Of a stretch of DNA of 64,000 nt, positions 1 through 64,000 are shown piece by piece; within the stretch, counting starts at the first letter, position 1, and each line of letters begins with the position of its first letter. Origin of the DNA: Flavipsychrobacter sp. GTDB taxonomy: Bacteria; Bacteroidota; Bacteroidia; Chitinophagales; Chitinophagaceae. Location of the stretch: positions 64,001 to 128,000 of the forward strand of contig JAEUVZ010000032.1 of the NCBI GenBank assembly GCA_016786665.1. The letters are read 5' to 3'. The notes beneath the pieces were generated by a model. The model worked only from the letters and a program-made list of their open reading frames with translations, was not told the DNA's origin and did not search any database. The position numbers and the translations under genes are program-made.

Positions 1-700
1 TTTTCAGCTCCCGTACATTTCCCGGCCAGGGATAGTTGACCAGCAGCTGTTGTGCGCCAGCGTCCAGCTGTACGGAAGTGGTTTTGTAGCGTTCGGAGAA
101 ATCGGAAGCGAACTTGCGGAACAGCAGGGGGATGTCTTCTTTGCGGTCGCGCAGGGCGGGTACCCTTATGGGCACGGTGCTGAGGCGATAGTAAAGGTCT
201 TCGCGGAACTTGCCATTCTGGGTGTGTTCCAGCAGGTCGCGGTTAGTGGCTGCTATCACGCGAACGTCGGTCTTCTGCACTTTAGACGAGCCCACCCGGA
301 TAAATTCACCCGTCTCCAGTACCCGCAGCAGGCGGGCCTGTGTGCCCAGGGGCATTTCGCCAATCTCATCCAGGAAAATGGTACCTCCGTTGACGGTTTC
401 AAAATAGCCCTTCCGGCTATCGACAGCGCCCGTAAAGGAGCCTTTCTCGTGCCCGAAGAGTTCTGAATCGATAGTGCCCTCGGGTATGGCACCGCAGTTA
501 ACGGCTATAAAGGAGTTGTGCTTCCTGGCGGAGAGCGCATGTATAATATTGGAAAAGGCTTCCTTACCTACGCCGCTTTCGCCGGCAATGAGTACGGAGA
601 GGTCGGTATTGGCTACCTGCGCGGCCGTGTTCAGGGCATGGTTCAGTGCGGGTGCGTTCCCGATGATGCCAAACCTGTTCTTAATGCTCTGTATATCCAT
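1..700 (-). CDS. Sigma-54-dependent transcriptional activator (AAA+), C-terminus cut by the window edge
   Basis: The 233 visible residues form the AAA+ domain of a bacterial enhancer-binding protein, which uses ATP hydrolysis to open sigma-54 RNA polymerase promoters. Walker A (GESGVGKE) lies at about residues 40-47, the sigma-54 contact loop at 87-92 reads GSFTGA instead of the usual GAFTGA, and Walker B (GGTIFLDEI) is at 105-113. The protein starts directly with the AAA+ domain, so there is no receiver or GAF domain. Any Fis-type DNA-binding domain would lie beyond the window start. It reads in the same direction as miaB, 175 nt downstream of it. In many Bacteroidota a regulator of this kind follows miaB and precedes an LptE-like gene; this placement is from family knowledge, as the next gene is not visible. 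Confidence 0.9.
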   Translation of the reverse strand, partial: MDIQSIKNRFGIIGNAPALNHALNTAAQVANTDLSVLIAGESGVGKEAFSNIIHALSARKHNSFIAVNCGAIPEGTIDSELFGHEKGSFTGAVDSRKGYFETVNGGTIFLDEIGEMPLGTQARLLRVLETGEFIRVGSSKVQKTDVRVIAATNRDLLEHTQNGKFREDLYYRLSTVPIRVPALRDRKEDIPLLFRKFASDFSERYKTTSVQLDAGAQQLLVNYPWPGNVRELK

Positions 701-875
701 TGTTCTCTTCTAATATTAAACTGACTTCTTTAGCCAATTCAGGTAAGTATTTCTTACAGATGATCCAAACTGGCGGAGCCCAATGATTTTCTTCTTATTG
801 GAAATAGTAAGGTCTTTGTTTTGTGCAATCATCGTGTACAGACCTTCTATTCTCTTTTACATGGTAAAAGATGTT

Positions 876-2300
876 TTATATCATTTCTCCAATCAGCGTA
901 GCCGAAGTAGCGCTGTTTATTTTCACCTGTACATAATCTCCCTTTTTCAGGTCTTGAGTGCCTTTGGGGAAAACCACCATTTTGTTCTGGCTGTTGCGTC
1001 CACACCAATCCGCGTCACTGCGGCGGCTGTCGCCTTCTATCAGTACCTCAAAGGTTTTCCCTATGTCGTTCTTATAGCTTTCCAGCGAGTGGCCATTTTG
1101 CAGGCGTATTATTTCTTCCAGACGGCGTTTTTTCACATTTTCGGGTACATCGTCGGTAAAGCGCCGCGCCGCCAGGGTGCCCGGCCGCTCGCTGTACGAG
1201 AACATGTAGGCCATATCGAACCGGCACAGTTCCATAAGGCTCAGCGTGTCGGCGTGCTCTTCTTCGGTCTCGGTGCAGAAGCCCGATATCACATCGGTGC
1301 TCAGGCCGCAGTCGGGCATTATCTCGCGTATGCGCTGCACTTTGCTCAGGTACCACTCGCGGGTGTAGGTACGGTTCATCGCCTGCAGTACGCGGGTGTT
1401 CCCGCTTTGTACCGGCAGGTGTATGTACCGGCAGATATTGTGGTAAGCCGCCATGGTATGCAGCACGTCATCGGTTATATCTTTAGGATGAGATGTGCTG
1501 AAGCGCACTCTCAGCAGGGGCGATACCTGCGCTACCATTTCCAGCAGGCGGGCGAAGGTTACGGCTTCATTTGCCGCCGTGGTGGCCAGGGGGCTGTAGT
1601 GGTAGCTATCCACATTCTGGCCCAGCAGGGTCACCTCGCGGAAGCCCCGCTCAAACAGGTCGCGACACTCGTTTACAATGCTGGCGGCATCACGGCTGCG
1701 CTCGCGGCCCCGGGTAAAGGGCACTACGCAGAACGAGCACATATTGTTGCAGCCCCGCATAATGCTTACAAAGGCGGTAACACCATTGCTGTCCAGCCGC
1801 ACCGGGGCAATGTCGGCATAGGTTTCTTCCCGGCTCAGCAGCACGTTCACGGTCTTCTGGCCGCCTTCGGCTTCCGTAATGAGGCCAGGCAGGCTGCGGT
1901 AGGCATCGGGCCCCACTACTATATCCACCAGCTTTTCTTCTTCCAGGAACTTGGCCTTCAGGCGCTCGGCCATGCAGCCCAGTACGCCTATCAGCATGCC
2001 GGGGCGCTGCTCTTTTATTTTACGGAAAGCCTGGAGGCGGTTCCGTACGGTTTGCTCGGCCTTCTCGCGTATGGAGCAGGTATTAATCAGCACCAGGCTG
2101 GCATCTTCATAGTTCCGGGTAGCCCCGAAGCCCTCTTCCTGGAGGATGGATGCCACAATTTCGCTATCGCTGAAGTTCATCTGGCAGCCGTAGCTTTCTA
2201 TATAAAATTTTTTAGAATATTGGTTCGGGTCTTCGGCAAATGGAGCGAATGCTTCCCCTTGTTTCGACTCGTCCACTACTTTTTGCAGGATTTCTGCCAT
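876..2300 (-). CDS. miaB: tRNA-2-methylthio-N6-dimethylallyladenosine synthase MiaB
   Basis: A radical-SAM methylthiotransferase that adds the 2-methylthio group to i6A37 in tRNAs reading U-starting codons. The 474-aa protein has the full family layout. The N-terminal UPF0004 domain carries cysteines at about 39, 75 and 109, which bind the auxiliary [4Fe-4S] cluster. The radical-SAM motif CNNMCSFC is at 184-191, and a C-terminal TRAM RNA-binding domain ends at the stop. The length fits Bacteroidota MiaB. A TACCTTCG sequence at 2321-2328 on this strand resembles a -7 box but has no clear -33 partner. The sigma-54 activator follows in the same direction. Confidence 0.96.
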
Positions 2301-2387
2301 AATTTCCGATTCTGTGTGTGCGAAGGTACGGATAATTACAAAGTGGGGGCGTTAAAAATGGCTATGAGCCTATATATAACGGTGAAA

Positions 2388-2404
2388 ACCGCCCTCGGGG
2401 CGGT
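2388..2404 (-). terminator. Probable intrinsic terminator after the LolA-like gene
   Basis: On the minus strand a 7-bp GC-rich stem (ACCGCCC/GGGCGGT) with a 3-nt loop is followed by TTTTC. It lies about 58 nt beyond the stop of the gene at 2462-3226 and upstream of miaB, so it would separate the two transcription units. The T-tract is short, so efficiency is uncertain. Confidence 0.55.
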
Positions 2405-2461
2405 GAGTGGACAAAAGGACATCCCTGGGCTCTATCGCCAACCCAAGTTCCGGGAAGCCAG

Positions 2462-3226
2462 CTACTCAAACTCCTTGTCGGGAATACTCTTGTTTACTTC
2501 GGCAACTTTAAGCGTGGAAACGACCTCCTGTGTGCCTACCACCTGGCGCACTATCCCGGGAATCTTGTATCCGCCGGAACCTTCCACTTCCCGGTACCCC
2601 CGGTAAGAGGTGGTAGTGGGCAGGGCGCCCTGTGGTGTGTTCTCGTTGCCCGACTTACGCACCAGGAAACCATTTGCGGCGTTGTAATACTGGTGGGTCA
2701 CTTTGCCGGTTGCATCCTTTTCTTCTATTACATAGGTAAGGGCGGAGTCTACGATTTCTGTTCCTTTCAACTCGCGGGTGATGCCATATTTCTCGGGGTG
2801 CAGTTTGGCCAGCAGGTCGGCCTCGCCCAGGGTTCCGGTGAGTTCCTGTGGCGACAGGTCTTTTTTCATCCCCTGGTATTCCTGGTATCCCTTGTCCTTA
2901 TTTACCACCACTTTCTGGAAAACCATACCCATCCCTTCTATGGTGATTTTCAGTTTGTCGGGCGTTTTGCGGGTCTCGGTAATAACAATAGGTACTTGCT
3001 GCACTATGGCTGAACGTTCTATTTTCAGGTCGCTTATTTTTTTTATCACCTCTTCGCCGCCTATCGCCGCTATGTATTTCTTTATCACATCCTCGGCCGT
3101 CACGGTCTTTTGGGTCACCTGTATCTCTTTTTTAGGAGCGGCGGCAACGCTGTCCACTGACTGTGCTGCGGCTAATGCCGGCAGGGCGATGGTGGCGAGC
3201 AGAAACAGGCAAAAGTTTTTCATCAT
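2462..3226 (-). CDS. Exported LolA/LolB-like protein (outer-membrane lipoprotein-sorting type fold)
   Basis: A 254-aa protein with a clear signal peptide (basic start, hydrophobic core, ALAAAQS cleavage region near residue 22). The mature part looks like the LolA/LppX-type half-barrel proteins common in Bacteroidota. It has an N-terminal helix with the pattern AEDVIKKYIAAIGGEE, then beta strands in which alternate residues are hydrophobic, and a C-terminal stretch ending SIPDKEFE. That ending, close to I.D..F, is typical of these proteins. It probably binds a lipid or lipoprotein in the periplasm, but the substrate cannot be deduced. The fold assignment rests on pattern only. Confidence 0.65.
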   Translation of the reverse strand: MMKNFCLFLLATIALPALAAAQSVDSVAAAPKKEIQVTQKTVTAEDVIKKYIAAIGGEEVIKKISDLKIERSAIVQQVPIVITETRKTPDKLKITIEGMGMVFQKVVVNKDKGYQEYQGMKKDLSPQELTGTLGEADLLAKLHPEKYGITRELKGTEIVDSALTYVIEEKDATGKVTHQYYNAANGFLVRKSGNENTPQGALPTTTSYRGYREVEGSGGYKIPGIVRQVVGTQEVVSTLKVAEVNKSIPDKEFE

Positions 3227-3315
3227 CTAGTATATGAACCGTAAAAATAGGATAAACGCAATTTTAATGCCCGTATTTGTTGAAAAACGGTTACAGTTGT
3301 GATATTTGCAGCCAA

Positions 3316-3978
3316 ATGGGTAATATGATCAATACAGTGCTTTACGATATGGATGGCCTTTTGCTGGATACCGAGCCGCTGTGGGGGGAGAGCATGCTGC
3401 GTGTAGCGCAAAAGCACGGGATACCTATCACCGGGCAGAAGTTTAAGGAAACAACAGGCTTGCGCATATACGAGGTGACAGAGTATTGGGCGGTAAAGTA
3501 CCCGTGGCAGGGCGCGGGCCATATAGACGTAGCCGAGGAGATACTGGATGATATAATAGAGGCCTCTAAAAAGGCAGGCAGGGTGCTGCCGGGTGTGCTG
3601 CAATCGCTGGAACTGTTTAAGAAGAATGGTTTTAAAGTAGGGCTGGCCTCCTCCTCGCCCGCACGCATGATACAGGCGCTGGTAGAACATTTTGACATCA
3701 AGCACTACTTCGACGAAATAACCTCGGCCGATGTGGTTTCTTTAGGCAAGCCGCATCCCGGTGTCTTCATGCACTGTGCGGAAGCCCTGGGTTCGCGGCC
3801 GATAGAGTGCGTGGTGCTGGAAGATTCGGTGAATGGATGCATATCGGGCAAGGCCGCACGGATGAAAGTAATCGCCGTTCCTGATGAACTGCATTTTGAC
3901 GACCCCCGCTTTTCCATAGCCGATGCTAAATTGCGGAGTTTGGAAGATTTGGATATGGATGTGATTGGGAGGTTGTGA
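3316..3978 (+). CDS. HAD-superfamily sugar phosphatase (HxpB/YniC-like, beta-phosphoglucomutase subfamily)
   Basis: A soluble phosphatase of HAD subfamily IA acting on hexose or hexitol phosphates. The nucleophile motif DMDGLLLDTEPLW lies at residues 11-23 and closely matches the E. coli YniC (HxpB) class. Motif II is in LASSSP, the motif III lysine is in GKPHP, and motif IV is in LEDSVNG. The helical cap lies between motifs I and II. The start at 3316 gives 220 aa; an in-frame ATG also exists at 3325. An upstream start at 3277 would add a 13-residue tail unlike the family. A weak -7-like element (GATATTTGCAGCC) lies just before the start. The exact substrate is not known. Confidence 0.87.
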   Translation: MGNMINTVLYDMDGLLLDTEPLWGESMLRVAQKHGIPITGQKFKETTGLRIYEVTEYWAVKYPWQGAGHIDVAEEILDDIIEASKKAGRVLPGVLQSLELFKKNGFKVGLASSSPARMIQALVEHFDIKHYFDEITSADVVSLGKPHPGVFMHCAEALGSRPIECVVLEDSVNGCISGKAARMKVIAVPDELHFDDPRFSIADAKLRSLEDLDMDVIGRL

Positions 3979-4039
3979 GTTGATGTTGTCTATTTGTGTG
4001 TATCTATAGGGTTAAGACTTATCAATAATCATTTTTTTT

Positions 4040-4075
4040 GTTCCCATTTTGGGAACTTTTTATTACATTTGTAAT
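4040..4075 (+). promoter_or_regulatory. higBA promoter with operator palindrome between the -33 and -7 elements
   Basis: A perfect inverted repeat GTTCCC-N5-GGGAAC (4040-4056) is followed by a TACATTTG -7 box (4064-4071). A T-rich stretch ending in TTG (4038-4040) is the likely -33 element, at a spacing of 23 nt. The -7 box itself lies in a second inverted repeat, ATTACA-TT-TGTAAT (4062-4075). HigA-type antitoxins usually bind palindromes overlapping their own promoter, so autorepression is expected. The transcription start would fall almost on the higB ATG at 4078, so the message may be leaderless. Confidence 0.75.
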
Positions 4076-4077
4076 GA

Positions 4078-4380
4078 ATGCGTGTACTAGCAAAGGGGAC
4101 ATTGCGGGCTTTTTGGGAAAAGAAGCAATTTAAAGACTCTGAGCAACCGCTTAAAGCATGGTATAAGGTAATTAGCGATAGGAGCTGGGCGGATCCGCAT
4201 GAGATTATTGGTTATTTTAAGGATGCGGACCAGGTAGGTAATGGAAGGATTGTATTTAATGTATGTGGTAACAGATACCGTCTAATAGTAGCATTCCGAT
4301 ACGATATTCAGATAGGGTATATACGTTTTTTAGGTACCCATAAGCAGTACGATAAAATAGAGGATATCAAAAATATTTAG
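4078..4380 (+). CDS. higB: HigB-family mRNA interferase toxin
   Basis: A 100-aa basic protein of the HigB_toxin family (RelE-like fold). Members cleave mRNA, usually on the ribosome. The N-terminus MRVLAKGTLRAFWEK and the C-terminal part RYRLIVAF...GYIRFLGTHKQYDKI are characteristic of this family: the central strands end in RFLGTH and are followed by a short helix. The toxin gene comes first and the antitoxin starts 18 nt after its stop, which is the usual higBA order. Base composition is lower in GC than in the flanking genes, compatible with horizontal acquisition. The frame is intact, so the toxin is presumably functional. Confidence 0.9.
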   Translation: MRVLAKGTLRAFWEKKQFKDSEQPLKAWYKVISDRSWADPHEIIGYFKDADQVGNGRIVFNVCGNRYRLIVAFRYDIQIGYIRFLGTHKQYDKIEDIKNI

Positions 4381-4398
4381 GATAAACATAAAGCAGTG

Positions 4399-4764
4399 AT
4401 GAAGAAACCGGGAATAGAAATCAGGCCGATAAGGAGCAAGAAGGACTATAATGCAGCACTGAGGCAGATAGAAGCTTTGTGGGATTCGCCGCCTAAATCA
4501 GTAGAGGCTGAGGCGCTGGAAGTTTTGTCTATTCTGGTTGATGAATATGAGAATAAACATTTTCCCATAGAAGCGCCGGATCCTATAGAAGCGATAAAAT
4601 ATAGAATGGAGCAGCTGAGCCTGACACAGCAGGACCTCGCAAAGTACCTTGGCGGGAAGAGCCGGGTCTCAGAAGTGTTAAACCGGAAACGCCCACTAAC
4701 CTTAAAAATGATTAAAGCGCTCTATCAGCATCTGCACATCCCTGCAGAAGCCCTGATAGCTTAG
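4399..4764 (+). CDS. higA: HigA-family antitoxin with XRE-type helix-turn-helix
   Basis: A 121-aa partner of the preceding toxin. The N-terminal half (EIRPIRSKKDYNAALRQIEALW) is the typical HigA segment that wraps the toxin. The C-terminal half (about 70-121) is a helix-turn-helix containing LTQQDLAKYLGGKSRVSEVLNRKR. It should neutralise HigB and repress the operon through the palindrome at 4040-4056. An in-frame GTG at 4396 precedes the ATG at 4399; the ATG is preferred. Its stop codon overlaps the stop of the convergent anti-sigma gene at 4761-4764. Confidence 0.92.
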   Translation: MKKPGIEIRPIRSKKDYNAALRQIEALWDSPPKSVEAEALEVLSILVDEYENKHFPIEAPDPIEAIKYRMEQLSLTQQDLAKYLGGKSRVSEVLNRKRPLTLKMIKALYQHLHIPAEALIA

Positions 4765-5249
4765 TTTTCCAGTACTCTTTTTCTCTTTCTGCGCAGTAGT
4801 GTGTCGGCAATCAGTACACATACCAAAGCATGCGCCATAATAATGTAGGTGATGTAGCCACCGGATGAGAACCGGCTTTGGCTGAAAAGCCCGTTGGGAA
4901 CTTTTTCCGGCCAATCTACCCTCATCAATGCATAGGTGATGGCGCTACCCAGCAGCAATGCCATTACTGACGCAATGCTCCGTACCACCCATTTATTAAT
5001 GTACGTGTTGGCCGGCGTGGCCAGGGAGTTTTTTGCTATCTGCTCCATAACATTCCGGGTAAAGCGCATCGACGGATGACCTGGTTCTATCCGTTCCATT
5101 TCCGAGTGAAATGCCATCAGCACGGTATATTGCTGTTTCCAGGCATCGTCGGTTGCAATAAGCTGGCTGATACGTTCCCGCGCCGCGCTATCGCATACAC
5201 CATCTATGTACTCCCACAATTGTACCTCTATGTCTTCAGCGCTATGCAT
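4761..5249 (-). CDS. Membrane anti-sigma factor candidate, partner of the adjacent ECF sigma factor
   Basis: A 162-aa protein encoded 14 nt after the ECF sigma gene in the same operon. The first 70-80 residues are soluble and start with a short helix (DIEVQLWEYIDGVCD) like that of cytoplasmic anti-sigma domains. No complete zinc-binding HxxxCxxC motif is present. Two hydrophobic segments follow (SIASVMALLLGSAITYAL at about 91-108, and one at about 132-150), ending in the basic stop-transfer RRKRKR. The role as anti-sigma factor is inferred from gene order and layout. Its stop codon overlaps that of higA on the opposite strand. Confidence 0.7.
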   Translation of the reverse strand: MHSAEDIEVQLWEYIDGVCDSAARERISQLIATDDAWKQQYTVLMAFHSEMERIEPGHPSMRFTRNVMEQIAKNSLATPANTYINKWVVRSIASVMALLLGSAITYALMRVDWPEKVPNGLFSQSRFSSGGYITYIIMAHALVCVLIADTLLRRKRKRVLEN

Positions 5250-5263
5250 ATCTTAACTGTAAT

Positions 5264-5812
5264 TTACAGATGTTTTAATTCTTCTTTGTACTCTGCCTCC
5301 AGTATTTCCTTCAGCTTTTGCCGGGCGCGGAACAACCGCACTTTTACATTGCTTTGGCTTAGCCCAAGTATCTGCCCCGTTTCTTCTATGCTTTGCTCGG
5401 CCAGGTAAAACAGGGTGATGATTTGCGCGTCAGTTTCGGGTAGCTGCTTTATGGCCTGCTGTATCACGTTCTTGCTGTGTTTGCGATCCTCCGGGGCAGC
5501 TACCTGTTCGTGGTGTTCTTCCAGCGTTACGATCGCTTCTTTCTTCTTCCGCTTATGCGACCGGCATGTGTTGTGCGTGATGGTATAGAGCCAGGTACTG
5601 AATTTGCTCTCTCCACGAAAGTGGCTAAGCGAGCGGTAGGCTTTCACAAACACATCCTGAGCCAGTTCTTCTGCTTCTTCGCGGTTATCTACAAACCGCA
5701 GGGTAATGGTAAATACAAAATGCTGATACCGCTCTACCAGTATGGCAAAGGCTTGCTGCTGCCCGGCCAACACCTGCCTGATGATATCAGAATCCTGTGA
5801 TTGTTTCTGCAT
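5264..5812 (-). CDS. ECF-subfamily RNA polymerase sigma factor (sigma-70 family)
   Basis: A 182-aa extracytoplasmic-function sigma factor. Region 2 (about 23-92) contains the core-binding and -10-melting segments, with DNREEAEELAQDVFVKAYRSL and FSTWLYTITHN as landmarks. Region 4 (about 118-172) carries the -35-binding helix-turn-helix (SIEETGQILGLSQSNVKVRLFRARQKL). Regions 1 and 3 are absent, as expected. An ECF-type promoter (TGTAACC-N16-CGTC) lies directly upstream on this strand at 5823-5851, and a similar one faces the divergent gene at 5977. This indicates autoregulation and at least one linked target. The anti-sigma candidate follows in the same operon. Confidence 0.94.
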   Translation of the reverse strand: MQKQSQDSDIIRQVLAGQQQAFAILVERYQHFVFTITLRFVDNREEAEELAQDVFVKAYRSLSHFRGESKFSTWLYTITHNTCRSHKRKKKEAIVTLEEHHEQVAAPEDRKHSKNVIQQAIKQLPETDAQIITLFYLAEQSIEETGQILGLSQSNVKVRLFRARQKLKEILEAEYKEELKHL

Positions 5813-5822
5813 TTCCTTCTAC

Positions 5823-5851
5823 TAGACGCCCCATCCTAAATATAGGTTACA
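5823..5851 (-). promoter_or_regulatory. ECF-type promoter upstream of the sigma factor gene
   Basis: On the minus strand, TGTAACC (revcomp of 5845-5851), exactly 16 nt, then CGTCTA (revcomp of 5823-5828). The CGTC ends about 12 nt from the sigma gene ATG at 5812. The -35 AAC core and -10 CGTC are typical of ECF promoters in general. The same arrangement appears on the plus strand 48 nt away. Confidence 0.72.
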
Positions 5852-5898
5852 TACCCCAAACTGCTCCCTCCTCATTTAAGAGACGGCCGGGGTGGGGT

Positions 5899-5927
5899 TG
5901 TAACCTTTTTGTTGCGGGCGTCGTCAT
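5899..5927 (+). promoter_or_regulatory. ECF-type promoter upstream of the DUF6249 gene
   Basis: TGTAACC at 5899-5905, exactly 16 nt, then CGTCAT at 5922-5927, leaving about 50 nt before the ATG at 5977. Bases and spacing match the element in front of the sigma factor gene, which supports use of one sigma factor for both transcripts. Confidence 0.72.
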
Positions 5928-5976
5928 AGTTGGTAACCGATGATAATGTCGGGCAGCTTTTAAAAACGAACTACGT

Positions 5977-6387
5977 ATGGGGCCGGAAGAAATAATTATA
6001 CCCGTGGTGGCTATTACCAGCATCTGCATCACGCTTTTTGGATTGTATTATCTGCGCAATAAAGAGAATATGGCGCTGATAGAAAGAGGCATTAATCCCA
6101 GGAGCGCCTCTCCCGATGAACCGCGGCGTTTTTCAGCGCTAAAGTATGGGCTTATGTTCGTAGGTGGGGGGCTGGGGCTGGCAGTCGCTTTCCTGGTAGA
6201 GCGGGCCCTGGCCAAAGTATCCATAGAAAAGTATCCCGAAGAGTTGGCTAACGGGCAGGTGTTTGAAAGGACCGTCACCCGGACGGAAGATTTCCCACAG
6301 TTATACTTTGCTTTTATTATACTGGGGGCGGGCCTGGGTTTGGTAACGGCCTACCTGTTGCTGCGCAACGCCACAAAAGACAGATAG
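5977..6387 (+). CDS. DUF6249-like small inner-membrane protein, probable ECF sigma target
   Basis: A 136-aa membrane protein with three hydrophobic segments at about 6-25, 56-72 and 108-127. The soluble stretch after the first segment, RNKENMALIERGINPR, is a recognisable feature of the DUF6249 family found beside ECF sigma genes in Bacteroidota. The biochemical function is unknown. It is divergent from the ECF sigma/anti-sigma pair and shares a matching ECF-type promoter, so it is probably induced with them, perhaps in envelope stress. Start chosen at the first ATG; no competing start fits the first membrane helix. Confidence 0.72.
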   Translation: MGPEEIIIPVVAITSICITLFGLYYLRNKENMALIERGINPRSASPDEPRRFSALKYGLMFVGGGLGLAVAFLVERALAKVSIEKYPEELANGQVFERTVTRTEDFPQLYFAFIILGAGLGLVTAYLLLRNATKDR

Positions 6388-6415
6388 CAGCAATGCCCCG
6401 CAACCGGGGCATTGC

Positions 6416-6976
6416 TTATGGTTTCAGTTCATTATCCGTAAAGTGCCGGATGCCTTTCTCCTGCGCAAATTTCCCGGCATTGTATTCCTCCGATTTATTG
6501 CGGGGGATGGACAGGCTCTCCCAGCTTTCGCCTTTCAGCATTTTGGCTATGTACACTATCTGGCCTACATGGTAGGGGTAATGTGCCAGTTGCCGGCTAA
6601 TGGCTTCCAGCACGGTGTGCCCTTCGTTGCGGATGTATATAATGGTATTCAGCTGGTCATCGGTAATGCTTTCCAATGCATTCATCAGGCATTGCCAGCC
6701 CTCTTCCCACAGTTGGAGAACAGCATCCCTGCCCGTGATGTCGTTATCAAATTCCGCATCTCGCTGCCGGTTCGGTTTTTCCCCGTCAGTGGTCAGGAAG
6801 TCGGTCCAGCGGCTGAGCATATTGCCGTGCAGGTGTTTTACAATGGCCGAAATGCTCATGCTTTCCGCATTGGGCAGCCAGTTGAGTTGTTCTTCACTTA
6901 CCTGTGCCATCGCTTTATCGCCCAGGCTTTTGTAGTAGAGAAACTGTCGTTTCGCGCTTTTTAAGTATGCTATCAT
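6416..6976 (-). CDS. DinB-like metal-binding protein (DUF1572 type)
   Basis: A 186-aa protein of the DinB/YfiT four-helix-bundle superfamily. Likely metal ligands are histidines at about 48 or 50 (IVKHLHGN), 132 and 136 (QLAHYPYHVGQI), the pattern of three spaced histidines seen in these proteins. Some relatives are thiol- or bacillithiol-dependent transferases, but the substrate here cannot be inferred. It is the last gene of a four-gene operon: its ATG lies 4 nt after the GNAT stop. The link to the amino-acid genes upstream may be incidental. Confidence 0.8.
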   Translation of the reverse strand: MIAYLKSAKRQFLYYKSLGDKAMAQVSEEQLNWLPNAESMSISAIVKHLHGNMLSRWTDFLTTDGEKPNRQRDAEFDNDITGRDAVLQLWEEGWQCLMNALESITDDQLNTIIYIRNEGHTVLEAISRQLAHYPYHVGQIVYIAKMLKGESWESLSIPRNKSEEYNAGKFAQEKGIRHFTDNELKP

Positions 6977-6980
6977 AATA

Positions 6981-7445
6981 TTACCGGCAGGGGTTGTTTA
7001 CATCGCCATAAATATCCGGGCGGGAAATGAACAGGATGCGCTCCGGGTGCTCGTGTTGCCGGAACCCGAACGGCTCATAGAGGCCGTGTGCATCCAGTGT
7101 GCCCAGCGAAATGTTCCGCAGCTTTTTTACAAAGTCTATGTCCATCAGCACGCTCATCATTTTTTTACTCAGTCCTTTGCCCCGGTGGGCTTCCAGCACA
7201 TACACGTCTGCCAGGTGGCCAAATGTGGCATAGTCGGTAACCAGGCGGCCATAGCCTACCTGCTCGCCCCCGTGCAGTATCCCGATGACAAAAGAGTGGT
7301 CGAACGCCCGCTTTACCACTTCGTATGAAATCTGCTTCGACCAGTAAGACTCCGTGGTGAGCCATTGGTGCGCAGCTTCCGCACTCAGCCGGCTACGGTC
7401 GGTAGTAATAACATAGTCGTGAAAAGGAATGTTTATTGGTTCCAT
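6981..7445 (-). CDS. GNAT-family N-acetyltransferase
   Basis: A 154-aa single-domain acetyltransferase using acetyl-CoA. The coenzyme-A pyrophosphate loop is EAHRGKGLSKKMM at about 102-114, after the strand DYATFGHLADVYVL. The C-terminal part (LGTLDAHGLYEPFGF) has the usual YxxxGF end that positions the substrate. The acceptor is unknown. It lies 9 nt after ilvE and 4 nt before the DinB-like gene, so it is almost certainly co-transcribed with them. Confidence 0.88.
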   Translation of the reverse strand: MEPINIPFHDYVITTDRSRLSAEAAHQWLTTESYWSKQISYEVVKRAFDHSFVIGILHGGEQVGYGRLVTDYATFGHLADVYVLEAHRGKGLSKKMMSVLMDIDFVKKLRNISLGTLDAHGLYEPFGFRQHEHPERILFISRPDIYGDVNNPCR

Positions 7446-7454
7446 ATGGGTGAG

Positions 7455-8504
7455 CTATATAATATAATTCCAGTTGTTCCGGTCTGGTGCCAGGCCGCGG
7501 CGAATACGGAACAACTCATTTTTAAGCTGGTACATCAGCGCGTCTTCGCCCAGGTAGCAATCGTACTCCCTGCCATCCATCGCTATCGATTTTATAGGAG
7601 CTATCACCGCGGCGGTTCCCGCGCCGAACGCTTCCACCCGCTTACCACTTTCAAGAGCTTCCTGTATCTCGCGGTAGCGCAGGGGGCGCACATCTGTTTG
7701 TATACCTTTCTGTTCGGCAATGGCCAGCAGCGAGTCCCTGGTAACGCCATCCAGCGTAGTGCCGGAGAGCGATGGCGTGATAATGGCCCCATCTATTACA
7801 AACATCAGGTTCATCGTGCCCGACTCTTCAATATACTCGTGGTTTTTCGCATCGGTCCATATCACCTGGTCATAGCCCTGTTCACGGGCCAGTTGGGTGG
7901 GGTAGAAGGCCCCGCCGTAGTTGCCACCGCACTTGGTAGCGCCGGTTCCCCCTTCAGCGGCCCGTATGTATTGGGTTTCCACTTTCACCTTTATTGGTTC
8001 TGCGTAGTATTGGTAGGCGGGGGTAGCCACTATCATAAACAGGTACTCATCGGACACCTTCACGCCCAGCCGTTCTTCCGAGGCTATCATAAAGGGCCGC
8101 AGGTACAGTGAGCCATCATCTTCGGCGGGTATCCAGGCGCTGTCCAGCTGCACCAGTTGGTGAAGGGCTTCCAGGAACAGCCCGCGCGGAACCTCCGGCA
8201 TGCACATGCGCTTCAGCGATTTGGTGAAGCGCTCGTAGTGTTTGTCGGGGCGGAAGATGGTGGCGCGCCCATCCTGCATCAGGAAGGCTTTCATTCCCTC
8301 AAATACCGTTTGCCCATAGTGCAGGCAGAGCGCCAACGGGCTCATGGTTATATCGGCGAACGGCGTGATACGGGCGTTTTGCCAATGGCCGTTCTTATAG
8401 CTGGCTACAAACATGTGCTCCGTAGGCTGAACGCCAAAGGGAATGGCGCGGGTATCTTTTACTTCCCGCTCCGTCTGTGCATTTACTGAGATAGTGTAGT
8501 CCAT
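7455..8504 (-). CDS. ilvE: Branched-chain amino acid aminotransferase (class IV PLP enzyme)
   Basis: Catalyses the reversible transamination of leucine, isoleucine and valine with 2-oxoglutarate. From the ATG at 8504 the protein is 349 aa, the usual length for this type. The PLP lysine is K191 in GATKCGGNYGG. The class IV signatures HYGQTVFEGMKAF (62-74) and the C-terminal GTAAVIAPI segment are present. In-frame ATGs farther upstream (8588, 8522) run into the EamA gene and were rejected. It lies 10 nt downstream of an EamA-type exporter, which suggests a role coupled to branched-chain amino acid overflow or biosynthesis. Confidence 0.94.
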   Translation of the reverse strand: MDYTISVNAQTEREVKDTRAIPFGVQPTEHMFVASYKNGHWQNARITPFADITMSPLALCLHYGQTVFEGMKAFLMQDGRATIFRPDKHYERFTKSLKRMCMPEVPRGLFLEALHQLVQLDSAWIPAEDDGSLYLRPFMIASEERLGVKVSDEYLFMIVATPAYQYYAEPIKVKVETQYIRAAEGGTGATKCGGNYGGAFYPTQLAREQGYDQVIWTDAKNHEYIEESGTMNLMFVIDGAIITPSLSGTTLDGVTRDSLLAIAEQKGIQTDVRPLRYREIQEALESGKRVEAFGAGTAAVIAPIKSIAMDGREYDCYLGEDALMYQLKNELFRIRRGLAPDRNNWNYII

Positions 8505-8514
8505 ATGCGTTTGT

Positions 8515-9459
8515 TTATGCATCACCGGCGGGCTGTGCCTGTATTTGCGTAGGGGCCTGCGGCCGTTGTTGCCGCCTGTATCCCGCATTTACCAGGTACA
8601 CACCGGTAATGATGGTGAAGAATGCGATAGCCGTATCAAGATTCAGCTCCTCGGAGTAGAAGAAGTAGCCCATCAGCACCGCCACCAGCGGATTCACATA
8701 GGCATACAGTGTAGTAATGCCCACCGGCAATGTGCGCAGGGCGAAAATGTAAGCGGCATAGGCAATCACCGAGCCGAACACGATTAGCAGCGCCAGCGAT
8801 ACCATACCGTCTGTTTTCCATACCCATATGCCGGTATAGTCATCTACCGCCGGGCTGATGAGCAACATGAACAACCCACCGAACAGCAGTTGCAGGCCGG
8901 AGTTGAACATCGGGTTGGCGGGGGTGGGGTACTTCTTGTTTTTCACGCTGCCAAAGGCCCAGGTGCAGGTTGCTATCAGCGTGCCGATGATGCCATACAG
9001 GTACATGGTTTGCGACTGGAAAGAGATTTCGTCTTTTACAATAAAGCCTACGCCCACTACCCCCAGTATAAGCCCTGTTGCTATCAAGGGATTTATCTTT
9101 TCCTTACCGGGGCCGGAAAGCGTGAACACCACCGCGAAAATCGGCATCAGCGAGCAGATGAGCGCCGCTATGCCGCTGGGTATGTGTTTCTCGCTCCAGG
9201 TAACCAGCCCGTTGCCGCAAGTGAGCAGCAGGAAGCCTACGAACGCCTGCCGCAGTATGTTCTTCCGCGAGTAGTCCCGGTTTTTATTGGTGGCCAGCCC
9301 GATACCAAACAGGATAAGCCCCGCCAGAACCTGGCGCACGCCCGCAAAAAGGAAGGCCGCCGGGTAGGCTTCCACGCCAATCTTTATCAGCAGGTAGGTG
9401 GTGCCCCATGCTATGCATATGTATATAAGTGCCAGGTAAGCTTTTGTCTTGTCGTTCAT
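8515..9459 (-). CDS. EamA/DMT-superfamily transporter
   Basis: A 314-aa inner-membrane protein with about ten hydrophobic segments in two EamA repeats (first ending near residue 140, second from about 150). The start of the first repeat, LALIYICIAWGTTYLLIKIG, is typical of drug/metabolite or amino-acid exporters. The ATG at 9459 starts directly before TM1; a longer frame to 9573 adds a non-conserved leader crossing the regulatory region. It heads an operon with ilvE, a GNAT and a DinB-like gene and is divergent from a MocR regulator. Export of an amino acid or related metabolite is inferred from that context. Confidence 0.88.
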   Translation of the reverse strand: MNDKTKAYLALIYICIAWGTTYLLIKIGVEAYPAAFLFAGVRQVLAGLILFGIGLATNKNRDYSRKNILRQAFVGFLLLTCGNGLVTWSEKHIPSGIAALICSLMPIFAVVFTLSGPGKEKINPLIATGLILGVVGVGFIVKDEISFQSQTMYLYGIIGTLIATCTWAFGSVKNKKYPTPANPMFNSGLQLLFGGLFMLLISPAVDDYTGIWVWKTDGMVSLALLIVFGSVIAYAAYIFALRTLPVGITTLYAYVNPLVAVLMGYFFYSEELNLDTAIAFFTIITGVYLVNAGYRRQQRPQAPTQIQAQPAGDA

Positions 9460-9499
9460 TATATCCCGTGCGGGTGTTCCGCGTATAAGTGCAAAAATC

Positions 9500-9538
9500 A
9501 ACAGATTTTGCGAAACAAAACAGATACAATTTTTGTAT
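9500..9538. promoter_or_regulatory. Candidate MocR operator between divergent genes
   Basis: The 101-nt region between the EamA and MocR genes holds two direct copies of AACAGAT (9500-9506 and 9519-9525), offset by 19 bp, about two helical turns. Two short inverted repeats overlap them: TTTTG-N5-CAAAA (9506-9520) and ATACAA-N3-TTGTAT (9524-9538). MocR regulators are known to use direct repeats, sometimes with inverted ones. The assignment is inference. Confidence 0.5.
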
Positions 9539-9560
9539 TTTCGGGCATAACAGTTTGTTG

Positions 9561-11000
9561 ATGAAAACTTCACAGAAAGGTAAGAACGAACACCTGTACC
9601 TGCATATAGCCGATAATATAGAGCAGCAGATAATGAACAAGGTGCTCAATATTGGCGATAAGCTTCCCTCGGTGCGGCTGCTCAGCAAGCAGCACGGCAT
9701 CAGCGTCAGTACGGCATTGCAGGCCTACTACCACCTGGAAGGGAAAGGGCTGATAGAGTCCAGGCCGCAGTCGGGGTACTATGTACGTTTCAGCCCGGCG
9801 AGGTTTCCGCAAAAGATAGAGAAGAGCAATCCCACCCTCACTACCAACAACAAGAACGTAGAGGCCATTATCTCAGAGGTGTACGACGACTTTGCCAAGC
9901 CCGGGGTACTGCAGCTATCGCTGAGTGTGCCCGCGCCGGAGTTGCTGCCGCTGGCGCAGCTGAATAAATCAATGATGCAGGCGCTGAGGGAGTTGCCCGC
10001 CAGTGGCACCAGTTACGAGCAGCTGCAGGGCAACGAAATGCTTCGCCGCCAGGTGGCCCGCTGGTCGATGCAGTGGGGCGGCGGCCTGCGTGCCGAAGAC
10101 CTGGTGACCACGGCAGGCTGCATGAACGCCGTGGCCTATTGCCTGATGGCACTGGCCAAACGAGGTGATACCATTGCCGTAGAAAGCCCCGTGTACTTCG
10201 GCACCCTGCGGCTGGCCAACAGCATGGGGCTGAAGGTGCTGGAACTACCCACCGACCCCGATGTAGGGGTAGACCCCGACGACGTACGCAAGGCGCTGCA
10301 GAAGCACAATGTTAAAGCCTGCTTCCTGGTGTCTAACTTCAGCAACCCGCTGGGTTATTGTATGCCCGACGAACAGAAAGAAGCGCTGGTGAAAATGCTG
10401 GCCTTTCATGGGGTGCCGCTGGTAGAGGACGACCTGTACGGAGATGTGTACTTCGGGAAGATACGGCCGCGCTCGTGCAAGAGCTTTGATGAGGAGGGCA
10501 ATGTGCTTTGGTGCAGCTCGGTCTCTAAAACGCTGGCGCCGGGATACCGCGTGGGATGGACCGCACCGGGCCGCTACCTGGAAAAAATAAAGCGGCTGAA
10601 GCTGTACCACAGCATTACCACCGCCACCCCGCAGCAGGCCGCCATTGCGAGCTTCCTGGCTACGGGCCGTTACGAGCACCACTTGCGGAAACTCCGCCAG
10701 ACCCTGCACGCCAACAGCCTGCAATACATAAGGGCCATTAACGAGTATTTCCCCGAGGGCACCAAGGTAACGCGCCCGCAGGGGGGCTTTATTCTTTGGG
10801 TGGAGCTGGACAAGCGGATAGATACCTACCTGCTCTACCAGGACGCTATGCTTTCCCGCATCAGTATTGCGCCGGGCAGCATGTTTACCCTGCAGGAGCG
10901 GTACCAGAACTGTATGCGGCTGAGCTACGGCATGCAGTGGGGGCCGGAGATAGACCGAGCGCTTAAAAAACTGGGAAACCTCGCCAGGGCGATGCTATGA
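9561..11000 (+). CDS. MocR/GntR-family transcriptional regulator with aminotransferase-like domain
   Basis: A 479-aa fusion of an N-terminal GntR winged helix-turn-helix (about 8-78, with NIGDKLPSVRLLSKQHGISVSTALQAYYHLE) and a fold-type I aminotransferase domain (about 100-479). The PLP lysine is K323 in SSVSKTLAPGYRVGW. Such regulators bind PLP or a PLP-amino acid adduct and control amino-acid, GABA or vitamin B6 genes. The ATG at 9561 fits the family; an earlier in-frame start would put a non-conserved leader across the operator. It is divergent from the EamA-ilvE-GNAT-DinB operon, the likely target. Confidence 0.93.
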   Translation: MKTSQKGKNEHLYLHIADNIEQQIMNKVLNIGDKLPSVRLLSKQHGISVSTALQAYYHLEGKGLIESRPQSGYYVRFSPARFPQKIEKSNPTLTTNNKNVEAIISEVYDDFAKPGVLQLSLSVPAPELLPLAQLNKSMMQALRELPASGTSYEQLQGNEMLRRQVARWSMQWGGGLRAEDLVTTAGCMNAVAYCLMALAKRGDTIAVESPVYFGTLRLANSMGLKVLELPTDPDVGVDPDDVRKALQKHNVKACFLVSNFSNPLGYCMPDEQKEALVKMLAFHGVPLVEDDLYGDVYFGKIRPRSCKSFDEEGNVLWCSSVSKTLAPGYRVGWTAPGRYLEKIKRLKLYHSITTATPQQAAIASFLATGRYEHHLRKLRQTLHANSLQYIRAINEYFPEGTKVTRPQGGFILWVELDKRIDTYLLYQDAMLSRISIAPGSMFTLQERYQNCMRLSYGMQWGPEIDRALKKLGNLARAML

Positions 11001-11018
11001 ACGGGAGATTGATGTAAA

Positions 11019-11927
11019 TTGAGCAGGTATCCGTTAAATAATTCCGTGAGCCCGGTCAGCTATATCATTCGTTTTGCTTTTTGCCTGCTGTGCGTAGCGC
11101 AGGGGGCGGGTGTGTATGCCCAGCGGGTTTACGAAATTCCTTTTTCCCGCTACGATGTCAGCACCTACGCAGGGGCCGTACCCGCCCGGGTAGACGCCCG
11201 TGCGGCCACTATATGGTACCGGCCTGAGTATGCATACTCGGACATGGAGTGGCGGCCCGGCACGTTGCTGGTAGACGAGGGGGAGCGCACCTTTGTGGTG
11301 AAATGGGAGGACGGCGAGATATGGACCTGCCGCTACCAAACGGCCTACGAAGGGATGGAAACAGACAAAGGCTGGGGCAGGGTGAACCGCATCTACTACC
11401 GGGGAGCGCGGCTGGATGGTAAGTTTGACAGCGAACTGGTAATAACGCTCTTGCCGGGCGGAGAGTGCCTCACCGAGATATGTACCCAGGAGGTGAAGGA
11501 CCCCTACTACGGTGTGCATACCTGGAACACCATACATGTGCCCGAGACCAAAGCCTGCCCGCCTGGGCTGTACTGGCCCGAAGAAGAGCGTGCCCATAAA
11601 GAGGCCCCACCCACCGAGCGGGAAACGCGGGAGGTGTTTTGCGGCAAGCCGGGGCGGAAGGCACCCATCCTGGACAAGGAAGCGCTGCAGCAGATGGCCA
11701 TCGTGCGGCTGGTAGCGCCCATATCGCTGCGGCAGCTTACCCGGGCGCTGGATATAAAAGGAAACGAGCTCTACCTCTGGAATTATGATTACCCGCAGTA
11801 TGTAGCGGGCAGCTACGCTACCAGCTATTACAGCCTGAAATTGCCCAAGGACAAACTGGACCTCTTTATGGCCAGGAAAAAGGAATTGGAAGAAAAGTCT
11901 GCGGCGATACTGAAAGATATGAAGTAA
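11019..11927 (+). CDS. Exported protein of unknown function with a LysM-like C-terminal region
   Basis: A 302-aa protein with a signal peptide (SYIIRFAFCLLCVAQGAGVYAQ). No family was recognised for the N-terminal 200 residues, which are rich in Tyr, Trp, Asp and Glu. The C-terminal 70 residues (PISLRQLTRALDIKGNELYLWNYDY..., then a short helical tail) resemble the LysM-adjacent helical segment of lytic transglycosylases, but this is weak. The start is a TTG at 11019; a GTG at 11046 also precedes the signal peptide. No ATG is available before residue 77. It lies 18 nt after the MocR gene, so co-transcription is possible. Confidence 0.75.
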   Translation: MSRYPLNNSVSPVSYIIRFAFCLLCVAQGAGVYAQRVYEIPFSRYDVSTYAGAVPARVDARAATIWYRPEYAYSDMEWRPGTLLVDEGERTFVVKWEDGEIWTCRYQTAYEGMETDKGWGRVNRIYYRGARLDGKFDSELVITLLPGGECLTEICTQEVKDPYYGVHTWNTIHVPETKACPPGLYWPEEERAHKEAPPTERETREVFCGKPGRKAPILDKEALQQMAIVRLVAPISLRQLTRALDIKGNELYLWNYDYPQYVAGSYATSYYSLKLPKDKLDLFMARKKELEEKSAAILKDMK

Positions 11928-11965
11928 ATTAGCACCCGTTTTTAACAACCAGCAGGTAAACAACC

Positions 11966-12886
11966 ATGGAGAAAATAATTAAGACGCTGAATATGCCCGA
12001 CTACACCCGGGGCGGCGAAGCAGAGAAGGCCGCCTTTGTAGCGGAGCTGAAAGAAGCCCTGGAGACCACCGGCTTCTTCTTCCTGAGGAACCACGGCATA
12101 GCGCAGCAAACGGTAGGCAATGCCCGGCGGGTATTTGACGCTTTCTTCCAGCAGTTGCCGGAGGAGCTCCGCCTGAAATATGAGTTTGCCGAGGAACAGC
12201 ACCAGCGGGGCTATACACCCATGCGTATAGAAAAGGGGGAGTTCGCCAAAATAGCCGATGAAAAGCATTTTTTCCAGGTGGGCGACGACCGGGCGGTGAA
12301 TGTAACCGAGATACCCGGCTTTAAAGAAGCGGCCGATACCTTGTTTGCGGAGTTCCGGGAGCAATCGCTGGTATTGCTGCGGGCCATTGCCGTATCGCTG
12401 GGTCTGGATGAGGCATACTTTGACGGGAAGGAAGGCAACAGCATCATGCGCGCTATAGACTACCCGCCCACCGAGAACCCGCTGGTAGACGATGGCATAG
12501 CCTCAGAAGGAGGTAACATCACCGGCATGTGCGCCACCAAGCATACCGACATTAATATGATAACCCTGCTGCTGGCCCAGGAAGAAGGCCTGCAACTGTG
12601 GCACAAAGACGAGTGGCTGCCCATAACTATAGAAGACCCTGAGCTCATTATCATTAACGCCGGCGACATGCTGCAGCACCTCACTGGCGGGCGCTACCGC
12701 TCCGGGCTGCACCGGGTGGTATGCCAGCGCAACGTGCGCCGCTTCTCTATACCGTATTTCTGCCACGTGAAGCTGGAAGAATCGCTGGTGCCGCTGGAGC
12801 ACCTGGGTGCATCTGACCTGGAGCGCTTCCACTTCAAAACGGCGGGCGAGTACCTGAATTACCGCCTTCAGCAAATAGGATTGTAA
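11966..12886 (+). CDS. Iron/2-oxoglutarate-dependent dioxygenase (isopenicillin N synthase-like)
   Basis: A 306-aa double-stranded beta-helix oxygenase. The N-terminal DIOX_N region contains GFFFLRNHGI (36-45). The iron ligands are H193 and D195 in KHTDINM and H249 in SGLHRVV. The 2-oxoglutarate-binding RxS is R259/S261 in RRFSIPYF. All catalytic residues are present, so the enzyme should be active. The substrate is unknown; relatives hydroxylate or oxidise a wide range of small molecules. It stands alone between an unknown exported protein and a terminator. Confidence 0.92.
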   Translation: MEKIIKTLNMPDYTRGGEAEKAAFVAELKEALETTGFFFLRNHGIAQQTVGNARRVFDAFFQQLPEELRLKYEFAEEQHQRGYTPMRIEKGEFAKIADEKHFFQVGDDRAVNVTEIPGFKEAADTLFAEFREQSLVLLRAIAVSLGLDEAYFDGKEGNSIMRAIDYPPTENPLVDDGIASEGGNITGMCATKHTDINMITLLLAQEEGLQLWHKDEWLPITIEDPELIIINAGDMLQHLTGGRYRSGLHRVVCQRNVRRFSIPYFCHVKLEESLVPLEHLGASDLERFHFKTAGEYLNYRLQQIGL

Positions 12887-12910
12887 AGGGATATAAAATA
12901 TTGATAATGC

Positions 12911-12945
12911 AAGGGGCTCGTGGCATGGCAGCGCGCCCCTTTTTC
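12911..12945 (+). terminator. Intrinsic terminator after the dioxygenase gene
   Basis: AAGGGGC pairs with GCCCCTT around a GC-rich interior and is followed by TTTTTC. It lies 25 nt beyond the dioxygenase stop. The rest of the gap up to 13083 is very AT-rich and should hold the promoter of the next gene, but no confident -33/-7 pair was identified. Confidence 0.75.
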
Positions 12946-13083
12946 ATAATCCGGTGTTTTTAGTGTGATTAAATTTATTTAATATAAAATTCCGTTTTTT
13001 TTTGGGTTTTAGAAATGTTTTATTTGATTTATTTATTTTTACTTTATAAAGTAATTATTTATATTGGGGAATAAATCGGTCCT

Positions 13084-14562
13084 ATGAAATCAGTTGTTGT
13101 CGCATTCGTATTGTTGTTTATTGGTGGCGGCCTTCAGGCCCAGAACGACCCGGGGATGACACCGGGTGACACAGGCACCATCAGCTTTACATACCAGGGG
13201 GTGCCGGTCACCTATACCACGGTACGGGCCGCGGATGGTAAGGTATGGCTGCAGCAAAACCTGGGCTCGCTGCAGGTAGGTGGCTATGCGAGCGATTCGG
13301 CCGCCTACGGGCATTACTTTCAATGGGGGCGCTGGGACGATGGCCACCAATTGCCCAGCAGCCCGATGGCTCCCGTTAGCAATGTATTTCCCAGGAGCCC
13401 TGCAGGCATACTGAATGGTTCTGATACTTTTTACTACGATATATTGTATGTGCAGGACTCTTTTTGCCAGTGGTGGGAAGACGGCGACAGCACCGATACC
13501 TGGAGTGCCGCGCCGCCTTCGGACAGCAACGGTTCCGATCCCTGCGCGGTGATAGGCCCGGGATGGCACATGCCCACGCAGCCGGAGTTTGAGAATGTAA
13601 TATTGCTGGAAGGAATTACCGATACGGCATCGGCATTCAGTTCTAACCTTAAATTGCCCTTGGCGGGGCAAAGGCGTTTTGATACCGATGGATTTTTGTA
13701 CCAAGGGGAGCATTTTTTGTACTGGACGTCTAATACCTTCGATTCGCTCGGGGTGGCGGTGTCTTACTACTATTGGAACACGAGTGTGAACGTGTATTCG
13801 AAACCTTACCGGGCCTATGGAGCCAGTGTGCGGTGCGTAACGGAATGTACGGGAGTGTACCCGCCTGATAGCATATCGGGACCTGATAGTGTATGTGTAG
13901 GCATGGCGCAGGTATGGAGTACCCCCGGCAGTGTATATGCGAGCCATTACCTGTGGACGGTTCCTTCGGGCTGGACGATAATAGGCCCCGATACCGGCAG
14001 CAGCATAACGGTAGTACCCGGCCCGGGTGCAGGACAGATAATGGTACGTGCCACCAATATGTGCGATACCAGTGTTGCCTATGCAATGGATGTGCAGCTG
14101 TACCCCTCGCCGCAGGCGCAGGTAACGCAATACGGGCTGCTGCTGAGTGCGCCGGGCAACTACCCGGGCTACCAGTGGCTGCTGAATGGGGTAGTGATTC
14201 CTGGTGCGGTACACGATACCCTGGAAGCTAGCGCCGATGGCGGCTACCAGGTGGTAGTGACCAATAGCTATGGCTGCACCGATACCTCGGGCGTGCAGGT
14301 GGTGAGCCTGGGAGTAGCCGCGCTGCAGCCGGGTGGCGACATCCGCGTATTCCCCAATCCCACGCGCGGGGTGCTGCACATATCGGTGCCTGCGGCGGTG
14401 GATGTACGGCTGTATAATGCTACGGGCGCGCTGGTGCTGAAGAAAGAGCAGGTGCGTTATGTGGAACTGGAAGGCCTTCCGGCCGGGTTCTACCAGGTAG
14501 AACTGCGTTCGGACAGCGGCGAAGTACTGAAGCGCGAGCGGGTGATGGTGATGCAGCAGTGA
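13084..14562 (+). CDS. Secreted FISUMP-domain protein with T9SS sorting domain
   Basis: A 492-aa extracellular protein. The signal peptide covers about 1-20. Residues 35-255 form a FISUMP domain (Fibrobacter succinogenes major paralogous domain), with landmarks DGKVWLQQNLGS, YGHYFQWGRWDD, GPGWHMPTQPEF, a YWTSNT core and a final SVRCV. Residues 260-350 look like an Ig/PKD-like domain (VCVGMAQVWSTPGS). The last 75 residues are a type A T9SS C-terminal domain (IRVFPNPTRGVLHIS...LPAGFYQVEL). It should be exported by the type IX system and cleaved or anchored at the surface. The function of FISUMP domains is poorly known. Confidence 0.88.
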   Translation: MKSVVVAFVLLFIGGGLQAQNDPGMTPGDTGTISFTYQGVPVTYTTVRAADGKVWLQQNLGSLQVGGYASDSAAYGHYFQWGRWDDGHQLPSSPMAPVSNVFPRSPAGILNGSDTFYYDILYVQDSFCQWWEDGDSTDTWSAAPPSDSNGSDPCAVIGPGWHMPTQPEFENVILLEGITDTASAFSSNLKLPLAGQRRFDTDGFLYQGEHFLYWTSNTFDSLGVAVSYYYWNTSVNVYSKPYRAYGASVRCVTECTGVYPPDSISGPDSVCVGMAQVWSTPGSVYASHYLWTVPSGWTIIGPDTGSSITVVPGPGAGQIMVRATNMCDTSVAYAMDVQLYPSPQAQVTQYGLLLSAPGNYPGYQWLLNGVVIPGAVHDTLEASADGGYQVVVTNSYGCTDTSGVQVVSLGVAALQPGGDIRVFPNPTRGVLHISVPAAVDVRLYNATGALVLKKEQVRYVELEGLPAGFYQVELRSDSGEVLKRERVMVMQQ

Positions 14563-14637
14563 CCTGCACAGGAGTGAGGGTGTGTTTACCCCGCTGCTGG
14601 TAGTGTGGTTCTTAATAAAATGCTTATTTTTAGGCGT

Positions 14638-15213
14638 ATGAAGACATTCAGGGTTTTGATGGCGTTGTCGGGGTTGGTGCTGGCAGGCCATACCGCCTCG
14701 GCGCAGAAATTTGACACTACTGGTTGCTCCCGTTTCGTGTATTATGAATATGATAAATTTACCGAGGAGCGCGAACTCTGGAGCTACGACGCCGTAACAC
14801 TCACCAATGTGGAGGGCATGCCGTCGTCGCCGCTGGCTGCCAGCAGCTACAAAGCCGCTTTCTACAACAATCTCTCCGGCCGCTTTCTCGATAAATTCGC
14901 CGCTCACCTGGTGGTCTCCAACCTGGCCAATAACGATGGCTTGCTTAAATCGCAGGTAAGCAGCGGGGTTACCGTGTACCTGATATTCGACGGCAACAAA
15001 AAGTTCACCTTTAAGGCGAAAATGATGCCCATAGAGACAGGCTACCGTATAGACCTGCCCATGCAGGGAGAAGTGCTGATGAACTACAAAACCAAAAAGC
15101 TGACTTCCATGCGTATCTCCGGGGCTTCTATCGGCAATGTGGACTTTGAAGTGGACGACAAAAAGGCGAACCACCTGCTGAACGAGTTAAGCTGCATGTT
15201 TGGGTATAAGTAG
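14638..15213 (+). CDS. Exported protein of unknown function
   Basis: A 191-aa protein with a clear signal peptide (MKTFRVLMALSGLVLAGHTASAQ). The mature part alternates polar and hydrophobic residues as in a beta-rich periplasmic protein; it has two cysteines, one near the mature N-terminus and one near the end (LSCMFGY). No family was recognised. The ATG at 14638 is chosen because the signal peptide begins there; earlier in-frame starts (14605, 14620) only add a hydrophobic-basic leader. It starts 75 nt after the FISUMP gene in the same direction. Confidence 0.75.
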   Translation: MKTFRVLMALSGLVLAGHTASAQKFDTTGCSRFVYYEYDKFTEERELWSYDAVTLTNVEGMPSSPLAASSYKAAFYNNLSGRFLDKFAAHLVVSNLANNDGLLKSQVSSGVTVYLIFDGNKKFTFKAKMMPIETGYRIDLPMQGEVLMNYKTKKLTSMRISGASIGNVDFEVDDKKANHLLNELSCMFGYK

Positions 15214-15247
15214 GGAGCCATTCGTTCTTTTAGCTATTTTACCATAT

Positions 15248-16144
15248 ATGTCTTCAGCCAGCAAGCAACCGGCCGCATGTCCTAACTGCGGTTTTGCCGC
15301 TACTCACAATTATTGTGCGCAGTGCGGCCAGGAAACACACTTGCATAAGGAAACATTTATAGGCCTGGTAACACACTTTGTAGCGCACTACTTCCATTAC
15401 GACTCCAAGTTCTGGAAGACGCTAAAGATACTGTTGACAAAGCCCGGAGCTTTGACAGTAGCTTATCGGGAAAAGAAAAGGAACAGGTACATCCCGCCTA
15501 TATCATTGTACATTTTTGTCAGCGTGGTATTTTTCCTGGTGTTTTTCATGACCACAGCTTCTAAAGACAGTGTGATAGGGATGTCAAGTGTAGATCAGCG
15601 GGATAGTATTCGCACGGCCCAGGTAAACGATTCGCTGCAAAAGGTGCTCGCAACAGGGAAGGATATCAAAAATGTGGAAATGGGCCTTAGGTTCAACCAA
15701 ACATTCTCAACAACGGAAGGACAGGCACAGTTGCTCAACGATATACTACATAGCTTGCCTAAAGTGTTGTTCTTCCTGATCCCCTTTATGGCTTTTTTAC
15801 TTAAAGTACTTTACTGGAAGCGAAAAGATACTTTTTATGTGGATCACGCGATCTTTTCATTGCATATGCACTCCTTCACTTTTATCGTCTTGTTTCTGAC
15901 TTTGATACCTGTTCCCGAAAAGGACCTTAGCTGGTATCACCATATCTTTTCTGTTGTCCAGAATATGGTGCCATTCATAATATTTCTGTACCTGATATTA
16001 GCCATACACAAGGTATATGGTACAAAGTGGTTAAAGTCTGGTTTGTATGGTATTGTTATTAGTTTGGGATATGTGCTCTCAGGTTTTGTGGTCGGAATCA
16101 TAATGTTTATATTCTATCTTTTTCAAAAGATACAAACACCCTAA
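15248..16144 (+). CDS. DUF3667 zinc-ribbon membrane protein
   Basis: A 298-aa protein. The N-terminus is a zinc ribbon with cysteines at 11, 14, 23 and 26 (CPNCG...CAQCG). It is followed by HFVAHYFHYDSKFWKTLKILLTKPG, the diagnostic core of DUF3667, in which a lipid or membrane-associated helix precedes the transmembrane part. About five hydrophobic segments follow. The family is common in Bacteroidota and has no known function. Start at 15248 directly before the ribbon; the frame's upstream extension overlaps the preceding gene. Its stop overlaps the stop of the convergent mutS2-like gene. Confidence 0.85.
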   Translation: MSSASKQPAACPNCGFAATHNYCAQCGQETHLHKETFIGLVTHFVAHYFHYDSKFWKTLKILLTKPGALTVAYREKKRNRYIPPISLYIFVSVVFFLVFFMTTASKDSVIGMSSVDQRDSIRTAQVNDSLQKVLATGKDIKNVEMGLRFNQTFSTTEGQAQLLNDILHSLPKVLFFLIPFMAFLLKVLYWKRKDTFYVDHAIFSLHMHSFTFIVLFLTLIPVPEKDLSWYHHIFSVVQNMVPFIIFLYLILAIHKVYGTKWLKSGLYGIVISLGYVLSGFVVGIIMFIFYLFQKIQTP

Positions 16145-18252
16145 TCTTTTTTCTCCTTTTTGCTTTTCTTGCGCACCACCACCCAGTCTTCCAGCGTTAC
16201 GTTGAAGGGCATTTTACCTATGTGTACTACGGCGCGTTTATCGCGTATCTCGTGTACCGTGCCTACCTGGTGGTTTACTTTGTTCCGCACCAGGTCTCCG
16301 GGCTGGGGGGCGCCCCCGGTCACTTCGTAGTTCTTGTCGGCTTTTTTAGCCGCGGCTGCGTTGCTTTGTATCTGCTTCTTTTTAAACAGTACCTGCTCGG
16401 CAGATTGTATTACCTCCTGTTTATTCTCCGTTTTTTTCCAGTCGTGTATTATCTGTTTAAACTTCCGCTCCATATCGCGGAGGTACTCCAGTTCTTCCTT
16501 TTTTACCTGGTTCTGTAGCTTTAGGGTGGCGTAGTGCTGTTTCAGGCGTTCCTTGTCGGTCAGCTCCTCATACTGCTTTTTCAGCCGGGTGTTGGTCTTC
16601 AGCAGTTCGTCCAGTTCCCGTTCCTTTTCGTTCAGGCGTACCGACTGCTGCTCGGTTTTGTGCAGCACTTTGTCCAGTTTAAAGTGTTCGCGCTGGGTCA
16701 GCTCGCGGGCGCGCTCTATTATTTTAGGCGACAGGCCGCTGCGCTGCGCGATGGCGAAGGTATAGGAGCTGCCCGGCTTGCCAATGGTGAGCTGGTAGAG
16801 CGGTTCCAGCTTCGATTCATCAAAGGCCATGGCCCCGTTGAAGATGCCGGGTACTTTCCCCGCCATCACCTTCAGGTTCAGGTAGTGGGTGGTAATAATG
16901 CCCAGGGCGTGCCGGTGCGCCAGTTCCTCCACTATGGCCTCGGCAAAGGCACCCCCCAGGTTGGGGTCGGAGCCGCTGCCCAGTTCGTCTATAAAGAACA
17001 AGGTCTTCCCGTTGGCAAACTCCATAAAGTAGCGCATATCGCGCAGGTGGGCGCTGTAGGTGCTCAGCTCGTGCTCTATGGACTGCGTATCGCCTATGTG
17101 TATCATCAGCTGCTTGAAGATGCCTATCTCCGACTCCGGGCCTGCGGGTATCAGCAGCCCTGCCTGGGTCATCAGTTGCAGCAGCCCCACGGTCTTCATC
17201 GATACTGTTTTGCCACCGGCGTTGGGGCCGCTGATGATAAGCAGGCGGTTGCTGCGGTCAAGCGTTATGTTCAGGGGCACGGTAGGCTTGCCCTGCTGCA
17301 GGTTGTGCAGCAGCAGCAGCGGGTGATAGGCTTTTACCAGGTGTATACCCGGGTGCGGGCTCAGGCGGGGTATACCGGCATTCATGTCGGCGGCCAGCAG
17401 TGCCTTCGCGCGGATAAAGTCGAAAAGGCCGCACAAATGATAATAGGCATCCAGTTGCGGGTGGTATACCGAGAGCGCCGCGGTAGCCTGCGCCAGTATG
17501 CGCTGTATCTCCCGCATTTCGGCGCGCTCCAGCGAGAAGATCTCGTTGTTCAGGCTTATTGTTTCTTCCGGCTCTATGAATACGGTCTTCTGCGATTCGC
17601 TTTCGCCATGCAGTATGCCTTTTACAATGCGTTTGTGTTCCGCCATCACCGCTACCACCCGCCGGCCATTCAGGAAGCTTTCGGCTATATCGGCCAGGTA
17701 TCCCGCCTTATTGAGCTTGCGGAGTACGCCTTCAAATTGCTTGCGCTGCTCCTGCCGCAGCGAGGATAGCTGTGAGCGTATCTGCATCAGCTCGCGGGAG
17801 GCGGTATCTTTTACCGTGCCCATTTCGTCCAGTATGGAGGAAACAATAACGGCTATCTCCTTCTCATAGGTTATTTTGTCGGTGAGGGCGCGCAGGTTGG
17901 GGAAGAGCTCATTGTGGCGCTTGAACCACAGAAGCATATCGCGTATGGAGATAGCCAACTGCTGGAAGGCTATCAGTTGTTCGCCGCTCAGTACCGCATT
18001 GCGTACGCTGAGCAGTTTCAGTTCTTTTTCTATGTTTCGGGTAAAGTCGTTGGGGAAGTAATCGCTCCCACTCAGCAGCGACCTGAATTCATCTGTTTGC
18101 AGCAGCGCCTTCTCTACATATTCCAGCCGTGTATGGAACCGCAGCGAGGCTACCCGTTCGCGGGCGGCATCTGTCCGGCATTTTAACTTCAATAGCTGGC
18201 ATATCTTATTAAATTCTAAAGCTTCCGCGGCGTGCGCGGGATACAAGTGCAT
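16141..18252 (-). CDS. MutS2-type DNA-binding ATPase lacking the Smr nuclease domain
   Basis: A 703-aa MutS-family ATPase. The clamp/core regions cover about 1-310. The ATPase has a P-loop GPNAGGKT starting at about residue 342 and the Walker B motif FFIDELGSGSDP at about 415-426. A long coiled coil (about 525-630, rich in Glu, Lys, Gln) follows. The protein ends in a KOW-like segment (GDLVRNKVNHQVGTVHEIRDKRAVVHIG) and a lysine-rich tail. Standard MutS2 proteins are around 780-800 aa and end in an Smr domain, which is absent here. The ATG at 18252 (or 18255) lies just downstream of a -7 box at 18280-18287; the in-frame ATG at 18282 would overlap that box. Confidence 0.88.
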   Translation of the reverse strand: MHLYPAHAAEALEFNKICQLLKLKCRTDAARERVASLRFHTRLEYVEKALLQTDEFRSLLSGSDYFPNDFTRNIEKELKLLSVRNAVLSGEQLIAFQQLAISIRDMLLWFKRHNELFPNLRALTDKITYEKEIAVIVSSILDEMGTVKDTASRELMQIRSQLSSLRQEQRKQFEGVLRKLNKAGYLADIAESFLNGRRVVAVMAEHKRIVKGILHGESESQKTVFIEPEETISLNNEIFSLERAEMREIQRILAQATAALSVYHPQLDAYYHLCGLFDFIRAKALLAADMNAGIPRLSPHPGIHLVKAYHPLLLLHNLQQGKPTVPLNITLDRSNRLLIISGPNAGGKTVSMKTVGLLQLMTQAGLLIPAGPESEIGIFKQLMIHIGDTQSIEHELSTYSAHLRDMRYFMEFANGKTLFFIDELGSGSDPNLGGAFAEAIVEELAHRHALGIITTHYLNLKVMAGKVPGIFNGAMAFDESKLEPLYQLTIGKPGSSYTFAIAQRSGLSPKIIERARELTQREHFKLDKVLHKTEQQSVRLNEKERELDELLKTNTRLKKQYEELTDKERLKQHYATLKLQNQVKKEELEYLRDMERKFKQIIHDWKKTENKQEVIQSAEQVLFKKKQIQSNAAAAKKADKNYEVTGGAPQPGDLVRNKVNHQVGTVHEIRDKRAVVHIGKMPFNVTLEDWVVVRKKSKKEKKD

Positions 18253-18279
18253 CATCTTCCTACTTCCTGTCTGGGGCTG

Positions 18280-18287
18280 CAAAGGTA
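18280..18287 (-). promoter_or_regulatory. -7 promoter element of the mutS2-like gene
   Basis: On the minus strand the sequence is TACCTTTGCAGCCCC, matching the Bacteroidota -7 consensus TAnnTTTG and the extended form seen before rpsJ and rplX. It lies 25-30 nt upstream of the chosen start codon. No well-spaced -33 element was found. Confidence 0.55.
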
Positions 18288-18474
18288 TTACTTAATTACT
18301 CAATGGTTCATGGGCCCTTGCTCACCGTTGCGGGTTGCCTGGTTTACCCGCCCCGCGGGGATGGCACAGGCGGCAGGTGCGAACGGCCGTGCCCGGAGCG
18401 GGCGGGGACATATAACATTGTTTTGTGACTGATGGGAGCCGTTTTTCCGTTATATTGCATAGTGCGAGGATACT

Positions 18475-21400
18475 ATGAATAATTACGACTGGCTTATTTC
18501 CCGATTAGACGCGTTCATCCGCAAGTATTATGCTAATAAAGTAATACGCGGTTCCCTTATCTTCCTGATATGCCTGCTCTCTTATGTGCTGCTGGTAAGT
18601 GTAGGGGAGTACTACCTGTATTTGCCGGTATGGCTGCGGGTAGCCATTGTTTCCGTCTTTGCCCTGTTGGGGGGTGGCGCCCTGGTGGCATGGGTAGTAA
18701 TACCGCTGTCTAAAATGGCCCGCCTGGGTAAGGTAATATCGCACGAGCAGGCAGCCACCATTATAGGCACGCACTTCCCCGAGGTGAGCGACAAGCTGCT
18801 GAACATATTGCAACTGCGCCGTCAGCAGCAGGAAGATAGCTTCGCCAGCAGGGAGCTCATACAGGCCAGCATAGAGCAAAAGGCCAGCCAGATATCGGTA
18901 GTGCCCATTACCGCCGCGGTAGACCTTACGCGCAACAGGCGTTACCTGCGCTACCTGGTGCCCATTGTGCTGGTGGCTACCGGTATTATGCTGGTGTCGC
19001 CGCGCGTATTTGTAGAGGCTTCAGAGCGGTTGTTATCGCCCACCCGCACGTTTGAGAAACCCGCTCCATTCCGGTTCGTGGTAACCAATCCTAAGCTGCT
19101 GGTGGTGCGCAATGCGGACTTTGTGCTGCAAGTGGAAGCACAGGGCAACGTGCTGCCTGCCGAAATGAGCGTGCTGATAGGGGGCGATAAAGTGCCCATG
19201 CAGGCAATGGCGGGCCATAAGTTTCAATACGTTTTCCGTAACGTAACCGAGCCGGTAACGTTTAACCTGGAAGCCGCGGGTTTTACCTCTAAAGAATACA
19301 CGCTGAAAGTAGCCCAGAAGCCGATTCTAAAATCTTTCCGCATACACATAGACTACCCCGACTATACCGGCCGGAAGGATGAAGACCGCAATAGCCTGGG
19401 CGACATGACGGTGCCTGCCGGCACTACTATCAGCTGGAACTTTGTAGCGGAGCATACTGATGATGCCAGGTTCAAGCTGGGCGATGGTAATGCGGTGCGC
19501 ATAACGGGTGCGTCGGGGAAGTTTGGCACACAGCACCGGTTCCGGAATGATACTTCTTATACATTTATACTCAGTAACAAAGAGTCTGCCTTTGTAGACA
19601 GTTATCAATACAACGTGCAGGTGATACCCGACCAGTTCCCGCTGCTGCAGGTAAACGAATACCGCGATACGGTATCGGGCAAGCAGGTATTACTGAGCGG
19701 AACCGCGGGCGATGACTACGGCATTACCCGGGTGCTGTTCCATTATGCGGTAACGGATAAGGAAAAGACACTGGCTACCCGAAGCATTCCCCTGAAGGTG
19801 AACTCCGGCGCGCTTACGGGCTTCCAGCATTATTTTGACATAGCGGAACTGGACCTGAAACAAGGCCAGAAGGTGACCTTCTACATAGAAGCCTGGGACA
19901 ACGATGGCGTGAACGGCAGCAAAGCCTCGCGCAGCGAGATGATGAGTTTCCAGATGTTCAATGCGAAGCAGCTGGACTCGGCCATCAATGAAAACGCGAA
20001 GCAGATAAACTCCGGCCTCAGCAACAGCTCTGAGCAGACCCAGAAGATGCAGCAGGAACTGAAAGACATGCAAAGCAAGCTGCTGCAAAGCGATAAGCTG
20101 GACTGGCAGGATCAGCAGAACCTGAAAGATATGTCGCAGAAGCAGGAAGACCTGAAAACACAGCTGGAGAACATAAAGAAGCGCTTTGAAGAGCAGGTGC
20201 AGCAAAGCAAGCAGAAGCAGTACAGTGAGGCTGTGCGCGAAGAGCAGGAACAGATAAAGGAACAGATGGAGAATCTGCTGAACAACGAGCTGAAGGAGAT
20301 GATGCAGAAGCTGCAGGAACTGATGCAGAAGCTGAACAAAGAGCAGGCTACCCAAACCATGGAGCAGATGCAGCAGGAGAATAAACTCTTCGACATGGAT
20401 ATGAAGCGGCTGGAGTCGCTGCTGAAGAAGCTGGAAATGCGCATGAAGATGGAAGACCTGGCGGCCAAGCTGGATAAAATGGCCGATAAGCAACTGGACA
20501 TAAAGGAGAATAACGAAGGCAATAAAAAGAACAACGAAACACTGGCCAAAGAACAGCAGGCGCTGGCCAAAGAACTGGAAAAAACCATGAAGGAGGACAT
20601 GAAGGGCCTCCAGGAGCAGAATAGTGATATGGGCCGGGAAAAGCAGAACCTGGACAAGGAGCAGCAACAGGGAGAGCAGGCGCAGCAGGAAATGAACGAA
20701 AGCGAGCAGGAAATGAACCAGGGGCAGAAGAGCAAAGCGAGCCAGTCGCAGAGCAAAGCGGCCCAGAACCTGCAGGATATGGCCAACTCGCTGCGGCAGA
20801 AGTCGGGCGGAATGGATGCGGAGGAGCTGGAAATAGATATAAAGATGGTGCGGCAGGTGCTTACTAATCTCATGCGCCTTTCCTTCGACCAGGAAGCGCT
20901 GATGCGCAAAGTGCCGCAAACCTCCGCGGCCACGCAGAGCTATGTAGCCAACCAGCACGAGCAGGCCCGCCTGCACGCCAACTCGCGCATGATACGCGAC
21001 AGTCTCTTTGTGCTCAGCCAGCGCATCTCCAAGCTGGATGTAGCCATTAATAAAGAGACCACGGAACTGGAGCGGTACATGAAGCTATCGGTAAAGGCCC
21101 TGGAAGACCGCAGGGTGAGCGAGGGTATTACCCGCCAGCAATATGCCATGACGCATGTGAACAACCTGGCGCTGATGCTGAACGAAGTGCTGGGTAGCCT
21201 GATGGATGCGCAATCGAAAGCGAAGGAGGGGGAAGGGCAGTGCAACAAGCCAAGCAGCAGCCCGGGCGGCAAGAAGCCTAAACCCGGTGCCGGGCAACAG
21301 CTAAGCGACATCATTACCAAGCAGAAAAGCCTGGGCGACGCTATGCAGCAAATGCAGAGCCGCCAGGGACAGCAGAAGCAGGGCAGCGAAGGCAAAGACG

Positions 21401-21909
21401 GGGAGAAGCCCCAACAAGGCCAGGAAGGCAAAGAGGGCCAGCAGGGCAAACAGGGCGGAAAGCAAAGCGGTGGCGAGTATGGCAACGCCGAGCAACTGGC
21501 CCGTATGGCCGAGCAGCAGGCCGCGATAAGGCGCCAGCTGCAGGAGCTGAACAGCCTGCTGAACAGCAAGGGCATGGGCAATGCGAAGGAAATAAAAGAC
21601 ATACAGGAAAAGATGGACCGCACCGAAACCGACCTGGTGAACCGCAGGCTGACCAATGAGCTGGTGCAGCGCCAGAAAGATATACTCACCCGGCTGCTGG
21701 AAACGGAAAAATCGCTGCGGGAACAGGAACAGGACGATAAACGGTCTTCGCAGTCGGCGACAGAGGTCAGCCGGCCGATACCTGCTGAATTGCAGCGCTA
21801 CATGCAGGAGAAACAGCGCCTGCTCGATTTTTACCGCACCGTGCCACCACAACTGAAGCCCTACTACCGCACGATGGTGCAGAACTACTACCAGGCGATA
21901 GGAAAGTAA
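18475..21909 (+). CDS. DUF4175 large membrane-anchored coiled-coil protein
   Basis: A 1144-aa protein of the DUF4175 type. Three hydrophobic segments lie near the N-terminus (about 25-47, 52-74 and 161-180). A beta-rich extracytoplasmic region follows (about 195-490, with repeated YPDYTGR- and FYIEAWDNDG-like Ig strands). Residues 500-780 form a long Gln/Glu/Lys-rich coiled coil. A second helical part carries a low-complexity Gly/Gln/Lys stretch (about 925-1005). The C-terminus ends LLDFYRTVPPQLKPYYRTMVQNYYQAIGK. Members occur in Bacteroidota and Proteobacteria and have no established function. A structural or envelope-associated role is inferred. Confidence 0.85.
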   Translation: MNNYDWLISRLDAFIRKYYANKVIRGSLIFLICLLSYVLLVSVGEYYLYLPVWLRVAIVSVFALLGGGALVAWVVIPLSKMARLGKVISHEQAATIIGTHFPEVSDKLLNILQLRRQQQEDSFASRELIQASIEQKASQISVVPITAAVDLTRNRRYLRYLVPIVLVATGIMLVSPRVFVEASERLLSPTRTFEKPAPFRFVVTNPKLLVVRNADFVLQVEAQGNVLPAEMSVLIGGDKVPMQAMAGHKFQYVFRNVTEPVTFNLEAAGFTSKEYTLKVAQKPILKSFRIHIDYPDYTGRKDEDRNSLGDMTVPAGTTISWNFVAEHTDDARFKLGDGNAVRITGASGKFGTQHRFRNDTSYTFILSNKESAFVDSYQYNVQVIPDQFPLLQVNEYRDTVSGKQVLLSGTAGDDYGITRVLFHYAVTDKEKTLATRSIPLKVNSGALTGFQHYFDIAELDLKQGQKVTFYIEAWDNDGVNGSKASRSEMMSFQMFNAKQLDSAINENAKQINSGLSNSSEQTQKMQQELKDMQSKLLQSDKLDWQDQQNLKDMSQKQEDLKTQLENIKKRFEEQVQQSKQKQYSEAVREEQEQIKEQMENLLNNELKEMMQKLQELMQKLNKEQATQTMEQMQQENKLFDMDMKRLESLLKKLEMRMKMEDLAAKLDKMADKQLDIKENNEGNKKNNETLAKEQQALAKELEKTMKEDMKGLQEQNSDMGREKQNLDKEQQQGEQAQQEMNESEQEMNQGQKSKASQSQSKAAQNLQDMANSLRQKSGGMDAEELEIDIKMVRQVLTNLMRLSFDQEALMRKVPQTSAATQSYVANQHEQARLHANSRMIRDSLFVLSQRISKLDVAINKETTELERYMKLSVKALEDRRVSEGITRQQYAMTHVNNLALMLNEVLGSLMDAQSKAKEGEGQCNKPSSSPGGKKPKPGAGQQLSDIITKQKSLGDAMQQMQSRQGQQKQGSEGKDGEKPQQGQEGKEGQQGKQGGKQSGGEYGNAEQLARMAEQQAAIRRQLQELNSLLNSKGMGNAKEIKDIQEKMDRTETDLVNRRLTNELVQRQKDILTRLLETEKSLREQEQDDKRSSQSATEVSRPIPAELQRYMQEKQRLLDFYRTVPPQLKPYYRTMVQNYYQAIGK

Positions 21910-22510
21910 GGAGTTTGCAAGTATGGTGCCGCACAACTTTTGCCACAGGCGCAATCCCAGAAAGTGGATATCTCTTTTTCCGTACCTCACGGCAACAGAC
22001 TACTTTTGCAGTAGAGAAGGGCTGCTCATTCACCGCGGCAAAAGACTGTCCGGGGGAGCGTGAACGCGATAGTACTCTTGATAATGTCATTCCCTCCGCA
22101 GCGGCGGCAGTTTCCCCAGGCTATTCAAATAATGGTGTTTTCAGGTACTGAAATTTACTTTTCAGGTAGTAAAATTTACTTTTCATAACCTAAAATGGAG
22201 ATTTGCTGGTAGTAAAATTTACTTTTCATGTAGCTCAATTTACTTTTGAAAACCCAAACCCCTTGCCCCTGGCGGCTTCCGCAAAAATCAGCGAACATTT
22301 CTTTACTTTTCAAATCAGGACTCCCTATTACGGTTTGATGGCTATGTCGCTACTGACAATTCTCGTGGTTATGAAGCTGCTAATCTTTCAATCGGTTTCC
22401 TGATTTTTTCGTTAAAGAGAATAGGTTATATAGATTTTGATTGTTATATTTGTTGGTCTTGACCGACAGCAATGGAAAGACCTGGTCTCTCAAACTCACA
22501 ATACTCTAGC
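21910..22510. other. Gene-free 600-nt stretch with short tandem repeats
   Basis: No convincing coding sequence was found. The only open frame of note (21915-22151) has an amino-acid makeup unlike the neighbours and no start signal. A TACTTTTGCAG sequence at 22001-22011 resembles the local -7 element, but no -33 partner or downstream gene was seen. Four 21-bp repeats lie at 22144-22249. The part after 22140 is much more AT-rich than the genes on either side. Confidence 0.6.
22144..22249 (+). repeat. Four imperfect 21-bp repeats in two tandem pairs
   Basis: Two adjacent copies occupy 22144-22164 and 22165-22185, then a 22-nt unrelated spacer, then two more at 22208-22228 and 22229-22249. The shared core is AATTTACTTTTCA preceded by GGTAGTA or a close variant. 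Copies 2 and 3 are identical; copies 1 and 4 differ at a few positions. A partial copy (TTTACTTTTCA) recurs at about 22301-22311. Unit length is 21 bp, or two helical turns. Confidence 0.85.
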
Positions 22511-23722
22511 ATGGGCCGGCATATATTGGCCCTGCTGCTTGCATTCACTTGTGCCTCTTTGCAGGCACAAGTGAATCTTGTACGCAATCCGGGCTTCGAA
22601 GAGTATGACATTTGTCCCAGTTCTGGAGACCAAATTCATCTCGCTCATTTTTGGAATTCAATAGATAGCAATGTTGGTTCCGGCGCCCCGTGTAAGCCTG
22701 AATTCTGTCATACCTGCTCAATTTATGGCTCTACTGCAGTTCCTGAAAATGGAAAATTCTATCAACATCCTGCAAAAGGTAATGGTCTCGCTCAAGTACA
22801 GGTTTTTTATGATGAATACATAATGCCGGCACCATATGGTTTACACGCAGATTATTTGCAAGGAAGGCTTTCCCAGGCACTAGCGGCGGGGCAGACTTAC
22901 TGTGTCAGTTTTTATGTAAGCCTTGCGGATAAATCAAACTATGCTATTGATAGAATTGGTGCATATCTGGATGACGGAAGTATTGACACCACAGCGGCTT
23001 GCGGCTTGCCGCAATCGCAATACACACCGCAGGTGCAATGGACGGGTGGTATTATAACAGATACTATGAACTGGATAAAAGTGGAAGGCAGCTTTGTTGC
23101 TAATGGAACGGAGCGATTTATTACGATCGGCAATTTCTACAACAAAGCCAATACTGCCCATACGGACATCAAGCCCAATTGTACAAGCATATGTCACTAC
23201 AGTTGGCTCCTGATAGACGATGTGAGTGTGGTGGAAAGCAACCTGCCTGCTTTTGCAGGTAATGACACCACCATCACAGAAGGGGATAGTGTGCAGCTAG
23301 GCAGGACACTGGCCTCTGAGTTGGACTGCAAATGGTTCGTTGGCACTACCCTGATAGACAGCGGCGCCGCGATCTGGGTTCAGCCCGCACAAACTACAAC
23401 TTACCACGTCAAGCAAACCATCTGCGGCTCGGTGAAGTACGATACAGTGACGGTGACAGTGAACCCCGTGGGTATTGCCGGTGTGCCGGGAAGCCCGAAT
23501 ATCAGCATCTACCCCAATCCCGCCACTACGGAGCTGGCCATAAAGATGGGCGGCAACTATTATCAGCATGTGGCGATAGTGAACAATGTAGGCCAGCTGC
23601 TGCTTCGGTCTGAACTAAGCCGGGAAACAGTGATAGATATCGGAGGCCTGCCCCCCGGCCTGTACTTCCTCCGGCTGGAAGGGGACAAGGGTAGCGAGGT
23701 GAGTAAGTTCATAAAACGGTAA
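22511..23722 (+). CDS. Secreted carbohydrate-binding-like protein with T9SS sorting domain
   Basis: A 403-aa extracellular protein with a signal peptide (MGRHILALLLAFTCASLQAQ). The mature part opens with VNLVRNPGFEEYDICP, the start of a jelly-roll module related to carbohydrate-binding folds and frequent in Bacteroidota secreted proteins. It contains several cysteines (CPSSG, HTCSIYG, CTSICHYSW) that could form disulfides. An Ig-like segment (AGNDTTITEGDSVQLG...) follows, and the last 75 residues form a T9SS domain (ISIYPNPATTELAIK...LPPGLYFLRL). Start at 22511 because the signal peptide begins there. GC content in the first half is visibly lower than in adjacent genes. Confidence 0.82.
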   Translation: MGRHILALLLAFTCASLQAQVNLVRNPGFEEYDICPSSGDQIHLAHFWNSIDSNVGSGAPCKPEFCHTCSIYGSTAVPENGKFYQHPAKGNGLAQVQVFYDEYIMPAPYGLHADYLQGRLSQALAAGQTYCVSFYVSLADKSNYAIDRIGAYLDDGSIDTTAACGLPQSQYTPQVQWTGGIITDTMNWIKVEGSFVANGTERFITIGNFYNKANTAHTDIKPNCTSICHYSWLLIDDVSVVESNLPAFAGNDTTITEGDSVQLGRTLASELDCKWFVGTTLIDSGAAIWVQPAQTTTYHVKQTICGSVKYDTVTVTVNPVGIAGVPGSPNISIYPNPATTELAIKMGGNYYQHVAIVNNVGQLLLRSELSRETVIDIGGLPPGLYFLRLEGDKGSEVSKFIKR

Positions 23723-23981
23723 GATGCGGAAATTTTTTCCGGTGGTTTAATAGCCGGTTGATAGTAGAATATTCATTTTAACCAATAGTTAATATTTGAA
23801 TAAGAGCCTATTTTGTTAATATTTTAGGTATTTGTGCCGCTGTACAAACCTTTTGAGAGTTCGCTACGTCTATTTTATCAGAAGGCAGAAATAAATTTTT
23901 AGGTATAATCCCTATTTGATTTGTAAAAGTTTGTTTCTAACTTTAAAATGATAATTTGTTCTTTAACCTAAATTGTTGTCT

Positions 23982-24455
23982 ATGTTTTTCACCAGAACTT
24001 ACAAGTATAGTTCTGCTAAGTCAGCAGATGATATTAAACACAGCCTCCTTGGAAAGCATGTGCGCATTCACAATCTCGACTTCGAGATATTTGAAAGGGA
24101 TAGTGTTTTGAGAATTATTCCGCATGCTGAGCAGGAAACAAATGTAAAGACATTGCCTATCACCAACATTGAGCTGAGCGGCGAAGGGGACAAGACACAT
24201 GTGGTGATTAGCTCTAAGATGCGCAAAATAGATTCAGGCGGCCCTATGCTGATACTGGTATTTTGCCTCTTTATGCTTACGGGTGCGGCATTATTCTTTA
24301 TGGTGGGCGACTCTGAGTATATCAGCTACACCTACACCATGCTGGGCGCCAGTATCCTGATATTCGCCATATTCTGGCTGCGGATGGAAAGGGGTTATTT
24401 TGATTATATCCGTAAAATACGCGACTACGTTAAAACAGAAAGTGCAGTTAGATAA
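23982..24455 (+). CDS. Small membrane protein of unknown function
   Basis: A 157-aa protein. Residues 1-85 are soluble and beta-rich (KHVRIHNLDFEIFERDSVLRIIPH...). Two hydrophobic segments follow (GGPMLILVFCLFMLTGAALFFMV at about 87-109 and YTYTMLGASILIFAIFWL at about 116-133), then a basic tail. No family was recognised; the N-terminal part might be a small PH-like domain, but that is a guess. The upstream 259 nt are AT-rich and non-coding. Its stop codon sits in the loop of a strong terminator. Confidence 0.75.
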   Translation: MFFTRTYKYSSAKSADDIKHSLLGKHVRIHNLDFEIFERDSVLRIIPHAEQETNVKTLPITNIELSGEGDKTHVVISSKMRKIDSGGPMLILVFCLFMLTGAALFFMVGDSEYISYTYTMLGASILIFAIFWLRMERGYFDYIRKIRDYVKTESAVR

Positions 24456-24470
24456 TAACTGCACTTTTTT
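24439..24470 (+). terminator. Strong intrinsic terminator overlapping the end of the membrane protein gene
   Basis: A perfect 12-bp stem AAAGTGCAGTTA/TAACTGCACTTT with a 5-nt loop is followed by TTTT. The stem starts inside the coding region and the loop (24451-24455) contains the stop codon of the gene at 23982. Confidence 0.88.
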
Positions 24471-24497
24471 TATGTTTTCGCCAAGGTCTTTCGGGCC

Positions 24498-25118
24498 TCA
24501 GTTAATGTATTGCTTCAGGGAGTCCATCGGGGCGCCACCGGAGAATATTTTCAGGAGCTTTTTGTCCTTGTCGTAAATATTAAGCTGCGGTAAGGAATAG
24601 TACAGAAAGGTTTTCGGCACCAGGTTGTCGTAGTCCAGTCCCATCCATATCTGCGGATATTCGTTCAGGTGAAATTTCTGGTAGAAGTTGTTCAGGTAGG
24701 GCCCCATTGCGGGTACCGCTACCAGCAGCAGCTGGGTATTGCGTAGCTGCCCTATGTTTTTCTGAAATAGTTCTGTTTGCTCTTCGCAGTGCCCGCAGGT
24801 GGGGTTAAAGAGCATGACAATCAGGTTTTTATCCGCGGGCAGGTCGGCCCGGGTAATGGTTTTCATCGGGGTGAGCTCCCTTATTTTTTCAGCGCGTTTT
24901 CCATCGGCGCTGTTTTCCATGAATATTTCTACCCAGGGTAGGGTAATGATCTTTATATCCGGCAGCGAATCGCCGGGATTTTTGTACCCGGTCAGTCCCG
25001 TCCACTTTACCGGTTCGGGTGGCATGTTCTTTTCGTCGTATTGCAATTCATACTTAGACTGCGCCGATATATCCACACTGCACAAAAGGCAGCCAATGAT
25101 TAGTAATTTGCGTATCAT
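24498..25118 (-). CDS. Periplasmic thioredoxin-like protein (TlpA type)
   Basis: A 206-aa exported protein with signal peptide MIRKLLIIGCLLCSVDISAQ. The thioredoxin fold has the redox motif CGHC in MLFNPTCGHCEEQ (at about residues 114-117), preceded by ADLPADKNLIVMLF as strand beta-1. A cis-proline equivalent may lie in QLLLVAVPAMG. It probably carries out thiol-disulfide exchange in the periplasm; whether it reduces or oxidises cannot be told. Start at 25118 because the signal peptide begins there. It is divergent from rarA and ends close to a terminator shared by the convergent gene. Confidence 0.85.
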   Translation of the reverse strand: MIRKLLIIGCLLCSVDISAQSKYELQYDEKNMPPEPVKWTGLTGYKNPGDSLPDIKIITLPWVEIFMENSADGKRAEKIRELTPMKTITRADLPADKNLIVMLFNPTCGHCEEQTELFQKNIGQLRNTQLLLVAVPAMGPYLNNFYQKFHLNEYPQIWMGLDYDNLVPKTFLYYSLPQLNIYDKDKKLLKIFSGGAPMDSLKQYIN

Positions 25119-25164
25119 AAAGAGTCTAAAATTAGGTAAATCCACCTAAACGAAGTCATAAATT

Positions 25165-26436
25165 ATGCCATCTTTAAGCAATATACCACTGGCCGAGCGG
25201 ATGCGCCCCCGCACGCTGGAAGCATTTATAGGGCAGGAACATCTGGTAGGGAAAGGAAAGGTGCTGGAGCAAATGATTCAGAACCGGAAAGCCCATTCCA
25301 TTATCTTCTGGGGGCCGCCGGGTGTGGGCAAAACCACCCTGGCGCAGATAGTGGCCCGCTCGCTGGATATGCCCTTCTTCACCCTGAGCGCTATAGACAG
25401 CGGGGTGAAGGATGTGCGCGCGGTAATAGAGAAAGCCAGGATGGCGGGCCACGCGCTGCTGTTTATAGACGAGATACACCGCTTCAATAAGGCACAGCAG
25501 GATAGCCTGCTGGGCGCTGTGGAAAAGGGCATCATTACGCTGATAGGCGCTACTACCGAGAATCCTTCGTTTGAGGTGATATCGGCATTGCTCAGCCGCT
25601 GCCAGGTATATGTGCTGCAGCCCCTTACCGAAGAACACCTGGTAGCACTGGTAAACCAGGCGCTGCAGCAGGATGAATGGCTGCTGAGCCGCCAGGTGGA
25701 GGTGAAGGAGTGGGAAGCACTGCTGCAACTGAGCGGAGGGGATGCCCGCAAACTGCTGAACCTGCTGGAGCTAACCGCATCGGCGCTGGCTGAGGGGGCG
25801 TGCGATATTACCAACGAGGTGGTGGTGGATGTGGTGCAGAATAAGATGGCGATTTACGATAAGTCCGGCGAGCAGCACTACGATATCATTTCCGCCTTTA
25901 TCAAGTCCATACGGGGCAGCGACCCCAACGCCGCTGTTTACTGGCTGGCCCGGATGGTAGAAGGGGGCGAAGACCCTAAGTTCATAGCCAGGCGGCTGCT
26001 GATACTGGCCAGCGAAGATATAGGCAATGCCAACCCCAACGCGCTGCTGCTGGCTACCAGCACTTTCCAGGCGGTGGAGATGATAGGGTGGCCGGAGTCG
26101 CGCATCATACTTTCACAGTGCGTCACGTACCTGGCCTCATCGCCCAAAAGCAACGCGGCGTATATGGCCATCAATAACGCCCAGAGATTGGTCAGCAAGA
26201 CCGGCGATTTGCCGGTGCCGCTGCACATCCGCAATGCGCCCACCGGCCTGATGAAAAAGCTGGATTACGGAAAGGGCTACCAGTACGCACACGACCACCC
26301 GGGTAATTTTGTAGAGCAGGAGTTTCTGCCCGACAAGATAGCCGGCAGCCGCCTCTATGAGCCGGGCAATAATGCGTCGGAATCGAAGCAGCGCGACTAC
26401 CTGCGCCACTGCTGGAAAGGGAAGTATGGGTATTAA
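25165..26436 (+). CDS. rarA: Replication-associated recombination protein A (RarA/MgsA AAA+ ATPase)
   Basis: A 423-aa AAA+ ATPase acting at stalled replication forks, related to clamp-loader subunits and eukaryotic WRNIP1. The signature LAERMRPRTLEAFIGQEHLVG opens the protein, Walker A is GPPGVGKTT (about 52-60), Walker B is LLFIDEIHRFNK (about 94-105), sensor 1 is in GATTENPSFEV and the arginine finger in LLSRCQVY. The C-terminal tetramerisation domain includes GSDPNAAVYWLARM and the ending GNFVEQEFLPD. All parts are complete. It is transcribed alone and divergently from the thioredoxin-like gene. Confidence 0.96.
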   Translation: MPSLSNIPLAERMRPRTLEAFIGQEHLVGKGKVLEQMIQNRKAHSIIFWGPPGVGKTTLAQIVARSLDMPFFTLSAIDSGVKDVRAVIEKARMAGHALLFIDEIHRFNKAQQDSLLGAVEKGIITLIGATTENPSFEVISALLSRCQVYVLQPLTEEHLVALVNQALQQDEWLLSRQVEVKEWEALLQLSGGDARKLLNLLELTASALAEGACDITNEVVVDVVQNKMAIYDKSGEQHYDIISAFIKSIRGSDPNAAVYWLARMVEGGEDPKFIARRLLILASEDIGNANPNALLLATSTFQAVEMIGWPESRIILSQCVTYLASSPKSNAAYMAINNAQRLVSKTGDLPVPLHIRNAPTGLMKKLDYGKGYQYAHDHPGNFVEQEFLPDKIAGSRLYEPGNNASESKQRDYLRHCWKGKYGY

Positions 26437-26507
26437 CAGGCACGTTTGCTGTATTTACATGCAGCCATTTGCCCGGGCTGATGTATTTTTGAAGAGATTT
26501 GAACCTG

Positions 26508-27356
26508 ATGATGAAATTTAGAAAATTAGAATGCCTGTTGCCGCTGGTGGCCTTATTCATTGCCTCGTGTGGTGATGGTGATGAAAGCGGGAGCGGGGGT
26601 AGCAACAACACTCCCGATACCGCACCCGCCGTGCAGGCGCCGGCGCTTATCAGTTACACCATAGTGAAGGAATATCCGCACGATGCCACCGCCTTTACAG
26701 AGGGGCTGCAATTTGTAGATGGTTACCTGTATGAGAGTACCGGCAGGTACGGAAAGTCGGAGGTGCGTAAGGTGGAGCCGGAAACAGGCAAGGTAGTGCT
26801 GCGTACTGCTATGGACCCAAAGTATTTTGGTGAAGGGCTGACGGTGCTGAACGGCAAGATATACCAGCTCACCTACATGGAGCATACCGGTTTTGTATAC
26901 GACCTGAAGACACTGAAGCAAACAGGTACATTCACATTCCCCAACCAGGAAGGCTGGGGAATGACTACCGACGGCACCCACCTGATATACGACGATGGAG
27001 GGCATGTGCTCTATTACCTGGACCCCAATACCTATAAGGAAGTAAAAAGGGTGGAGGTAACAGATGACCGCGGCCCCGTAAAGGCGCTGAATGAACTGGA
27101 ATACATAAAAGGCTACATATACGCCAATCAATGGCAGACAGACTTCATTTATAAGATAGATCCGGCCACGGGGAAAGTAGTGGGTAAGGCCGACCTGTAT
27201 GACCTGCGCCAGAAAGTGAACATCCCGTACCCTATGGGCACCAGCGAGGATGCGCCGGAAGTGCTGAATGGAATAGCTTACGACGCCACCAGCAACCGCA
27301 TATTTGTAACAGGCAAGAACTGGCCGAAGCTGATAGAAATAAAACTAGACAACTAG
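26508..27356 (+). CDS. Glutaminyl-peptide cyclotransferase, lipoprotein
   Basis: A 282-aa plant/bacterial-type glutaminyl cyclase, which converts N-terminal glutamine to pyroglutamate. The lipobox IASC puts the lipidated cysteine at residue 21, and it is followed by an acidic run (GDGDES) as in surface-exported Bacteroidota lipoproteins. The five-bladed beta-propeller begins with YPHDATAFTEGLQF; further signatures are YESTGRYGKSEVRKV, EGLTVLNGKIYQLTY and NELEYIKGYIYANQW. The ATG at 26508 is chosen; an earlier TTG in frame lies two codons before. A 20-bp hairpin follows the gene. Confidence 0.92.
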   Translation: MMKFRKLECLLPLVALFIASCGDGDESGSGGSNNTPDTAPAVQAPALISYTIVKEYPHDATAFTEGLQFVDGYLYESTGRYGKSEVRKVEPETGKVVLRTAMDPKYFGEGLTVLNGKIYQLTYMEHTGFVYDLKTLKQTGTFTFPNQEGWGMTTDGTHLIYDDGGHVLYYLDPNTYKEVKRVEVTDDRGPVKALNELEYIKGYIYANQWQTDFIYKIDPATGKVVGKADLYDLRQKVNIPYPMGTSEDAPEVLNGIAYDATSNRIFVTGKNWPKLIEIKLDN

Positions 27357-27364
27357 AAATGATA

Positions 27365-27408
27365 AAGAACGAGTAAGGGCTGCCAACCGGCAGCCCTTAC
27401 TCGTTCTT
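27365..27408. terminator. 20-bp perfect hairpin between convergent genes
   Basis: Arms at 27365-27384 and 27389-27408 are perfectly complementary, with a 4-nt loop (AACC). The hairpin lies 8 nt after the cyclase gene and 16 nt before the end of the convergent TolC-like gene. On each strand the stem ends in TTCTT without a longer T-tract. It may be a bidirectional terminator or an mRNA 3'-end protector; the stem is longer than most terminators here. Confidence 0.7.
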
Positions 27409-27424
27409 ATGCTGTGTGCCCCAG

Positions 27425-28858
27425 CTAGTTCCAACCGCCCCCAAGTGCCCGGTAGATGTCTACCACAGCGTTCATCTGCTGTTTCTGCACTTCTATCAGC
27501 TCCAGTTTTGACTCCAGCGCGTCTCGCTGGGTCAGGAGCACTTCCATGTAATCGGCCCTTGCAGAGCGGAACAGGTCGTTGGCTATGCTGATGGATTCCG
27601 TAAGTGCGGCTACCTGTTTATTCTTCAGATTGTAAGCTTCCCTAGTGTTCCTGATTTTGGCCAGTTGGTTTGCTACTTCAATATAGGCGTTTAGCACCGT
27701 TTGCTCGTAATGATAAACAGCCTGCAACTGTTTGGCGTTGGCTCCCAGGTAGTCGGCTTTTATGGCATTCCGGTTAATGAGCGGTGCCGCCAGGTCACCG
27801 GCAAGCGAGTAAAGCATTGACTCAGGCGTTTTCAGAAGGTAGGCCGGGTTGAACGCCTGTAAGCCTGCCGCAGCGGAGATGTCGAGCCTGGGGTAGAACC
27901 GTGCTTTCGCTACCTGTACATCCAGGCGGGCAGCTTCCAGTTGTTGCTCTGCCTGCCGGATGTCCGGGCGATTATTAAGTAATTGCGTGGGTATGCCTGT
28001 AAGTACGGTAGGCGGTACCAGTGCGGTAAATCCCTCACTGCTCCTTGCTACCGGTTGTGGCATGCGCCCCAGCAGGAAGTTGATTTTATTTTCCGTTTCG
28101 GTTAGTTGCTGCTGAAGGCTGTACTGAAGGCTACGCGTTTTTAGCACTTCTGCTTCAAATTTTCGCACCGCCAGTTCGGTAGCCCTGGCGGCCGTCTTTT
28201 GCAACCGTACTATTTCCAGCGCATTGCTCTGTATCTCTATATTCTGTTTTACAATAGACATTTGATTGTCAAGCGCCAACAGTTCGTAGTACGAGTTAGC
28301 CACTTCGGCAACCAGGTTCGTCACCACAAAGTTTTTCCCCTCCGCCGTCGCCAGGTAGCGGGCGTACGCTGCGTGCTTTGCGTTGCGCAGCTTGCGCCAT
28401 ATATCCACTTCCCAGCTGGCGGTAAGTGCCAGCATATAGTCGGGCAGCGGCTCAGGCATGTCTTTACCAGGCTTTATTTCCGTGTTGGCTTCCATAGCGC
28501 CGATATTGGTATAGCGGGGCACCTTGTCTGCGCCGGCGCTGCCTTTAAGCCCCACAAAGGGTAGGTACTCTCCCTTGCGCATCCGCACTTCGTTTCGCGC
28601 CACCTCTATTTCCTGCAGGGTGCTGCCGAGTTCCTGGTTGTTGCGGAGCGCCTCCTCTACCAGTGCAACAAGGTTGGCATCGGTAAAGTAGGTATGCCAT
28701 TGCAAGGTTGCGGTATTGGTGGTGTCTGGCGAACCATCGTAGCTGGCTGGTAATTCCTGTTTCCCGTCCCGCTGCACCAGTACCGGCAGTTTGCAGCCTG
28801 CAGAAAGGAGGCACAAGGCTAAGGTGGCCTTGCATATCGTATTTATTGGTCTAGTCAT
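27425..28858 (-). CDS. TolC-family outer-membrane efflux lipoprotein (NodT type)
   Basis: A 477-aa outer-membrane channel with a lipobox (LLSAGC, lipidated C22). The two OEP repeats are visible: long helices with DANLVALVEEALRNNQELGSTLQEIEVARNEV (about 58-90), and the second repeat with NRPDIRQAEQQLEAARLDVQVAKARFYPRLDISAAAG (about 285-320). It forms the exit duct for the adjacent RND pump. The start codon overlaps the end of the pump gene by 8 nt, consistent with translational coupling. Confidence 0.93.
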   Translation of the reverse strand: MTRPINTICKATLALCLLSAGCKLPVLVQRDGKQELPASYDGSPDTTNTATLQWHTYFTDANLVALVEEALRNNQELGSTLQEIEVARNEVRMRKGEYLPFVGLKGSAGADKVPRYTNIGAMEANTEIKPGKDMPEPLPDYMLALTASWEVDIWRKLRNAKHAAYARYLATAEGKNFVVTNLVAEVANSYYELLALDNQMSIVKQNIEIQSNALEIVRLQKTAARATELAVRKFEAEVLKTRSLQYSLQQQLTETENKINFLLGRMPQPVARSSEGFTALVPPTVLTGIPTQLLNNRPDIRQAEQQLEAARLDVQVAKARFYPRLDISAAAGLQAFNPAYLLKTPESMLYSLAGDLAAPLINRNAIKADYLGANAKQLQAVYHYEQTVLNAYIEVANQLAKIRNTREAYNLKNKQVAALTESISIANDLFRSARADYMEVLLTQRDALESKLELIEVQKQQMNAVVDIYRALGGGWN

Positions 28859-31800
28859 TGTGCTCTATTTCTTCGGTTAGTGGATTTTCTTCTTCATTCC
28901 GTATCAGTTTTCGCTTTTCTGCCAGGCGACCGAACAGGTAGTACAATCCCGGAACTATAACTACCCCAAATACGGTTCCGAATAGCATACCTCCGGCTGC
29001 TGACGCGCCAATGGTACGGTTGCCTATGGCACCCGGGCCTGAGGCCATGAGAAGTGGTATGAGCCCGGCGATGAATGCGAAAGACGTCATAAGTATGGGG
29101 CGGAAGCGTTCTTTGGCTCCCTGTATGGCAGCCTCGTATACCGACGCTCCGGTGCGGTGCTGCTGCACGGCGAACTCTACTATCAGTACTGCGTTCTTGC
29201 CTAGCAGGCCCACCAGCATTACCAATCCTACCTGCGCGTAGATGTCATTGGCCAGGCCCATTATCTTCAGCAGAAGGAACGAGCCGAATACACCGGCAGG
29301 CAATGACAGCACTACGGCCAGTGGCAGGAGGAAGCTCTCGTATTGCGCGGCCAGTATAAGGTACACGAATGCCAGCACTACCAGGAAGATGTAGAGTGCC
29401 TCGTTCCCCCGTGCCACCTCGTCTTTAGAGAGGCCGCCCCAGTCTATATCATAACCCCGCGGCAGGGTTTGTTTGGCTACTTCCTGAATCACTTGTATCG
29501 CTTCGCCGCTGCTGTACCCTTTTGCCGGCATACCCCGTATGGAGGCTGTAGGGTACATATTGTACCGGTTTATTTCGTTAGGCCCCTGTGTTTTCACTAT
29601 TTTCATAAAGGCCGAGTAGGGGACCATTTCTTCTTTGTCATTCTTTACATACAGGTTCATGAGGTCTTCCGGCAGCTTTCGGTATTCCGGTGCTGCCTGT
29701 ACAAACACTTTGAAGAAGCGCCCAAAACGGATAAAGCCCAGCTCGTAGGAGCTGCCAATGAGAATGGATAGGTTGTCCATCGCCTTACCAATGGACACTC
29801 CTTTCTGCATCGCTACCTGGTTGTCTATTTGTAGTTCATACTGCGGATAGTTGGCGCTGAAGAAAGTGAACAGTCCGCTCAGTTCCTTTCGCTTTTCCAA
29901 CTCGTGCATGAACTCATTATTCACTTTTTCCAGCTCTTTGTAGTTGCCGGTATTGGTTTTATCCAGCAATTGCAGGGCAAAGCCTCCTGCGGCACCATAG
30001 CCTGGTACAGCGGGTGGGTCGAAGAATTCGATAGTTGCTCCCGGTATCTCTTTCGATTTTTCTTCCAACTCATAAATCACTTCTTTTACAGAGTGCTTCC
30101 GCTGCGACCAGGGTTTGAGGTTTATGAGGCAGGTACCGGCATTGGAGCCCCGGCCTTCGGTGAGCACCTCATAGCCCGCCAGTGCCGATACGGACTGTAT
30201 ACCATCTACCTTCTCGGCAATCTCTTGTAGCTTCCGGGCGATGTCGTTGGTTCGTTCCAGCGTAGAGCCGGGTGGAGTCTGGATGATGGCGTAGATCATT
30301 CCCTGGTCTTCATTGGGGATAAAGCCGGTGGGCAGCCGGGAACCGGTGGCCCATATGCCGGCACAGAATGCCAGCAGCATGCCAAAGGTGACAACCCGCC
30401 GGTTCACTATTGCTTTCAGAAAATTGGTATAGCGTCCGGTTAGTTTCTCAAACCACCTGTTGAAGGCATCAAGCATCCTGTCTACAGGGGAGCGCCTGCG
30501 TGGCTTGCCGTGGTTGTTCTTCAGTATCATAGCGCACAATACCGGTGTAAGGGTGAGGGCTACCAGTCCTGATATAACGATAGACGTAGCCATAGTAATG
30601 GAGAACTGTCGATAGAATATGCCCACCGGCCCCGACATGAATGCTACCGGTACGAATACGGCGGTCATAACCAAGGTGATAGCGATGATGGCCCCGCTTA
30701 TCTCATGAAGCACTTTCCGGGTGGCCTGGTAGGGCGACAAGTGTTCTGTTTCCATTTTGGCGTGTACGGCTTCTACTACCACAATGGCGTTGTCTACTAC
30801 TATGCCTATAGCCAGTACCAGTGCGAACAGGGTTATGAGATTGATAGTGAGCCCGAACAACTGCATGAATACAAAAGCGCCTACCAGCGATACCGGCACT
30901 GCCAGCGTGGGAATGAGCGTAGAGCGCCAGTCGCCCAGGAACAGGAATACTACCAGTGCTACGAGCAGGAATGCCTCGCCCAAAGTGTGCAGTACCTTTT
31001 CTATGGACGCATCCAGAAAGTTGGATACATCGTAGCTGATCTCATATTCCATGCCGGGAGGAAATGAACTGGCTTTTATCTCATCCAGTTTAGCTTTCAC
31101 CCGTTCTATCACATCGCTGGCGTTACTGCCGTAGGTTTGTTTCAGCATGATGGCGGCAGAGGGATAGTTGTCTTTGTTGGAGTAGATGTCGTAGTACTCG
31201 CTGCCGAATTCCACGTCGGCCACGTCTTTCAGGTGAAGCAATTCGCCGTCGGCGTTGGCGCGGATAATCACATTTTTGTACTGGTCCGGTTCGCTGTAGC
31301 GTCCCTGGTAGGTGAGCACGTATTCCAGCGCCTGTGCTTGTTTGCCATCGCCGCGCCCGATGCGCCCCGGCGATCCGATAACGCTTTGTTCGTTCAGCGC
31401 CTTCATTACCTCTTCCGTAGAGATATTGTAGGCGCGCATCCTGTCGGGCTTCAGCCATATGCGCATAGCATATTGGCGGCTTCCCAGTATGGACGCCTGG
31501 CCCACCCCGGTAATGCGTTGTACTTCGGGCAGTATGTTGACCCCGGCAAAGTTGAAGAGAAACTTCATGTCGGCGTGCGGGTCTTTACTGTAAAGGTTTA
31601 CATACATAAGCATGTTGGGTTGCTGGCGGCTCACTATTACGCCTTCGCGCTGCACCAGCACCGGCAGCCTGTTGGTTACCTGGGCGATACGGGTATTAAC
31701 GTTTACCACGGCCTGGTCGGGGTCGGTTCCCAGGTCAAAGACTACCTGTATATTTGCCTCGCCGGCACTCGTGGCATCAGAGGTCATGTACTTCATACCG

Positions 31801-32018
31801 GGTACGCCGTTGATGGCCTGTTCCATAGGTATCAGTACCGACTGGGTAAGTACATCGGCGCTGGCGCCGGGGTAGGATGCCCGCACTATCACCATGGGTG
31901 GTGATATATCCGGGAATTGTGAAATGGGAAGGCTCTTAATGGCCAGCACTCCCATGAAAACTATTACAAGCGACAGCACTATTGAAAGCACCGGCCTGCG
32001 TATAAAGCTCTGGAACAT
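28851..32018 (-). CDS. RND efflux pump permease (HAE1/AcrB type)
   Basis: A 1055-aa inner-membrane proton/drug antiporter with 12 membrane helices and two large periplasmic loops. The N-terminus MFQSFIRRPVLSIVLSLVIVF and the motif GTDPDQAVVNVNTRIAQ are typical of HAE1 pumps. In TM4 the proton-relay pair, D407-D408 in AcrB, reads D409-N410 (VVDNAIVVVEAV), while the TM10 lysine (K940 in AcrB) is K941 in LLGKNAVLIVEFA. It sits between the adaptor gene (25 nt upstream) and the TolC-like gene (8-nt overlap), so the tripartite system is complete. Substrates cannot be inferred. Confidence 0.95.
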   Translation of the reverse strand: MFQSFIRRPVLSIVLSLVIVFMGVLAIKSLPISQFPDISPPMVIVRASYPGASADVLTQSVLIPMEQAINGVPGMKYMTSDATSAGEANIQVVFDLGTDPDQAVVNVNTRIAQVTNRLPVLVQREGVIVSRQQPNMLMYVNLYSKDPHADMKFLFNFAGVNILPEVQRITGVGQASILGSRQYAMRIWLKPDRMRAYNISTEEVMKALNEQSVIGSPGRIGRGDGKQAQALEYVLTYQGRYSEPDQYKNVIIRANADGELLHLKDVADVEFGSEYYDIYSNKDNYPSAAIMLKQTYGSNASDVIERVKAKLDEIKASSFPPGMEYEISYDVSNFLDASIEKVLHTLGEAFLLVALVVFLFLGDWRSTLIPTLAVPVSLVGAFVFMQLFGLTINLITLFALVLAIGIVVDNAIVVVEAVHAKMETEHLSPYQATRKVLHEISGAIIAITLVMTAVFVPVAFMSGPVGIFYRQFSITMATSIVISGLVALTLTPVLCAMILKNNHGKPRRRSPVDRMLDAFNRWFEKLTGRYTNFLKAIVNRRVVTFGMLLAFCAGIWATGSRLPTGFIPNEDQGMIYAIIQTPPGSTLERTNDIARKLQEIAEKVDGIQSVSALAGYEVLTEGRGSNAGTCLINLKPWSQRKHSVKEVIYELEEKSKEIPGATIEFFDPPAVPGYGAAGGFALQLLDKTNTGNYKELEKVNNEFMHELEKRKELSGLFTFFSANYPQYELQIDNQVAMQKGVSIGKAMDNLSILIGSSYELGFIRFGRFFKVFVQAAPEYRKLPEDLMNLYVKNDKEEMVPYSAFMKIVKTQGPNEINRYNMYPTASIRGMPAKGYSSGEAIQVIQEVAKQTLPRGYDIDWGGLSKDEVARGNEALYIFLVVLAFVYLILAAQYESFLLPLAVVLSLPAGVFGSFLLLKIMGLANDIYAQVGLVMLVGLLGKNAVLIVEFAVQQHRTGASVYEAAIQGAKERFRPILMTSFAFIAGLIPLLMASGPGAIGNRTIGASAAGGMLFGTVFGVVIVPGLYYLFGRLAEKRKLIRNEEENPLTEEIEHND

Positions 32019-32042
32019 GTTATTGTGTTTTAGTGGGTCAGT

Positions 32043-33125
32043 TTATTCTACGTACACTTTCAGATCGCTTATCACCTTTGCCGGCTGCTGGTATTCGTAG
32101 TTTATCTTGTCGTTTTCCTTTACCTTCCGGATGCCTTCCAGCAGTATATGGTCGTTTTCGGCCAGCCCGGTTTTTACCACGAAGAGGTCGGGCATGGCAG
32201 CGGCAATGGTAATCTCCCGGGCATGTACCCGCTTGTCTTTATCCACTACGTACACATACTTTTTATCCAGTATCTCGAAGGTGGCTTTCTGGGGGATGAT
32301 GAGGGCGTTGCGGTAGGGTACCTGCATTTCAATATTGCCTGTCTCGCTGTGCCGCAGTAGTCCCTCTGGGTTGGGGAAGGTGGCGCGAAAGGCGATATTG
32401 CCTGTTTCGTTGTTGAAATCGGCTTCTATAGTTTCCACTATTCCGGAGTGGGCGAATACCTGGTGATTGGCCATCAGCAGGTCTACTTTAAAGGCGCTGT
32501 CTTTACGGCTGGTCATTTTATAGTCCAGGTATTCGGCTTCGGGTACGTTAAAGTACACCCACATTTTGCTGTTGTCAGAGAGGTAAGTGAGCAGGTCGCC
32601 CTCGTCTACCAGGCTTCCCTGCCGCACATGGAAGCGGTCAATGATGCCATCAAAAGGGGCCCTGATTTCTGTGAAGCCCAGGTGCGCCTGTGCTAGCGCT
32701 ACTTCTGCCCTGGCCTTATCGTATTTGGCCTTAGTCATCGCCAGTTCGTTCGGCGAAACAACGTTGCGGTCGGCCAGGGCCTTTGTGTTCTGGTATTCTA
32801 TGTCGGCCACTTTGGCTTCCGCCTGCGATTTCTGAAGTTCCGCTTCGTATAACCGGGGCATAATGCGGAAGAGCAACTGCCCTTTTTTTACGAACTGGCC
32901 TTCGTCTACATATATGTTTTGCAGGTAGCCACGTTCCTGGGCGCGTAGCTCTATGTGGCTGATGGCGCGAACCTGGCATACATATTCCCTTATAATAGAG
33001 GTATCCCTTTTTAGTGGTGCCGTAACCAGGAACCTGGTGGTGGTTTCCTTCGTTTCTTTTTCGGAATGGCAGCCAATATTGCCCAGTAGGGCAGCAACGC
33101 CCATGAGCATGAATATTTTTTTCAT
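32043..33125 (-). CDS. RND efflux periplasmic adaptor subunit (membrane fusion protein)
   Basis: A 360-aa adaptor that links pump and outer-membrane channel. A lipoprotein-like leader ends at C19 (LLGNIGC). The lipoyl domain halves (RAISHIELRAQERGYLQNIYVDEGQFVKKGQLLFRI and IRAPFDGIIDRFHVRQGSLVDEG) flank an alpha-hairpin (about 100-145). A beta-barrel and the membrane-proximal domain follow. Length fits the HlyD/AcrA class. It is the second gene of the operon, 157 nt after a small acidic exported protein. Confidence 0.93.
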   Translation of the reverse strand: MKKIFMLMGVAALLGNIGCHSEKETKETTTRFLVTAPLKRDTSIIREYVCQVRAISHIELRAQERGYLQNIYVDEGQFVKKGQLLFRIMPRLYEAELQKSQAEAKVADIEYQNTKALADRNVVSPNELAMTKAKYDKARAEVALAQAHLGFTEIRAPFDGIIDRFHVRQGSLVDEGDLLTYLSDNSKMWVYFNVPEAEYLDYKMTSRKDSAFKVDLLMANHQVFAHSGIVETIEADFNNETGNIAFRATFPNPEGLLRHSETGNIEMQVPYRNALIIPQKATFEILDKKYVYVVDKDKRVHAREITIAAAMPDLFVVKTGLAENDHILLEGIRKVKENDKINYEYQQPAKVISDLKVYVE

Positions 33126-33282
33126 TTTTCTTTACAGTTTAGTACGGAGTATTTTCTGCTGCTAAAGGCAGGTGTGGCAGGCCTTATCGCGCACGACGAT
33201 AGAGGGCAATGGTGCCGTTGTGGCCGGGAAGCCAACAGTTTGCGGCAGGCTTATGTATTGCCTGCGCTGTGGAATAGTGAAA

Positions 33283-33708
33283 TCAAATACGGAATACTCC
33301 CAGCTGAACACAGCGGTCGGGAGACGCGGCAGCAAGGTGCTCGCAAAAGGGGAGGGTAGAGATGAAGCAGGCGCTGAATGGTACCGCGCGGCCTAAGAAT
33401 GTAGTGGTAAAGAAATGGGCGCTGGCGGAGATGCGACGTGTGGCTGACTTTTCATCTTCATCTTCATCTTCTTCCTGGGGTTCATTGTTTTCCGGGCTTT
33501 TCTCATCGTCATCTCCTGAAGTGGCGGAGCGGATGGTAGCCGGGCCCTCATGATGGAGGGTGGCCACAGGTGGGCTAACCTGCAATAGCTGGTTGGCGTG
33601 GCAGGTAGCTATATGCCTGCTGCTTTGCTGAGAGGGGGCGTCCCAATACGGATTACCTCCTGCAAGGAACAAGGTAACTATCAGCAATATCCGGGCGAGT
33701 AGCTTCAT
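33283..33708 (-). CDS. Small acidic exported protein heading the RND operon, function unknown
   Basis: A 141-aa protein with a signal-like N-terminus (MKLLARILLIVTLFLAGG). The mature part has a strongly acidic stretch (DDDEKSPENNEPQEEDEDEDEK, about 66-87), several His and Cys residues (HIATCHANQ, TLHHEG, SACFIS, LPFCEH, DRCVQ) and a hydrophobic segment near 98-112. The composition would allow metal or cation binding. No family was recognised. A promoter-like element lies directly upstream, so it should lead the efflux operon. Coding status is supported by position, start and leader but not by homology. Confidence 0.6.
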   Translation of the reverse strand: MKLLARILLIVTLFLAGGNPYWDAPSQQSSRHIATCHANQLLQVSPPVATLHHEGPATIRSATSGDDDEKSPENNEPQEEDEDEDEKSATRRISASAHFFTTTFLGRAVPFSACFISTLPFCEHLAAASPDRCVQLGVFRI

Positions 33709-33718
33709 CTCAGCGGCT

Positions 33719-33751
33719 CAAAATTACAAGATTAGCGGTATGCATTTGCAA
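33719..33751 (-). promoter_or_regulatory. Candidate promoter of the RND efflux operon
   Basis: On the minus strand, TAATTTTG (revcomp of 33719-33726) matches TAnnTTTG, and a TTG (revcomp of 33749-33751) lies 22 nt upstream. The ATG at 33708 follows within about 10 nt of the -7 box, so the leader would be very short. Confidence 0.55.
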
Positions 33752-33775
33752 GAATAACGTTAAATGTGGGATGGG

Positions 33776-34660
33776 TTAATGCTTCGCCCTTCTTTTTAGT
33801 ACCCCGCCCGCGGCTTCTTTAATAGTGCTGGTAAACACAAATGCTTTGGGGTCGGTATCATGTACCATGTTGCGCAGGCGGCGCACTTCCAGGCGGGTGA
33901 TGACGGTGAAGATTATGTCGCAGTCCTGGCTTACATCAAAGCTCTCTTTCAGGAAGCCGCGCTCCCCTTTGTATACTGTAATGCCCCTGCCCAGCTGCAT
34001 CACGAGCTTTTCCTTTATTTCTTCGCTTTTACCCGATATAATGGTAACCCCGGTATACTCTTCCAGTCCCTCTACTACAAAGTCGATCATTTTGGAAGCC
34101 ACGAAATAAGTAAGGATGGAATAAAACGCCGTTTCCAGGCCCAGGTAAAACGCGGCGGCCAGGAAGATGATGATATTGAGGCCCAGTATTATCTCGCTGA
34201 TACGGAAGCTGCTTCGCTTGCCGGTGTAGAGGGCCAGTATCTCGATGCCATCGAGCGCACAGCCCCCCCGCATACACAGCCCTATGCCGGTGCCCATGAA
34301 GAAACCGCCGAATACCGAGCAGATAAGCTTATCGTGCGATATGGTCTCGAAGCTGATGAATGTAAGCGCCAGCGCCAACCCGGCCACGGCGGCAAACGTC
34401 TTGATAGCGAATCCGCGGCTCACCTGGTATGCACCCATAAATATAAACGGGATGCTGGCCAGCAGGATGATGATTGCCAGCGGAAAGTGCGTGCCCTCGT
34501 GGTGCAGAATTTCGTACAGCAGCAGCGACATGCCGGTTACGCCACCGTCCAGGAAGTGATTGGGTACCAGTAGTGCGTTCAGTGCGAATGTACAGGAAAG
34601 TATTCCCGCGACGGTGTATGCGATATCCTTAGCGCCTTGCCTTAGCTCATACGATTTCAT
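33776..34660 (-). CDS. YitT-family membrane protein (DUF161/DUF2179)
   Basis: A 294-aa protein with five to six membrane helices in the first 200 residues (DUF161 repeats; the GGVTGMSLLLYEILH and RGGCALDGIEILALYTGK motifs are typical). The soluble C-terminal DUF2179 domain (about 205-290) contains RGITVYKGERGFLKE and ITRLEVRRLRNMVHDTDPKAFV. The family is widespread and its function is unknown. It lies 10 nt downstream of the HD-domain gene in the same direction, so the two are probably co-transcribed. Confidence 0.9.
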   Translation of the reverse strand: MKSYELRQGAKDIAYTVAGILSCTFALNALLVPNHFLDGGVTGMSLLLYEILHHEGTHFPLAIIILLASIPFIFMGAYQVSRGFAIKTFAAVAGLALALTFISFETISHDKLICSVFGGFFMGTGIGLCMRGGCALDGIEILALYTGKRSSFRISEIILGLNIIIFLAAAFYLGLETAFYSILTYFVASKMIDFVVEGLEEYTGVTIISGKSEEIKEKLVMQLGRGITVYKGERGFLKESFDVSQDCDIIFTVITRLEVRRLRNMVHDTDPKAFVFTSTIKEAAGGVLKRRAKH

Positions 34661-34670
34661 AGTATTCCCC

Positions 34671-35249
34671 TTACTGTATCTTCGATTTTATCAGTTGTAA
34701 ATGTTCTTCCTTGCGGGCCTTGCGATTCTTTATAGAGGTGGGGGTAAAGTAGTGGTGCTTTTCCAGGAAGGATACCTGCAGCTTGTTCCACTCGTTCTCT
34801 GAATTGATAATGCCATACATGCTGAGCTCAGCAAAGAGCTTGTCGCCTATTACAAAAAAGTCGTCGCGGCCCAGGTAGTCCAGGTCGGCATCGCAGATGA
34901 TTTCTTCCAGCTTGTTTTTGGGCGACTGTGGTATCTTGGTGGCCATTATCATACCGGTCACCTTAGCGATTTGTTCCGGGGTGTAGCCATAATCGGGCAG
35001 GTGCTTCTGCGCTATTTCGGCCGAAAGCCGTTCGTGGTCTTTCTGGTCTATAATAAAGCCCGCATCGTGGAAGAGGGCCGCGGTAAGTACCAGGTCTTTG
35101 TCTTCTTTAGATATCTTCTCTGATTTGGCGATAGCCTTTGCCGAATCGTACACATCCTTAATATGTTCTATGCTGTGATAGAACAGGTGCTTCGGGAGCT
35201 CTTTGCGGAGCTTGCCCATGATAAACTTTTTAACCTCCTGGAACTGCAT
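34671..35249 (-). CDS. HD-domain phosphohydrolase
   Basis: A 192-aa metal-dependent phosphohydrolase. The HD signature is YHSIEHIKDVYDSA (first His, about 25), LTAALFHDAGF (HD pair, about 72-73) and the aspartate in CDADLDYLGRDDFF. It probably hydrolyses a phosphomonoester or nucleotide; the substrate is unknown and no RelA/SpoT synthetase part is present. A YitT-like gene follows after 10 nt. Confidence 0.88.
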   Translation of the reverse strand: MQFQEVKKFIMGKLRKELPKHLFYHSIEHIKDVYDSAKAIAKSEKISKEDKDLVLTAALFHDAGFIIDQKDHERLSAEIAQKHLPDYGYTPEQIAKVTGMIMATKIPQSPKNKLEEIICDADLDYLGRDDFFVIGDKLFAELSMYGIINSENEWNKLQVSFLEKHHYFTPTSIKNRKARKEEHLQLIKSKIQ

Positions 35250-35340
35250 ACTGTAGGCTTATCTGAAATAAAAGTAATGATATATTTCTATTAACCGCAA
35301 GCATAAACGGTTAAAAAATACGCCAGCCGACCCGGTACAG

Positions 35341-35841
35341 CTATCCGCGGGGTTTAGCGGCGGCGGTCGCCTGCTTCTGGCGAATAAAAATATGGGTGAA
35401 GTAGAGCACGCCGTTCTTGTTTTTGTATATGGCTATGCCGCTCAGGTTGTAGTCGCCCTCTATGTTCTCCCGGTGGCCGGGGCTGTTTAGCCACATGGTT
35501 ACTACCTCTTTGGCGCTGTGTTGGCCATTGGCTACATTTTCGGCGGCGCCATTAGCCGGCTTCAGAGCCTTCATCAGTCCGTACATGCGCTCTTCAAAGC
35601 CATCGTGGTTGATGCGGATGGTTTTGGTGCCCATATACTTGCTGTGGCCGAACGCCGCTTCCCTTATGGCTGCGTTCATTTCCAGCGGGCGCAGGCCTTT
35701 CCTGGCCCGGTACTCGTTTACATAGGTCAGCACTTCCTGCTCCATAGCGGAGTAGTCGTCCTGCGCCAGCAAGCCCAGCGGCAGGCACATGGCTATCACC
35801 AGGAGCATGCTTCTGAAAATATGTGCGGTTACTTTTATCAT
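35341..35841 (-). CDS. Exported CAP/SCP-domain protein
   Basis: A 166-aa protein with signal peptide (MIKVTAHIFRSMLLVIAMCLPLGLLAQ). The CAP domain (about 33-155) has VLTYVNEYRARKGLRPLEMNAAIREAAFGHSKYM, MWLNSPGHRENIEGDYNLSGIAIY and a final YFTHIFI. Candidate active-site residues (His in GHSKYM, His in SPGHRENI, Glu in AAENVANG) are present. Bacterial CAP proteins are secreted and mostly of unknown role. Start at 35841 because the leader begins there; upstream in-frame starts add a non-signal extension. Confidence 0.88.
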   Translation of the reverse strand: MIKVTAHIFRSMLLVIAMCLPLGLLAQDDYSAMEQEVLTYVNEYRARKGLRPLEMNAAIREAAFGHSKYMGTKTIRINHDGFEERMYGLMKALKPANGAAENVANGQHSAKEVVTMWLNSPGHRENIEGDYNLSGIAIYKNKNGVLYFTHIFIRQKQATAAAKPRG

Positions 35842-35941
35842 CCGGGAAGGCAATAAAATTACGGAAAATCCAGGCAGGGGCCTTGTTATAATTTCCTCAA
35901 TACCAGTGCAATGAAGTGACAATGCGATTACATGTTCAAGG

Positions 35942-37351
35942 CTACTGCTTCTTGCGGAGTTCCTTCATGTTAAAGTAGATGGGCAACGAAAGCCGGGAGG
36001 CAACCGGCACCCCGTTTTTGCGGGCAGGCTTCCATTTGGGCATCATCTCTACCAGCCGCAAGGCTTCCTTGTCTACTTCCGGGTGAAGGGATTGCTTGAT
36101 GGTAGCCTCGCCGGTAGTGCCATCGGGCTGAACGATGAACGCGACTATTACATCGCCTTCCGAGTCCACATTTTTAGGGATGTTCTGAATAGACAGGTAG
36201 GTGCCTATGTAGTTCTCCAGGGAGAAGTCGGGGTAGGCAGCTATTGTTGCGGTATCATCGGTCATTTTGCACGAGAATTGCAGGGGTAGGGTGTACCAGA
36301 CATTAACGTCTTCGCCATTCTGCTTTCCGGGAATCCAAACGGGCATATCTCGTACCAGGCTGAGCGCCATGCTGTCGATGGAGGGGTAGAGAGGCTTCAA
36401 AACGGAGATGCTGTCAATGTTGCCCGTGCGGGTAACGATGAAGCGCAGGGTAACTTTGCCCGACACGTTGGCCGTCGCGGCGTCCTCTGGGTAGGTGGTG
36501 TGCTCAGCGATATACCGACGGATGTCCACCCGCGATTCCGGCATTTGGTCGGCATAGGTGAGCACCGGGCCTTGTACGGGTATCCGCGGCACCCCCAGCG
36601 ATTTCCCGTTTATCCGGAAGCAGAAGGTAATCGATATGTGCGAGGCCACCGGTTTGCCTTTTATGGTGGCTGGCTCCCATTTGGGCATTAGTTTCAGTGC
36701 GTTCAGCGCGCGGGTATCCAGTATGGGGAAGAGGGGCTTACGCACCACGAAGTCACCCGCATTACCGTGCTCATCTATCACGAAAGAGATGGTTAGGTCG
36801 CCTGTGACCCCTCTGCGTATGGCTTCTTCGTCATACAGTTGTTCGGCATCCAGGTACTTTACTATACCGTAGCTGGTGATTGCTTTCTTGCTCGTTTTTT
36901 GTGAGTCGGGGTGTTGGATAACATAATTCACGCCTATCCGTACCGCGTCGGCAGGCAATACCCTCCTTGTCAGGTCTTGGGTGGGGACGCCACTCAGTTC
37001 GAAGCGAATAGGCAGGTTATAGGACACTTTCACCGGTTTTCCTCCTATCATTCCCGGCTTCCAGGGTGGGAATAATTTAATGACGCGAATCGCTTCAGAG
37101 TCAAGTGAAGGGTAAACGGAGCTATGTAGCCAGATACTGTCTATAATCCCGCTTTCATTAATGATAAATTTCACGATAACCTTTCCCACAATACCCTGGT
37201 CCCTGGCATCAACCGGGTATTTCAGGTTCCTCCTCATGTGTTCACCTATATCTACAGAGGGTTCGGGCATTGGGTCTGCCTTGGTATATACCTGGGCGTG
37301 GGTAGCACCGGCCAATAAAAGGGCTACCAGGGTAGCGTAAAAAAATCGCAT
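35942..37351 (-). CDS. Exported protein with four TonB C-terminal-like modules
   Basis: A 469-aa protein: signal peptide (MRFFYATLVALLLAGATHAQ) followed by four repeats of the TonB C-terminal fold, starting at about residues 25, 120, 277 and 373. Each repeat has a YP.DA-like start, a V.FI(I/V)...G.I central strand, an (L/S)D.(A/E)A helix, a MPKWxP-type tryptophan turn and a final xLPIxF strand. There is no N-terminal transmembrane anchor or Pro-rich spacer of a classical TonB. The second module has an insertion of about 30 residues. It follows the two-module paralogue by 7 nt. Confidence 0.85.
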   Translation of the reverse strand: MRFFYATLVALLLAGATHAQVYTKADPMPEPSVDIGEHMRRNLKYPVDARDQGIVGKVIVKFIINESGIIDSIWLHSSVYPSLDSEAIRVIKLFPPWKPGMIGGKPVKVSYNLPIRFELSGVPTQDLTRRVLPADAVRIGVNYVIQHPDSQKTSKKAITSYGIVKYLDAEQLYDEEAIRRGVTGDLTISFVIDEHGNAGDFVVRKPLFPILDTRALNALKLMPKWEPATIKGKPVASHISITFCFRINGKSLGVPRIPVQGPVLTYADQMPESRVDIRRYIAEHTTYPEDAATANVSGKVTLRFIVTRTGNIDSISVLKPLYPSIDSMALSLVRDMPVWIPGKQNGEDVNVWYTLPLQFSCKMTDDTATIAAYPDFSLENYIGTYLSIQNIPKNVDSEGDVIVAFIVQPDGTTGEATIKQSLHPEVDKEALRLVEMMPKWKPARKNGVPVASRLSLPIYFNMKELRKKQ

Positions 37352-37358
37352 GACTAGG

Positions 37359-38111
37359 TTATTTCTTGATACTGAAGACAATAGGTTGGGCATGATAGGC
37401 GCTGGTAGGTTTGCCGTTTTTGGTAGCAGGCTTCCATTTAGGCATGCCGTTTACCAGGCGGAGGGCTTCTTTATCCAGTGAGGGCTTAACGCCAATGCTC
37501 ACCGCCGCGCCGGAAATGCTGCCGTCTTCCTTTACCGTGAAGCCCACTATCACGGTGCCTTCCACTTTGCTGGTCATCGCGTCGTTGGGGTACCGGAGAT
37601 TGGCCTTAATGTACGCGTTAAGGTCGTAGCCGGGAGTAGGCTTCGTTTCGCCAGGGGCGTCATCAATGTTGAAACGGATGGGTAGCGTATAGTAAACCTT
37701 TACCGGTTTCCCTTCTGATCGTCCGGGCTTCCATTTGGGCATTTTTTTAAGTACGGCCACGGCGGTAGAGTCGATGGACGGGTAGACGGGCTTGGTTACT
37801 GTTATGTCTTGTATGGTTCCGGTTTCGTTCACTACAAATTTCAATACCACCTTACCGGTGATGTTCTTATCCTGTGCGTCTTTGGGATAGACGATATTTT
37901 TCGCCAGGTATTCGCCAATATTAACCGATGGCTCGGGCATTTGCTCTACGTAAGTATATATATCAGAGTCGCCCGATTTTGTTTCTTTCAGCTCATGGGT
38001 GCTGCTTTGAGTGCGTATGCCTTTCGTGGGTTCTTTAAGGGTAGCTGTTTGCGCGCCGGCAGCCCAGGCGCCGAGTAGCATGGCGGTAATAAGTATAGCT
38101 GATTTTGTCAT
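37359..38111 (-). CDS. Exported protein with two TonB C-terminal-like modules
   Basis: A 250-aa protein with signal peptide (MTKSAILITAMLLGAWAAGAQ) and two TonB C-terminal-like modules at about 60-150 and 160-250. The modules contain YPKDAQDKNITGKVVLKFVVNETG and MPKWKPGRSEGKPVKVYYTLPIRF, with the same pattern in the second. It lacks the membrane anchor of a true TonB. It lies 47 nt after the one-module gene and 7 nt before the four-module gene, in one probable operon. Confidence 0.87.
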   Translation of the reverse strand: MTKSAILITAMLLGAWAAGAQTATLKEPTKGIRTQSSTHELKETKSGDSDIYTYVEQMPEPSVNIGEYLAKNIVYPKDAQDKNITGKVVLKFVVNETGTIQDITVTKPVYPSIDSTAVAVLKKMPKWKPGRSEGKPVKVYYTLPIRFNIDDAPGETKPTPGYDLNAYIKANLRYPNDAMTSKVEGTVIVGFTVKEDGSISGAAVSIGVKPSLDKEALRLVNGMPKWKPATKNGKPTSAYHAQPIVFSIKK

Positions 38112-38158
38112 TTTCAGAGGTTTGTATAGTAGGTGCGGGGATACAGAACGCTTGACGG

Positions 38159-38716
38159 CTATTCATCTTCATCGTCTTCTTTGGCGGGTTTTTCTTTTTT
38201 CTCCCGGCGTTCCTGGTTGCGCTCCTCGCGCTCTTCGTTATCCTCCTGTTTCTTTTCTTTGCGCTCCCTGGTGCGGTCGGCTTTTTGTGCGGCGGCATCG
38301 TTTTCGTCCTCTTCAGCGGCCTCCAGGAGCACTTTTACAGGCAGGGTATAGTACATTTTGGTGGGTTTTCCGTTTCGCATGGCGGGGTTCCATTTCGGGG
38401 TTCCCTCCACTATACTCACCACTTCGTCATCCAGTTCTTTGTAACCGCTGGGTTTTGTCACCTTTACATCTTTCACATCGCCGAACTCGTCTACCATGAA
38501 TTTTACCGTTAGGCGGGCTTCTGCCGGGCTTTTGGCGCTTTTTCGGGCAGGCGGGCGAATGTTTTCCAGCAGGTAGCTGTTAAGGTCTATCGTTGGGCGG
38601 GGTTTTCCGTCGCCTTTTACGCTGGCTGAGGGTGCTTCCATTTCGTCATCGTCCTGGGCCAGGACGGGCAGGGTAGCGGTAAATAGGGCAAAGGCCAGCA
38701 GCAGTAGTCGTTTCAT
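38159..38716 (-). CDS. Exported protein with one TonB C-terminal-like module and a charged tail
   Basis: A 185-aa protein with signal peptide (MKRLLLLAFALFTATLPVLAQ), a short acidic linker and one TonB C-terminal-like module (about 42-130; IDLNSYLLENI, LTVKFMVDEFGDVKDVKV, PKWNPAMRNGKPTKMYYTLPVKV). The last 50 residues are a dense Glu/Lys/Arg/Asp tail without hydrophobic residues, probably helical or disordered. First of three adjacent paralogues, it has no membrane anchor beyond the leader. Confidence 0.85.
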   Translation of the reverse strand: MKRLLLLAFALFTATLPVLAQDDDEMEAPSASVKGDGKPRPTIDLNSYLLENIRPPARKSAKSPAEARLTVKFMVDEFGDVKDVKVTKPSGYKELDDEVVSIVEGTPKWNPAMRNGKPTKMYYTLPVKVLLEAAEEDENDAAAQKADRTRERKEKKQEDNEEREERNQERREKKEKPAKEDDEDE

Positions 38717-38920
38717 AGGGTAAAGATAAGCGTCTGAACTGGATTAAAGGTATTGAAGGCCCCGCTCACGGGCACGGCAGTTGCCGGAGGGTTGGGGAGG
38801 GATAAAGTCAGCCGGTGTAAAAAAACTCTGGATAAACGAACCCGGCAGGGAGGCGGAATGCATTGATTCTACTGATATTCAAGGGTCTTTTTCCCGTGCC
38901 TTAAAAAACTTTTGAAATAT

Positions 38921-38952
38921 TTTGCTCAAATAAAAAACAACTCTTACCTTTG
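38921..38952 (+). promoter_or_regulatory. Promoter of the S10-spc ribosomal protein operon
   Basis: TTTG at 38921-38924, a 20-nt spacer, then TACCTTTG at 38945-38952, followed by CAGTCCC: a textbook Bacteroidota promoter. rpsJ starts at 38991, leaving a leader of about 30 nt with no Shine-Dalgarno sequence. The rest of the 274-nt gap from 38717 contains no gene. Confidence 0.88.
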
Positions 38953-38990
38953 CAGTCCCAAATTTTACGGGAAAGAAGATATTTATAAGT

Positions 38991-39296
38991 ATGTCACAGC
39001 GTATCAGAATTAAGCTTAAATCTTACGACCACAATCTGGTAGACAAATCTGCAGAAAAGATCGTTAAGACAGTACGCAACACAGGAGCAGTGGTTACAGG
39101 CCCTATTCCTTTGCCAACAGAGAAGAAGATCTTTACAGTATTGCGCTCACCGCACGTTAACAAAAAATCGCGTGAGCAATTCCAACTGTGCACTCACAAG
39201 CGCCTGCTGGATATCTATACATCTTCTTCGCGTACCGTTGACGCTCTTTCGAAGCTCGACCTGCCTAGCGGTGTTGAGGTAGAGATTAAAGCGTAA
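38991..39296 (+). CDS. rpsJ: 30S ribosomal protein S10
   Basis: The 101-aa S10 protein of the small-subunit head, which also joins NusB in antitermination. Typical stretches are [51 protein letters not shown] and HKRLLDIY. It is the first gene of the operon here. In many bacteria fusA or tuf lies directly upstream; here the upstream neighbour is divergent and unrelated. Confidence 0.98.
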
Positions 39297-39386
39297 CAGA
39301 CTTTGGTTCTTTAATAATATTGACAAACGGCTTATCCCGGTCCACACAAACACAGGCACCCGGGCGCTGAGCTAAAATATAAGAAA

Positions 39387-40004
39387 ATGAAAGGTATTAT
39401 TGGTAAAAAAATCGGCATGACCAGCATTTTTGAGCCGAATGGTAAGCAGGTTTCCTGTACCATTATCGAAGCTGGCCCTTGTGTGGTTACTCAAAAGAAA
39501 ACCGTGGATACCGACGGTTATGATGCACTGCAGATTTCTTTCGGTGAAAAGAAAGAAAAGAATACTCCTAAGGCAGAGATCAATCACTTCGCTAAGGCAA
39601 ATACAACGCCTAAGGCAATCGTAAAAGAACTTCGTAATTGTTCCATTGATAAACAAGTAGGTGAAGCTATTACCTGCGAAATATTTACTGAAGGAGAGAA
39701 AGTCTCTGTGGTGGGTACTTCGAAAGGTAAAGGTTTCCAGGGTGTTGTGAAGCGTCACGGCTTTAGCGGTGTGGGCGAAGCAACGCACGGTCAGCACGAT
39801 CGTCAGCGCGCTCCCGGTTCTGTGGGTGGTTCTTCTTACCCCAGCCGCGTATTTAAAGGCATGCGTATGGCCGGCCGTATGGGTGGCGACCGCGTGAAGA
39901 TAAAAGCGCTGAAAGTAGTGAAAGTATTCCCTGAGCAGAACTACATACTGATTAGTGGTTCCGTACCGGGTCATAATGGTTCTATTGTTTTAATCCAGAA
40001 TTAA
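39387..40004 (+). CDS. rplC: 50S ribosomal protein L3
   Basis: A 205-aa protein that binds near the peptidyl-transferase centre of 23S rRNA. The N-terminus [15 protein letters not shown] and the extended loop with [14 protein letters not shown]...[16 protein letters not shown] are complete; the loop carries the glutamine region methylated in some bacteria. The start is preceded by an A-rich sequence without a Shine-Dalgarno element. It follows rpsJ by 90 nt. Confidence 0.98.
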
Positions 40005-40012
40005 TTTCAGTC

Positions 40013-40651
40013 ATGCAAGTTGACGTTTTAAATAGTAAAGGTGCAAAAACCGGTCGTACATTAGAATTACCGGATGATATATTCGCTGTTGAGCCGAATG
40101 ATCACGTTATTTACCTGGCAGTAAAGCAGCACCTCGCTGCGCGCCGCCAAGGTACACACGGCACCAAGACCCGTGCGGAAGTGCATGGTTCTTCTAAGAA
40201 ACTGCACCGCCAGAAGGGTACCGGTGGCTCACGTAAAGGTAACATCCGTAATCCTTTGTATAAGGGTGGTGGTACCATTAATGGTCCTAAACCACACGGA
40301 TATGGCTTTAAGCTGAACCGTAAAGTGAAAGACTTGGCTAAGATATCTGCACTGTCTTACAAGGCGCGCGAGAACAGAATCGTGGTAGTAGAAGACCTGA
40401 AGATGGACGCGCCAAAGACCAAAGACTTTAAAGCTATCATCAACAGCCTGCGTGGCGACAGCCGCAAGAGCCTGGTAGTATTGCCGGAGTATGACATGAA
40501 CGTATACCTGAGCGGTCGCAACCTGGTGGACAACAAAACAGCTGTGCTGAGCGATATGAATACGTACGACCTGGTAAATGCCAACGTACTTATATTCACT
40601 GAAAGCGCTGCAAAGCTTTTTAATGAAGAGCCGCTGGCCGCTGAAGCTTAG
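40013..40651 (+). CDS. rplD: 50S ribosomal protein L4
   Basis: A 212-aa large-subunit protein lining the exit tunnel. The conserved loop contains QGTHGTKTRAEVHGSSKKLHRQKGTGGSRKG, and the C-terminal part has DLKMDAPKTKDF. It starts 8 nt after rplC. In E. coli L4 is the autoregulator of the S10 operon; whether it does this here is unknown. Confidence 0.98.
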   Translation: MQVDVLNSKGAKTGRTLELPDDIFAVEPNDHVIYLAVKQHLAARRQGTHGTKTRAEVHGSSKKLHRQKGTGGSRKGNIRNPLYKGGGTINGPKPHGYGFKLNRKVKDLAKISALSYKARENRIVVVEDLKMDAPKTKDFKAIINSLRGDSRKSLVVLPEYDMNVYLSGRNLVDNKTAVLSDMNTYDLVNANVLIFTESAAKLFNEEPLAAEA

Positions 40652-40709
40652 TAAAAGCAGAAAGTCTATAGCAGAAGTAAAATCTGCGAACGATAATAAA
40701 ATTAAAACC

Positions 40710-40737
40710 GAGTTGGCAGCCACGAGGCTAACGACTC
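40710..40737 (+). other. Intercistronic hairpin between rplD and rplW
   Basis: GAGTTGGCAGCC pairs with GGCTAACGACTC at 10 of 12 positions around an ACGA loop. It is not followed by a T-tract, so it is not an intrinsic terminator; it may be a processing or regulatory element. Confidence 0.45.
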
Positions 40738-40756
40738 AAGACTAAAAAGAAACAAA

Positions 40757-41053
40757 ATGATACTCACTGATGTTTTGGTAAGGCCGCTCATAACCGAAAA
40801 GGTGAATAGCCAGATGGAGAAGAGCAACCGCTACTCTTTCGAGGTAGACCGCAGGGCCAATAAACTGGAAATCAAGAAGGCTGTGGAAGAATATTACGGC
40901 GTAAAGGTATCCGGTGTTAATACCATCGTGGTTCCTGGTAAAAGCAAATCACGCTTTACTAAGTCCGGTTTCATACAAGGTGTGAAGGGCGCTTATAAGA
41001 AGGCTGTAGTAACCCTTTCAGAAGGAGATTCAATAGATCTTTTCTCAATGTAA
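40757..41053 (+). CDS. rplW: 50S ribosomal protein L23
   Basis: A 98-aa protein at the tunnel exit, the docking site for trigger factor and SRP. Conserved parts are DVLVRPLITEKVNSQMEKSNRYSFEVDRRANKLEIKKAVEEYYGVKV and the C-terminal YKKAVVTL. It follows rplD after 105 nt that contain a hairpin at 40710-40737. Confidence 0.97.
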   Translation: MILTDVLVRPLITEKVNSQMEKSNRYSFEVDRRANKLEIKKAVEEYYGVKVSGVNTIVVPGKSKSRFTKSGFIQGVKGAYKKAVVTLSEGDSIDLFSM

Positions 41054-41091
41054 TACTTATCCGCCCCGGTGGATGAAAAAAGAAAAAGAAA

Positions 41092-41943
41092 ATGGCATTA
41101 CGTAAATATAAACCGGTAACAGCCGGAACACGTTGGAGAATAGGTAACGCATATGCTGAAGTTACCACTAATGTTCCTGAAAAGAGCCTCCTGGAGCCTA
41201 TTCATGGCACCGGCGGACGTAACTCAAATGGTCGTCGTTCTATGCGCTACATTGGTGGTGGCAACAAGAAGATGTACCGTGTGATAGACTTTAAGCGTAA
41301 CAAGCACGGTATACCTGCTACTGTAAAGACTATTGAGTACGATCCGAACCGTACCGCGTTTATCGCACTGCTTTCTTACGCCGATGGTGAGAAGCGTTAC
41401 ATCCTTGCTCCTCAGGGCCTGGAAGTAGGTGCTACTGTTGTAAGCGGCCCTGAAGCTGCTCCTGAAGTAGGAAACGCGCTGGTACTGAAAAACATGCCAC
41501 TGGGTACTGTAATTCATAATATAGAACTGCAGCCTGGCCGCGGTGGTGCTATGGCACGCTCTGCCGGTACCTACGCGCAGCTGAACGCTAAAGAAGAAAA
41601 ATACGCCGTGCTGAAAATGCCGAGCGGTGAGCTTCGCAAAATACTGATCACCTGTATGGCTACCGTAGGTGTAGTTTCTAACAGCGATCACGCCCTGGAA
41701 TCAATGGGTAAAGCGGGCCGCAACCGTTGGAAAGGCATTAAGCCACGTAACCGTGGTGTGGCGATGAACCCTGTAGATCACCCAATGGGTGGTGGTGAAG
41801 GCCGCTCTTCCGGTGGTCACCCACGTAGCCGTACCGGTAAGTACGCTAAGGGCGAAAAAACACGTAATGTAAACAAAGGCAGCAACAAGCTGATCATTCA
41901 GCGCCGCGATGGTAAAAAGCTGTCAAGTCAATATAAAAAGTAA
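41092..41943 (+). CDS. rplB: 50S ribosomal protein L2
   Basis: A 283-aa primary 23S rRNA-binding protein required for subunit association and peptidyl transfer. Conserved regions are [36 protein letters not shown], the [15 protein letters not shown] stretch and the C-terminal [29 protein letters not shown], which contains the essential histidine region. Full length, with a Bacteroidota-type A-rich start context. Confidence 0.98.
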
Positions 41944-41985
41944 ATAACTATCGGGAGATAAACCCGGATAATAAAAAATAGACGA

Positions 41986-42252
41986 ATGGCTCGTTCAATT
42001 AGAAAAGGTCCTTATGTGGACGCTAAACTGGAGAAAAAGATAACAAACATGGCCGAGGGTAAAACCAAGAAAGGCGTTATCAAAACGTGGAGCCGCCGCT
42101 CTACCATCACTCCTGATTTTGTGGGTTCTACATTCGCTGTTCACAATGGCAATAAGTTCATACCGGTGTATGTAACCGAGTTCATGGTAGGACACAAGCT
42201 GGGTGAATTCGCACCTACCCGCAACTTTAAAGGTCATAGCGGAAGTAAATAA
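41986..42252 (+). CDS. rpsS: 30S ribosomal protein S19
   Basis: An 88-aa protein of the small-subunit head that pairs with S13 and contacts the A site. Recognised by [42 protein letters not shown] and [20 protein letters not shown]. It follows rplB by 42 nt. Confidence 0.98.
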
Positions 42253-42305
42253 TAATTAAAATTTTGGTGCAAGCCTTCTGGTTGCACCGCAAATAAACAA
42301 ATAAA

Positions 42306-42662
42306 ATGGAAGCTGTAGCTCGCTTACGTAATTATCCTACATCACCTCGCAAGATGCGCCTGCTGGCGGACCTGGTGCGTGGTATGGATGTAGAGAACGC
42401 AATCAATACATTAAAATTCAGCACTAAGCACCCGTCTGTGCCCCTGGAAAAACTCCTGATGAGCGCCATCGCCAACTGGAGGGTGAAGAATGAAGGTCAG
42501 GACGTAGCTGCTGCGAATCTGTATGTAAAGACAATTTTCGTAGATGGTGGCCGCGTGCTGAAGCGCATGCGCCCTGCTCCGCAAGGCCGTGCATACCGCG
42601 TGCGCAAGCGTAGCAACCACGTAACCATTATTGTTGACAGCCGCAGCGCAGTTAACGCTTAA
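42306..42662 (+). CDS. rplV: 50S ribosomal protein L22
   Basis: A 118-aa protein lining the exit tunnel. The N-terminal [26 protein letters not shown] and the beta-hairpin tip [34 protein letters not shown] are intact; macrolide-resistance changes usually map to this tip. It lies 53 nt after rpsS. Confidence 0.98.
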
Positions 42663-42695
42663 TAATTAAAACATTCAATTCTAATAATATAAAGA

Positions 42696-43514
42696 ATGGG
42701 TCAAAAAGCAAATCCTACAGGTAACAGGTTGGGCATCGTTCGCGGATGGGACTCAATGTGGTTTGGCGAGAAAAGGGACTTTGGTCAGAAGCTGATCGAA
42801 GATCATAAAATCCGCACCTACCTGAACGCGCGTATCAACAAAGGCGGTATCTCCCGCATCGTGATAGAGCGTACACTTGGTAAGCTGATTATCACTATCC
42901 ATACATCTAAGCCTGGTATCATTATCGGTAAGGGTGGTTCGGAAGTAGATCGTATCAAAGAAGAGCTGAAGAAGCTGACAAAGAAAGATGACGTTCAGAT
43001 CAACATCATGGAGATCCGTCGTCCGGAACTGGATGCTATGATAGTGGGTGAAACCATCGCCCGCCAGATAGAAGGCCGTGTTAGCTACAAACGTGCTATC
43101 AAGATGGCTATCTCTACTGCAATGCGCATGGGTGCCGAAGGTATTAAGATAAAAGCCGGTGGCCGCCTGAATGGTGCTGAAATAGCCCGTAGCGAAGAGT
43201 TTAAGCAAGGCCGTACGCCCCTGCATACGTACCGTATGGATATAGACTATGCCAACGTATATGCTATGACCGTGTATGGTAAAATAGGTATCAAGGTATG
43301 GATCTGTAAAGGTGAAGTACTGGGTAAGCGTGACCTGAACCCGAACTTTACCAGCAATACTGAAGGTGGCCGTGGTGCACAGCGCCCTGGTATGGAAGAG
43401 CGTGGTGATCGTCGTGGCGGCGACCGTGGTGGCCGTGGTGGAGACCGTGGTGGACGCGGAGGTGACCGTGGCGGACGTGGTAGCGACCGTGGTGGACGCG
43501 GTGGTCGTAATTAA
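42696..43514 (+). CDS. rpsC: 30S ribosomal protein S3 with an arginine-glycine-rich C-terminal tail
   Basis: A 272-aa S3 protein. The conserved body (about 1-215) includes [17 protein letters not shown], the KH-domain core [18 protein letters not shown] and [30 protein letters not shown]. From about residue 230 the protein continues as a tail of repeated DRGGRGG units (about 236-272), much longer than the C-terminus of S3 in E. coli (233 aa total). The tail should be disordered and RNA-binding and sits at the mRNA entry side. The DNA of the tail is correspondingly repetitive. Confidence 0.97.
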
Positions 43515-43550
43515 TAATATTCTTTAGAATACATAATAAATTTTGTAACA

Positions 43551-43973
43551 ATGTTACAGCCTAAGAAAGTAAAACACAGGAAAGCCCATAAAGGACGCAT
43601 CAAAGGTGACGCTCAGCGTGGCGCTACTATCGCTTTTGGTTCGTTTGGCCTGAAGGCTATGGAGCCAAAATGGATAACTAACCGCCAGATAGAAGCGGCT
43701 CGCCAGGCAATGACCCGCCACATGAAGCGTGAAGGTAATGTTTGGATCCGTATATTCCCGGATAAGCCAATTACCCGCAAGCCACTTGAAGTGCGTATGG
43801 GTAAAGGTAAAGGTAACCTGGAGTTCTGGGCTGCCGTTGTAAAACCAGGACGTATCATGTTTGAGCTGGATGGCGTACCTAAGCAGATAGCCCAGGAAGC
43901 CTTGGAACTGGCTGCGCAGAAACTGCCTATCAGGACCAAATTTGTAGTACGCAGGGACTACGCGGGTTCTTAA
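43551..43973 (+). CDS. rplP: 50S ribosomal protein L16
   Basis: A 140-aa protein beside the A site. Conserved parts are [59 protein letters not shown] and [16 protein letters not shown]. It is followed by a 114-nt gap before rpmC, one of the longest in the operon, in which no terminator was found. Confidence 0.98.
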
Positions 43974-44087
43974 TCTGCAGAAACGGGAAACGGCGAAACG
44001 TAAAGTAGCTGCGGACCGGAAACAATTTTGATATAAAATAGTAGGGGAGTCTCCGGGCTCTGTACTGAATACTAAATACTAATAACA

Positions 44088-44300
44088 ATGGCAAAATCTA
44101 AAAAAGCGAAGGTTGAAGATTATCGTTCGCTCGATAACGAAGCCCTGGTTGCAAAGATTCAAGACGAAGAGGTGCGCCTGAACAAGCTGAAATTCAGCCA
44201 CGCGGTTAACCCCATCGAGAATCCGCTGACCATTCGCAATTTGCGCCGTAGCATTGCGCAGTTGAAAACTGAACAGCGCAAAAGAACATTAGGTTTCTAA
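44088..44300 (+). CDS. rpmC: 50S ribosomal protein L29
   Basis: A 70-aa two-helix protein near the tunnel exit. Recognised by [57 protein letters not shown], with the usual N- and R-rich end. The gene order rplP-rpmC-rpsQ is conserved across bacteria. Confidence 0.96.
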
Positions 44301-44314
44301 TAAATTTTTTTAAG

Positions 44315-44581
44315 ATGTCTACAATGACTCAAAGAAAACGCAGAAAGACCCGTATAGGTATCGTGAGCAGCGACAAGATGGCCAAAACCATCACTGTTAA
44401 TGTAGAGCGTAAGGTGAAACACCCTATATACGGTAAGTTCGTTAAGAAGACGACGAAATTCCATGCTCACGACGAGCAGAACACTGCCGGCGCAGGTGAT
44501 ACTGTGCGCATCATGGAAACACGCCCCCTGAGCAAGACAAAGCGCTGGAGGTTAGTAGAAATTATTGAAAAAGCTAAGTAA
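44315..44581 (+). CDS. rpsQ: 30S ribosomal protein S17
   Basis: An 88-aa 16S rRNA-binding OB-fold protein. Conserved parts are [45 protein letters not shown] and the ending [26 protein letters not shown] second in-frame ATG at 44324 is possible; the first ATG, 14 nt after rpmC, is chosen. Confidence 0.97.
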
Positions 44582-44593
44582 TCTTATTTAAAG

Positions 44594-44962
44594 ATGATAC
44601 AACAAGAATCCCGGCTCAATGTAGCCGACAACAGTGGTGCGAAGGAAGTGCTTTGCATACGTGTGTTGGGTAATTCGGGACAGGTTTATGCCGGAATTGG
44701 TGACAAGATAGTAGTAACCGTAAAGGATTCTCTGCCAGGCGGAGCAATGAAGAAGGGTACTGTATCTAAGGCAGTAATCGTGCGCACGAAGAACAAGCTG
44801 CGCCGTAAGGACGGTTCTTACATCAATTTTGATGATAACGCCGTAGTTCTGCTCAACAATTCTGACGAGCCTCGCGGTACCCGTATCTTCGGCCCGGTGG
44901 CCCGTGAGCTCCGCGATAAGGGATACATGAAAATTGTATCGCTTGCACCAGAAGTATTGTAA
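44594..44962 (+). CDS. rplN: 50S ribosomal protein L14
   Basis: A 122-aa protein at the intersubunit bridge. Recognised by [26 protein letters not shown], the loop [23 protein letters not shown] and [28 protein letters not shown]. Complete. A -7-like promoter element follows 10 nt after its stop. Confidence 0.98.
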
Positions 44963-44971
44963 AAAATGTTG

Positions 44972-44979
44972 TACCTTTG
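44972..44979 (+). promoter_or_regulatory. Candidate internal promoter -7 element before rplX
   Basis: TACCTTTG followed by CAGCCC matches the operon's main -7 box at 38945 and the mutS2 one. The nearest TTG lies 12 nt upstream, too close for a standard -33 element. It may allow extra expression of rplX and later genes. Confidence 0.4.
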
Positions 44980-45032
44980 CAGCCCGTTTCAAAAATGGGA
45001 TAAAGGAATAGCAACAGCATAATATATTAATT

Positions 45033-45371
45033 GTGAAACAGAGATTTCAACCTAAGTTCAATATTAAGAAAGGCGACGAGGTGGTAGTTATCGCAGGTGG
45101 TAACAAAGACCGCAAGACTCCTCGCAAGGTATTAGCAGTTTACCCTCAGGAAGCACGCGTGCTGATTGAAGGTGTAAACATCAAGACTAAGCACCTGAAG
45201 CCCAATGCGCAGAATCCGCAGGGTGCGATAGTACGCGAAGAAGCGTCTATCCATATCTCTAACGTAATGCTGTGGGACGCTAAGGCTAAAGCTCCGGCCC
45301 GTGTAAAGCGCGAGCGTAAAGAGAGCAGTTTTGTTCGTATATCTAAAAAAACAGCTGAAATCATTAAGTAA
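45033..45371 (+). CDS. rplX: 50S ribosomal protein L24
   Basis: A 112-aa KOW-domain protein and early assembly initiator. The start is a GTG. Typical parts are [75 protein letters not shown]. Its TAA stop overlaps the rplE start by one base (TAATG), suggesting translational coupling. Confidence 0.97.
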
Positions 45372-45949
45372 TGGCAACGAATACAACATACGTTCCTCGT
45401 CTTCAGAAGAAGTACCAGGACGAAGTAGTACCGGCTTTAATGAAGAAGTTTGGCTACTCAACAGTAATGCAGTGCCCCCGCCTGGTAAAGGTATGCCTGA
45501 ACCAGGGCGTGAAAGGCTCTACATCAGACAAGAAGCTGATAGACGACGCAATAGGTGAAATGACCCTGGTTTCTGGCCAGAAGGCAGTACCTACTTTGTC
45601 TAAGAAAGATATATCGAACTTCAAACTCCGTAAGGCAATGCCTATCGGCTGCCGTGTAACACTGCGCAGCAGCAATATGTTTGAATTCCTCGATCGTTTC
45701 ATCTCTATCACCCTTCCCCGTGTGCGTGACTTTAAAGGTATTAATGAGAAATCATTCGATGGCCGTGGTAACTACACTATGGGCGTAACAGAGCAGATCA
45801 TCTTCCCTGAAATCGACATCGATAAGGTGGCTCGCATCAGCGGTATGGATATCACTTTCGTGACTACTGCACGTACGAACGAAGAAGCATACGAACTGCT
45901 GAAAGAGCTGGGTATGCCGTTCAAAAACATGGAAAAAACAGGTAATTAA
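45371..45949 (+). CDS. rplE: 50S ribosomal protein L5
   Basis: A 192-aa 5S rRNA-binding protein. Conserved parts are [71 protein letters not shown] and [30 protein letters not shown]. The start codon shares one base with the stop of rplX. Confidence 0.98.
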
Positions 45950-46026
45950 TTCGGGTCCGTAAGTAACGAGTAGAAACGCTGATAAGGTTTCTACTTTTTA
46001 CCAAAGACTATATACTAAAACAAACT

Positions 46027-46296
46027 ATGGCAAAAGAATCAGTAAAAGCCCGCCAACGCAAACGCGAACGCATGGTAGCCCAGTACGCTGAAAAGCGCGC
46101 TGCTCTGAAAGCTGCCGGTGACTATGCAGGTCTGGATAAACTTCCAAAGAATGCATCTCCGGTACGCCTGAAGAACCGCTGCCAACTGTCTGGCCGTCCT
46201 CGTGGCTATATGCGCCACTTCGGGATGAGCCGTAACATGTTCCGCGATATGGCGTTGAACGGCATGATACCAGGTGTACGTAAAGCAAGCTGGTAA
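46027..46296 (+). CDS. rpsN: 30S ribosomal protein S14, zinc-free type
   Basis: An 89-aa S14 of the longer form without the CxxC-CxxC zinc ribbon (only one cysteine is present, in [16 protein letters not shown]). Other landmarks are [32 protein letters not shown] and the C-terminal [23 protein letters not shown]. This form is zinc-independent, as expected for an organism with only this copy in the operon. Confidence 0.97.
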
Positions 46297-46392
46297 CACT
46301 AAAGCTCCGCTGGTGCGGGGCTGTCGTTTCGAGGTCAGGTGAAAGCCTGAAACCTGTAACAAAATTTATTTACAAACACACTAATTTTAAAA

Positions 46393-46791
46393 ATGGTAAC
46401 AGATCCTATAGCAGATTTTTTGACGCGCGTTCGTAATGCTCAGATGGCACGTCACCGTATCGTGGAGATTCCCGCTTCAAAAGTTAAGAAGCGTATCACC
46501 GAGATACTGTACGATAAAGGGTACATCCTGAAGTACAAGTTTGAAGAGGACAACAAGCAGGGTATCATTAAAATAGCCCTGAAGTACGATGCAGCTACTA
46601 AAGAACCAGCTATCCGCTCCCTGGAGCGTGTAAGCCGTCCAGGTCTGCGTCAGTACGCAAAGCCTAGCGAAATCCGTCGTGTACAAAGCGGCCTGGGTAT
46701 CGCTATCGTTTCTACATCTAAGGGTGTAATGACCGATAAGGAAGCGCGTACGCAGAACGTAGGTGGCGAAGTAATGTGCTACATCTACTAA
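46393..46791 (+). CDS. rpsH: 30S ribosomal protein S8
   Basis: A 132-aa 16S rRNA-binding protein. Conserved parts are DPIADFLTRVRNAQMARHRIVEIPASKVKKRI and the C-terminal LGIAIVSTSKGVMTDKEARTQNVGGEVMCYIY. In E. coli S8 represses the spc operon; no such target was examined here. A 7-bp hairpin lies in the gap upstream (46304-46321). Confidence 0.98.
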   Translation: MVTDPIADFLTRVRNAQMARHRIVEIPASKVKKRITEILYDKGYILKYKFEEDNKQGIIKIALKYDAATKEPAIRSLERVSRPGLRQYAKPSEIRRVQSGLGIAIVSTSKGVMTDKEARTQNVGGEVMCYIY

Positions 46792-46897
46792 TTACAGCTT
46801 TTAAAAAAGACAGAAGCAGGATACATTAAGCTGAGCCTATACAAGGCTGACCGGTCCCGCTTCAAAGATTTATAACACATAGTAAAATTAACTTACG

Positions 46898-47452
46898 ATG
46901 TCTCGTATAGGTAAACAATTAATTCCCGTAGTAAACGGTGTTACCGTTACTGTGTCGCCTTCTAACGAAGTAACCTTCAAAGGCCCTAAGGGTGAACTGA
47001 AGCAACAACTGGACCGCGATATTAAAGTAGAAGTGGTAGATGGCAACGTAACTGTTACCCGTCCTACTGATCAAATCCGCCACCGCGCCCTGCATGGTTT
47101 ATACCGTGCGCTGCTGTCTAACATGATGGTGGGTGTTACTGAAGGTTTCAAGAAGGAACTGGAACTGGTGGGTGTGGGTTATCGTGCAGCCGTTACCGGC
47201 CAGCAGATAGATATGGCCCTGGGTTTTTCGCACAATATCATCATGGATCTGCCGAAGGAAGTAAAGGCTTCTGCTACTGCTGAAAAAGGCCAGAATCCAC
47301 GTATCATCCTCGAATCAATAGACAAACAACTGCTGGGCCAGGTAGCCGCTAAAATACGCAGCCTCCGTAAGCCTGAACCATACAAAGGTAAAGGTGTGCG
47401 TTACAGCAACGAAATCGTTCGCCGTAAAGCAGGTAAATCAGCTGGTAAATAA
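46898..47452 (+). CDS. rplF: 50S ribosomal protein L6
   Basis: A 184-aa two-domain protein at the factor-binding site. Typical are MSRIGKQLIPVVNGVTVTVSPSNEVTFKGPKGELKQQL and the end GQVAAKIRSLRKPEPYKGKGVRYSNEIVRRKAGKSAGK. It is followed by a strong hairpin before rplR. Confidence 0.98.
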   Translation: MSRIGKQLIPVVNGVTVTVSPSNEVTFKGPKGELKQQLDRDIKVEVVDGNVTVTRPTDQIRHRALHGLYRALLSNMMVGVTEGFKKELELVGVGYRAAVTGQQIDMALGFSHNIIMDLPKEVKASATAEKGQNPRIILESIDKQLLGQVAAKIRSLRKPEPYKGKGVRYSNEIVRRKAGKSAGK

Positions 47453-47457
47453 TAATG

Positions 47458-47485
47458 CTTTTACTCCGCCACGGCGGAGTAAAAG
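47458..47485 (+). other. Intercistronic hairpin between rplF and rplR
   Basis: A perfect 12-bp stem (CTTTTACTCCGC/GCGGAGTAAAAG) with a 4-nt loop, followed by TCTTTTG. The T-tract is interrupted, so partial termination or an mRNA processing/stability role is possible. Confidence 0.6.
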
Positions 47486-47561
47486 TCTTTTGTATCATAA
47501 TAATTTAGAAACTCCGGTAGCTCTTGCTGCATAAGCGGGAAGCCCGTAAAACACAGATAAA

Positions 47562-47921
47562 ATGTCAACAGATCACAAAGTAATCCGCCGCCAGAAGTTA
47601 CGTTGGCGTATTCGCGCTAAGATTAGCGGTACCACACAAAAGCCTCGCCTTTCTGTGTTCCGTTCCAACAAGGACATCTATGCGCAACTGATAGACGATT
47701 CCACTGGTGTAACCATAGCTTCAGCTAATTCCCGTCAGAAGGACCTGGCTGCTCAAAAGGGTACTAAAGTAGAAAAGTCGGTAGCGGTAGGCCGCGCTAT
47801 TGCTGAAAAAGCAAAAAGCCTGGGTATTGAAATAGCAGTTTTTGACCGTGGTGGTTACCTGTATCATGGCCGTGTGAAAGCGGTAGCTGATGGTGCCCGC
47901 GAAGGTGGACTGAAACTCTAA
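47562..47921 (+). CDS. rplR: 50S ribosomal protein L18
   Basis: A 119-aa 5S rRNA-binding protein. Recognised by [49 protein letters not shown] and the ending [27 protein letters not shown]. It starts 109 nt after rplF. Confidence 0.98.
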
Positions 47922-47981
47922 TTTCTATTAAATTAAAAATGTTCGATAGTGGTGACTCACCACATCAGTAAATAAAAAATT

Positions 47982-48500
47982 ATGTCGAAGACACAATTCA
48001 ATCGCGTTAAAGCCGGAGACCTGGAACTTACTGAAAAAGTAGTGTCTATCAACCGTGTGGTGAAGACTACCAAAGGTGGCCGTGCATTCAGCTTCTCTGC
48101 CCTGGTAGTGGTAGGTAACGGAAACGGTGTGGTAGGTCATGGCCTGGGTAAGGCAAAAGAAGTTCAGGAAGCGATCACTAAAGGCATTGATGATGCCAAG
48201 AAGAACCTGATCAAAGTTCCGGTGATGAACGGTACTATCCCTCACGAACAACTGGCTAAAGACGGAGCTGCAAAGGTGATGATTAAGCCAGCTGCACACG
48301 GTACGGGTGTAATTGCCGGTGGTAGCATGCGTGCTGTGCTGGAAGCGGCGGGCATCACTGATATCCTGTCTAAGTCTCTAGGTTCTGCTAACCCGCACAA
48401 CGTGGTAAAAGCTACTTTCGTTGCACTGGGCATGCTCCGCGAGCCGATAGCCGTGGCTAAGCAGCGCAACGTGAGCCTGAAAAAAGTATTCAACGGGTAG
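47982..48500 (+). CDS. rpsE: 30S ribosomal protein S5
   Basis: A 172-aa small-subunit protein affecting decoding accuracy. Conserved parts are [52 protein letters not shown] and the C-terminal [40 protein letters not shown]. The residues commonly altered in spectinomycin resistance (TTKGG) look normal. Confidence 0.98.
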
Positions 48501-48578
48501 TAGTAAGCTGATAGGTTGATGAGTTAAATAGCTTAACTTGTCGCTAACCATCTTGATAACAATAAAAAGAATATTCAA

Positions 48579-48761
48579 ATGGCTAAGATAAAAGTAACAC
48601 AGTACAAAAGCGGCATAGACCGCCCTGAACGCCAGAAGCGCACGCTGAAGGCTTTAGGCCTGCGCAAAATGCACTCTTCTGTAGAAGTAGAGGCTACTCC
48701 CCAGATTCTTGGGATGGTACGCGCTGTATCGCACCTGGTAAAGGTGGAAGAAGTAAAATAA
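48579..48761 (+). CDS. rpmD: 50S ribosomal protein L30
   Basis: A 60-aa protein, full length for the bacterial short form. Recognised by KVTQYKSGIDRPERQKRTLKALGLRKMHSSVEVEATPQILGMVRAVSHLVKV. The order rpsE-rpmD-rplO is standard. Confidence 0.97.
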   Translation: MAKIKVTQYKSGIDRPERQKRTLKALGLRKMHSSVEVEATPQILGMVRAVSHLVKVEEVK

Positions 48762-48824
48762 TTTTTTTAACGGATCTGCGAGCGGTTTTACATTCCGCGC
48801 AAGTTCAAAAATCGTAAGTTAATT

Positions 48825-49271
48825 ATGCAACTGCACAATCTGAAGCCTGCAGAAGGCTCTGTAAAGAAAAGAAAACGTATTGGTCGTGGTGAAGGTAGCG
48901 GACATGGTGGAACCTCTACTAAAGGTAACAAAGGTCAGCAAGCCCGTACTGGTTACCAGTCTAAAATAGGTCACGAAGGTGGACAGATGCCTATACAGCG
49001 TCGTATGCCGAAGCGTGGCTTCAAGAACAACAACAAAATATACTACAAAGTATTTAACTTGGGCCAGCTTGATTTCCTGATCGAGAAATACGATATCAAG
49101 GAATTCAACCTGGAGAATCTTTACATCAATGGCCTTATCAGCCGTACCGACCTGGTAAAGATACTGGGTAGCGGCGAACTGAAAGCTAAAATACCATTTA
49201 AGGTAAATGCAATCAGCGCCAAGGCTAAGGAAGCGATAGAAGCTGCCGGCAGCACTCTCGAACTGGTTTAA
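48825..49271 (+). CDS. rplO: 50S ribosomal protein L15
   Basis: A 148-aa protein with the Gly-rich N-terminus (RKRIGRGEGSGHGGTSTKGNKGQQARTGY, then GGQMPIQRRMPKRGFKNNN) that threads into 23S rRNA. Complete. A strong terminator-like hairpin separates it from secY. Confidence 0.98.
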   Translation: MQLHNLKPAEGSVKKRKRIGRGEGSGHGGTSTKGNKGQQARTGYQSKIGHEGGQMPIQRRMPKRGFKNNNKIYYKVFNLGQLDFLIEKYDIKEFNLENLYINGLISRTDLVKILGSGELKAKIPFKVNAISAKAKEAIEAAGSTLELV

Positions 49272-49285
49272 CTTATCTATATTCG

Positions 49286-49317
49286 TAAAAGACGCATTTG
49301 GTTAAGTGCGTCTTTTA
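49286..49317 (+). terminator. Terminator or attenuator between rplO and secY
   Basis: An 11-bp perfect stem (TAAAAGACGCA/TGCGTCTTTTA), extended by three further pairs and closed by a GGTT loop. The right arm ends in TCTTTTA and is followed by TCGTTT. It lies 14 nt after the rplO stop and 40 nt before the secY start. Position and form suggest partial termination ahead of secY-map. Confidence 0.75.
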
Positions 49318-49357
49318 TCGTTTATTCGTATTTCATTTTGATTAACAACTCACCACA

Positions 49358-50707
49358 GTGAAGAAACTTATTGCAACGCTGAAAAATATATGGAGTATTG
49401 AGGAACTCCGCAAGCGTATTCTGTTCACATTACTACTTGTCCTTATCTACCGTGTAGGCGTAATGATCACCCTGCCTGGTATAGACCCGCTTATCCTTAA
49501 AACAAGCACAAATGGTACCGAGGGGCTCCTTGGGCTGTTTGATATGTTTGCCGGTGGCGCTTTCAGCAAGGCTTCCATTTTTGCACTGGGTGTAATGCCC
49601 TATATCTCTGCCTCTATCTTCATGCAGTTGGCCGGTATAGTAGTTCCCCAGGTGGCCAAGCTCCAGCGCGAGGAAAGTGGACGTAAAAAAATTACACAAT
49701 GGACACGTTACCTCACTGTACTGGTAACACTGGCACAGGCCAGCGCCTACGTGGCTTACCTGCGTGGCCAGGATGGTAACGCTATCATTCCCCAGTTCAA
49801 TGGTTTCTTCTTCTGGATTACAACCGTTATCGTGCTTACTGCCGGTACCCTGTTTGTAATGTGGATGGGTGAAAAAATAACGGACAAAGGTATCGGTAAC
49901 GGTACGTCTCTCATCATCATGGTGGGTATCCTTGCCCGCCTGCCTCAATCTCTTGGCGCTGAATTCGCCGCCAAGAACGTGGGCGGTGGCGGCGGCCTGC
50001 TGATATTCCTGATAGAGATAGCATTCTTTATTGGTATCATCGTTGGCCTTATACTGCTCACACAGGGTGTTCGTAAGATTCCTCTGAACTATGCTCGCCG
50101 TATCATTGGTAACACCAGTGCTGCCGCTGCAACCGGTGGAAGCCGCGAGTTCATACCCCTGAAAGTAAATTCCGCAGGTGTAATGCCTATCATCTTCGCA
50201 CAGGCTATCATGTTCATCCCGGCAACATTAGTAGGGTTTTCTCAGTCGGAGACCGCCCAGGGATTTGCCCGCGCCATGCAGGATCATACTTCCCTTTGGT
50301 ATAATGTTATCTATGCGGTGCTGGTAATAGCGTTCACGTATTTCTACACGGCGCTTATCTTCAACCCAACCGAAATGGCCGATAACCTGAAGCGTAACAA
50401 CAGCTTTATACCAGGTGTGAAACCAGGTGAAGATACAGCTAACTACATTGCTACTATCATGGACCGTATCACGCTGCCTGGTGCCGTATTCCTGGCGCTG
50501 GCGGGTATCCTTCCGGGTATCGCGGCACTGCTGAATGTAACCAGCGGTTTCTCTACCTTCTTCGGTGGCACCTCTATGCTGATTGGCGTAGGTGTGGTAC
50601 TGGATACGCTTCAGCAAATAGAAAGTCACCTGCTGATGCGCCAATACGATGGCCTGATGAAGACCGGCCGTATTTCCGGACGTTCTCCGGTTCAGGCTTC
50701 CGTTTAA
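49358..50707 (+). CDS. secY: Preprotein translocase subunit SecY
   Basis: The 449-aa channel subunit of the Sec translocon with ten transmembrane helices. Landmarks are GVMITLPGIDP (plug region follows), LGVMPYISASIFMQLAGIVVPQVAKLQREESGRKKI, GEKITDKGIGNGTSLIIMVGI and the C-terminal HLLMRQYDGLMKTGRISGRS. It starts with GTG at 49358. It lies after a terminator-like hairpin and 13 nt before map. Confidence 0.98.
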   Translation: MKKLIATLKNIWSIEELRKRILFTLLLVLIYRVGVMITLPGIDPLILKTSTNGTEGLLGLFDMFAGGAFSKASIFALGVMPYISASIFMQLAGIVVPQVAKLQREESGRKKITQWTRYLTVLVTLAQASAYVAYLRGQDGNAIIPQFNGFFFWITTVIVLTAGTLFVMWMGEKITDKGIGNGTSLIIMVGILARLPQSLGAEFAAKNVGGGGGLLIFLIEIAFFIGIIVGLILLTQGVRKIPLNYARRIIGNTSAAAATGGSREFIPLKVNSAGVMPIIFAQAIMFIPATLVGFSQSETAQGFARAMQDHTSLWYNVIYAVLVIAFTYFYTALIFNPTEMADNLKRNNSFIPGVKPGEDTANYIATIMDRITLPGAVFLALAGILPGIAALLNVTSGFSTFFGGTSMLIGVGVVLDTLQQIESHLLMRQYDGLMKTGRISGRSPVQASV

Positions 50708-50720
50708 GATTTTTGTGTGT

Positions 50721-51542
50721 ATGATACATATCAGGAGTAAAGACGAAATAGAATTAATAAGAAAAAGCGCTTTATTAGTAACTGCCACCCATGTTGAGGT
50801 GGCAGGCTTTTTAAAGCCCGGTATCACTACCTTGTCCATCGATAAAATGGCCGAGCAGTTCATCCGCGATAACGGCGGCGTACCTTCTTTCAAAAACTAC
50901 AACGGCTATCCATACTCGCTCTGCATTTCGGTGAATGAGCAGGTGGTGCATGGCTTCCCCGGTGATTACGAGCTGAAGGATGGAGACATTATATCAGTAG
51001 ACTGCGGCGTGTACATGAATGGTTATCACGGCGACCACGCTTACACGTTTGCGATAGGCAATGTCGCCCCGGAGGTACTGAAGCTGATGCGCATTACCAA
51101 AGAGTCGCTCGCTAAGGGAATAGAACAGGCTAAAGACGGCAACCGGGTAGGGGATATCTCCTATGCGATAGAGCAGCATACCGCCCGCGATCACGGCTAC
51201 GGCGTGGTGCGCGAGCTGGTAGGCCATGGCATAGGCAAGAAGCTGCACGAAGACCCCCAGGTGCCCAACTATGGGCGCAGGGGAGATGGTAAGCGCCTTA
51301 AAGAAGGGATGGTTTTGGCTATAGAGCCGATGATAAACCTGGGCAGGAGAGAAGTATATACCCTGGACGATGGCTGGACAGTGGTAACCAACGATGGCAA
51401 GCCATCGGTACACTACGAGCATACTACCGTAGTGCGTAAGAACAGGGGAGAAGCCCTCTCCGATTTCGCACCAATAGAAAAAGCTGAACAGGCGAATAAA
51501 GAATTGAACAGTACCTACTACACGCCGGCAGAGGCGGTATAG
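50721..51542 (+). CDS. map: Methionine aminopeptidase, type I
   Basis: A 273-aa enzyme removing the N-terminal methionine of nascent proteins. The dinuclear metal ligands are in VDCGVYMNGYHGDHAYTF (two aspartates), GHGIGKKLHEDP (His), MVLAIEPM (Glu) and VHYEHTTVV (Glu). The catalytic His is in NEQVVHGFPG. The ATG at 50721 is chosen; a GTG at 50715 is also in frame. It follows secY by 13 nt and ends the operon at a strong terminator. Confidence 0.96.
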   Translation: MIHIRSKDEIELIRKSALLVTATHVEVAGFLKPGITTLSIDKMAEQFIRDNGGVPSFKNYNGYPYSLCISVNEQVVHGFPGDYELKDGDIISVDCGVYMNGYHGDHAYTFAIGNVAPEVLKLMRITKESLAKGIEQAKDGNRVGDISYAIEQHTARDHGYGVVRELVGHGIGKKLHEDPQVPNYGRRGDGKRLKEGMVLAIEPMINLGRREVYTLDDGWTVVTNDGKPSVHYEHTTVVRKNRGEALSDFAPIEKAEQANKELNSTYYTPAEAV

Positions 51543-51571
51543 TTTATTGACTGCTGTATAAGAATTGTATC

Positions 51572-51601
51572 GCCACGCTTCAACCGAAGCGTGGCTTTTT
51601 T
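51572..51601 (+). terminator. Terminator ending the S10-spc-secY-map operon
   Basis: A perfect 10-bp GC-rich stem (GCCACGCTTC/GAAGCGTGGC), 4-nt loop, then TTTTTT. It lies 30 nt after the map stop. Genes that usually follow in the alpha operon (infA, rpmJ, rpsM, rpsK, rpsD, rpoA, rplQ) are absent downstream. Confidence 0.92.
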
Positions 51602-51730
51602 GTGCCCCGCAAGGTTGATTATGTGCCGTTTAGAATAGGCAGGCACTAATATATTTCAGGTAGCATAGGGGCATAGGCCGTGGTGGTTGTCCTATTACTA
51701 TACCGTTCATCAAACATTAAATTCAACGTT

Positions 51731-52345
51731 ATGGTAAAGCTGAGAATATTGATCCTCCTGTTTGCGCTGGCAGGGGCCGGCGTAAAGGCACAGGCCGGAG
51801 ATTATAAGCTGGTAAAAAAGGACGATGGCGTTTCGCTATACGAGAAGTGGATAACGGCCATGAATGGCGAACAGGCACGGGAGCTGAAAGTGGTCTTCGT
51901 GGTGAATGCTTCACCGGCACAGGCGCTCGCGCTGCTCAAAGACCAATCGAAGGGGCCGGAGTGGAATCCCCAGGCTGATGTCTTTCGCATCATACCCGCT
52001 ACAGAAAGCTCGTGGGTAAGTTACGTGCGTTACGATATACCCTGGCCTGTGGGCGACCAGGATTGCTGCCTGCAGTACACGGTAAAGCCAGCGCCCGGAG
52101 CTACGGAGGTGCATTTCCAGAGCACCACGCATAGCTTGTTCCCGGTAAAGAGTGGCGTAGGCCGTATAGCCGGTACGCGGGGGAAATGGGTGTTGGAGAA
52201 CAGCGGCGGCAAGCAGACCAAAGTGACCTACACGATTACAGCCAACCGCAATAATAAATTGCCCAAGTTCATTACCGACCCTATCATACACGACAACATG
52301 CTGGAGAGTATGGCCTTATTTACTTCACTACTGGAAAATAATTAG
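51731..52345 (+). CDS. Exported START-domain lipid-binding-like protein
   Basis: A 204-aa protein with a signal peptide (MVKLRILILLFALAGAGVKAQ) and a START/Bet v 1-type domain. Typical stretches are VSLYEKWITAMNGEQARELKVVFVVNASPAQALALLKD, EWNPQADVFRIIPATESSWVSYVRYDIPWPVGDQDC and TKVTYTITANRNNKLPKFITDPIIHDNMLESM. START domains bind hydrophobic ligands, so a lipid-handling role in the periplasm is likely. It is separated by only 2 nt from an SDR gene, forming an apparent operon with two SDR enzymes. Start at 51731 because the leader begins there. Confidence 0.85.
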   Translation: MVKLRILILLFALAGAGVKAQAGDYKLVKKDDGVSLYEKWITAMNGEQARELKVVFVVNASPAQALALLKDQSKGPEWNPQADVFRIIPATESSWVSYVRYDIPWPVGDQDCCLQYTVKPAPGATEVHFQSTTHSLFPVKSGVGRIAGTRGKWVLENSGGKQTKVTYTITANRNNKLPKFITDPIIHDNMLESMALFTSLLENN

Positions 52346-52347
52346 CA

Positions 52348-53151
52348 ATGACAGGCAGGAACTATGTGCTCATCACCGGCGCCAGCTCGGGGTTGGGAAG
52401 GGAATTTGCGATAAAGTGCGCGCAGCGTGGAATGAACGTGCTGTTATTCGCCCTGCCGGGCGGTAATACGCAATCGCTGGCCCATGAGCTGCGGCTCGCA
52501 TTCGGGGTAGACGCACAAGCGATAGAGCTGGATATGACCGACAGCGCCGAGCTGATAAGCACCGTGAACACAATAGCGGAACGATACCCCATACAGTTCC
52601 TTATCAACAACGCCGGGGTAGGCGGCACCTCCTCTATTCTGCAAACATCGTGGGAGCGGATAGACAATATCATACAGCTGAATGTGCGCAGCACTACGCT
52701 CATTACCCGGATATTGATACCGCACCTGATGAAGCACGCGCAGAGCTACATCATGAATATATCCAGCATGGCGGCATTTTCTCCCATAGCATACAAAACA
52801 GTATATCCCGCTTCCAAGGCATTCATTTCTTCTTTCTCCCTCAGCCTGCGGGAAGAATTGGCAGGAACCGGTGTATCGGTAAGCGTGGTGTACCCCGGAC
52901 CGATTATGACCAACTCCTATACCGCGCGCCGCATTATAGCGCAGGGGTTGAAGGGCAAGATGGGACTGCTGCCAACATCAAGCATAGCAGCCATAGCGCT
53001 GGCGGGTACGCTGGGCCGGCAACCCACTATAGTACCCGGATTTATGAACAAGCTGAATCACTTACTAATGGCGTTGCTGCCCGGCACGTGGCGCCTGAAA
53101 ATCATATCCCGGGCAGTGAAGAAAGAAATATCCTTTTCCGTAACCGCATAA
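52348..53151 (+). CDS. Short-chain dehydrogenase/reductase (classical SDR)
   Basis: A 267-aa NAD(P)-dependent oxidoreductase. The cofactor motif is ITGASSGLGREFA (about 8-20) and the NNAG motif is in QFLINNAGVGG. The catalytic serine lies in IMNISSMAAFSP and the YxxxK pair in YPASKAFISSF. The C-terminal half has a hydrophobic segment typical of membrane-associated SDRs. The substrate is unknown; the START-domain neighbour suggests a lipid or other hydrophobic substrate. Confidence 0.92.
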   Translation: MTGRNYVLITGASSGLGREFAIKCAQRGMNVLLFALPGGNTQSLAHELRLAFGVDAQAIELDMTDSAELISTVNTIAERYPIQFLINNAGVGGTSSILQTSWERIDNIIQLNVRSTTLITRILIPHLMKHAQSYIMNISSMAAFSPIAYKTVYPASKAFISSFSLSLREELAGTGVSVSVVYPGPIMTNSYTARRIIAQGLKGKMGLLPTSSIAAIALAGTLGRQPTIVPGFMNKLNHLLMALLPGTWRLKIISRAVKKEISFSVTA

Positions 53152-53163
53152 AATCAAAATAGT

Positions 53164-54150
53164 ATGATGAAAGTTCTGGTAACAGGGGCCAATGGTTTCC
53201 TGGGCGCTAACCTCGTGCACGACTTGCACCTGCAGGGCTACGACATTCGTATTATAGTGCGGAAGGGCGCAGACCTCCGCTCGCTGCAAGGAGTACCCTG
53301 CGAGGTGGTGTATGGTAATATAGATAACCAGCAGGATGTGCTGGCTGCTGTAGAAGGTTGCGGGGTAGTGCTGCACGCCGCCTGCATTACCGGGCAATGG
53401 TCCATCCCTTTCGAGGAGTATGAGCGGGTGAATTTCACCGCTACTAAGTATATAGCCGATGCTTGCCTGCAACTTGGCGTGAAGCGGCTGGTATATGTAA
53501 GCACCGCCAACACGATGGCGCCGGGCAGCAAAGCAGCGCCCGGTAGTGAATTGGGCGGATTTACCTTGTTCCGGGCTAACTCCGGGTACATCAACAGCAA
53601 ATACCTGGCGCAGCAGTATGTATTGGAAATGGTGGCGGGCAAAGGGCTCCCCGCGGTGGTAGTGAACCCCACGTTCATGATAGGGCCCATGGATGTGAAG
53701 CCCAGCTCTGGAAAGTTGCTGCTGTACGGACTGCGCGGTAGTGTTGTGTTCTATCCTTCCGGTGGTAAAAACTTCGTGTACATCAAGGATGTATCAAGAG
53801 GCATCATCAACGCCATTACCAAAGGGAAGGCCGGCGATTGCTACCTTCTTGCTGGGCACAATCTTTCCTACCGGGAGTTCTTTCGACTGGTGCAGGCTTC
53901 GGCAGGGAAGCGAAAGCTGCTGGTACCCATACCCCGCTTCGCGCTGATGCTGGCGGGCCGCGCGGGCTCGCTCATCGGGAAGATAACCCGGCGCAGCGGC
54001 AAGCTCAGCTACACTTCTTCGTTTTTGCTGTGCCTGGGCAATTACTACACCGGCAAGAAGTCGGAACGGGATCTGGAACTGGAGTACACGCCTATGGAGG
54101 TAGCTGTAGGCAGCGCCCTGCAATGGTTCAAACAAAATAATTACTACTAA
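53164..54150 (+). CDS. NAD-dependent epimerase/dehydratase-type extended SDR
   Basis: A 328-aa extended SDR with the glycine motif VTGANGFLGANLVHDL (about 6-21), the catalytic Ser/Thr in VYVSTANTMAPG and the YxxxK pair in GYINSKYLAQQYV. The C-terminal half resembles dihydroflavonol reductase/3-beta-hydroxysteroid dehydrogenase relatives such as HpnA (RFALMLAGRAGSLI). It is 12 nt after the classical SDR and completes the START-SDR-SDR operon. The substrate is unknown. Confidence 0.9.
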   Translation: MMKVLVTGANGFLGANLVHDLHLQGYDIRIIVRKGADLRSLQGVPCEVVYGNIDNQQDVLAAVEGCGVVLHAACITGQWSIPFEEYERVNFTATKYIADACLQLGVKRLVYVSTANTMAPGSKAAPGSELGGFTLFRANSGYINSKYLAQQYVLEMVAGKGLPAVVVNPTFMIGPMDVKPSSGKLLLYGLRGSVVFYPSGGKNFVYIKDVSRGIINAITKGKAGDCYLLAGHNLSYREFFRLVQASAGKRKLLVPIPRFALMLAGRAGSLIGKITRRSGKLSYTSSFLLCLGNYYTGKKSERDLELEYTPMEVAVGSALQWFKQNNYY

Positions 54151-54161
54151 ATCATACCGCG

Positions 54162-54233
54162 ATGCTGATACTGATGATAGCAATAGCGCTAAAAAAATGG
54201 CTGGCGCACAAAGGGCAGGGGAGCGCGCTCTAG
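54162..54233 (+). CDS. Possible 23-residue hydrophobic microprotein
   Basis: ATG at 54162, stop at 54231-54233, 11 nt after the end of the extended SDR gene. The sequence begins MLILMIAIALKKW, a short hydrophobic segment followed by a basic stretch, as in small membrane peptides. There is no homology evidence and no ribosome-binding site in the usual sense, so it could be chance. Its end overlaps the 3' end of the convergent topoisomerase gene. Confidence 0.3.
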   Translation: MLILMIAIALKKWLAHKGQGSAL

Positions 54234-55333
54234 GCGGCTATCGAGGCCGAACCGCTGCGCTCCAGTATGTTCATTAGCACTTGCTCTTCTACCGACAATC
54301 CCACCTGGCTGCCACACTCATACTGGTCACTTTTTCTGAAGTACTTGCCCAGGGAGTGAGCGGAATAGAGGTCAAGGATGTGTGGGTGTACATAGTACTT
54401 TTTACATACCGTGCGGGTGTTGCCCAGTTGGCGGGCCACACTGTCCAGGGCGGCTGCTATATTTCGTTTGGCGGCGGTTTCAGTGGTGGCTTCTCCCAGT
54501 TCTTTCAAGGCTTGCAGGGCGTACAAAGAGCCCCACCACGTGCGGAAGTCCTTTGCGGTAAAGTTGCCACCGCTTATTTCTTTTATGTAATTGTTCACCA
54601 TGCCGGAGTCTATGGTCTTTCGCTGGCCGTTGTCGTCGTAGTATTGAAAGAGTTCTTTACCCGGTATGTCCCGGCACTGTTTCACTATACGCGCCAGGCG
54701 TCTGCTGCGCAGGCTTATGTTGTGCGATACGCCTTTCTTTCCCTTAAAGCTGAACTTTACCTCGTGCCCTTTAATGGTTACATGTTGGTCTTTCAGTGTC
54801 GTAAGCCCGAAGCTGCCGTACAGTTTTTCGTATGCTGAATTGCCGATGCGGATGCAGGTACATTCCATAAGGGATACGACGGTAGCGAGCACTTTTTCCA
54901 GCGGCAGGCCCTGCTTCGCCAGGTGCTTCTGTAGTTGGCTGCGCAGCCCCGGCAGTGCGGCGCCAAAGTCGTGCAGGTGGAAGAATTTGGTTTGGTTGCG
55001 CAGGTTGTTCCAGAGCGGGTGGTATTTGTATTGCTTTCTGCCGCGTGCGTCTATACCGGTGGCCTGCAGGTGTCCGTTGGCGCTGGCGCATATCCATACT
55101 TGTTCCCATGCCGGGGGTAGCACCAGGCTGCGGATGCGGAACAGGGTTTCTTCTTTGCGCACCTCCCGGCCTTTGTGATAATAGCTAAATCCGTCACTCG
55201 TACGCTTCCGGGTGATGCCCGCGTCCTTGTCGGTAACATACACCAGGTTCACCGCTTTTGCGGTCTTTACGCCATCGCTGCTGATGGATCTTAGCTTTCG
55301 CCTGCTGAGTTTTATTTCACCTGTCGCTTCCAT
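54230..55333 (-). CDS. DNA topoisomerase IB (poxvirus type)
   Basis: A 367-aa type IB topoisomerase that relaxes supercoils via a 3'-phosphotyrosine. The N-terminal domain covers about 1-110. The catalytic domain contains CTCIRIGNSAYEK and GLTTLKDQHVTIKGHEVKFSFKGKKG (conserved Arg and Lys). It also has DFRTWWGSL and the catalytic tyrosine of YYVHPHILDLY near residue 314. The ATG at 55333 lies just beyond the terminator at 55370-55407; a longer frame from 55384 would begin inside that hairpin and was rejected. It is a stand-alone gene. Confidence 0.93.
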   Translation of the reverse strand: MEATGEIKLSRRKLRSISSDGVKTAKAVNLVYVTDKDAGITRKRTSDGFSYYHKGREVRKEETLFRIRSLVLPPAWEQVWICASANGHLQATGIDARGRKQYKYHPLWNNLRNQTKFFHLHDFGAALPGLRSQLQKHLAKQGLPLEKVLATVVSLMECTCIRIGNSAYEKLYGSFGLTTLKDQHVTIKGHEVKFSFKGKKGVSHNISLRSRRLARIVKQCRDIPGKELFQYYDDNGQRKTIDSGMVNNYIKEISGGNFTAKDFRTWWGSLYALQALKELGEATTETAAKRNIAAALDSVARQLGNTRTVCKKYYVHPHILDLYSAHSLGKYFRKSDQYECGSQVGLSVEEQVLMNILERSGSASIAA

Positions 55334-55369
55334 ACCAGCAACAAATAAAAAGTCGTGCCCTGTAGGCTG

Positions 55370-55407
55370 AAAAGGAAAGCTCACCCCGGGGGGTGAGCTT
55401 TCCTTTT
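55370..55407. terminator. Bidirectional-looking terminator between the PNGase-like gene and topoisomerase IB
   Basis: A stem of about 17 bp (arms 55370-55386 and 55391-55407) with a short G/C loop, flanked by AAAA on the left and TTTTC on the right. It can terminate on both strands; for the minus-strand gene ending at 55426 it lies about 20 nt downstream. Confidence 0.85.
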
Positions 55408-55425
55408 CGTTATATATACCAATTA

Positions 55426-57393
55426 CTAGTTGGATATTACCCGCTGAGTATGTACCAGGTTACCCTTGCTGGTCACTTTAATGATGTAAGCGCCTTTAGG
55501 CAGTTCTTTTAAGGAAACATTAGTTTCTCCAAACTGCTGGCTGAGCTGCTGCCGGTGTACGCGCATACCTACCATGTTGTACACTTCCAGCGTAGCGCCT
55601 GCTTCGGGCAGGGTATAGCTGATGCTGAAGTTGCCATCGTGGCTGGGGTTGGGCGATACGATCATAGAGATGTTATCTGCGTTCACCTCGTTCACCGCCA
55701 GCGGGAACAGGCACATGAATTGGTAGAGCACCTTGGTTCCGAAATCGGGGTTGAAGGTCTTTATCGGGAAGGGCGAGCTTATGCGCTTCAGTTGCAGGGT
55801 GCCGCCGCCATCGCCATTGTTGGCCCACCAGCTGAGGCCATCATTGTTCAGTTGTGCCAGGTTGCCGGGAGGCGGGCCATCATCGTAAAACTCAAAGCTG
55901 TAGCAGTGCCCCGGTGAAAGGGATATGGTATCCTTGTGCAAGGTGTTGGTGGCGGTGAAGTTGTTTTTGCTGGACAGCACCGTTCCGGTTGTCATATCCA
56001 TGAATATGTAGCGGTTCTCGCTGGGGGCCAGGTTCGTTTTAAAATCAATGATTACCTTATCGTAGCCAAATACATCGGGCGAGGTGAATGCGCCGGCATT
56101 GTAGTTGTTGTAGGGGCACTGGTCGGTAGTGTTGTTGGGGTTTTGCAGGTCTACCTGGAACACATTGCTGTTGGGGCTCCAGTTCACCGCTTGATTGATG
56201 CGCACGGTATCCACACCCAGGTAAGGCAGGTTGCCGGTCCACGCATAGGTGCTTTGTACGCCACCGGGTACGCCATACACTATGTTCACGGAAGTAAGCG
56301 GGTTGGTTCCGTTGTTCTTGATGACTACAATAGGTTCTGCGCAGATGGGGTTGAGGCGGGTAGCTTCATGCTCGTTGCTGGGGGCCAGTATGGCTTCCAG
56401 CGATACATCAGTGGCGTAGTTAGGCGCTCCGTATTCTATCACGTAAGCGGTGATTACCTGTGTGCCGAAGTTGCCCGCGCCCACTGTCTCCATGTCAATA
56501 TCAAAGGTGTGGGTGGTGTTGGGTGTTACGCCGTGTATGTCCAGGTCATCGTAGCGAACGCTGGCGCCGGGGCACCAGTTGCCGCGGTCGTACAGCCAGG
56601 TTCCCGCCTGCGGGTACAGGGAGTTGAAGCCGCACTCGCGCCACATCAGGCGTTGGTTAATGGTATTGTTGTCGTACTTCACCCAGCGTTGCTTAGGGCA
56701 GAACTCCGAGCAGTTCTGGTCGTTCATTCCGTGTCCGCTCTGTATGATTTTTACCCGGGCCTCCTGCGTATTGGCGCCATAGGTTACCGACTGCGCAGAC
56801 AGGTTGGTTTCAATATTGGAGTTGTAGCCATAGCCACCGGAGTAGATGCGGGTGATGTTTTTCACTTCACGTTCCGGGGTGCCTTCTATCAGCAGGAAGG
56901 TCATATTTATCTTCCAGCCATAGTGAGTGCCTTCATAGCCGGTATGGTTGTATTCTATTTCTACCGAGTCGTGAAACAGGGTGGCAAAGTCGGTAACGTC
57001 GTAGTACCAGCCATGCTTAAAGCTGCTGCCGGCTCCCCAGTACAGTCCATACGGAGTAATGAAGCGGGCGAATTCCCAGTTCAGGGGCGTGCTGTTCATT
57101 CCGTTGGGCCGCTTTATAGAGATGGGGTCCAGGTAGTCCCACTCGGCACACGGCATATTGTCCGGGCATTCAAACGTGAGGTACATCAGCACCTTGTTAT
57201 ACGTGGCAGCCGAGCCGGGAAATACACCCCAGTTGCTGTACGGATTAGAGCCCGTATTGGGATTCGTAATAATTACCTGGTCCTGGAAAACCTGTACCAC
57301 GGTAGTGTCGCCATTGGCGGCCATGCTTTTGCCGGCACCTATCGCCATAAGGGCGCACAATGCGAAAACTGATTTGCGTAAAATGTGAAGCAT
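55426..57393 (-). CDS. Secreted PNGase F-like protein with T9SS sorting domain
   Basis: A 655-aa extracellular protein. The signal peptide is in the first 26 residues. The N-terminal half resembles the two jelly-roll domains of peptide-N-glycosidase F, which releases N-glycans from glycoproteins. Supporting motifs are CPDNMPCAEWDYLDPISI (about 75-92), SGHGMNDQNCSEFCPKQRW and GTWLYDRGNWCPGASV (about 218-282), with the cysteine pairs of that family. The last 75 residues are a T9SS type A domain (MIVSPNPSHDGNFSIS...LPKGAYIIKV). Catalytic acidic residues were not assigned individually. Lgt lies 67 nt upstream in the same direction. Confidence 0.8.
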   Translation of the reverse strand: MLHILRKSVFALCALMAIGAGKSMAANGDTTVVQVFQDQVIITNPNTGSNPYSNWGVFPGSAATYNKVLMYLTFECPDNMPCAEWDYLDPISIKRPNGMNSTPLNWEFARFITPYGLYWGAGSSFKHGWYYDVTDFATLFHDSVEIEYNHTGYEGTHYGWKINMTFLLIEGTPEREVKNITRIYSGGYGYNSNIETNLSAQSVTYGANTQEARVKIIQSGHGMNDQNCSEFCPKQRWVKYDNNTINQRLMWRECGFNSLYPQAGTWLYDRGNWCPGASVRYDDLDIHGVTPNTTHTFDIDMETVGAGNFGTQVITAYVIEYGAPNYATDVSLEAILAPSNEHEATRLNPICAEPIVVIKNNGTNPLTSVNIVYGVPGGVQSTYAWTGNLPYLGVDTVRINQAVNWSPNSNVFQVDLQNPNNTTDQCPYNNYNAGAFTSPDVFGYDKVIIDFKTNLAPSENRYIFMDMTTGTVLSSKNNFTATNTLHKDTISLSPGHCYSFEFYDDGPPPGNLAQLNNDGLSWWANNGDGGGTLQLKRISSPFPIKTFNPDFGTKVLYQFMCLFPLAVNEVNADNISMIVSPNPSHDGNFSISYTLPEAGATLEVYNMVGMRVHRQQLSQQFGETNVSLKELPKGAYIIKVTSKGNLVHTQRVISN

Positions 57394-57460
57394 CTGGATG
57401 AAATAATTAATGACTGATACTGGTGTAAAAGTAATAATTATTTAATCCATAAACTGCTTG

Positions 57461-58543
57461 CTACTGGCTTTTTGCCGGGTTTCCCGTCCTGGGTTTGTAA
57501 AAAAGGAGGATAGCCGCGCCCAGCAGCACCAGTCCGGAGGATATTATCTCGGCCTGGCTGGGATGAAGGAAACCCCAGTCGTACTCGTAATTCACCCTTA
57601 TTTTCTCAATAAAGAAGCGCTCCAGCCCATTCAGTATCAGGTAGAAGCCAAAGAGGTGCAGCGGCCTGGGGAACACTTTCCGGCAGGCCATTATCACCAG
57701 GAACAGGATGGTACAGGCCAGGGCTTCGTAAAGCGAAGTAGGGAATACGCCTACCGGCAGCACGGAGCAGTAGTTGCCGGTGCAGCCAGCTATCATTACG
57801 CCTTCGTGGTTCACGTTGTGGGCGTAGTTCATGGCATAGGTCCAGTCGGGCAGCCACGATGGGGCTACGGCGTGTATGGAAGGAACGGCGTTGAGCGCGC
57901 CAAAGTCTTTGGTAAAGAAGCCGGGCACCTTTTGCAGCATGGCCTCATATTCGCCCGCCTGTGCCAGCACCAGGCTGCCATCGGGACGGGTAATGTAGGC
58001 GCTGTTGAAGATACCCCAGTCGCCATCGCCGGAGAAGTGACAGCCCAGGCGGCCTACGCCATAGGCCAGCATCAGCGCCGGGGCGGCGGCGTCAGCAAAG
58101 TGTATAAAGGATATCTTATACTTTTTGGTGTAGTAGTACAGGGCTATGCCTGCGCCTATCAGCCCGCCGTAGAAGGTAAGGCCGCTGCGGGAGAACAGGT
58201 TGTCGATAGGGTTTTGCAGAAAGTCTTGCCAGGTCTCAAAGGCGTTAAAGATTTTTGCGCCCGCCAGTCCGGCTATGGCGGCTACTACTATTATGTCGGT
58301 TACTTTCTGGTGCGGGTACACCGCTACCTTCTTTTTTACACCGGTCTTTTTATCTACCTGCTCCACAATGTTGGGCAGCAGCAGCCCGGCTGCTTCCTTC
58401 CGCTTCAGCTCCCGTACTATTACCATCGCGCCCGCTACAAAGGCCAGCGCCATCAGGAATCCGAATGTCTTAAAGATGCCTACCCACTCGGGTATTTCTA
58501 CGCCCAGCAGGCTCTGCAGCAGGTATTGAAAGTCAGGATACAT
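57461..58543 (-). CDS. lgt: Prolipoprotein diacylglyceryl transferase
   Basis: A 360-aa membrane enzyme that transfers diacylglycerol to the lipobox cysteine of prolipoproteins. The Lgt signature is GRLGCHFSGDGDWG at about 164-177, and GGLIGAG (about 126-132) precedes it. Further signatures are PTSLYEALACTILFLV and the final NGLERFFIEKIRVN. The protein is longer than E. coli Lgt (291 aa), owing to an N-terminal extension and insertions, as is common in Bacteroidota. Several lipoproteins in this window (efflux adaptor, TolC-like protein, glutaminyl cyclase) are expected substrates. Confidence 0.92.
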   Translation of the reverse strand: MYPDFQYLLQSLLGVEIPEWVGIFKTFGFLMALAFVAGAMVIVRELKRKEAAGLLLPNIVEQVDKKTGVKKKVAVYPHQKVTDIIVVAAIAGLAGAKIFNAFETWQDFLQNPIDNLFSRSGLTFYGGLIGAGIALYYYTKKYKISFIHFADAAAPALMLAYGVGRLGCHFSGDGDWGIFNSAYITRPDGSLVLAQAGEYEAMLQKVPGFFTKDFGALNAVPSIHAVAPSWLPDWTYAMNYAHNVNHEGVMIAGCTGNYCSVLPVGVFPTSLYEALACTILFLVIMACRKVFPRPLHLFGFYLILNGLERFFIEKIRVNYEYDWGFLHPSQAEIISSGLVLLGAAILLFYKPRTGNPAKSQ

Positions 58544-58596
58544 AATTGCGGGTAAAAATAGCTTATTCGTTTATGCTTATAAAATGTATATTCCTG

Positions 58597-59481
58597 CTAT
58601 ATTTTTTCAATAATAGCCAGCGATTCCTTTATCAGCCGTTCCAGCCCGCCGGGTATATCATCCATTACTTTCTTCATCACCCGGTTGTTTACGCCCAGGC
58701 TCAGGGAAAGGCAATGATGGCCCAGCACTTTCCCCAGCCCGTATATGGCCGAGGTCTCCATTTCAAAGTTGGCTACCCGGTGCATACCGCATTGAAAGGT
58801 GGTGAGTGCGTCTACCAGGTTGGGGTAGGCGATAGGCGCGCGCAGCACCCGCCCCTGCGGCCCGTAGAAGCCGGGACAGGTAATAGTGATGCCGTGTGTG
58901 TAGTGCTCGCCAAAGTGCTTGCGCAGGGCAATGGAGCCCTCGGCCACGTAGGGTTGCAGGGCGCTGCCGCCCAGCGCGGTATGGCGCACAAACTCGTTCA
59001 GGATAAATATCTCGTCGGGGCTGCCGCTCAGGCGGTAGTAGAGCATCAGGTTATCGAGTCCCACGGCGTGAGAGGAGGCGATGAAGCTGCCCGGCGCTAC
59101 TTCGGGGTTCAGGATGCCGCAGGTGCCTATGCGGATGATATCCAGCGTCCGTTTCTGTTCCCGCACCGTTCGCGTAGCGAAATCTATATTGGCGAGTGCA
59201 TCCAGTTCGTTCAGTACTATGTCTATATTGTCGGGGCCTATGCCGGTGGAAACCACTGTGATTCTTTTCTGCCCTATGTAGCCCGTATGCGCTATAAATT
59301 CGCGGTGCTGCGCCCGTGATTCTATGCGGTCAAAATACTTCGATACCTCCTTCACCCGGTCGGGGTCGCCTACGGTGATAACGGTGTTGGCCAGTTGTTC
59401 CGGGGCCATGTCCAGGTGGTAAATAGTACCCCTCTCGGTGATCATCAGTTCGCTTTCCTCTATTACTTCTTGCCGGTGCAT
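58597..59481 (-). CDS. Nucleoside phosphorylase (uridine phosphorylase-like)
   Basis: A 294-aa enzyme of the PNP/UDP phosphorylase superfamily that splits nucleosides with phosphate. Landmarks are VITVGDPDRVKEVSKYFD (phosphate-binding G-D-P-x-R), VVSTGIGPDNIDIVLNELDAL, IIRIGTCGILNPEVAPGSFI and NFEMETSAIYGLGKVLGH (ME.. ribose-binding region). The ATG at 59481 fits the family; a longer frame crosses the tRNA-Cys promoter. It lies upstream of lgt (53 nt) in the same direction. Confidence 0.9.
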   Translation of the reverse strand: MHRQEVIEESELMITERGTIYHLDMAPEQLANTVITVGDPDRVKEVSKYFDRIESRAQHREFIAHTGYIGQKRITVVSTGIGPDNIDIVLNELDALANIDFATRTVREQKRTLDIIRIGTCGILNPEVAPGSFIASSHAVGLDNLMLYYRLSGSPDEIFILNEFVRHTALGGSALQPYVAEGSIALRKHFGEHYTHGITITCPGFYGPQGRVLRAPIAYPNLVDALTTFQCGMHRVANFEMETSAIYGLGKVLGHHCLSLSLGVNNRVMKKVMDDIPGGLERLIKESLAIIEKI

Positions 59482-59500
59482 ATAGTTTTTGATTTTCCTC

Positions 59501-59530
59501 TTGTAAAGAAACGATTTTTTACTACATTTG
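59501..59530 (+). promoter_or_regulatory. Promoter of tRNA-Cys
   Basis: TTG at 59501-59503, exactly 19 nt, then TACATTTG at 59523-59530, followed by a mature tRNA start at 59543. A textbook Bacteroidota promoter. Confidence 0.85.
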
Positions 59531-59542
59531 CCATCCCGACAG

Positions 59543-59616
59543 GGTCGCGTAGCCGAGTGGCTAGGCACAGGTCTGCAAAACCTGCTACAGCGGTTCGAAT
59601 CCGCTCGCGACCTCCA
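59543..59616 (+). tRNA. tRNA-Cys (anticodon GCA)
   Basis: A 74-nt cloverleaf with acceptor stem GGTCGCG/CGCGACC, D-arm beginning AGCCGAGTGGCTAGGC, anticodon arm CAGGT-CTGCAAA-ACCTG with GCA at 59575-59577 and T-arm with GGTTCGAATCC. The CCA end is encoded (59614-59616). Promoter and terminator flank it closely, so it is a single-gene unit. Confidence 0.96.
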
Positions 59617-59624
59617 GGAAAAAC

Positions 59625-59654
59625 AAAGCCTTCCGCATACGTGGAAGGCTTTTT
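59625..59654 (+). terminator. Terminator of tRNA-Cys
   Basis: Stem AAAGCCTTCC/GGAAGGCTTT with an 8-nt loop, followed by further Ts. It starts 9 nt after the tRNA. Confidence 0.88.
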
Positions 59655-59683
59655 GATTTTGTACCAGGGGAGAAGGGTGCTGC

Positions 59684-60316
59684 CTAATCCGTCCGGTTTT
59701 TCAAATCTTTAGCGTATTCCCTATACTCTACATCAAACTCGTCAGAAATGTAATTGTATAGCTTTTCACGGTCCTTTCTTACCCGCGCGGTATAAACGAA
59801 GAACAGGTGAGTGTTCTTCATGCGTTCAAAGGAAGGCCCCAGTACCACCAGTCCGTTGCCCGGGTGGTATCCTTCGGTGTACACGGGCTTCTTATCGCCA
59901 TCCTTCAACTGTACCCCTACATCAGCAGGTGGCTTACCGTAGTAAACGATTATGTAATTATTGTCGGCGAAGTTAACCGGTGGTATGGTCAACGGTTGCA
60001 GATTTTTGTCCAGTATATGCCCGTCCAGTTTGCCCTGCCGCACATCACTTAGGTTGCTGTCTACAAAGTAATACACCGGCCACCTGTCAAAATGCGCGCT
60101 GAAATCGTTGATAGTGGCGCGGTTTACTTTTACCATCTCGTCCCGCAGCCGGTTTGCCTTGTCGCCTTTTCCGCTGTTCCGATAGTATTGGATTTTCTTG
60201 CGTTCGGTGCGCAGCATTACCAATACCGCCCTTATTTCCTTTTGCTTGACGGGTGCCTGGGCACCGGCGTCCAGCGCAGAAAGCACTATCAGCAGCAGGC
60301 AAACTATCCATTTCAT
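59684..60316 (-). CDS. Exported protein of unknown function
   Basis: A 210-aa protein with a signal peptide (MKWIVCLLLIVLSALDAGAQ). The mature part starts with a basic helical stretch (IRAVLVMLRTERKKIQYYRNSGKGDKANRL) and continues as a beta-rich domain (RWPVYYFVDSNLSDVRQGKLDGHIL..., VNFADNNYIIVYYGKPP, GLVVLGPSFERMKNTHLFFVYTARV). No family was recognised. It lies 76 nt after the DUF2723 gene, with a terminator between them, so it is probably transcribed separately. Confidence 0.75.
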   Translation of the reverse strand: MKWIVCLLLIVLSALDAGAQAPVKQKEIRAVLVMLRTERKKIQYYRNSGKGDKANRLRDEMVKVNRATINDFSAHFDRWPVYYFVDSNLSDVRQGKLDGHILDKNLQPLTIPPVNFADNNYIIVYYGKPPADVGVQLKDGDKKPVYTEGYHPGNGLVVLGPSFERMKNTHLFFVYTARVRKDREKLYNYISDEFDVEYREYAKDLKNRTD

Positions 60317-60342
60317 TCGTTCTCTTTTCTATAATAAGACGT

Positions 60343-60372
60343 AAAAATAAAAAACCCTCCCGGGTGGGAGGG
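60343..60372 (-). terminator. Terminator after the DUF2723 gene
   Basis: On the minus strand a CCCTCCC/GGGAGGG stem with a 4-nt loop is followed by TTTTTTATTTTT. It lies 20 nt after the stop at 60393. Confidence 0.88.
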
Positions 60373-60392
60373 CTTTATTAGTGTTAAAATTA

Positions 60393-63300
60393 TTAGCGGC
60401 GCATCATGGGCGACATATCCACTACATCCTTCAGGCGGTTGTAAAGCGCGTCTGCTTTGTCAGAGTAGATTTTGCCATTTTGCGCGTCTCCGGCAGCGCC
60501 GGCCAGGCGGGCAAACTCACCCACAAGGCTCAGGTCCTGGCGGGCCTCTTCTCCCAGCGCTTCAGGGTTCTTCAGCGAAAGTATCCAGTTGATGTCAGCC
60601 TCTACGTTCTTGATAAAGATGTTGGCTATCTCAGATGCTTTCTGCTTGTCGCCCGCATTGTAGTAAGCGGCAGCCATAAAGTAGCCCGAGGCGTCAAACA
60701 TCTCCAGCGTATACGGGTTATACGGGTAGGAGGTTTGGCTCAGCTTGGTGTGTACTTTGTTCAGTATGTCCACCGCCTCTTTCTGGCGTCCCGCAGCTAC
60801 CATCTGGTTGGCCGCCCTGGAAACATTCACGCGGTAGGCGGCAAACATCAGGCGGTTCTTTTCGTCGTAGTACACATCGTTGCGTTCTGCGTTGCCCCAC
60901 TGGTATTTGTTCATATACAGGTCATACGTCTTATCCAGGTCTATCCAGCCCTTATTGCCCGGCATAGCCGAAGCCATTGAGGCGGAGTCCGCATAGCGGT
61001 AAGGCATCAGGCGGTACACCACGCCTTCCAGCGCCAGGTAATCGTCCAGGCCGGCGTAGTTATCTGCCGGCAGGCCGCCGCCAAAGTATATCGGGCGTTT
61101 CCAGCCTTCCTGAGCTATCGCGGCTATTATGTTCAGCACGGCTATGTCGTCCTTTATCAGCATGTTCTTAGAGTTGGTAAAGCGGACATCGGTGCTTATT
61201 TTACCGGTATCGGCGGCTTTCACCAGCCCCTGCGCCACCAGCTGTTCTTTGCTCAGCGAGTTGATAGTGAAGTTCTTGGCTGGTATAAAGTTGGTGCGGG
61301 CGCCATCGCGGGTCATTGCCTGCGTTTTCGGGTCGTCGCTTACCATAAACTGGCATACTTCATACAGCGGGTAGTATTTAGATTGGTCGAGCGGGCTATT
61401 GGGGTTGTAGCTGAGGAAGTTGTGCGCCTCGCCTACATAGTCTTTCTTTTTCCAGACCATCGGCACCGCGTCGGCATCGTTTATTTTGTAGTTAAGCTGG
61501 TCTATGTACCAGTCTATACCCAGCAGGCTCAGGTTAATGATGCGCACATCTCGGCGAACGCCCTCTATCTCCTGCAGGTACCATACCGGGTAGGTATCGT
61601 TATCACCAAAGGTGAACAGGATGGCATTGGGTGCGCACGATTGCAGCGCATTGTAGGCGGTAGAGTGGGCCAGTGTCTTGCGCGAGCGGTCGTGGTCGTC
61701 CCATTCTTCGGCGGCCATCAGTGTTGGTACGGCGGCCAGGCACAGTACTATTGCCAGCGCGCCTCCCGCAGTTCCTTTCAGGAAGCGCTGGAACAGGTCG
61801 TTCACCATCAGCACACCCAGCCCTATCCATATAGCGAAGGCGTAGGTAGCCCCGGCGAAGGCGTAGTCGCGCTCACGTGGCTGCTGCGGGGTCATGTTCA
61901 GGTAGATACAGATGGCGATACCGGTAAAGAAGAAGAGCACGAAGGTGACAATACCGTCCTTTCGGTTCCGGTTAAAGTGGTACACCATACCCAGCAGGCC
62001 CAGTATCAGTGGCAGGAAGTACAGCTCGTTGCGGGCGGCATTGTTGCCTACACCGTTGCCGGCCAGGTCCAGGTTGCCCACTTTGGCTTTATCTATAAAC
62101 GGAATACCGGAGATCCAGTGGCCGAAGCGCGGGTTGCCCTGGCCTTCTATATCATTTTCACGGCCGGCGTAGTTCCACATAAAGTAGCGCCACCACATCC
62201 AGCCAAGCTGGTACCCTACAAAGTATTTCATGTTATCGGCACCGCTGGGTACTTCGCCCTCGGCCAGCTCCAGGTAATTGCGGTAGAAGCGGGCGTGCGA
62301 TGGGTCGTTACCATCCCAGATACGGGGGAACACCCGGGTATCGCTGTATTTATATTCTATCTTTTCACCCACCTTTTTGTAGTGGTCTTTACCATTTTCC
62401 TGGGTTTGGGTGTAGTTGTAGCCTTTTACTTTCTTGTCTATTACGTCGCTGGTATAGTCGGGGCCAACAAACAGGGGCTGCTGCCCGTATTGCTCGCGCT
62501 GCACGTAGGAGATAAGGCTGAGCGTATTGTCGGGGTTGGTCATGTCGATAGGCACATCAGCGCGGGAGCGGATGATGGGCGCCAGGTAGGCCGAAAACCC
62601 GATAATGATGAAGCAAATGCACAGCAGGCTGGTGTGTACCAGGTACCACTGCTTTTTGCGCGCCAGCATGAGGAGCCATACCAGCAGGCCCACCAGCAGC
62701 ACTACAAAGGCGATAGCGCCGGAGTCGAACGGCATACCCAGATCGTTCACAAACATCAGGTCGAACTTGGAAGCGAAGATGGGCAGGTACTGTATAACGC
62801 CAAACTGTACGAACGCCAGCACCAGGCAACCCAGTATGAACGCCAGGATAGCGCCGCGGGTGGTAGCCTCGTAGCGCTTGTAGTAATACACCATGGCAAT
62901 GGCCGGGATGGTAAGGAGGTTCAGCAAGTGGACACCCACGGAAAGCCCCGTGAGGTAGGCTATAAACACCAGCCAGCGGTCGCCGTGGCGCTCGTTGGCT
63001 ACATTTTCCCATTTCAGTATGGCCCAGAATACCAGGGCGGTGAAGAAAGAAGAGGTGGCGTAAACTTCGGCCTCTACAGCGGAGAACCAGAAGGTATCAG
63101 AGAAGGTATAAGCCAGTCCGCCTACCAGGCCTGCACCCATTATAAGCATGTTCTGCTGCCCGGTTGGTTCGTTAGAGCCGCCGGCTATCAGTTTCTTGGC
63201 AAAGTGTGTAATAGTCCAGAACAGGAACAGTATGGTTCCCGCGCTCATTACCGCCGACATGGCATTGATAAACACAATGGCCGATGTGCTGGGCTGGCCG

Positions 63301-63512
63301 GTAGTGCCGCCGGCAAGGATGCCGAACAGGCGCTGCAGCATCATAAAGAACGGGGCGCCCGGAGAGTGACCCACTTCCAGTTTGTAGGCACAGGAGGCAA
63401 ACTCGCCACAGTCCCAGAAGCTCACGGTGCGCTCCATAGTCATCAGGTACACGGCAAGTGCAATAAGGCCGGTTGCCCAACCAACAATGTTGTTGATTTT
63501 ACGATAATTCAT
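60393..63512 (-). CDS. DUF2723-family multi-pass membrane protein (glycosyltransferase 117-like)
   Basis: A 1039-aa protein. The N-terminal 550 residues hold about eleven membrane helices and the DUF2723 core (SFWDCGEFASCAYKLEVGHSPGAPFFMMLQRLF at about 29-61), which resembles the active-site region of PMT-type protein O-mannosyltransferases. A large soluble C-terminal part (about 620-1039) ends in TPR-like helices. The family is proposed to glycosylate proteins or lipids outside the cytoplasm. Start at 63512; a longer frame crosses the promoter at 63535-63564. Confidence 0.9.
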   Translation of the reverse strand: MNYRKINNIVGWATGLIALAVYLMTMERTVSFWDCGEFASCAYKLEVGHSPGAPFFMMLQRLFGILAGGTTGQPSTSAIVFINAMSAVMSAGTILFLFWTITHFAKKLIAGGSNEPTGQQNMLIMGAGLVGGLAYTFSDTFWFSAVEAEVYATSSFFTALVFWAILKWENVANERHGDRWLVFIAYLTGLSVGVHLLNLLTIPAIAMVYYYKRYEATTRGAILAFILGCLVLAFVQFGVIQYLPIFASKFDLMFVNDLGMPFDSGAIAFVVLLVGLLVWLLMLARKKQWYLVHTSLLCICFIIIGFSAYLAPIIRSRADVPIDMTNPDNTLSLISYVQREQYGQQPLFVGPDYTSDVIDKKVKGYNYTQTQENGKDHYKKVGEKIEYKYSDTRVFPRIWDGNDPSHARFYRNYLELAEGEVPSGADNMKYFVGYQLGWMWWRYFMWNYAGRENDIEGQGNPRFGHWISGIPFIDKAKVGNLDLAGNGVGNNAARNELYFLPLILGLLGMVYHFNRNRKDGIVTFVLFFFTGIAICIYLNMTPQQPRERDYAFAGATYAFAIWIGLGVLMVNDLFQRFLKGTAGGALAIVLCLAAVPTLMAAEEWDDHDRSRKTLAHSTAYNALQSCAPNAILFTFGDNDTYPVWYLQEIEGVRRDVRIINLSLLGIDWYIDQLNYKINDADAVPMVWKKKDYVGEAHNFLSYNPNSPLDQSKYYPLYEVCQFMVSDDPKTQAMTRDGARTNFIPAKNFTINSLSKEQLVAQGLVKAADTGKISTDVRFTNSKNMLIKDDIAVLNIIAAIAQEGWKRPIYFGGGLPADNYAGLDDYLALEGVVYRLMPYRYADSASMASAMPGNKGWIDLDKTYDLYMNKYQWGNAERNDVYYDEKNRLMFAAYRVNVSRAANQMVAAGRQKEAVDILNKVHTKLSQTSYPYNPYTLEMFDASGYFMAAAYYNAGDKQKASEIANIFIKNVEADINWILSLKNPEALGEEARQDLSLVGEFARLAGAAGDAQNGKIYSDKADALYNRLKDVVDMSPMMRR

Positions 63513-63534
63513 GTAGGTATGTTTAGACAGGCAA

Positions 63535-63564
63535 CAAAAATAGAAAAATACACGTATGCACCAA
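63535..63564 (-). promoter_or_regulatory. Promoter of the DUF2723 gene
   Basis: On the minus strand, TTG (revcomp of 63562-63564), exactly 19 nt, then TATTTTTG (revcomp of 63535-63542). The start codon lies about 22 nt downstream. Confidence 0.8.
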
Positions 63565-63661
63565 CTAACAAAGGGCTTATTTACCCCCAACGGCCTGAGG
63601 GTGGCTTTTTATTTAATGTGTTGGTGCCGGCATGGAAGGGTAGTTACAGCGCGCGCTACGG

Positions 63662-64000
63662 CTACACAATAAGATGGTTCAGGTTCTTTAGCCTATCGGC
63701 TGCCAGCACCTGGGCAAGTTGTACTTCGGGTAGGTCGCGTAGGTGAGTGACAATCTCCTGGGCGTCATCTTCGGGTGAGTTGCTCTGTACCATCCAGAGG
63801 TAGTCCAGCTGCTTCACTTCCGGCAGCAGGGCTTCTTTATCGCTTTTTAGCTTGTAGAGGAAGTATTTAAGCCCATTGGTAGGCAGGCAGTAAACATATA
63901 TGGGGAAGTAGTGCTGTTTGTTCTTGCCACTCTGCAGGCATACGTCCATTTCAGGCTCCCGCACAAAGTTGGTGTCCAGTTGCTTGTTCAGCGTCCAGCA
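63662..64000 (-). CDS. IPExxxVDY-family protein, N-terminus cut by the window edge
   Basis: The frame stays open to the end of the window, so 113 C-terminal residues are visible. The family motif is present as LPEVKQLDY, close to the IPExxxVDY consensus. The preceding stretch WTLNKQLDTNFVREPEMD and the YFPIYVYCLPTNGLKYFLYKLKSD strands fit the family. The start lies outside the window; a GTG at 63964 is internal. Function unknown; the family is a small Bacteroidota-specific cytosolic protein. Confidence 0.8.
   Translation of the reverse strand, partial: CWTLNKQLDTNFVREPEMDVCLQSGKNKQHYFPIYVYCLPTNGLKYFLYKLKSDKEALLPEVKQLDYLWMVQSNSPEDDAQEIVTHLRDLPEVQLAQVLAADRLKNLNHLIV

Follow-up and report, generated by a model that had tools for sequence, protein, structure and literature searches.

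Matching divergent promoters of the ECF type lie between an ECF sigma factor gene and a DUF6249 membrane protein gene and are conserved in relatives

Two matching promoter sequences of the ECF type were found on opposite strands between an ECF sigma factor gene and a divergently oriented gene for a small DUF6249 membrane protein. Comparison of genome sequences makes it very probable that both promoters are read by the adjacent ECF sigma factor, in an arrangement in which the sigma/anti-sigma operon would be autoregulated and the DUF6249 gene would be its most constant target. The features of the locus, which is located in a window of 64,000 nucleotides (the whole stretch of DNA that was analyzed), are collected in Table 1.

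Table 1. Features of the sigma/DUF6249 locus, with positions in the window
Feature	Position	Strand	Description
ECF sigma factor gene	5264..5812	-	182 aa; sigma regions 2 and 4
Probable membrane anti-sigma factor gene	4761..5249	-	162 aa; 14 bp downstream of the sigma gene
DUF6249 small membrane protein gene	5977..6387	+	136 aa; three predicted helices
Divergent intergenic region with both promoters inside	5813..5976	.	164 bp; gap between the sigma and DUF6249 genes
Sigma-side ECF promoter	5825..5851	-	-35 TGTAACC at 5845-5851, 16-nt spacer, -10 CGTC at 5825-5828
DUF6249-side ECF promoter	5899..5925	+	-35 TGTAACC at 5899-5905, 16-nt spacer, -10 CGTC at 5922-5925

The sigma-side site has the sequence TGTAACC-TATATTTAGGATGGGG-CGTC, and its end lies 12 nt upstream of the sigma ATG (5812). 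The DUF6249-side site has the sequence TGTAACC-TTTTTGTTGCGGGCGT-CGTC, and its end lies 51 nt upstream of the DUF6249 ATG (5977). Both were located exactly where the sequence-only reading had placed a matching pair of TGTAACC-N16-CGTC elements on opposite strands, each with a 16-nt spacer. AAC in the -35 element and CGT in the -10 element, the combination expected of promoters read by ECF (group IV) sigma factors, were present at both sites. The complete pattern matched exactly twice in the window compared with a mean of 0.02 in dinucleotide-shuffled sequences, and none of 100 shuffles contained two matches, which bears out the earlier claim that such a pair is unlikely to arise by chance. With a transcription start 6-7 nt beyond the -10 element, the sigma-side leader would be approximately 5 nt long. 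In the three bases that follow the sigma-side CGTC (5822-5824), the third is G in the window and A in 42/47 relatives; the sigma-side promoter could be weaker for it.

The sigma protein contained the Pfam domains Sigma70_r2 (residues 25-91, 2.6e-20) and Sigma70_r4_2 (residues 116-167, 3.1e-15) and no other domain, and the possession of regions 2 and 4 only identifies it as an ECF (group IV) sigma factor. It scored 116 bits against the TIGR02937 sigma70-ECF model (cut-off 42.9), and its closest relatives in the PDB were AlgU (1.6e-27), SigW (3.2e-23) and RpoE (5.1e-22). Assignment to one of the named NCBIfam ECF subfamilies was also tried. The best score was for SigW (116.6 vs. a cut-off of 209), RpoE (112.5 vs. 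236) and GFO_1088 (94.8 vs. 130) were likewise below their cut-offs, and no curated cut-off was passed for SigM or the other named subfamilies.

Structural modeling and the homologues of the protein indicate that the next gene of the operon, which the sequence-only reading does not mention, probably encodes an anti-sigma factor. The predicted protein consists of an N-terminal helical domain that is anti-sigma-like and of C-terminal membrane helices, and its gene was kept beside the sigma gene in relatives. There was no Pfam match above cut-off for the protein itself; a weak match to zf-HC2, the anti-sigma zinc-finger family, was observed in 10/30 of its aligned homologues. The N-terminal helices of the model resembled RsiW, MucA, PupR, RslA and RseA with a best E-value of 0.28 and with Z values of 5.0-6.4, which are attainable also between small helical domains, and anti-sigma factors were enriched in the list of fold matches. 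Because these matches are weak in E-value and modest in Z, they support the anti-sigma role of the protein and do not prove it. On the plus strand at 4078-4764, a HigB-type toxin gene (PF09907, 4.7e-29) precedes an HTH antitoxin-like gene, and the ends of the latter and of the anti-sigma gene overlap by 4 bp.

The DUF6249 protein is a member of PF19762 (E = 1.5e-15, 57.5 bits vs. a gathering cut-off of 33). Its AlphaFold model, with a mean pLDDT of 84, showed helices at residues 3-36, 53-78 and 107-135, and the protein carries the conserved stretch (K/R)ENMAMIEKG. The protein probably acts in the inner membrane. A fold search with the model gave nothing better than an E-value of 0.1 (connexins were matched at a low TM-score, which is uninformative), and the only mention found in a literature search for DUF6249 concerns a plant gene family.

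The locus was compared across 117 genomes of the same family, in which the sigma gene was called at E <= 1e-30. The sigma gene was present in 48/117 genomes and the DUF6249 gene in a nearly identical set, and by manual count the two were divergent neighbors in 43 of the 48 sigma-plus genomes. The exceptions were three genomes in which the genes are unlinked (G004, G005 and G105), one in which a contig end falls between them (G095) and one in which they lie on the same strand (G112). The upstream regions were scored for ten fixed letters (TGTAACC + GTC) with spacers of 13-21 allowed. The best spacing was 17 before GTC, equivalent to 16 before the four-letter -10 element, and 9 or 10 of the 10 letters were matched at this spacing in 47 of the 48 regions on the sigma side and in all 46 on the DUF6249 side. 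The sequence-only reading had named a lack of both motifs in relatives that share the gene pair as one result that would overturn it, and the motifs passed this test. A full score of 10/10 was reached by 42 sigma-side and 42 DUF6249-side regions, compared with 0/960 and 1/920 shuffled regions, respectively.

Conservation was concentrated in the two elements. TGTAACC was conserved at 94-100% per column and GTC at 98-100%, compared with mostly 30-60% in the spacer columns, and the flanks vary too. Likewise, when the intergenic region was aligned with that of a relative of the same genus and of two others, both -35 boxes and the GTC elements were kept and the remainder had mostly diverged. The -10 element is variable across the family, being CGTC or GTAGTC: its first letter is C in 21/47 and A in 20/47 sigma-side sites, and A in 31/46 DUF6249-side sites. 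The distance from the end of the motif to the sigma start codon was 8-14 nt in nearly all relatives, so that a start 6-7 nt beyond the -10 element would give a leader only a few nucleotides long, and the distance to the DUF6249 start codon was mostly 42-69 nt. Two tandem copies of the motif were observed before the DUF6249 gene in 20/46 relatives, mostly 63-72 bp apart and in three cases 88-102 bp apart (loci L043, L044, L050, L052-L059, L062, L063, L065, L066, L069, L071, L073, L078 and L128).

The genomes with unlinked genes allow the motif to be followed away from the shared gap. On one contig of G004, 275 kb separate the DUF6249 gene from the sigma gene, and two copies of the motif precede the DUF6249 gene; in G005 and G105 it lies on a contig other than that of the sigma gene and has one copy each. 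Had the motif been kept merely as a relic of the gap between the two genes, one would expect it to be missing before these unlinked genes. Because the motif is conserved in relatives, including those in which the DUF6249 gene has been relocated, the autoregulation of the ECF sigma factor and the direct control of the DUF6249 gene, both proposed in the sequence-only reading, appear well supported.

Between genomes, the distribution of the motif parallels that of the sigma gene. By hand tally, TGTAACC-N14-GTMGTC had 78 matches in the 48 sigma-plus genomes (control 17), compared with 4 in the 69 sigma-minus genomes (control 28). When the loci were read, 51/77 distinct matches in sigma-plus genomes were promoter-like, defined as lying between genes and no more than 120 nt from a start codon, compared with 1/29 in sigma-minus genomes. 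The sigma and DUF6249 promoters account for approximately 20 of these 51 matches, and the single promoter-like copy in a sigma-minus genome (G027) precedes a DUF2807 gene. Sequence comparison shows the motif with its spacing and position, and its inheritance together with the sigma gene. Recognition by the adjacent sigma factor is inferred: AAC/CGT promoters are common to several ECF groups (PMC8103513), and since this motif class is shared by many ECF factors, the letters alone do not single out the adjacent one. The genomes of the family hold several sigma-like genes, many of them first-look candidates, whose products may read similar promoters, and both sites could be real ECF promoters read by a different ECF sigma factor through cross-regulation or a cascade. 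This is unlikely, however, because the motif shows enrichment in no genomes but those that carry the adjacent sigma gene, accompanies the DUF6249 gene away from the locus, and precedes the sigma gene of the same family across the class.

The -35 and -10 elements were assigned by their similarity to those of known ECF promoters, and the motif might instead be a transcription factor site or another DNA element unrelated to sigma recognition. Such an element is very unlikely given that the motif is non-palindromic, has a single orientation towards each gene and an invariant spacing of the kind usual in ECF promoters, and lies at a short and almost constant distance from the start codon of the sigma gene.

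Genome-wide work on the 3.5 Mb genome of the window consisted of pattern searches. TGTAACC-N15-[GT]CGTC gave 2 matches, both at the sigma/DUF6249 locus. The loose form TGTAAC-N16-18-CGTC, of the kind that the sequence-only reading had proposed for a search (TGTAAC-N15-17-CGTC), gave 11 matches vs. 34 for a reversed-pattern control, and beyond the locus nearly all of them lie within ORFs. Since these matches are below the control and nearly all in ORFs, the loose pattern defines no wider regulon here. Matches with one mismatch were all inside ORFs and revealed no wider regulon in this genome, and the upstream regions of the two DUF2807 homologues found in it were without the motif. In this genome, the motif marks the sigma/DUF6249 locus only; a regulon may be built on weaker sites. 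The lack of enrichment of the loose pattern is the one point in favor of a chance match of common letters, an explanation with next to no probability left, since 0.02 matches are expected in the window and conservation in nearly every relative already refutes it.

In some relatives, the motif is more widely distributed, and only there does the proposed candidate regulon motif point to a wider regulon; in the genome of the window it was limited to the two sites. The other promoter-like matches in relatives form recurring groups. The first consists of DUF2807 (head GIN) lipoproteins, with approximately ten genes behind the motif and a few more in which the ORF reading overruns the site; the motif lies 15-57 nt before the starts (L141:1162-1188, L143, L147, L139, L150, L113, L124, L254, L257 and others). 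The second consists of small secreted proteins, nine in number and 120-160 aa long, one of which has a sub-threshold PepSY-like match (loci L085, L096, L101, L126, L133, L137, L151 and L154). These promoters would be read by the same sigma factor, and the presence of the motif before lipoproteins and secreted proteins suggests an envelope-related regulon and an envelope response in these relatives.

The association of DUF6249 with an ECF sigma gene extends beyond the family. DUF6249 was found above cut-off in 84/296 genomes of the phylum, and matches occurred beyond Bacteroidota too, in the Caulobacter and Haloferax controls. Seventy phylum loci, taken from the top in order of DUF6249 score and thus covering the stronger members, were read and 68 were scored; the two unscored loci, which were missed by the DUF6249 model of the script, have a sigma gene. 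An ECF sigma gene was near the DUF6249 gene in 68/68 scored loci, divergent in 62 and in the order DUF6249-sigma in 6. Blind counting of spaced word pairs (dyads) in one family (f5) recovered GTAAC-N18-GTC, which has the same spacing as the motif of the window, in 35/36 upstream regions (null maximum 9). In more distant families, the same counting gave a mixture of TGTAACC and TGAAACC.

Our data suggest a mechanism in which the adjacent ECF sigma factor would direct RNA polymerase to both promoters of the 105-bp stretch. The sigma factor would be released by the membrane anti-sigma factor encoded by the next gene of the operon. Once free, it would activate its own sigma/anti-sigma operon in a positive feedback that also produces more anti-sigma factor, and would activate the divergent DUF6249 gene as well. 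The DUF6249 protein may contribute to the stress response or act as a partner of the sigma/anti-sigma pair in its feedback. More tentatively, DUF6249 might be more than an ordinary target, namely an obligatory third member, cooperating with the anti-sigma factor, of an ECF module found across the phylum; on the same tentative footing, the two membrane proteins might sense an envelope signal or shut the response down.

Bacteroidota have many ECF sigma factors, the promoters and targets of which are mostly unknown. With the adjacent sigma factor as the probable reader of both sites, one ECF family gains a precisely defined promoter (TGTAACC-N16-[C/A]GTC), a candidate anti-sigma factor and a target that is nearly universal, and the uncharacterized DUF6249 family gains a functional context, as an ECF sigma gene stands beside every scored locus of the phylum sample.

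The original description of ECF factors lists AAC at -35, CGT at -10, a co-transcribed anti-sigma factor and positive autoregulation as hallmarks, and approximately 55% of ECF factors are predicted to be autoregulated (PMC8103513). The arrangement proposed here agrees with this description, and an autoregulated ECF operon is thus a known kind of arrangement (PMC8103513). Within Bacteroidota, the report on Flavobacterium psychrophilum SM6 describes mapped transcription starts with a CGT -10 box, including that of one ECF sigma/anti-sigma operon, a similar promoter in a similar position; in contrast to the window, its table selection includes no DUF6249 gene and its text no TGTAAC (PMC9723704). 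The locus is similar to the autoregulated ECF sigma/membrane anti-sigma operons RpoE-RseA, AlgU-MucA and SigW-RsiW in that the sigma factor has regions 2 and 4 only, with AlgU, SigW and RpoE as relatives, an anti-sigma-like gene with a domain resembling RsiW, MucA and RseA lies directly downstream, and a promoter with AAC at -35 and CGT at -10 precedes the sigma operon. In contrast to these systems, the anti-sigma protein of the window is without a zf-HC2 match, and the -35 element is TGTAACC rather than the TGAAAC of SigW or the GGAACTT of RpoE (PMC6713349). The window also differs from all three systems in that a DUF6249 gene with a twin promoter stands divergent to the sigma gene, and this tie between DUF6249 and an ECF sigma family appears to be new and unreported.

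Follow-up and report, generated by a model that had tools for sequence, protein, structure and literature searches.

The window analyzed here is a stretch of 64,000 nucleotides (C76:64001-128000) from a Flavipsychrobacter genome of 3.5 Mb assembled in 76 contigs. Within it, three minus-strand genes, denoted p1, p2 and p4, are located between a gene for a CAP-domain protein and the plus-strand S10 ribosomal operon, from which the set is divergent:

35341 to 35835, minus strand: CAP/YkwD-domain gene with an exported product (PF00188, 63.6 bits), 106 bases downstream of p4
35942 to 37351, minus strand: p4, 469 amino acids, four TonB_C modules, with A-B-A-B as the preferred order
37359 to 38111, minus strand: p2, 250 amino acids, two TonB_C modules (A, then B)
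38159 to 38716, minus strand: p1, 185 amino acids, one TonB_C module devoid of the YP motif, followed by a charged tail of 54 residues
38717 to 38990, no strand assigned: divergent intergenic region shared by p1 and rpsJ, scanned for promoters

The reading frames of p1, p2 and p4 are intact. The start of p4 was set at Met 37351, which gives the better leader fit; the start reported by the ORF finder (37393) overlaps p2. Judging from the short gaps, 47 bases between p1 and p2 and 7 bases from the p2 stop to the p4 start, p2 and p4, at least, are probably co-transcribed. In the shared intergenic region, a match to the Bacteroidota promoter consensus TTG-N-TAnnTTTG faces rpsJ at 38922-38952, and no full match to this consensus facing p1 was detected within 38717-38990. 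Rfam and tRNA scans recovered a single tRNA, distant from the three genes, and nothing else. The neighbors in the window include, in addition to the S10 operon and the CAP gene, HD, YitT and RND efflux genes. The RND efflux operon (27425-33125, minus strand) encodes an HlyD-type adaptor, an AcrB-type pump and an outer membrane factor, with an 8-base overlap between the pump and the outer membrane genes.

Domains, fold and leaders of the three proteins

The preliminary description of this locus recognized three adjacent genes for exported products that contain one, two and four modules resembling the TonB C-terminal domain, and both profile searches and structure prediction bear out the modules. 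The Pfam TonB_C profile PF03544, for which the curated cut-off is 24.6 bits, matches p1 once (50.6 bits), p2 in two stretches (128.1 bits) and p4 in four (209.8 bits), whereas TIGR01352 of NCBIfam scores above its own cut-off in all three proteins, and PF13103 also matches p1 (22.2 bits). Pfam searches detected no enzyme domain in p1, p2 or p4; a weak match of p4 to DUF3471 fell below the cut-off and was discarded. The A modules retain the YP motif and a standard last strand, the motif is lost in the p1 module and in the two B modules of p4, and altogether, YP or the Asn position in front of it is altered in four of the seven modules.

The AF2 model of mature p4, built with 25 related sequences, contains four TonB folds (mean pLDDT 81.4, pTM 0.36), with pLDDT mostly above 80 in the modules and below 50 in several linker stretches. 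As modeled, p4 is a chain of four separately folded beads on flexible linkers, the arrangement of which is not fixed. The top Foldseek matches of this model are TonB C-terminal domains. In VIA-align, module 1 of p4 matches 6i97_D, the TonB domain from the structure of the Pseudomonas aeruginosa TonB-FoxA complex, with the best Z of 11.6 (rmsd 1.7 A, 89 residues aligned), followed by other TonB domains, FusB and then, at lower scores, TolA domains; as every chain is displayed at its best place, the remaining modules of p4 appear in weaker rows only (Z 4.5-6.6 to TolA or HasB domains). The p1 model (mean pLDDT 83.0) consists of a TonB_C core and a helix at residues 118-155. The long charged tail ascribed to p1 at the outset is indeed there, with 15 K/R and 24 D/E among its 54 residues, and is modeled mostly as one helix.

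The leaders of the three proteins are hydrophobic, located at the very N-terminus and end in A-Q, as cleaved leaders do: MKRLLLLAFALFTATLPVLA followed by QDDD in p1 (VLA-Q), MTKSAILITAMLLGAWAAGA followed by QTAT in p2 (AGA-Q) and MRFFYATLVALLLAGATHA followed by QVYT in p4 (THA-Q). Most signal peptidase I substrates in Bacteroidetes are described as exposing Gln (PMC5837995; PMC10653852), and because the leaders follow this Q-rule, p1, p2 and p4 are, by sequence rules, probably exported and without an anchor, as proposed earlier. The Pro-rich spacer of TonB is absent as well: Pro accounts for 7.0-7.7% of the whole proteins, with no Pro-rich run in any of them, compared to 25% in the spacer of a TonB encoded by this genome.

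Genome-wide, PF03544 yields 12 matches, seven of which are in p1, p2 and p4. Three anchored TonBs are encoded elsewhere, two of them, on other contigs, adjoining ExbD and possessing Pro-rich spacers, and the third, a TonB-like protein, on contig C21. In the anchored layout, about 35 N-terminal residues precede the membrane helix, which is followed by the Pro-rich spacer; in contrast, the leaders of p1, p2 and p4 start at the N-terminus. If these leaders were kept as membrane anchors, p1 or p2, at least, could transmit force as an ordinary TonB, as the TonB_C domain and fold would permit. However, the A-Q cleavage motifs in all three proteins, the lack of the cytoplasmic N-terminus and spacer of the own TonBs, and the fact that no exbB or exbD was found among the neighbor genes read around p1-p2-p4 render this scenario hardly credible.

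Module history and the site adjoining rpsJ

The modules of the two larger proteins fit a repeated A-B unit, p2 being AB and p4 ABAB, as if a two-module unit had been duplicated. Identities are 57% for p2a-p4a, 49% for p2a-p4c and 43% for p2b-p4d, compared to 38% between the two p2 modules and 28-29% between neighboring p4 modules. With p2 as the query, both of its modules align to modules 3 and 4 of p4 (45% identity, E 6.5e-52), and the a-b linker of p2 and the c-d linker of p4 are both nine residues long, the other two p4 linkers consisting of 39 and 22 residues. Topology tests on alignments of about 90 columns gave ABAB a p-AU of 0.31 in an 18-row set and 0.36 in a 19-row set that takes in same-site relatives; because the A and B groups were picked after the identities had been seen, these values fail to exclude ABAB and do not confirm it. 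The competing topologies received lower values: p2 and p4 each monophyletic, 0.006 (18 rows) and 0.016 (19 rows); three neighbor pairs, 0.015 and 0.011; p4 monophyletic, 0.032 (18 rows). A single clade of all seven modules was rejected in the 18-row set (0.020) and tolerated in the 19-row set (0.16). The second module of p4 (p4b) shifts between trees and is poorly placed. A tree of 57 modules resolved nothing, and neither did clade tests on a quick 42-row tree, where all constrained trees outscored the unconstrained one.

The preliminary description took the numbers one, two and four for a series that suggests growth by module duplication, and suggested a phylogeny of all seven modules as the check. 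Duplication survives that check in the form of a repeated A-B pair, which the trees tolerate, but an origin of the modules within each protein, as successive doubling would require, is rejected in both sets (the 0.006 and 0.016 above). Nor is there a doubling rule, given that other arrays read 3+1, 3+2, 1+3 or 1+4+2, with counts from 1 to 4 in no order.

The gene adjoining rpsJ was read at 44 loci (19 and 25 new ones, the latter from 114 genomes with a match), and in five of these, it is a TonB_C gene: in the genome of the window (G000) and in G001, G162, G205 and G430, which represent four genera of one family. Given its absence at the other 39, a TonB_C gene is dispensable at this site. The gene encodes one module in G001 (133 amino acids) and in G205, whereas in G162, a three-module gene is followed by a one-module gene. 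The unconstrained tree places the four modules of G162 in one group, with weak support (90.9/51), which suggests that the amplifications in G162 and in G000 were separate. In G430 (L222), the TonB_C gene is degenerate and split over frames, through either decay with frame changes or an assembly error. Elsewhere in the vicinity, G002 has a one-module exported gene at the opposite end of this ribosomal cluster, following the gene for methionine aminopeptidase, and in G004, such a gene is found about 12 kb from rpsJ.

This patchy presence, together with the broken gene of G430 and the loss of YP in p1 and in two p4 modules, would be compatible with relaxed evolution, whereby surplus copies of a single exported-module gene were amplified and drift without a strong role. 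We nevertheless consider such an origin distinctly unlikely, considering that all three frames are intact, that the core fold residues are kept and that similar arrays persist in many genera.

Arrays of exported TonB_C proteins in Bacteroidota

We define an array as two or more adjacent genes that encode an exported leader and no domains other than TonB_C, with two or more modules in at least one of the chains. By this definition, p1-p2-p4 is an array, and it belongs to a widespread Bacteroidota type, namely, locally amplified arrays of exported, anchorless chains that consist of TonB_C modules only, connected by flexible linkers. Arrays with 1 to 4 modules per chain occur repeatedly throughout the order, as well as in Bacteroidales. 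A profile of the two-module unit, run against 396 genomes of the order, gave a match below 1e-32 in 156, many of these being single modules; among the matches listed, a hand count found one that covers both modules in at least about 50 genomes other than G000, and in at least four genomes, stops fall inside such a match. In a set of 19 genomes, three besides G000 have one two-module open frame each, and none has more. Among 30 loci that were read, one of them the window's own, three- or four-module exported proteins are encoded at L172, L173, L175, L183, L195, L197 and L198, counts that include weak-scoring modules, such as the third module of L175; the other cases with two or three modules are M56-like membrane proteins. 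The array layouts, in modules per gene, are 3+1, 1+4+2, 4+1+1, 1+3, 3+2, 2+2+2+1+1, 2+2+1+1+1 and 1+2+1+2; that of G005 is 1+1+1+1. A scan of genome contigs recovered 44 loci, for example, 1+2+1+1 in UBA4866 of Bacteroidales (L096). The only neighbors common to the arrays, with names assigned by eye, are ribosomal and guaA/accD-type housekeeping genes, mostly in close relatives. At L205/L206 and L213/L214, in two families of the order, arrays are found a few genes away from a guaA-like gene (again named by eye).

Another possibility is that the array proteins are partners, for example, ligands or substrates in a signaling pathway, of M56/BlaR1-type membrane proteases that carry one to three TonB_C modules. 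The genome of the window encodes two M56/BlaR1-like proteins, each with a single TonB_C domain; M56-type genes adjoin a gene for an exported one-module protein in G003 and a two-module gene in G005; and our collection of 172 proteins includes 29 polytopic TonB_C proteins, 19 of them with two or more modules, although these counts are not frequencies, the loci having been fetched for TonB_C or tandem matches and location having been assigned by a home-made rule. In the window's genome, however, the M56-like genes are on a different contig (C33), and such a partnership strikes us as very improbable.

Array proteins differ markedly between congeners. In two same-genus pairs, five reciprocal best hits between them show 45-58% identity, compared to 80-97% for most of the flanking proteins (the exceptions being 37, 58, 59 and 73%). 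For L213/L214, dN is 0.36-0.46 in the array and 0.02-0.18 in the flanks, and dS is 2.64 or saturated in the array and 0.5-1.8 in the flanks. Because the array dS is raised or saturated, the divergence can be read equally well as paralogue turnover or recombination and as fast change. Such divergence, along with export, variable number and uneven presence at the rpsJ site, is what one would expect of decoys, that is, soluble traps for TonB boxes, which would catch TonB-dependent bacteriocins or phage proteins ahead of the real TonB; pyocin S2, for one, is reported to offer its own TonB box to TonB (PMC9022066). Yet, with dS high or saturated, dN/dS gives no sign of positive selection on the array genes, and a decoy function looks quite improbable to us.

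Some relatives of these proteins appear to have been put to other uses. At L044:3587-4687 (G005 C33), two TonB_C modules are combined with a sorting tail of T9SS type A (38.4 bits for TIGR04183, against a cut-off of 23; 39.2 for PF18962, against 27), by which they are apparently sent to the cell surface. Further TonB_C proteins of the relatives are lipoprotein-like or contain MORN repeats. Together, these variants indicate that TonB_C is used beyond energy transduction in Bacteroidota, and the differences in location count against the notion that all TonB_C modules serve the TonB boxes of transporters.

Possible functions and relation to known TonB_C proteins

We tentatively favor the view that the array proteins are soluble periplasmic strand binders that grip extended peptides, for example, TonB boxes, without energy transduction. 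The leaders would be cleaved, leaving the p1, p2 and p4 chains soluble in the periplasm, where each module would grip an extended peptide as an added edge strand, in the manner of TonB with TonB boxes. Lacking a link to ExbBD, the chains would transmit no force and would sequester, compete for or cross-link the segments that they hold, be these transporter TonB boxes or other exposed strands; the modules devoid of YP (B modules of p4 and that of p1) may bind something else or act as spacers. The affinity of TonB domains for the TonB box is reported to reach tens of nanomolar (PMC9022066), and given this binding by the TonB domain, similar binding would be expected of a soluble TonB_C chain; moreover, the sequence of TonB boxes is described as flexible, which allows a single TonB to serve many transporters (PMC11658791). 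Several observations weaken the case for strand binding: all 21 TBDT plug matches in the genome are on contigs other than C76, where none was found; the majority of the modules, four of seven, deviate at YP or the preceding Asn; the gene is missing at most of the rpsJ sites read; and the sorting tail of L044 points to the surface, beyond the reach of periplasmic TonB boxes. An extension for which we have little confidence is that the fast-turning-over arrays form a soluble, multivalent TonB-box layer over the Ton system, acting as decoys or governors of the access of transporters, bacteriocins and phages to TonB.

A role outside transport altogether would be that of a cell-envelope scaffold, with the modules binding peptidoglycan or outer-membrane proteins, as proposed for the TonB dimer or TolA. 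The dimer of the TonB C-terminal domain, it has been suggested, might take part in peptidoglycan binding (PMC9022066), TolA domains are the next structural matches, and an exported CAP/YkwD protein is encoded downstream of p4. A TonB-like protein with a role outside transport is SjdR of Anabaena, described as shaping septal peptidoglycan and as dispensable for siderophore transport (PMC8262864, PMC8597729). By the same accounts, however, SjdR is membrane-anchored, unlike p1, p2 and p4, as well as Pro-rich, cyanobacterial and present once per genome, and Pfam searches found no peptidoglycan-binding domain in the three proteins. We deem a scaffold unlikely, and keep to strand binding as the preferred reading.

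With regard to known systems, the array proteins resemble the TonB of ExbB-ExbD-TonB in C-terminal sequence (PF03544, TIGR01352) and in predicted fold (6i97_D and others), but lack a TonB-like N-terminus and Pro-rich spacer, are not encoded beside exbB/exbD and, in p2 and p4, contain several TonB_C domains per chain. Tandem C-terminal domains in one chain are not in themselves new: Chu, Peacock and Vogel reportedly described, in 2007, TonB proteins with two such domains in series, and their survey is said to have found that not every TonB has a Pro-rich spacer. In the present case, there are up to four modules, in exported, anchorless proteins encoded by arrays of adjacent genes. The M56/BlaR1-type proteins share the one to three C-terminal TonB_C modules, but are polytopic with a peptidase-like part, whereas the array proteins consist of a leader and modules only, plus the tail in p1. 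The exported Bacteroidota proteins that combine TonB_C with MORN repeats or a T9SS tail are likewise anchorless, but have extra domains that are absent from p1, p2 and p4. Thus, TonB_C-domain proteins and, reportedly, tandem domains are known, and the new element is the anchorless multi-module chains in arrays; a search of open-licence PMC, by title and the start of the abstract, found no literature on exported tandem TonB_C proteins or their arrays.

Proteins of this type are likely to be labeled energy transducers in genome annotation, because the models that match them are named TonB or TonB family protein, and this is probably not what they are. If they indeed bind TonB boxes without force, an unrecognized regulator of nutrient uptake would exist in a phylum reliant on TonB transporters, and the number of TonBs counted in Bacteroidota genomes would be inflated, the seven of 12 TonB_C matches in the present genome being of the array type.

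Two further loci display different combinations. At L058:4283-6936 (G001 C9), two adjacent exported genes end in a TonB_C module, and the longer product, of 622 amino acids, contains MORN_2-like repeats, none of which passes singly. In UBA3663 of Bacteroidales (L105:7503-11531), five adjacent genes share a common MKRGKKICNALRDVRRQIA N-terminus, each with a terminal TonB_C module, and a two-module gene is located nearby.
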